A stretch of 8,992 nucleotides of DNA, from the NCBI GenBank assembly GCA_021790415.1, contig JAJYDZ010000043.1, positions 1-8,992 of the forward strand, in the 5' to 3' direction. The notes beneath the pieces were generated by a model that was not told the DNA's origin, did no database searches, and worked only from the letters and a program-made list of their open reading frames with translations. Every line of letters begins with the position of its first letter. The first letter of the stretch is position 1. Source of the stretch: Thermoplasmata archaeon. Lineage in GTDB: Archaea; Thermoplasmatota; Thermoplasmata; Thermoplasmatales; Thermoplasmataceae. The position numbers and the translations under genes were made by a program. This document shows, one piece after another, positions 1-8,992 of this stretch.

Positions 1-577
1 CAATTAGAGAAATGATGTCGTACATTTCATCAGGGGCATCAAGATATATATTTTTTCCTTCAATAATGTCCCAAACCTCAAATCTGAATCCCTCATGCAT
101 GTTATTATCAATTACAAGTCCCGGGGTATTAAAAGGATCTGCAAACATCTTAAAGATTGGATAGTTGAAAGCCCCAGGTTCAGTTTTATCCATCATATAT
201 ACTATGAACGGTTCTGACTTCCTAGGTGTTATTTCCATCTCTGCAATACCCGGACCCATTCCCTTAATATTCCCGGAAAATGAATCCTTAAGTAAGTCCT
301 GGCCAGCGCCGTATAAACCAAGCTTCTTCGCAACTTCAGTTCCAGCTTTGAACGCATCCCAAGCTAGCCCGTGAACCTCTTTAGCATTAATTCCAAGATT
401 ATGTGCCATAGTAATCTGTATGTCGTCCCCTATACTTGAAACATAAAAATCAGAAATTATCCCCTTTCCGTGATCCTTCACATGATTCTTTACCTGATTA
501 ACAACATCTTCGTGAACAGTGGTATGCCCTGGAAGGCTACCTATGTCTGCCTTTATATGGCTCAATGTAACTTTCAT
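1..577 (-). CDS. fbp: Fructose-1,6-bisphosphate aldolase/phosphatase, C-terminus cut off by window start
   Basis: Bifunctional gluconeogenic enzyme of archaea (class V FBPase): it condenses dihydroxyacetone phosphate and glyceraldehyde-3-phosphate to fructose-1,6-bisphosphate, then dephosphorylates it to fructose-6-phosphate in the cytoplasm. The 192 residues present read MKVTLSHIKADIGSLPGH, with family signatures in order: D11 and H18 near the N-terminus, the GDD motif at 50-52 (metal and phosphate binding), GLYGAGQDLL at 87-96, DSFSGN at 98-103, DKTEPGA at 130-136 and FADPFNTPGLVID at 145-157. Known members are roughly 370-390 residues, so about half is outside the window, including the Tyr and Schiff-base Lys of the aldolase reaction; bifunctionality cannot be checked here. 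ATG at 577 is chosen because it gives the family N-terminus and lies about 27 bp from a TATA-like box, fitting a leaderless mRNA. It is divergent from the DUF488 gene. Confidence 0.96.
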   Translation of the reverse strand, partial: MKVTLSHIKADIGSLPGHTTVHEDVVNQVKNHVKDHGKGIISDFYVSSIGDDIQITMAHNLGINAKEVHGLAWDAFKAGTEVAKKLGLYGAGQDLLKDSFSGNIKGMGPGIAEMEITPRKSEPFIVYMMDKTEPGAFNYPIFKMFADPFNTPGLVIDNNMHEGFRFEVWDIIEGKNIYLDAPDEMYDIISLI

Positions 578-600
578 TGATCATTAATGACTAATTCATA

Positions 601-608
601 TTAATAAA
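601..608 (-). promoter_or_regulatory. Candidate TATA box of fbp (leaderless)
   Basis: Minus-strand TTTATTAA, centred about 27 bp upstream of the fbp ATG at 577. This is the archaeal TATA-to-start-site distance, so transcription would begin at or next to the start codon. No Shine-Dalgarno sequence precedes the ATG. The same octamer lies upstream of the surface-protein gene. Assigned by spacing and composition only; the region is very AT-rich. Confidence 0.5.
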
Positions 609-644
609 TTATCTCACTATAAACTATATATTGCAAAGTGATTC

Positions 645-652
645 TTTAAATA
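645..652 (+). promoter_or_regulatory. Candidate TATA box of the DUF488 gene (leaderless)
   Basis: TTTAAATA, a near-consensus archaeal TATA box, is centred 26-27 bp upstream of the ATG at 675. The predicted transcript start coincides with the start codon, and no SD is visible. The octamer is almost symmetric, but on the other strand its spacing to fbp (about 70 bp) is worse than that of the box at 601-608. Confidence 0.55.
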
Positions 653-674
653 ATTCAAATTTTAGGTCATAAAC

Positions 675-1022
675 ATGATAAAAGTACAGAGGGTTTATGA
701 TAATATAGATCAAGATTCTCATACAGACTATATACTTGTAGACAGGATCTGGCCAAGAGGTATCTCCAAGGAAAAACTAACTGGTGTAATTTGGATGAAA
801 GATTTGGGTCCAAGCAACGACTTGAGGAAATGGTTTTCCCACGAAGAGAAAAAGTGGAATGAATTCAGGGAGAGATACTACTTGGAAATAGGGAATTCTC
901 AGAACTTTAAAGATATTGTCAATAAGGCAAAGCAGAAAAATCTTGTTCTCCTATATGCTTCCAAAGAAAGGAACTTCAACAATGCAGTGGCATTGAAGAG
1001 TTTCATAGAAAGAAATTTATAG
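675..1022 (+). CDS. DUF488 family protein (YeaO-like)
   Basis: Small cytoplasmic protein of 115 aa, the usual length for stand-alone DUF488 members. Visible conserved elements are RVYD at 6-9, the hallmark LVDRIWPRGISKEKL at 21-35, W40, the LGPSNDLRKWFSHEEKKW stretch at 44-61 followed by F64 and RERY at 65-68, and the strand VLLYASKERNFNNA at 91-104. There is no signal peptide or membrane segment. The biochemical role of the family is not established as far as I know, so none is assigned. ATG at 675 fits the family N-terminus and is about 27 bp from a TATA box. The gene is transcribed alone: fbp diverges upstream and lsm converges 37 bp downstream. Confidence 0.9.
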   Translation: MIKVQRVYDNIDQDSHTDYILVDRIWPRGISKEKLTGVIWMKDLGPSNDLRKWFSHEEKKWNEFRERYYLEIGNSQNFKDIVNKAKQKNLVLLYASKERNFNNAVALKSFIERNL

Positions 1023-1059
1023 CATTTAAATAATTTTATTCATGTAATTTATAATATTG

Positions 1060-1275
1060 TTACTCTGGGACTATTCTCACAACATTACTTCCCCTGACAA
1101 CAACCATACCTAACTTTTTAGTAACTGTGTCAGAATTCTCTTCTACCTCATCCATTACCATATTCATGTATTCGTCATAACCTGTAAGGACTCCCTGAAG
1201 TGTTCTGTTGTCCTTTAATAGCAAAACTACCTTTCTATTCAAACTCTCTTCCAATAATTTCATCGGCATTATCAT
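1060..1275 (-). CDS. lsm: Sm-like archaeal protein (SmAP1/Lsm)
   Basis: RNA-binding Sm-fold protein of 71 aa; family members form ring-shaped heptamers that bind U-rich RNA. The Sm1 motif spans about 13-46, including the GVLTGYDEYMNMVM segment (28-41) with D34 and N38, the usual uridine-binding positions. The Sm2 motif is at 55-71 (LGMVVVRGSNVVRIVPE), with the diagnostic RG at 61-62. Three in-frame ATGs lie close together (1275, 1269, 1263). An AGGTGA SD at 1285-1280 is 4 nt from the first and 10 nt from the second, so the start could be 1275 or 1269. It is the last gene of a csl4/45-aa ORF/lsm operon. In many euryarchaea lsm is followed by rpl37e; here the next gene is DUF488 on the other strand. 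Confidence 0.95.
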   Translation of the reverse strand: MIMPMKLLEESLNRKVVLLLKDNRTLQGVLTGYDEYMNMVMDEVEENSDTVTKKLGMVVVRGSNVVRIVPE

Positions 1276-1279
1276 TTCT

Positions 1280-1285
1280 TCACCT
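1280..1285 (-). promoter_or_regulatory. Shine-Dalgarno of lsm
   Basis: AGGTGA on the minus strand overlaps the TAG stop of the upstream 45-aa ORF (1286-1284) and ends 4 nt before the first lsm ATG, or 10 nt before the second. The overlap of stop and SD suggests translational coupling. It matters because it decides between the clustered lsm starts. Confidence 0.6.
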
Positions 1286-1421
1286 AGTTATATTCTTCCC
1301 CATCTACGTTTTCTTCCCTGCTCATTATGACCTGAATAAGTCCTTTCAGGACTTCCTTCACATCATCCAGCTCTCTCCTCATGTTACTTAATTCTGTTGT
1401 CAACTTTTTAAAATCTGCCAT
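1284..1421 (-). CDS. Small uncharacterised coiled-coil-like protein between csl4 and lsm
   Basis: A 45-aa ORF starting MADFKKLTTELSNMRRELDD and ending ENVDGEEYN. It fills the gap between csl4 and lsm: 4 nt after the csl4 stop and 8 nt before the first lsm ATG, in the same direction, so it sits as an operon gene. Hydrophobic residues recur at three- and four-residue steps (L7, L11, M14, L18, V21, L25, L28, V31), as in one amphipathic helix or short coiled coil, followed by an acidic tail (EENVDGEE). There is no cysteine, zinc motif or membrane segment. I do not recognise a family. Position suggests a partner of Csl4 or Lsm, or a translated leader for lsm; this is inference. No good SD precedes its ATG, so re-initiation after csl4 is likely. 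In-frame, uninterrupted coding of exactly this gap supports it being real. Confidence 0.65.
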   Translation of the reverse strand: MADFKKLTTELSNMRRELDDVKEVLKGLIQVIMSREENVDGEEYN

Positions 1422-1425
1422 ACTT

Positions 1426-2028
1426 TCATTGTCTGTTTTCAATATCATCACCAAAATTAATCATGTCTCCATAATCAATGGCATATTTTCTCTGTTCTGT
1501 TCTCTCGCAGTTTTCGCAGTAAAGCGATCCACCCTTCATAACTAAGAATTCCCTACATCTTGAGCATCTTGCCTTGACAACTCCAAGATTTCTCCCCATA
1601 ATACCCAATTCAAAATTTTGGCCAATTCTTAGGACTTTACCTCTGATAAAATCTCCTGTTCTTATGTTAGGTATATCATTTGATCTGCCACGGTCTCCCT
1701 GCCCGAACCTAATGTATCCCTCAGCAGTGTAAGGAACAAGTCCAAATTTCGGATCACTGAATCCACCTATTTTGACTATAGCCTGTCGCTGATCAACCTT
1801 GATCAATTGCCCATAACAAATATCCCCTATTCTCGGTTTGAGTCTGACTTTATCTGTTTTCACGTAAATGATCATTCTGCCATCATCTTTCATGACTTTA
1901 CCGAATGCAAGGGATTTTACATATCCGTCGCTTTCCACAGTATTAACGCCGGGGACATATTCCTCAGCAGATGAAAGAACTTCACCGGGAAATACCATTT
2001 TGTTATCATTACTTACCATATTTAACAC
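1426..2028 (-). CDS. csl4: Exosome RNA-binding cap subunit Csl4
   Basis: Subunit of the RNA-binding cap of the archaeal exosome, the 3'-5' RNA degradation and tailing complex. The 200-aa chain shows the three expected domains: an N-terminal domain with VFPGEVL (12-18) and DGYVKSLAFGKV (34-45); an S1-like fold at about 65-148, with GDICYGQLIKV, a gap of family-typical length and GDFIRGKVLRIG; and a C-terminal zinc ribbon with CSRC at 155-158 and CENC at 171-174. Length is normal or slightly long. The longest ORF starts with GTG at 2028, 26 bp from a TATA-like box, which fits a leaderless start. ATG at 2019 (residue 4) and ATG at 1998 (residue 11, just before VFPGE) are alternatives. It is the first gene of the operon with the 45-aa ORF and lsm, a grouping of RNA-processing functions. 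Confidence 0.94.
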   Translation of the reverse strand: MLNMVSNDNKMVFPGEVLSSAEEYVPGVNTVESDGYVKSLAFGKVMKDDGRMIIYVKTDKVRLKPRIGDICYGQLIKVDQRQAIVKIGGFSDPKFGLVPYTAEGYIRFGQGDRGRSNDIPNIRTGDFIRGKVLRIGQNFELGIMGRNLGVVKARCSRCREFLVMKGGSLYCENCERTEQRKYAIDYGDMINFGDDIENRQ

Positions 2029-2050
2029 GTCTGAACTCTAAGTTTGACAA

Positions 2051-2057
2051 TTATAAT
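2051..2057 (-). promoter_or_regulatory. Candidate TATA box of the csl4 operon
   Basis: Minus-strand ATTATAA, centred at 2054, 26 bp upstream of the GTG at 2028. If used, the transcript would be leaderless on GTG or would give a leader of about 9 nt for the ATG at 2019. This is weaker than the box of the DUF488 gene. The divergent arcS promoter must lie in the same 141-bp intergenic space but is not clear: no good TATA box sits about 27 bp before its GTG, although CTATTAATA at about 2080-2088 could serve a longer leader. Confidence 0.4.
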
Positions 2058-2169
2058 GGAGCTAAATCATAATTTGCCTATTAATATTTTCTGACCTGTC
2101 TTAAGGAATCAATTTTCGAATAACAGATAAAAAACGAAAAAAGTAATTGCTTCACTGTATTGACCATTT

Positions 2170-3726
2170 GTGATCATAGATGAGGCATTCTTTGGGTTTT
2201 CTAGAACTGGAAACTTCGAAGGCAAGCGGTATCCTGCATTTTTAGACTGGAAAACCGATATCGTAAATGAAAGTTATTTTTCAATATTTGGAGAGATATT
2301 TTCAGATTCAAGGAAAATTAAGATCGGAAACACTGAGATAGGCATTAGAGAATCTGAAAGCATAATGATGATTGAAGATGCTGATTCAATCATTCAAAGA
2401 CCTAGAAACTTTATCAAAATTTTAATGGAAATCCACAAAATGAACAGGTACCATAAGCTTATTTATACTCCATTAATCGGTGATCCATACCTCTTTCCGG
2501 TTTTATCTCTGCTTGGCATATCATTCCAGGACAACTTTATATCATACATGGACGGAGCAGAAAAGATAGAATACAGATATATGGGAAGAATGAAAAGCAA
2601 TAGAAATTCAATAGATGCCAATTTAGTTTTTTTAAAAAACCTTTCGGAAGATGTTCAGACATCCATAAAGAATTATACACTCTTTGATATTGCGGAAAAA
2701 ATAAATTTATCTTCAAAATCTGTTGAGTTGCTTAGGATACTTGTAAACGAATATCAGAAAGAGTTTGAAGAGGTCTTCCCAAGGAGAACTCAAAGCATCA
2801 GGGCAGTATCAAATATCTCTCTTTCGAGGCCGGATATCTTGAGGTTTCAGAAATATATATCGGAGTATTATGTAAAGCCAGATGCCAGAACTATTTCTCT
2901 TTTTATACCATGTTCCGCAAGAAAACCTTATTCAGAATCCAAATCTCACAAGCGTCTCATAGAGGCCTTAAGTGACCTCAGAGGATTTCTCCATGAAATT
3001 ATAATTACTTCCCCATTGGGCTTAGTTCCAAGAGAACTTGAGGAAACCTATCCTGCCGCATTCTATGATGTTCCAGTTACGGGAAGATGGTCTTCAGAAG
3101 AAAAGGAAATGCTCTTCAATGTTACAAGTAACTATTTAACTCGGAACAAATATAAAAAATCCTTTGCATTATTGACTGATGACTATCTCTTTTCCGCAGA
3201 ATACTTGCCCGAGGGCGTTGAAATATTGAATTGGGATAAAAGTAATGAAGATAGCCTTATAAAATTGAGGAATAAGATTGGAGAATATGTAACAGAATAT
3301 AAACCTCCAAGAGTTAATGATTCAATAAGGGAAAAAATATTCTCCATATGCGAATACCAGTTTGGTGGCTGGATACTTCCATATATAAGTAAAGGGAAGA
3401 TAATTAAAAATTACAATCAGTTCATGATAGCCGTTGATGGGAAGCCTGCACTCATATATCAACAGGATAAAGGCAAGATGGCCATAAACAAAAATTTTAC
3501 TAAACCATTTATCGAGAACTCCAAGTTCCTTGTGGAGATTGACGATTTCAAACCCACAGCAAACATTTATGCAGTTGGTGTCATCTCAGCGACTTCTGAT
3601 ATAAGAGTTGAAGATGAGGTTGTATTGCATAATTCCGGTACCCCGAAGGGTGTTGGAACGGCGAAAATGCCCTTTCAAGCAATGAAAGAACTTGATAAAG
3701 GAATAGCTGTTAAAGTTAGAAATTAG
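2170..3726 (+). CDS. arcS: Archaeosine synthase (ArcS/TgtA2) with C-terminal PUA domain
   Basis: Enzyme that converts preQ0 at position 15 of archaeal tRNA, placed there by TGT, toward archaeosine (G+). The 518-aa chain has an N-terminal degenerate TGT-like part (about 1-200). The ArcS core follows, with the signature PCSARKPYSESKSH at 247-260 and the family stretch SPLGLVPRELEETYP at 281-295 followed by YDVPVTGRW (299-307). A linking domain contains YQFGGW (396-401). The C-terminal PUA RNA-binding domain (about 435-517) ends in the typical GVGTAKM and KGIAVKVR. No soluble neighbour tied to G+ synthesis is seen. The start is GTG at 2170: an in-frame TGA lies 9 nt upstream and the next ATG is at residue 66, inside the conserved N-terminal region. 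No SD is visible. The ArcS motif is intact. Whether a RaSEA-type radical SAM partner exists cannot be judged here. Confidence 0.94.
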   Translation: MIIDEAFFGFSRTGNFEGKRYPAFLDWKTDIVNESYFSIFGEIFSDSRKIKIGNTEIGIRESESIMMIEDADSIIQRPRNFIKILMEIHKMNRYHKLIYTPLIGDPYLFPVLSLLGISFQDNFISYMDGAEKIEYRYMGRMKSNRNSIDANLVFLKNLSEDVQTSIKNYTLFDIAEKINLSSKSVELLRILVNEYQKEFEEVFPRRTQSIRAVSNISLSRPDILRFQKYISEYYVKPDARTISLFIPCSARKPYSESKSHKRLIEALSDLRGFLHEIIITSPLGLVPRELEETYPAAFYDVPVTGRWSSEEKEMLFNVTSNYLTRNKYKKSFALLTDDYLFSAEYLPEGVEILNWDKSNEDSLIKLRNKIGEYVTEYKPPRVNDSIREKIFSICEYQFGGWILPYISKGKIIKNYNQFMIAVDGKPALIYQQDKGKMAINKNFTKPFIENSKFLVEIDDFKPTANIYAVGVISATSDIRVEDEVVLHNSGTPKGVGTAKMPFQAMKELDKGIAVKVRN

Positions 3727-3728
3727 TA

Positions 3729-3762
3729 TTTTCCCATATATTTCATTTGATTCATAATTTTT
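3729..3762 (+). terminator. Possible poly-T terminator region of arcS
   Basis: Short T-tracts follow the arcS stop: TTTT at 3729-3732, TTT at 3741-3743 and TTTTT at 3758-3762, without a convincing hairpin. Archaeal RNA polymerase can terminate on such U-runs. They separate arcS from the promoter of the next cluster. Support is composition and position only. Confidence 0.35.
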
Positions 3763-3794
3763 CGTCAGTTGTCATTCCTTTTCCATCGTAATAT

Positions 3795-3802
3795 TTTATT
3801 AA
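3795..3802 (+). promoter_or_regulatory. Candidate TATA box of the surface protein/MoxR cluster
   Basis: TTTATTAA, the same octamer as the proposed fbp box. Centred at about 3798, it places transcription start near 3825 and leaves a leader of only about 9 nt before the ATG at 3834. AAGGAT at 3823-3828 resembles an SD, but it would lie at the extreme 5' end of such a transcript. It is the only clear promoter-like site upstream of the four-gene cluster. Confidence 0.45.
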
Positions 3803-3833
3803 CTACTATGAGTTTACAATAAAAGGATAATAA

Positions 3834-6800
3834 ATGGTTAATATTTCACCTAAGGCTATTGCAATAATAATCGCGGCGATTATTATCGCCTCTTCATCAT
3901 TCTTTATCTTTCACGTTTCATATTCTACAGAAATTCCGAATTTAAAGATTCCTAAACTTCATCCACCACAAATATTTCAACAGGAGACTCAGCTATTGGC
4001 AGGTTCTACCTTAGGTACAACTTTTTCATTTGTGTCAAATGCAACTTTTAATTTGGAAGGTTACATTTATACAAATACGGGTAATGGGCCAACACCATTG
4101 GCAAACAAAGCCGCATATATCTATGTTTTTCCATGGGTTGATGAGGTAAAGACAACTTCAACCGGCTTTTATTCTGTAACCATAGTTCATTATGGTTCTT
4201 ATTCAGTAGGTTATACCGCACAAAACTTCACGGAAGTTACAAAATCATTTTCAATAATTCAGGGAAATTCAGACTGGCAAAATGTAACTTTATCTCCAGC
4301 AAATTTTTATAAGACAACTGGGAGTACTGTGCTTTCCAATGGAAGTTTAGTTCCAGATGTTCAGATTGTTTTCCATGCTTTCTTTGGAGATTACACAACT
4401 TTGTCTGCAAGCAATGGAACGTTTACTACAGATCTCCCTAGTGCAATGTATCTATCCATAACACTAAAGGGAGGTTATTATAAATTTCCAAAGCCTCTTT
4501 TCTTTAATGTCACTGGAGTTACAAATCATTTGACATTAACCATGAATAAAACCAATCAACTTCTATACTTCAATGTGAGTGGTTACCTTTTCAACAAAAT
4601 AGGCCAACCAGTAAGCGGGGGCGTTGTAAGTGATCTTTATCTTGGGAATGGTAGTTCTTCACCTCAAGTCATTGCGACCGCAACATCCATATTTAATGGT
4701 TCATACACCATTAAGGTTCCTGAAGGATATAGTTTACTGTACGCAAATGGTGCTCAATATCTATATAGTGTGATACCTGATGCCATTTCTGGGCTATCTT
4801 CGCCGGGTGTGATACTGTCCAACTTAAACATACTCCCAAAGCTTTTTGTAAACACTACGTTGTATAATGAAAACGCCACGTTAACAGCGAAGGATCCATT
4901 CTCACCAACCGGTATCGGGAACAATGGAACTCGGGTAATACCAATATATGGCAGAAACGAAGTCAACCATTTTCTAAAAGGTAACTATTCCACAATAAAT
5001 TATGGCAACGGTATTCCGTTTTCAACTCCAAGCTTACTTAGTTTTTCCATATTGAATATGAACGAATCTTATGCCCCACTTTCAAATTACCCAGTTGCTG
5101 TGCTTTCTAATATAAGTGGCACGCCTTATTATGAAACATTCTTTACAAATAGTACTGGGATCCTGCACGTTCCTGTATACTTTTCGGGGTATTATTCATT
5201 GGTTATTTTTATTCCGGGTTTTCATTCTGCTGAAGAGTTTGAAAGTAACGGAGCACTTCTTGCAGTATATCTCACTCCTCTAAGGGGTGAGTACTTTAAT
5301 ATTTCAGGATATATCCTAAACAAAGTCAATAGCGCACCATTAACCCCAGCGTTCGTTAATAACAGCTTATCCGGGTTATTTCCAGTAAACTATTCTTCAT
5401 CGTCTGGTATAAAGCCAGGCTATTATAGCTTCCATGTTTTTTATGATACGCATTTTCCTTTCCTATCAACGAATAACGTATCAGAGAAGTATGTAATTAA
5501 TGCTTCTTATCAAGGATTTGTTTCTGCTACTCTCGCAATAAATTTTACTAAGGGACAAAACCTTACAAATGAAAATATAACACTTGTTCCAGTTCAATGT
5601 ATAGGATACAATTCAAAAGGCACTCCTATTAAGGCGTGGAATGAAAAATCTTCTGGTATTCCAGGAATAAACGCAATAGATGTCACCGAGAACCTTTCTA
5701 GGGGTCAAAGTTCAAATTATATAACATATAATACATATGGCCCAATATCTCCCTATATAGCTAACATAACGGTGCTCAACACACAAAAGGTTGTAAATGG
5801 TGTCTACCCTCCAATGCCAAATCTACCCGTGCAGATTTTCTTCTTAGTGAATGGGGTAATTTATAACACGACAACCATTGCCAATAGTACAGGTGTGGCA
5901 CATTTGCATTTGTTATACATAATGTTATTCGCTAACCAAATTTATGCTATTAATTATGAGGAATCAGGTGTATATGTGTTATACAGTTCAAACCAAATAC
6001 ATGACAACTCCTCAGCTACCATGATTTCCAGAGATTCAGTATTAGTAACAGTAAAGCTTGAAAATTCATTTGCCCTTGATCACAAACTAAATTCACAAAA
6101 CATTTCGGTTTCAAATTCCAATCTTTCCGTTATTAATTCAACACTGCCAATAAATACAACATCAACATATCAAAATCCTTTGGTCGGAACAGAATTTAAT
6201 TATTCTCTTCCTCAGGGAAACTATTCATTTTTGTACAATAATCCCGGATTTGTGACCAAAGCTTTTTACTTTTTCAATAATGTATCATCATCGCAGAGAG
6301 AAACGAAGGAGTTAATTCAGGGATATGGGTTAGTATTTAACACAACAACAATATTGCCCTATTATATGAATGTGAATTATTCAAAGGATAATCAGGGAAT
6401 CTATGATACAAGCTTGTCATTCTCAAAATTCTTGGAGGGAAAGTACACTTTGAACTTGAGTATTAAGGAAATATCATTGAATTATGCAGTTTATTATAAT
6501 GTATCAAGACAGAATCCTACTCCATTATATTTCTGGAATTTTACTTCTAACGATCCGGTAGAGTACGTATGGTATAATACAACCTCCATTGTAATAAGGG
6601 GAATTAAAACAACAATGGTAGGAAGCGGGTCATACTTATATTTCAATAACACGGTTTTCAGCACCAATGGGGTTTCGGGATACTTATATAAATTCGCATT
6701 TAATGGAACAAATAACAACATAAGATACAATTTAACGGCAGGCACACAGGTTGATTTTAAGCAGTTGAATGCACTTTATACACTTAACACTGCGGCAAAT

Positions 6801-6953
6801 AATCTATCCATTGATCCTCTATATTATAATGGTCAAACAATGGAAATTTCTGTTATTGCCCTATATAATACAAATAATTTATTATCTTATCCATTAACAT
6901 TAACTTTATGGATGTATGAAACTCAGCATAACGGAATTCAGGCTAAGGAGTGA
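3834..6953 (+). CDS. Large N-terminally anchored surface protein with carboxypeptidase-regulatory/Ig-like repeats
   Basis: A 1039-aa extracytoplasmic protein. Residues 8-27 form one hydrophobic segment (AIAIIIAAIIIASSSFFIFH) after a short N-terminus with one Lys: a signal peptide or signal anchor, with no lipobox Cys. No second membrane span or sorting signal is seen at the hydrophilic C-terminus (HNGIQAKE), so the bulk is probably outside and tethered by its N-terminus. Carboxypeptidase-regulatory-like beta repeats are visible at about 71-152, 160-238 and 246-330. They follow the pattern GYIY/GYLF-x-P, then a Gly/Tyr-rich turn (NGSYTIKVPEGYS), then closing NVTL; another FNISGYILNK copy begins near residue 487. 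My hand count gives about 47 N-x-S/T sequons, one cysteine (PVQCIGYN) and about 9% Asp+Glu+Lys+Arg. This resembles heavily glycosylated surface proteins of acidophiles. No enzyme motif recognised. First gene of the MoxR cluster; its stop is 5 nt from the next ATG. Confidence 0.85.
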   Translation: MVNISPKAIAIIIAAIIIASSSFFIFHVSYSTEIPNLKIPKLHPPQIFQQETQLLAGSTLGTTFSFVSNATFNLEGYIYTNTGNGPTPLANKAAYIYVFPWVDEVKTTSTGFYSVTIVHYGSYSVGYTAQNFTEVTKSFSIIQGNSDWQNVTLSPANFYKTTGSTVLSNGSLVPDVQIVFHAFFGDYTTLSASNGTFTTDLPSAMYLSITLKGGYYKFPKPLFFNVTGVTNHLTLTMNKTNQLLYFNVSGYLFNKIGQPVSGGVVSDLYLGNGSSSPQVIATATSIFNGSYTIKVPEGYSLLYANGAQYLYSVIPDAISGLSSPGVILSNLNILPKLFVNTTLYNENATLTAKDPFSPTGIGNNGTRVIPIYGRNEVNHFLKGNYSTINYGNGIPFSTPSLLSFSILNMNESYAPLSNYPVAVLSNISGTPYYETFFTNSTGILHVPVYFSGYYSLVIFIPGFHSAEEFESNGALLAVYLTPLRGEYFNISGYILNKVNSAPLTPAFVNNSLSGLFPVNYSSSSGIKPGYYSFHVFYDTHFPFLSTNNVSEKYVINASYQGFVSATLAINFTKGQNLTNENITLVPVQCIGYNSKGTPIKAWNEKSSGIPGINAIDVTENLSRGQSSNYITYNTYGPISPYIANITVLNTQKVVNGVYPPMPNLPVQIFFLVNGVIYNTTTIANSTGVAHLHLLYIMLFANQIYAINYEESGVYVLYSSNQIHDNSSATMISRDSVLVTVKLENSFALDHKLNSQNISVSNSNLSVINSTLPINTTSTYQNPLVGTEFNYSLPQGNYSFLYNNPGFVTKAFYFFNNVSSSQRETKELIQGYGLVFNTTTILPYYMNVNYSKDNQGIYDTSLSFSKFLEGKYTLNLSIKEISLNYAVYYNVSRQNPTPLYFWNFTSNDPVEYVWYNTTSIVIRGIKTTMVGSGSYLYFNNTVFSTNGVSGYLYKFAFNGTNNNIRYNLTAGTQVDFKQLNALYTLNTAANNLSIDPLYYNGQTMEISVIALYNTNNLLSYPLTLTLWMYETQHNGIQAKE
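6945..6950 (+). promoter_or_regulatory. Shine-Dalgarno that sets the start of the 258-aa gene
   Basis: AAGGAG lies inside the last codons of the surface-protein gene, 8 nt before the ATG at 6959. It overlaps the alternative in-frame GTG at 6950, which would lie on the SD itself and cannot be served by it. ATG at 6959 is therefore preferred. Confidence 0.75.
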
Positions 6954-6958
6954 AAAAA

Positions 6959-7735
6959 ATGAGTAGTGATGAAAAAAACAACAATGAAAAAGATTCGGAC
7001 GTGATAGATTTCGAAGTAAAGAAAAAGACACAGAGTCTTAAGGAAAGCACAGCACCAACGAAGAAAAAGCCTAAGGGAAAGGATATGCCAGAAGCAGACA
7101 AGAAAGAACAGATTCCAGAAGAGGTAAAGGTAAATAATAAACAAAATGAAAGCCTAAAGGTACCTATTGCGGAGCAACCAAAGAAGGCTCAGACTAAAAT
7201 AGAAGTTCCGGTAGCTAAAAAGAAGAAATCATGGTGGGGTAGAAACAAAGGTCCGAGATCCGCTGAGACAAGAACAGTAGTTGAAATAAAAACTCTAGGT
7301 GACATACCCCCTATTGTTGAGGTAAGAAAACTAATAGGAAATGGAGATAAGAACGAAGGTACTGTAAGGGGATTTAACCTGGCAAAAGGAGATATAGCAA
7401 GGTCTTTTAACACAGTTCAAAAACCAGGAGAGAGCAATAGGAAGTTTTTGGTTAGGATTCTAAGAGAGGCAGGAATTGAGATTCCAGATGAAGCCTATGT
7501 GGATAACACTGCATTAAAAAATGCAATGAAAAACTCACTTTCCAGTTCTGAATCTAACAAAATAGATGCTCTAAAGAAATTGGCATTTTTCTATATCGAT
7601 TATTATGAAAAGGCCAAATTCTCAAATGAAGTTTATTCTACCGACGATGACATTATTGACAGACTTATGGATTTATATAATTACCTAGATGTTGCCAAGC
7701 TCTATTATCCATCACATGAACAAGGTAGGAGGTAA
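6959..7735 (+). CDS. Charged cytoplasmic protein with DUF4129-like C-terminal region
   Basis: 258 aa from the ATG at 6959; a GTG at 6950 would add three residues. Residues 1-90 are low-complexity, rich in Lys, Glu, Asn and Pro and probably disordered, ending in a basic-aromatic patch (KKKKSWWGRNKG, 87-98) that could touch membrane or nucleic acid. Residues 105-150 look folded (VVEIKTLGDIPP). Residues about 157-245 are helical: GESNRKFLVRILREAG, a spacer, then FYIDYYEKAKFSNEVYSTDD and DRLMDLYNYLD. This matches the layout of DUF4129 (a PxEY/L-type helix, then LYERARYS-like helix with acidic turn), a domain often found at the C-terminus of membrane transglutaminase-like proteins encoded with MoxR and DUF58. 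The match is by eye, supported by the MoxR gene downstream. No membrane segment or signal peptide. The next gene starts 8 nt after its stop. Confidence 0.75.
   Translation: MSSDEKNNNEKDSDVIDFEVKKKTQSLKESTAPTKKKPKGKDMPEADKKEQIPEEVKVNNKQNESLKVPIAEQPKKAQTKIEVPVAKKKKSWWGRNKGPRSAETRTVVEIKTLGDIPPIVEVRKLIGNGDKNEGTVRGFNLAKGDIARSFNTVQKPGESNRKFLVRILREAGIEIPDEAYVDNTALKNAMKNSLSSSESNKIDALKKLAFFYIDYYEKAKFSNEVYSTDDDIIDRLMDLYNYLDVAKLYYPSHEQGRR
7728..7733 (+). promoter_or_regulatory. Shine-Dalgarno supporting the TTG start at 7744
   Basis: GGAGGT, a full-strength SD, overlaps the TAA stop of the preceding gene (7733-7735) and ends 10 nt before TTG at 7744. A second purine run, GGGAG at 7736-7740, is only 3 nt away. 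The first in-frame ATG is 126 nt further on, after the membrane segment, so the SD argues for the TTG. Confidence 0.65.
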
Positions 7736-7743
7736 GGGAGAAA

Positions 7744-8238
7744 TTGAGTATACCAACTTCGGCTGCTCTGAGCCCATCGCTAATTATTTCTGAACTTGAG
7801 GCTAATCCATATGTCTTGCTGGCATTCGCAGTTCCAATAATAGTTATAATCGCCGGTTCAATAGCAATGACCATTGGTAAGGCAAAGGCCAGATATGATG
7901 CAGTTCCTACATTGGCCCAGAGTAAAGAGCAGTTTAAGGTCCCGGCAAGTTCGTTCAACAGGGAGATGAAATACGTGGAAGACGAAGATATTAGCCATTT
8001 TTTTAACGCAATTGAGACAGATATGGGCAAAATTCAGGATGTAATGAAAAAATATGAAAGGTTACTAAAATTATATAAAAAACTGGATTTAAAATCAAAG
8101 TCAATATCAGAGAGAAGAGCAGAAAAAGCAAAAGAAAAGAAAGAGTTAGTTTTTAAAGATATAGTGGAGATATACAGGTACATAGAAAAATTAAAAACAA
8201 AAGGGTTTGCATATGGAGATAAAGGAAAACAGGCTTGA
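7744..8238 (+). CDS. Single-span membrane protein with charged helical cytoplasmic tail
   Basis: 164 aa with a TTG start supported by a GGAGGT SD; an in-frame stop lies 18 nt upstream. A short N-terminal part (1-22) is followed by one hydrophobic span at about 23-45 (YVLLAFAVPIIVIIAGSIAM), then basic GKAKAR. By the positive-inside rule the N-terminus is outside and the rest cytoplasmic. The tail is predicted mainly helical and strongly charged, with likely coiled-coil parts at about 85-115 (NAIETDMGKIQDVMKKYERL) and 118-152 (RRAEKAKEKKELVFKDIVE). I do not recognise a family. It lies between the DUF4129-like gene and moxR, 8 nt after the first and overlapping the second by 26 nt. A role as membrane docking or adaptor subunit for the MoxR ATPase is inferred from context only. 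Confidence 0.8.
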   Translation: MSIPTSAALSPSLIISELEANPYVLLAFAVPIIVIIAGSIAMTIGKAKARYDAVPTLAQSKEQFKVPASSFNREMKYVEDEDISHFFNAIETDMGKIQDVMKKYERLLKLYKKLDLKSKSISERRAEKAKEKKELVFKDIVEIYRYIEKLKTKGFAYGDKGKQA

Positions 8239-8992
8239 AGAAATAAATATGGATTCTCTGCAGGAGGTAAGAAATATAGTTTATTCAATGCAGAGTGAAA
8301 TAGGTCAGAGAGTTATCGGTTATGAGAAAATTGTAATGTTTATGCTTATCAGCTTAATAAGCAATAATCATATAATGCTTGAAGGGGTACCAGGGTTGGC
8401 AAAAACTTATCTTGCCAATGAATTCTCCAAGCACCTGAATGTGGTATTCAAGCGAATTCAGTTCACACCAGATATGTTACCATCAGATGTAACAGGAAAT
8501 ATGATATTTAATCTTGAAACAAGAAAGCTAGAGTTCAGACCGGGGCCAGTTTTCTGTAATGTGCTTCTTGCAGATGAGATAAATAGAACACCTGCCAAGG
8601 TTCAATCAGCGCTGCTTGAAACCATGGAAGAGAAGCAGGTTTCCGTCTGGGGTGAAATCAGACCTCTACCCAAGCCATTCCTTGTCATAGCGACACAGAA
8701 TCCTGTAGAGCAGGAGGGTACTTTCCCTGTTGCAGAAGCTTTAATGGATAGATTCCTTTTCAGGTATATTCTAACCTACCCGACCCGGGAACAGGAATTG
8801 AGTATGTTAAGGAGAGATTTGAGACCATTAAGTTCAATGAGCTATCTTGATCCAGATAAAATTTTACAACTGCGAGACTTGGTCGATCATGTTTATGTCT
8901 CAACAGATTTGCAGCATTATATGGTTGATTTCATAAGACGTACCAGAGAAAATAGTAAGATATATTTGGGAGCTAGTCCAAGAACAACAATG
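8213..8992 (+). CDS. moxR: MoxR-family AAA+ ATPase, C-terminus cut off by window end
   Basis: Cytoplasmic AAA+ ATPase; MoxR members act as chaperone-like remodelers in assembly or activation of protein complexes, often with VWA or DUF58 partners. The 260 residues present show Walker A GVPGLAKT (58-65), Walker B VLLADEINR (117-125, D121 and E122), the MoxR-type FTPDMLPSDVTG (84-95) and RPGPVF (109-114), LLETMEEKQVSV (134-145), sensor 1 ATQNP (160-164, N163), the LMDRF Arg (R180) and the sensor 2 motif GASPR (253-257). Family length is about 310-330, so only the lid end is missing. The ORF is open to the last base. Start: ATG 8213 overlaps the previous gene by 26 nt; ATG 8249 (MDSLQEV) is an alternative closer to the typical N-terminus. 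Neither has a strong SD. All catalytic residues are intact, so it is probably active. Confidence 0.95.
   Translation, partial: MEIKENRLEEINMDSLQEVRNIVYSMQSEIGQRVIGYEKIVMFMLISLISNNHIMLEGVPGLAKTYLANEFSKHLNVVFKRIQFTPDMLPSDVTGNMIFNLETRKLEFRPGPVFCNVLLADEINRTPAKVQSALLETMEEKQVSVWGEIRPLPKPFLVIATQNPVEQEGTFPVAEALMDRFLFRYILTYPTREQELSMLRRDLRPLSSMSYLDPDKILQLRDLVDHVYVSTDLQHYMVDFIRRTRENSKIYLGASPRTTM

Follow-up and report, generated by a model that had tools for sequence, protein, structure and literature searches.

A conserved gene block linking a large surface protein to MoxR and DUF58 genes in Thermoplasmata, with a candidate role in surface-protein maturation

Genes of the cassette

Here we analysed a stretch of 8,992 nucleotides from a Thermoplasmata archaeon (the window), in which four open reading frames, all present on the plus strand, follow a border gene in this order:

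2170..3726, + strand: left border gene, archaeosine synthase subunit alpha-like (NF053620), outside the cassette
3834..6953, + strand: SURF, 1039 aa, the cassette's first gene
GTG 6950 or ATG 6959 to 7735, + strand: P2, soluble, DUF4129-related protein
7744..8238, + strand: P3, one-span membrane protein, TTG start behind AGGAGGT
8207..8992, cut by the window end, + strand: MoxR AAA+ ATPase, start TTG 8207, ATG 8213 or ATG 8252

The left border gene scored 594.6 bits against NF053620, just under the cut-off of 600. If P2 starts at GTG 6950, its first 4 nt overlap the end of SURF, and if it starts at ATG 6959, a gap of 5 nt is left; with P3 starting at TTG 7744 the gap between P2 and P3 is 8 nt, and with MoxR starting at ATG 8213 the last two genes overlap by 26 nt. 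The co-directional four-gene cluster that a sequence-only reading of this DNA had described, with its two gaps and its overlap, is reproduced with the starts ATG 6959, TTG 7744 and ATG 8213. That reading had proposed a search for DUF58 genes beyond the window end, and there, in the near-identical genome G001 and in E-plasma (a 911-kb contig), the cassette runs on into a DUF58 gene (PF01882, E 2.9e-13, 50 bits, cut-off 23.4) and the gene of a seven-span protein, P6. The full order in both is SURF-P2-P3-MoxR-DUF58-P6, so that the cassette has at least six genes and not four, and we infer that these genes form a six-gene operon, of which the window covers the left four, and that it would act as one functional unit in Thermoplasmata. 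A mobile or plasmid origin was rejected, there being no near plasmid match for window positions 6950-8992 and neither a tRNA nor an Rfam feature anywhere in the window, as was a defence system, for which PADLOC gave only a marginal AAA+ match (DolB, E 5.8e-4).

Properties of the encoded proteins

The ATPase is securely assigned by its sequence to the MoxR AAA+ proteins (AAA_3), in agreement with the earlier reading: it matched PF07726 with an E value of 1.4e-59 (200.1 bits, cut-off 27), its nearest solved chain is 2r44 (E 5.3e-75), and its full length is 330 aa in G001 and E-plasma. Three sequences that we take to be the motifs of AAA_3, Walker motifs included, were scored in 18 orthologues, GVPGLAKT being exact in 16, LLADEINR exact in 5 and ATQNP present in all 18. 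The DUF58 gene adjoins MoxR in 24 of 24 loci, with an overlap of 4 nt in 23 of them. The DUF58 protein carries a MIDAS-like DYSxS/G in which the first Asp is near-invariant; DYSSS is found in some members and a degenerate DYGNG or DYGIG in many, the intact vWA MIDAS presumably being DxSxS...T...D.

SURF matched PF13620 (CarboxypepD_reg; 38.3 bits, cut-off 32.3), a domain detected in 20 of 20 SURF relatives at E up to 0.01, and has one hydrophobic segment, which is N-terminal. It contains 48 N-x-S/T sequons, whereas composition shuffles gave 21.3 (z 6.7), and an excess with z between 5.5 and 12.3 was seen in 20 of the 20 members looked at. The heavily glycosylated surface protein proposed earlier is hence borne out in its richness in sequons, glycosylation itself being predicted from the sequence, and SURF would be an N-terminally anchored, sequon-rich and probably glycosylated surface protein with one or more CarboxypepD_reg/Ig-like domains. 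A search of solved structures matched SURF to NOMO2, a SusC homologue and carboxypeptidase N; in an AlphaFold2 model from 11 sequences (pLDDT 35, pTM 0.29) the domains beyond CarboxypepD_reg were not modelled confidently.

P2 has no hydrophobic span, and its variable, charged N-terminus is followed by a conserved, DUF4129-related C-terminal part. None of the 22 members of A1 had a match of its own to PF13559 (DUF4129) at E up to 5. The P2 model built from family f1 only nevertheless found the P2 of f10 in seven of seven loci (E 3.9e-10 to 0.0098), hhalign of f1 P2 against the soluble f10 proteins gave 97.4%, and six of nine f10 P2 members matched PF13559 at E up to 1 (best 6.5e-8; G074 over the cut-off). 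Direct comparison of f1 P2 with the DUF4129 profile gave 69.7%, and f10 P2 gave only 7.2% and 3.4%, in register, with two DUF4129 alignments. Judged from these profile comparisons, P2 is a soluble protein whose diverged relationship to DUF4129 shows via intermediates only, and in this form the earlier label of a DUF4129-like protein can be kept. The solved-structure search with P2 returned nothing (one nanobody at E 0.98). P3 and P6 were rejected as a hidden DUF4129 part, at profile probabilities of 1.4% and 2.3%.

The single hydrophobic span previously read in P3 was found. The AlphaFold2 model of this protein (20 sequences) places helices at residues 22-47, 83-118 and 123-159, with block-mean pLDDT of 80-91 over residues 91-150 and a whole-model pLDDT of 66 (pTM 0.40), and P3 is predicted to be a one-span protein with a cytoplasmic helical hairpin behind the span. 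Foldseek of the model against the PDB gave nothing significant (best E 0.99), mostly short helical matches. Profile scans recognised no family for P3 or for P6, and the solved-structure search with P6 gave only a weak ion-channel match (E 0.0019), on which we do not rely.

Conservation and joint absence

Of 24 loci, drawn from two families (f1 and f9), 22 have the cassette order on one strand, and the gaps between SURF and P2 range from -4 to 21 nt; the models behind the labels in this comparison were themselves built with most of these rows. The P2 family occurs in 67 of the 77 family genomes and SURF relatives in 68. P2 lies at most 900 nt upstream of MoxR in 63 of 67 f1 genomes; the four exceptions form one genus (g55), in which P2 is elsewhere in the genome and the other cassette genes stay together, indicating that P2 need not be co-transcribed. 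SURF precedes P2 by no more than 1.1 kb in 61 of 66 genomes, the exceptions being the four of that genus and a fifth with a run of N in the assembly. One genome shows P2 and no SURF, its contig stopping some 140 nt past P2, and a SURF match without P2 was seen in two genomes, G185 (where it is at a contig end) and G204. The comparison of gene order across related genomes that had been suggested from the window shows a conserved arrangement, and the pattern named as contrary to it, surface and small genes never beside moxR and no DUF58, does not occur.

Among the 35 good genomes (completeness of 90% or more, contamination of 5% or less), SURF, P2 and MoxR are each present in 33, and the same two genomes lack all three. 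In these two (G025 and G129) the site is empty, the border genes standing 30 and 374 nt apart, and the archaeosine synthase-like left border gene adjoins the gene that forms the right border of the E-plasma cassette.

The cassette of f9 shares 9-20% identity for SURF, P2, P3 and P6, and models built from f1 only find f9 SURF at E up to 2.3e-73, P6 at E up to 6.3e-23 and P2 at E up to 7.2e-6. For P3 the profile comparison of f1 with f9 gave 97.6%, the f1-only model ranking the four f9 P3 proteins first at E of only 0.014 to 0.78; the likeness of P3 between f1 and f10 is one of position (profile probability 11%). An order kept at such low protein identity across f1 and a second family shows that the cluster is not due to chance. 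The SURF-like proteins of f10 end in a span, and P2 starts 64, 87 or 95 nt on or with a 4-nt overlap; three f10 genomes carry the SURF-like gene in reverse orientation at the other end of the cluster, and a fourth, with a cut contig, showed no such gene.

Related systems and proposed function

In other Thermoplasmata, six of six examined proteins of 709-791 aa have an N-terminal segment, followed in the same chain by a large region that is presumably extracellular and gives Ig-like (Big_3_5) matches, then by a second span and DUF4129. A DUF4350 protein comes after them, and they are one gene from MoxR in three of the six loci (L152, L153, L157); in L154-L156 MoxR was not seen within the stretch examined. 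Their succession of anchored Ig-like ectodomain, span and DUF4129 is that of f10 SURF with its span followed by P2, although here it forms one polypeptide instead of several and DUF4350 intervenes before MoxR. These chains connect an ectodomain of Ig-like type with both DUF4129 and MoxR, which slightly raised our confidence in the reading of SURF as a client of the system. The earlier suggestion that a transglutaminase-like membrane protein with DUF4129 had been divided among three polypeptides survives in part: it is plausible that an Ig-like-span-DUF4129 membrane protein was split into separate genes, as the six single chains and the f10 order indicate, but no transglutaminase was detected in the six proteins at E up to 0.1, it is absent in 72 of the 77 family genomes, and profile comparison with the single chains found no homology (3.9% for SURF, 0.7% for P2). 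A DUF4129 protein of about 300 aa, mostly with four spans, also exists and is a possible second parent of the divided genes. The f14 clusters (L072, L073) resemble the cassette in having DUF4129 first, a one-span protein second, then MoxR, DUF58 and a four-span protein, and differ from it in that DUF4129 is fused to four spans, SURF is not a neighbour and the one-span proteins are not detectably alike.

The cassette is a variant of a known theme. In the bifidobacterial PFNA operon (pkb2-fn3-aaa-duf58-tgm), as set out in the available text, the gene of a large secreted glycoprotein with fibronectin-type domains stands directly upstream of MoxR and DUF58, and its authors suggest that MoxR may aid FN3 folding (PMC8430577). 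The order surface protein, MoxR, DUF58 recurs in the cassette with P2 and P3 between the first two; the operon, however, leads with a Ser/Thr kinase and has a transglutaminase protein as membrane partner (PMC8430577), whereas the cassette has P2, P3 and the seven-span protein, in archaea, and the cassette proteins scanned gave no kinase or transglutaminase (Transglut_core) match. The archaeal secretion system predicted around arCOG01314 (Makarova et al. 2015; PMC5898192) likewise brings together a MoxR/GvpN-family ATPase, a vWA protein with an Ig-like part, Ig-like and S-layer-like surface proteins and small membrane proteins; it differs in that the GldG-like arCOG01314 is listed as absent from Thermoplasmata, and the accessible portion of that paper does not mention DUF4129, P2 or P3. 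DUF4350 (GldG-like) had no match in the cassette proteins scanned and is present in other Thermoplasmata clusters, where, from the GldG-type match, it is likely the counterpart of arCOG01314. Of the claim that the arrangement is undescribed, the exact arrangement was indeed not found in our literature searches, but the theme of a surface protein with MoxR and DUF58/vWA is in print, to judge from the available text of both papers (PMC8430577, PMC5898192).

Taking these results together, we lean, by a modest degree, toward a dedicated MoxR-DUF58 machine at the cytosolic face that would mature or assemble SURF, which would be its dedicated client, not an enzyme, and a candidate exterior-layer protein; the sequence-only reading had similarly inferred that an ATPase-driven system may assemble or remodel SURF. 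An N-terminal helix would hold SURF in the membrane, and the beta-rich, N-glycosylated remainder of the protein would form or join the unordered protein coat of S-layer-less Thermoplasmatales. Indirect signs of such a coat protein are the anchor segment, the sequon load and the domain type of SURF. MoxR would be an ATP-driven ring that binds DUF58, a membrane-anchored protein, at its vWA-like domain, whereas the partner in NorQ-NorD and RavA-ViaA is not known to be a membrane-anchored DUF58 protein. P2, P3 and P6 may couple the ring to SURF in the membrane, so that ATP hydrolysis on the cytosolic side could mature, unlock or assemble complexes of SURF, as NorQ-NorD acts on nitric oxide reductase. 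Both pairs, as far as the available texts go, provide a working motor model of a MoxR AAA+ protein with a vWA-type partner (PMC9976466, PMC13036017, PMC3893208), the ring-plus-vWA mechanism being that of NorQD (PMC9976466, PMC13036017), and differ from the cassette in that their clients are respiratory enzymes.

Other readings of the same genes must be weighed. Makarova et al. interpreted other archaeal MoxR-vWA clusters as secretion systems (PMC5898192, in the portion available), and the cassette could likewise be a secretion or surface-display machine in which MoxR-DUF58 with P3/P6 exports or inserts several surface proteins, SURF being merely one. P6 could be a channel part, some genomes carry weak SURF matches at other places, and the GldG-like component is likely matched by the DUF4350 of other Thermoplasmata clusters; we consider this reading unlikely, however, since the cassette proteins scanned lack a DUF4350 match and the joint absence of SURF, P2 and MoxR fits one dedicated client better. 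The Sec pathway, moreover, is enough for an N-terminally anchored protein such as SURF. A signalling role, with SURF sensing the outside and the state of SURF, P3 and P6 being read inside by P2, DUF58 and MoxR acting on a cytosolic target, would suit a protein that evolves fast and varies in length as ligand-facing proteins can (525-1179 aa in f1; median pairwise identity 24% vs 61% for MoxR), as well as the Kelch propellers of the f10 SURF-like proteins and the kinase joined to the same core in the PFNA operon (PMC8430577, available text). Its probability is nevertheless low, because kinase, DNA-binding and second-messenger domains were not found in the cassette proteins scanned and SURF has only a short cytosolic tail, with 4-7 residues ahead of the hydrophobic segment in f1 and 9-17 in f9.

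The well-studied MoxR-vWA pairs serve unrelated complexes (NorQD, PMC9976466; RavA-ViaA, PMC3893208; available texts), and the f14 clusters combine MoxR-DUF58 and membrane partners without SURF, so that MoxR, DUF58, P2, P3 and P6 might serve a metalloenzyme or respiratory complex, SURF being co-transcribed by history only. This we judge highly improbable in view of the adjacency of SURF in 61 of 66 genomes and its absence jointly with the rest; no such metalloenzyme was labelled at the borders among the minority of neighbours scanned. Chance neighbourhood or a single-assembly artefact, which the window by itself could not exclude, is refuted by the common order in the two families and by the E-plasma contig.

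How cells without a wall or S-layer survive in extreme acid is an old question. A bolder version of the dedicated-client reading, which we hold only tentatively and think improbable as a whole, is that SURF is a main component of the unordered exterior layer of about 20 nm that stands in for the S-layer in Thermoplasmatales, and that the cassette, an Ig-like-span-DUF4129 protein taken apart, is an ATP-driven machine dedicated to coat assembly, lost in its entirety wherever a true S-layer took the coat's place. The site left empty in G025, which is probably Picrophilus, would be such a case, Picrophilus being to our knowledge the only genus of this order with an observed S-layer; actin is absent in G025 and present in only 36 of the 77 genomes, which is merely consistent with this identification. 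A 2025 cryo-EM study of two species reported no S-layer-like gene and no well-expressed S-layer homologue and left the identity of the 20-nm protein coat open (PMC12448462, available text). SURF is not mentioned in the part of that study available (PMC12448462). We counted these points against the dedicated-client reading.

The sequenced model species T. acidophilum (G083) has the cassette, which thus offers in that species a coat-protein candidate together with a machine that may build the coat. The common and unexplained MoxR-DUF58-DUF4129 theme gains a likely client, and the gain and loss of the cassette across genomes make a clean natural experiment. A big, probably sugar-coated surface protein, encoded in a tight conserved block with an ATP-driven chaperone-like machine and membrane partners, is a testable lead to what may build the coat of wall-less, acid-loving archaea.

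The cassette and its surroundings

The sequence-only reading had described four genes in the window, encoding a giant surface protein (SURF), a soluble DUF4129-like protein (P2), a one-span membrane protein (P3) and a MoxR ATPase, and our reading of the open frames agreed with these genes and with their spacings for the starts chosen there. A DUF58 gene, for which that reading proposed to look past the window's end, was found directly behind MoxR in the contigs of relatives. Over window 6800-8992 the sequence matches its nearest genome, G001, at 100% identity. Among named records it comes close to E-plasma (KI542675.1, on a 911-kb contig) and to Thermoplasmata MAGs, which makes the source a Thermoplasmatales archaeon near E-plasma. 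Because DUF58 and the multi-span protein P6 continue past the window behind MoxR, the gene unit is SURF-P2-P3-MoxR-DUF58-P6, completed and bordered as follows.

Left border: archaeosine synthase alpha-like gene
MoxR: 330 aa at full length, extending past the window, then DUF58
DUF58 protein: 440 aa, overlapping MoxR by 4 nt; PF01882 at 50 bits (cut-off 23.4)
P6: 293 aa, behind DUF58; seven to eight hydrophobic segments
Right border, after P6: amidohydrolase gene

The E-plasma DUF58 frame (L003:10945-12168) is 33 residues shorter than that of G001, with a 92-nt gap before P6, and looks like a frameshift or a sequencing error. Next to the archaeosine synthase gene, window 675-1022 and 1060-2028 hold a DUF488 'inactive N3i' protein and, on the minus strand, what look like an LSm gene and a Csl4-type exosome gene; the Csl4-like gene also adjoins the archaeosine synthase gene in several relatives.

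Conservation of the cassette was examined in f1, the family of the source genome, and in family f9, at 26 loci surrounding MoxR or P2; two of these loci (L092, L097) are sites to which P2 has moved, and order was counted in the other 24. Gene order in related archaeal genomes, proposed earlier as a check, was kept in 22 of the 24, with SURF-P2-P3-MoxR-DUF58 on a single strand and P6 behind in all except L005, whose contig stops there; G111 and G149, the two that deviate, each lack P2 only. Gaps ranged from -4 to 21 nt between SURF and P2, from -53 to 46 nt between P2 and P3 and from -43 to 7 nt between P3 and MoxR, while MoxR and DUF58 overlapped by 4 nt in 23 loci and by 1 nt in the remaining one, all overlaps being upper bounds because the first possible starts were taken. 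Gene labels in these loci rest on models containing most of the same rows, and the independent test is that of the f1-only models described below.

The genes are likewise coupled across the 77 f1 genomes, where P2 was found in 67, SURF in 68 and MoxR in 72 (a count including a roughly 40%-identical paralogue). In 63 of 67 genomes the distance from P2 to the MoxR gene downstream is 450-885 nt, an interval that leaves room for P3, and the four genomes off this spacing all belong to genus g55. Between SURF and the P2 gene downstream of it the distance is at most 1.1 kb in 61 of 66 genomes; besides those four, the fifth exception (G165) has its SURF gene broken by a run of N. Only G164 carries P2 without SURF, its contig stopping about 140 nt beyond P2, and SURF occurs without P2 in G185, where the match reaches the contig end, and in G204. 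Outside the cassette in genus g55, P2 stands beside a 2-3-span protein (L092:8645-9980, L097:8673-10025); this neighbour carries a SHOCT domain in L092 (27.3 bits, cut-off 27), and the relocated P2 there has a SHOCT-like tail below cut-off.

Five f1 genomes hold a second MoxR-DUF58-type cluster with different partners (L081:7557-12768, L082, L083, L084, L085), comprising a 2-span protein of 372-428 aa, a 5-6-span protein of 364-376 aa, MoxR2, a DUF58-type protein (PF01882 at 6.6e-7 in L081, the one scanned) and a 4-6-span protein. A large thermopsin-family protease (L082:4167-7508, minus strand; PF05317, 2.3e-65) adjoins this cluster in G068, which we take to be C. divulgatum.

Joint absence and occurrence in other families

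Of the 35 f1 genomes that reach 90% completeness with no more than 5% contamination, P2, MoxR and SURF were each found in 33, and the same two genomes, G025 and G129, lack all three. In both, the archaeosine synthase and amidohydrolase genes that border the E-plasma cassette adjoin on one strand, with 30 nt between them in G025 and 374 nt in G129. Because f9 also has the cassette, its loss in one piece is the more economical explanation. The site of the cassette is not constant: the amidohydrolase gene is not behind the cassette in genus g33, and genus g30 carries the cassette elsewhere, away from archaeosine synthase.

In f9 the whole cassette was found in four genomes (G009, G032, G050, G073) of at least eight drawn. 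Models built from f1 only recovered the f9 SURF (E 2.3e-73 to 8e-98), P6 (6.3e-23 to 7.7e-32) and P2 (9.7e-9 to 7.2e-6); the P3 model put the four f9 P3s in first place, though with E values no better than 0.014 to 0.78, and the P3s of the two families were linked by profile comparison (97.6%, E 4.3e-12).

The f1 P2 model also found P2 in 7/7 loci of family f10 (E 3.9e-10 to 0.0098), followed, contig permitting, by a one-span frame in the callable loci, MoxR, DUF58 and a 7-8-span frame. G148 (E 1.8e-11) and G074 (4.9e-5) carry a SURF-like gene immediately ahead of P2; in G122 (8.3e-19), G042 (4.6e-17) and G116 (2.9e-4) such a gene is at the far cluster end on the opposite strand. G128 shows the end of such a gene (4.9e-5 with the f1+f9 model), a Kelch protein in G109 was assigned to the SURF place by position only (E 8), and no SURF-like gene was seen in G022 up to the contig end. 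Three f10 SURF-like genes (L077:3759-6962, L079:11563-14037, L080:5003-8203) encode Kelch propellers with a C-terminal span, two of them with several CarboxypepD_reg stretches. The clusters of family f14 (G014, G060) have no SURF and read 4-span DUF4129 protein, one-span protein, MoxR, DUF58 and 4-span protein.

Protein architecture and a possibly divided chain

SURF was predicted to be a heavily glycosylated surface protein, and sequons are enriched in 20/20 members, with 33-78 sequons per protein (4.6-7.0 per 100 aa) and z values of 5.5-12.3 against composition shuffles. CarboxypepD_reg matched all 20 at E up to 0.01. At the start of each SURF a short tail leads into a single hydrophobic segment, followed within 55 residues by Y-P in 17/20, the window's own protein not among them; 18/20 f1 and f9 proteins have no further strong hydrophobic segment. 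Within f1 the median identity between pairs is 24% for SURF, 61% for MoxR, 35% for DUF58, 35% for P2, 25% for P3 and 23% for P6. The AlphaFold2 model of P3 (pTM 0.40) has a span at 22-47 and a helical hairpin (83-118 and 123-159), with no counterpart in the PDB. In the DUF58 protein a MIDAS-like D-Y-[SG]-x-[SG] is kept in most members, and the vWA-like domain would lie on the cytosolic side together with MoxR, since what reads as an N-terminal two-helix hairpin precedes it.

PF13559, the DUF4129 family, matched none of the 22 aligned P2 members at E up to 5. Profile comparison linked f1 P2 to the soluble f10 proteins (97.4% probability, 129 columns), and 6/9 of the latter have a PF13559 match with E no higher than 1 (best 6.5e-8), with 33.8 bits in G074 and, with its neighbours, 24.8 bits in G109 (cut-off 24.8). 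In a set fetched for DUF4129, DUF4129 proteins came after the f10 proteins in the ranking by the P2 model, with E values of 0.017 or higher. Direct comparison with DUF4129 proteins of about 300 aa gave 69.7% for f1 P2 and only 7.2% for f10 P2, which gave 3.4% with single-chain proteins, both f10 comparisons being in register. These profile matches identify P2 as DUF4129-related through the f10 intermediates. P3 and P6 were rejected as DUF4129 relatives (1.4% and 2.3%).

The sequence-only reading held that the functions of a membrane transglutaminase-like protein with a C-terminal DUF4129 may be divided here among three polypeptides. PF13559 was over cut-off in 78/150 genomes of the class; the proteins of about 300 aa have four predicted spans in 10/11 aligned and three in one, and six longer ones of 709-791 aa were fetched (L152-L157). 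All six have an N-terminal segment and a span ahead of DUF4129 (a third segment in two), and all match PF13559 (four over cut-off) and, at E up to 0.1, Big_3_5 (two over cut-off). In f10, the SURF-like proteins end in a C-terminal span and short tail in 7/7, and where P2 lies behind, it follows after gaps of 64, 87 and 95 nt or a 4-nt overlap. As the single chains run Ig-like part, span, DUF4129 and f10 encodes SURF with its span and then P2, a SURF-span-DUF4129 chain taken apart into genes is plausible in architecture, with split or fusion as either direction. The transglutaminase part of the proposal did not hold, none being found in the six longer proteins and Transglut_core being absent from 72/77 f1 genomes, and sequence comparison gives no proof of the division: SURF and P2 against the single chains reached 3.9% (alignments A4-A10) and 0.7% (A7-A10).

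A 2-span protein of 364-391 aa stands behind the longer DUF4129 protein in 5/6 loci, and the two scanned carry DUF4350 (67.3 and 65.9 bits, cut-off 30.4); L152, L153 and L157 then have MoxR, which was not seen within the fetched stretch of L154-L156. In other Thermoplasmata, these single chains with their 2-span/DUF4350 protein are a second variation on the theme, of GldG-like type.

A putative motor and the cell coat

In the NorQD system, as two reports describe it, a MoxR ring takes up a vWA partner and remodels a membrane client (PMC9976466, PMC13036017). By analogy, MoxR and DUF58 would be the motor, P2, P3 and P6 may provide the coupling, and SURF would be the client; we infer these steps from motor to client, and what the sequences show is conservation, coupling of the genes and their joint absence. 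No description of the SURF-P2-P3-MoxR-DUF58-P6 cassette was found in the literature searched, and the theme of a surface protein with MoxR and DUF58/vWA proteins is already in print (PMC8430577, PMC5898192).

The cassette-less G025 (1,534,155 bases in 6 contigs) has no actin gene, which other genomes also miss; from its size and this missing gene we take it to be probably Picrophilus. The actin of G083 is letter-for-letter Ta0583, making this genome T. acidophilum; its SURF gene is at L088:10844-13597 on the minus strand. In PMC10354927, an actin gene is reported missing in Picrophilus, and S-layers are seen by microscopy only in Picrophilus among Thermoplasmatales. A tie between cassette loss and S-layer gain is a lead and not a result. 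Cuniculiplasma and Oxyplasma have a dense, unordered 20-nm exterior protein layer (PMC12448462), and the cassette could bear on the proteins of this layer.
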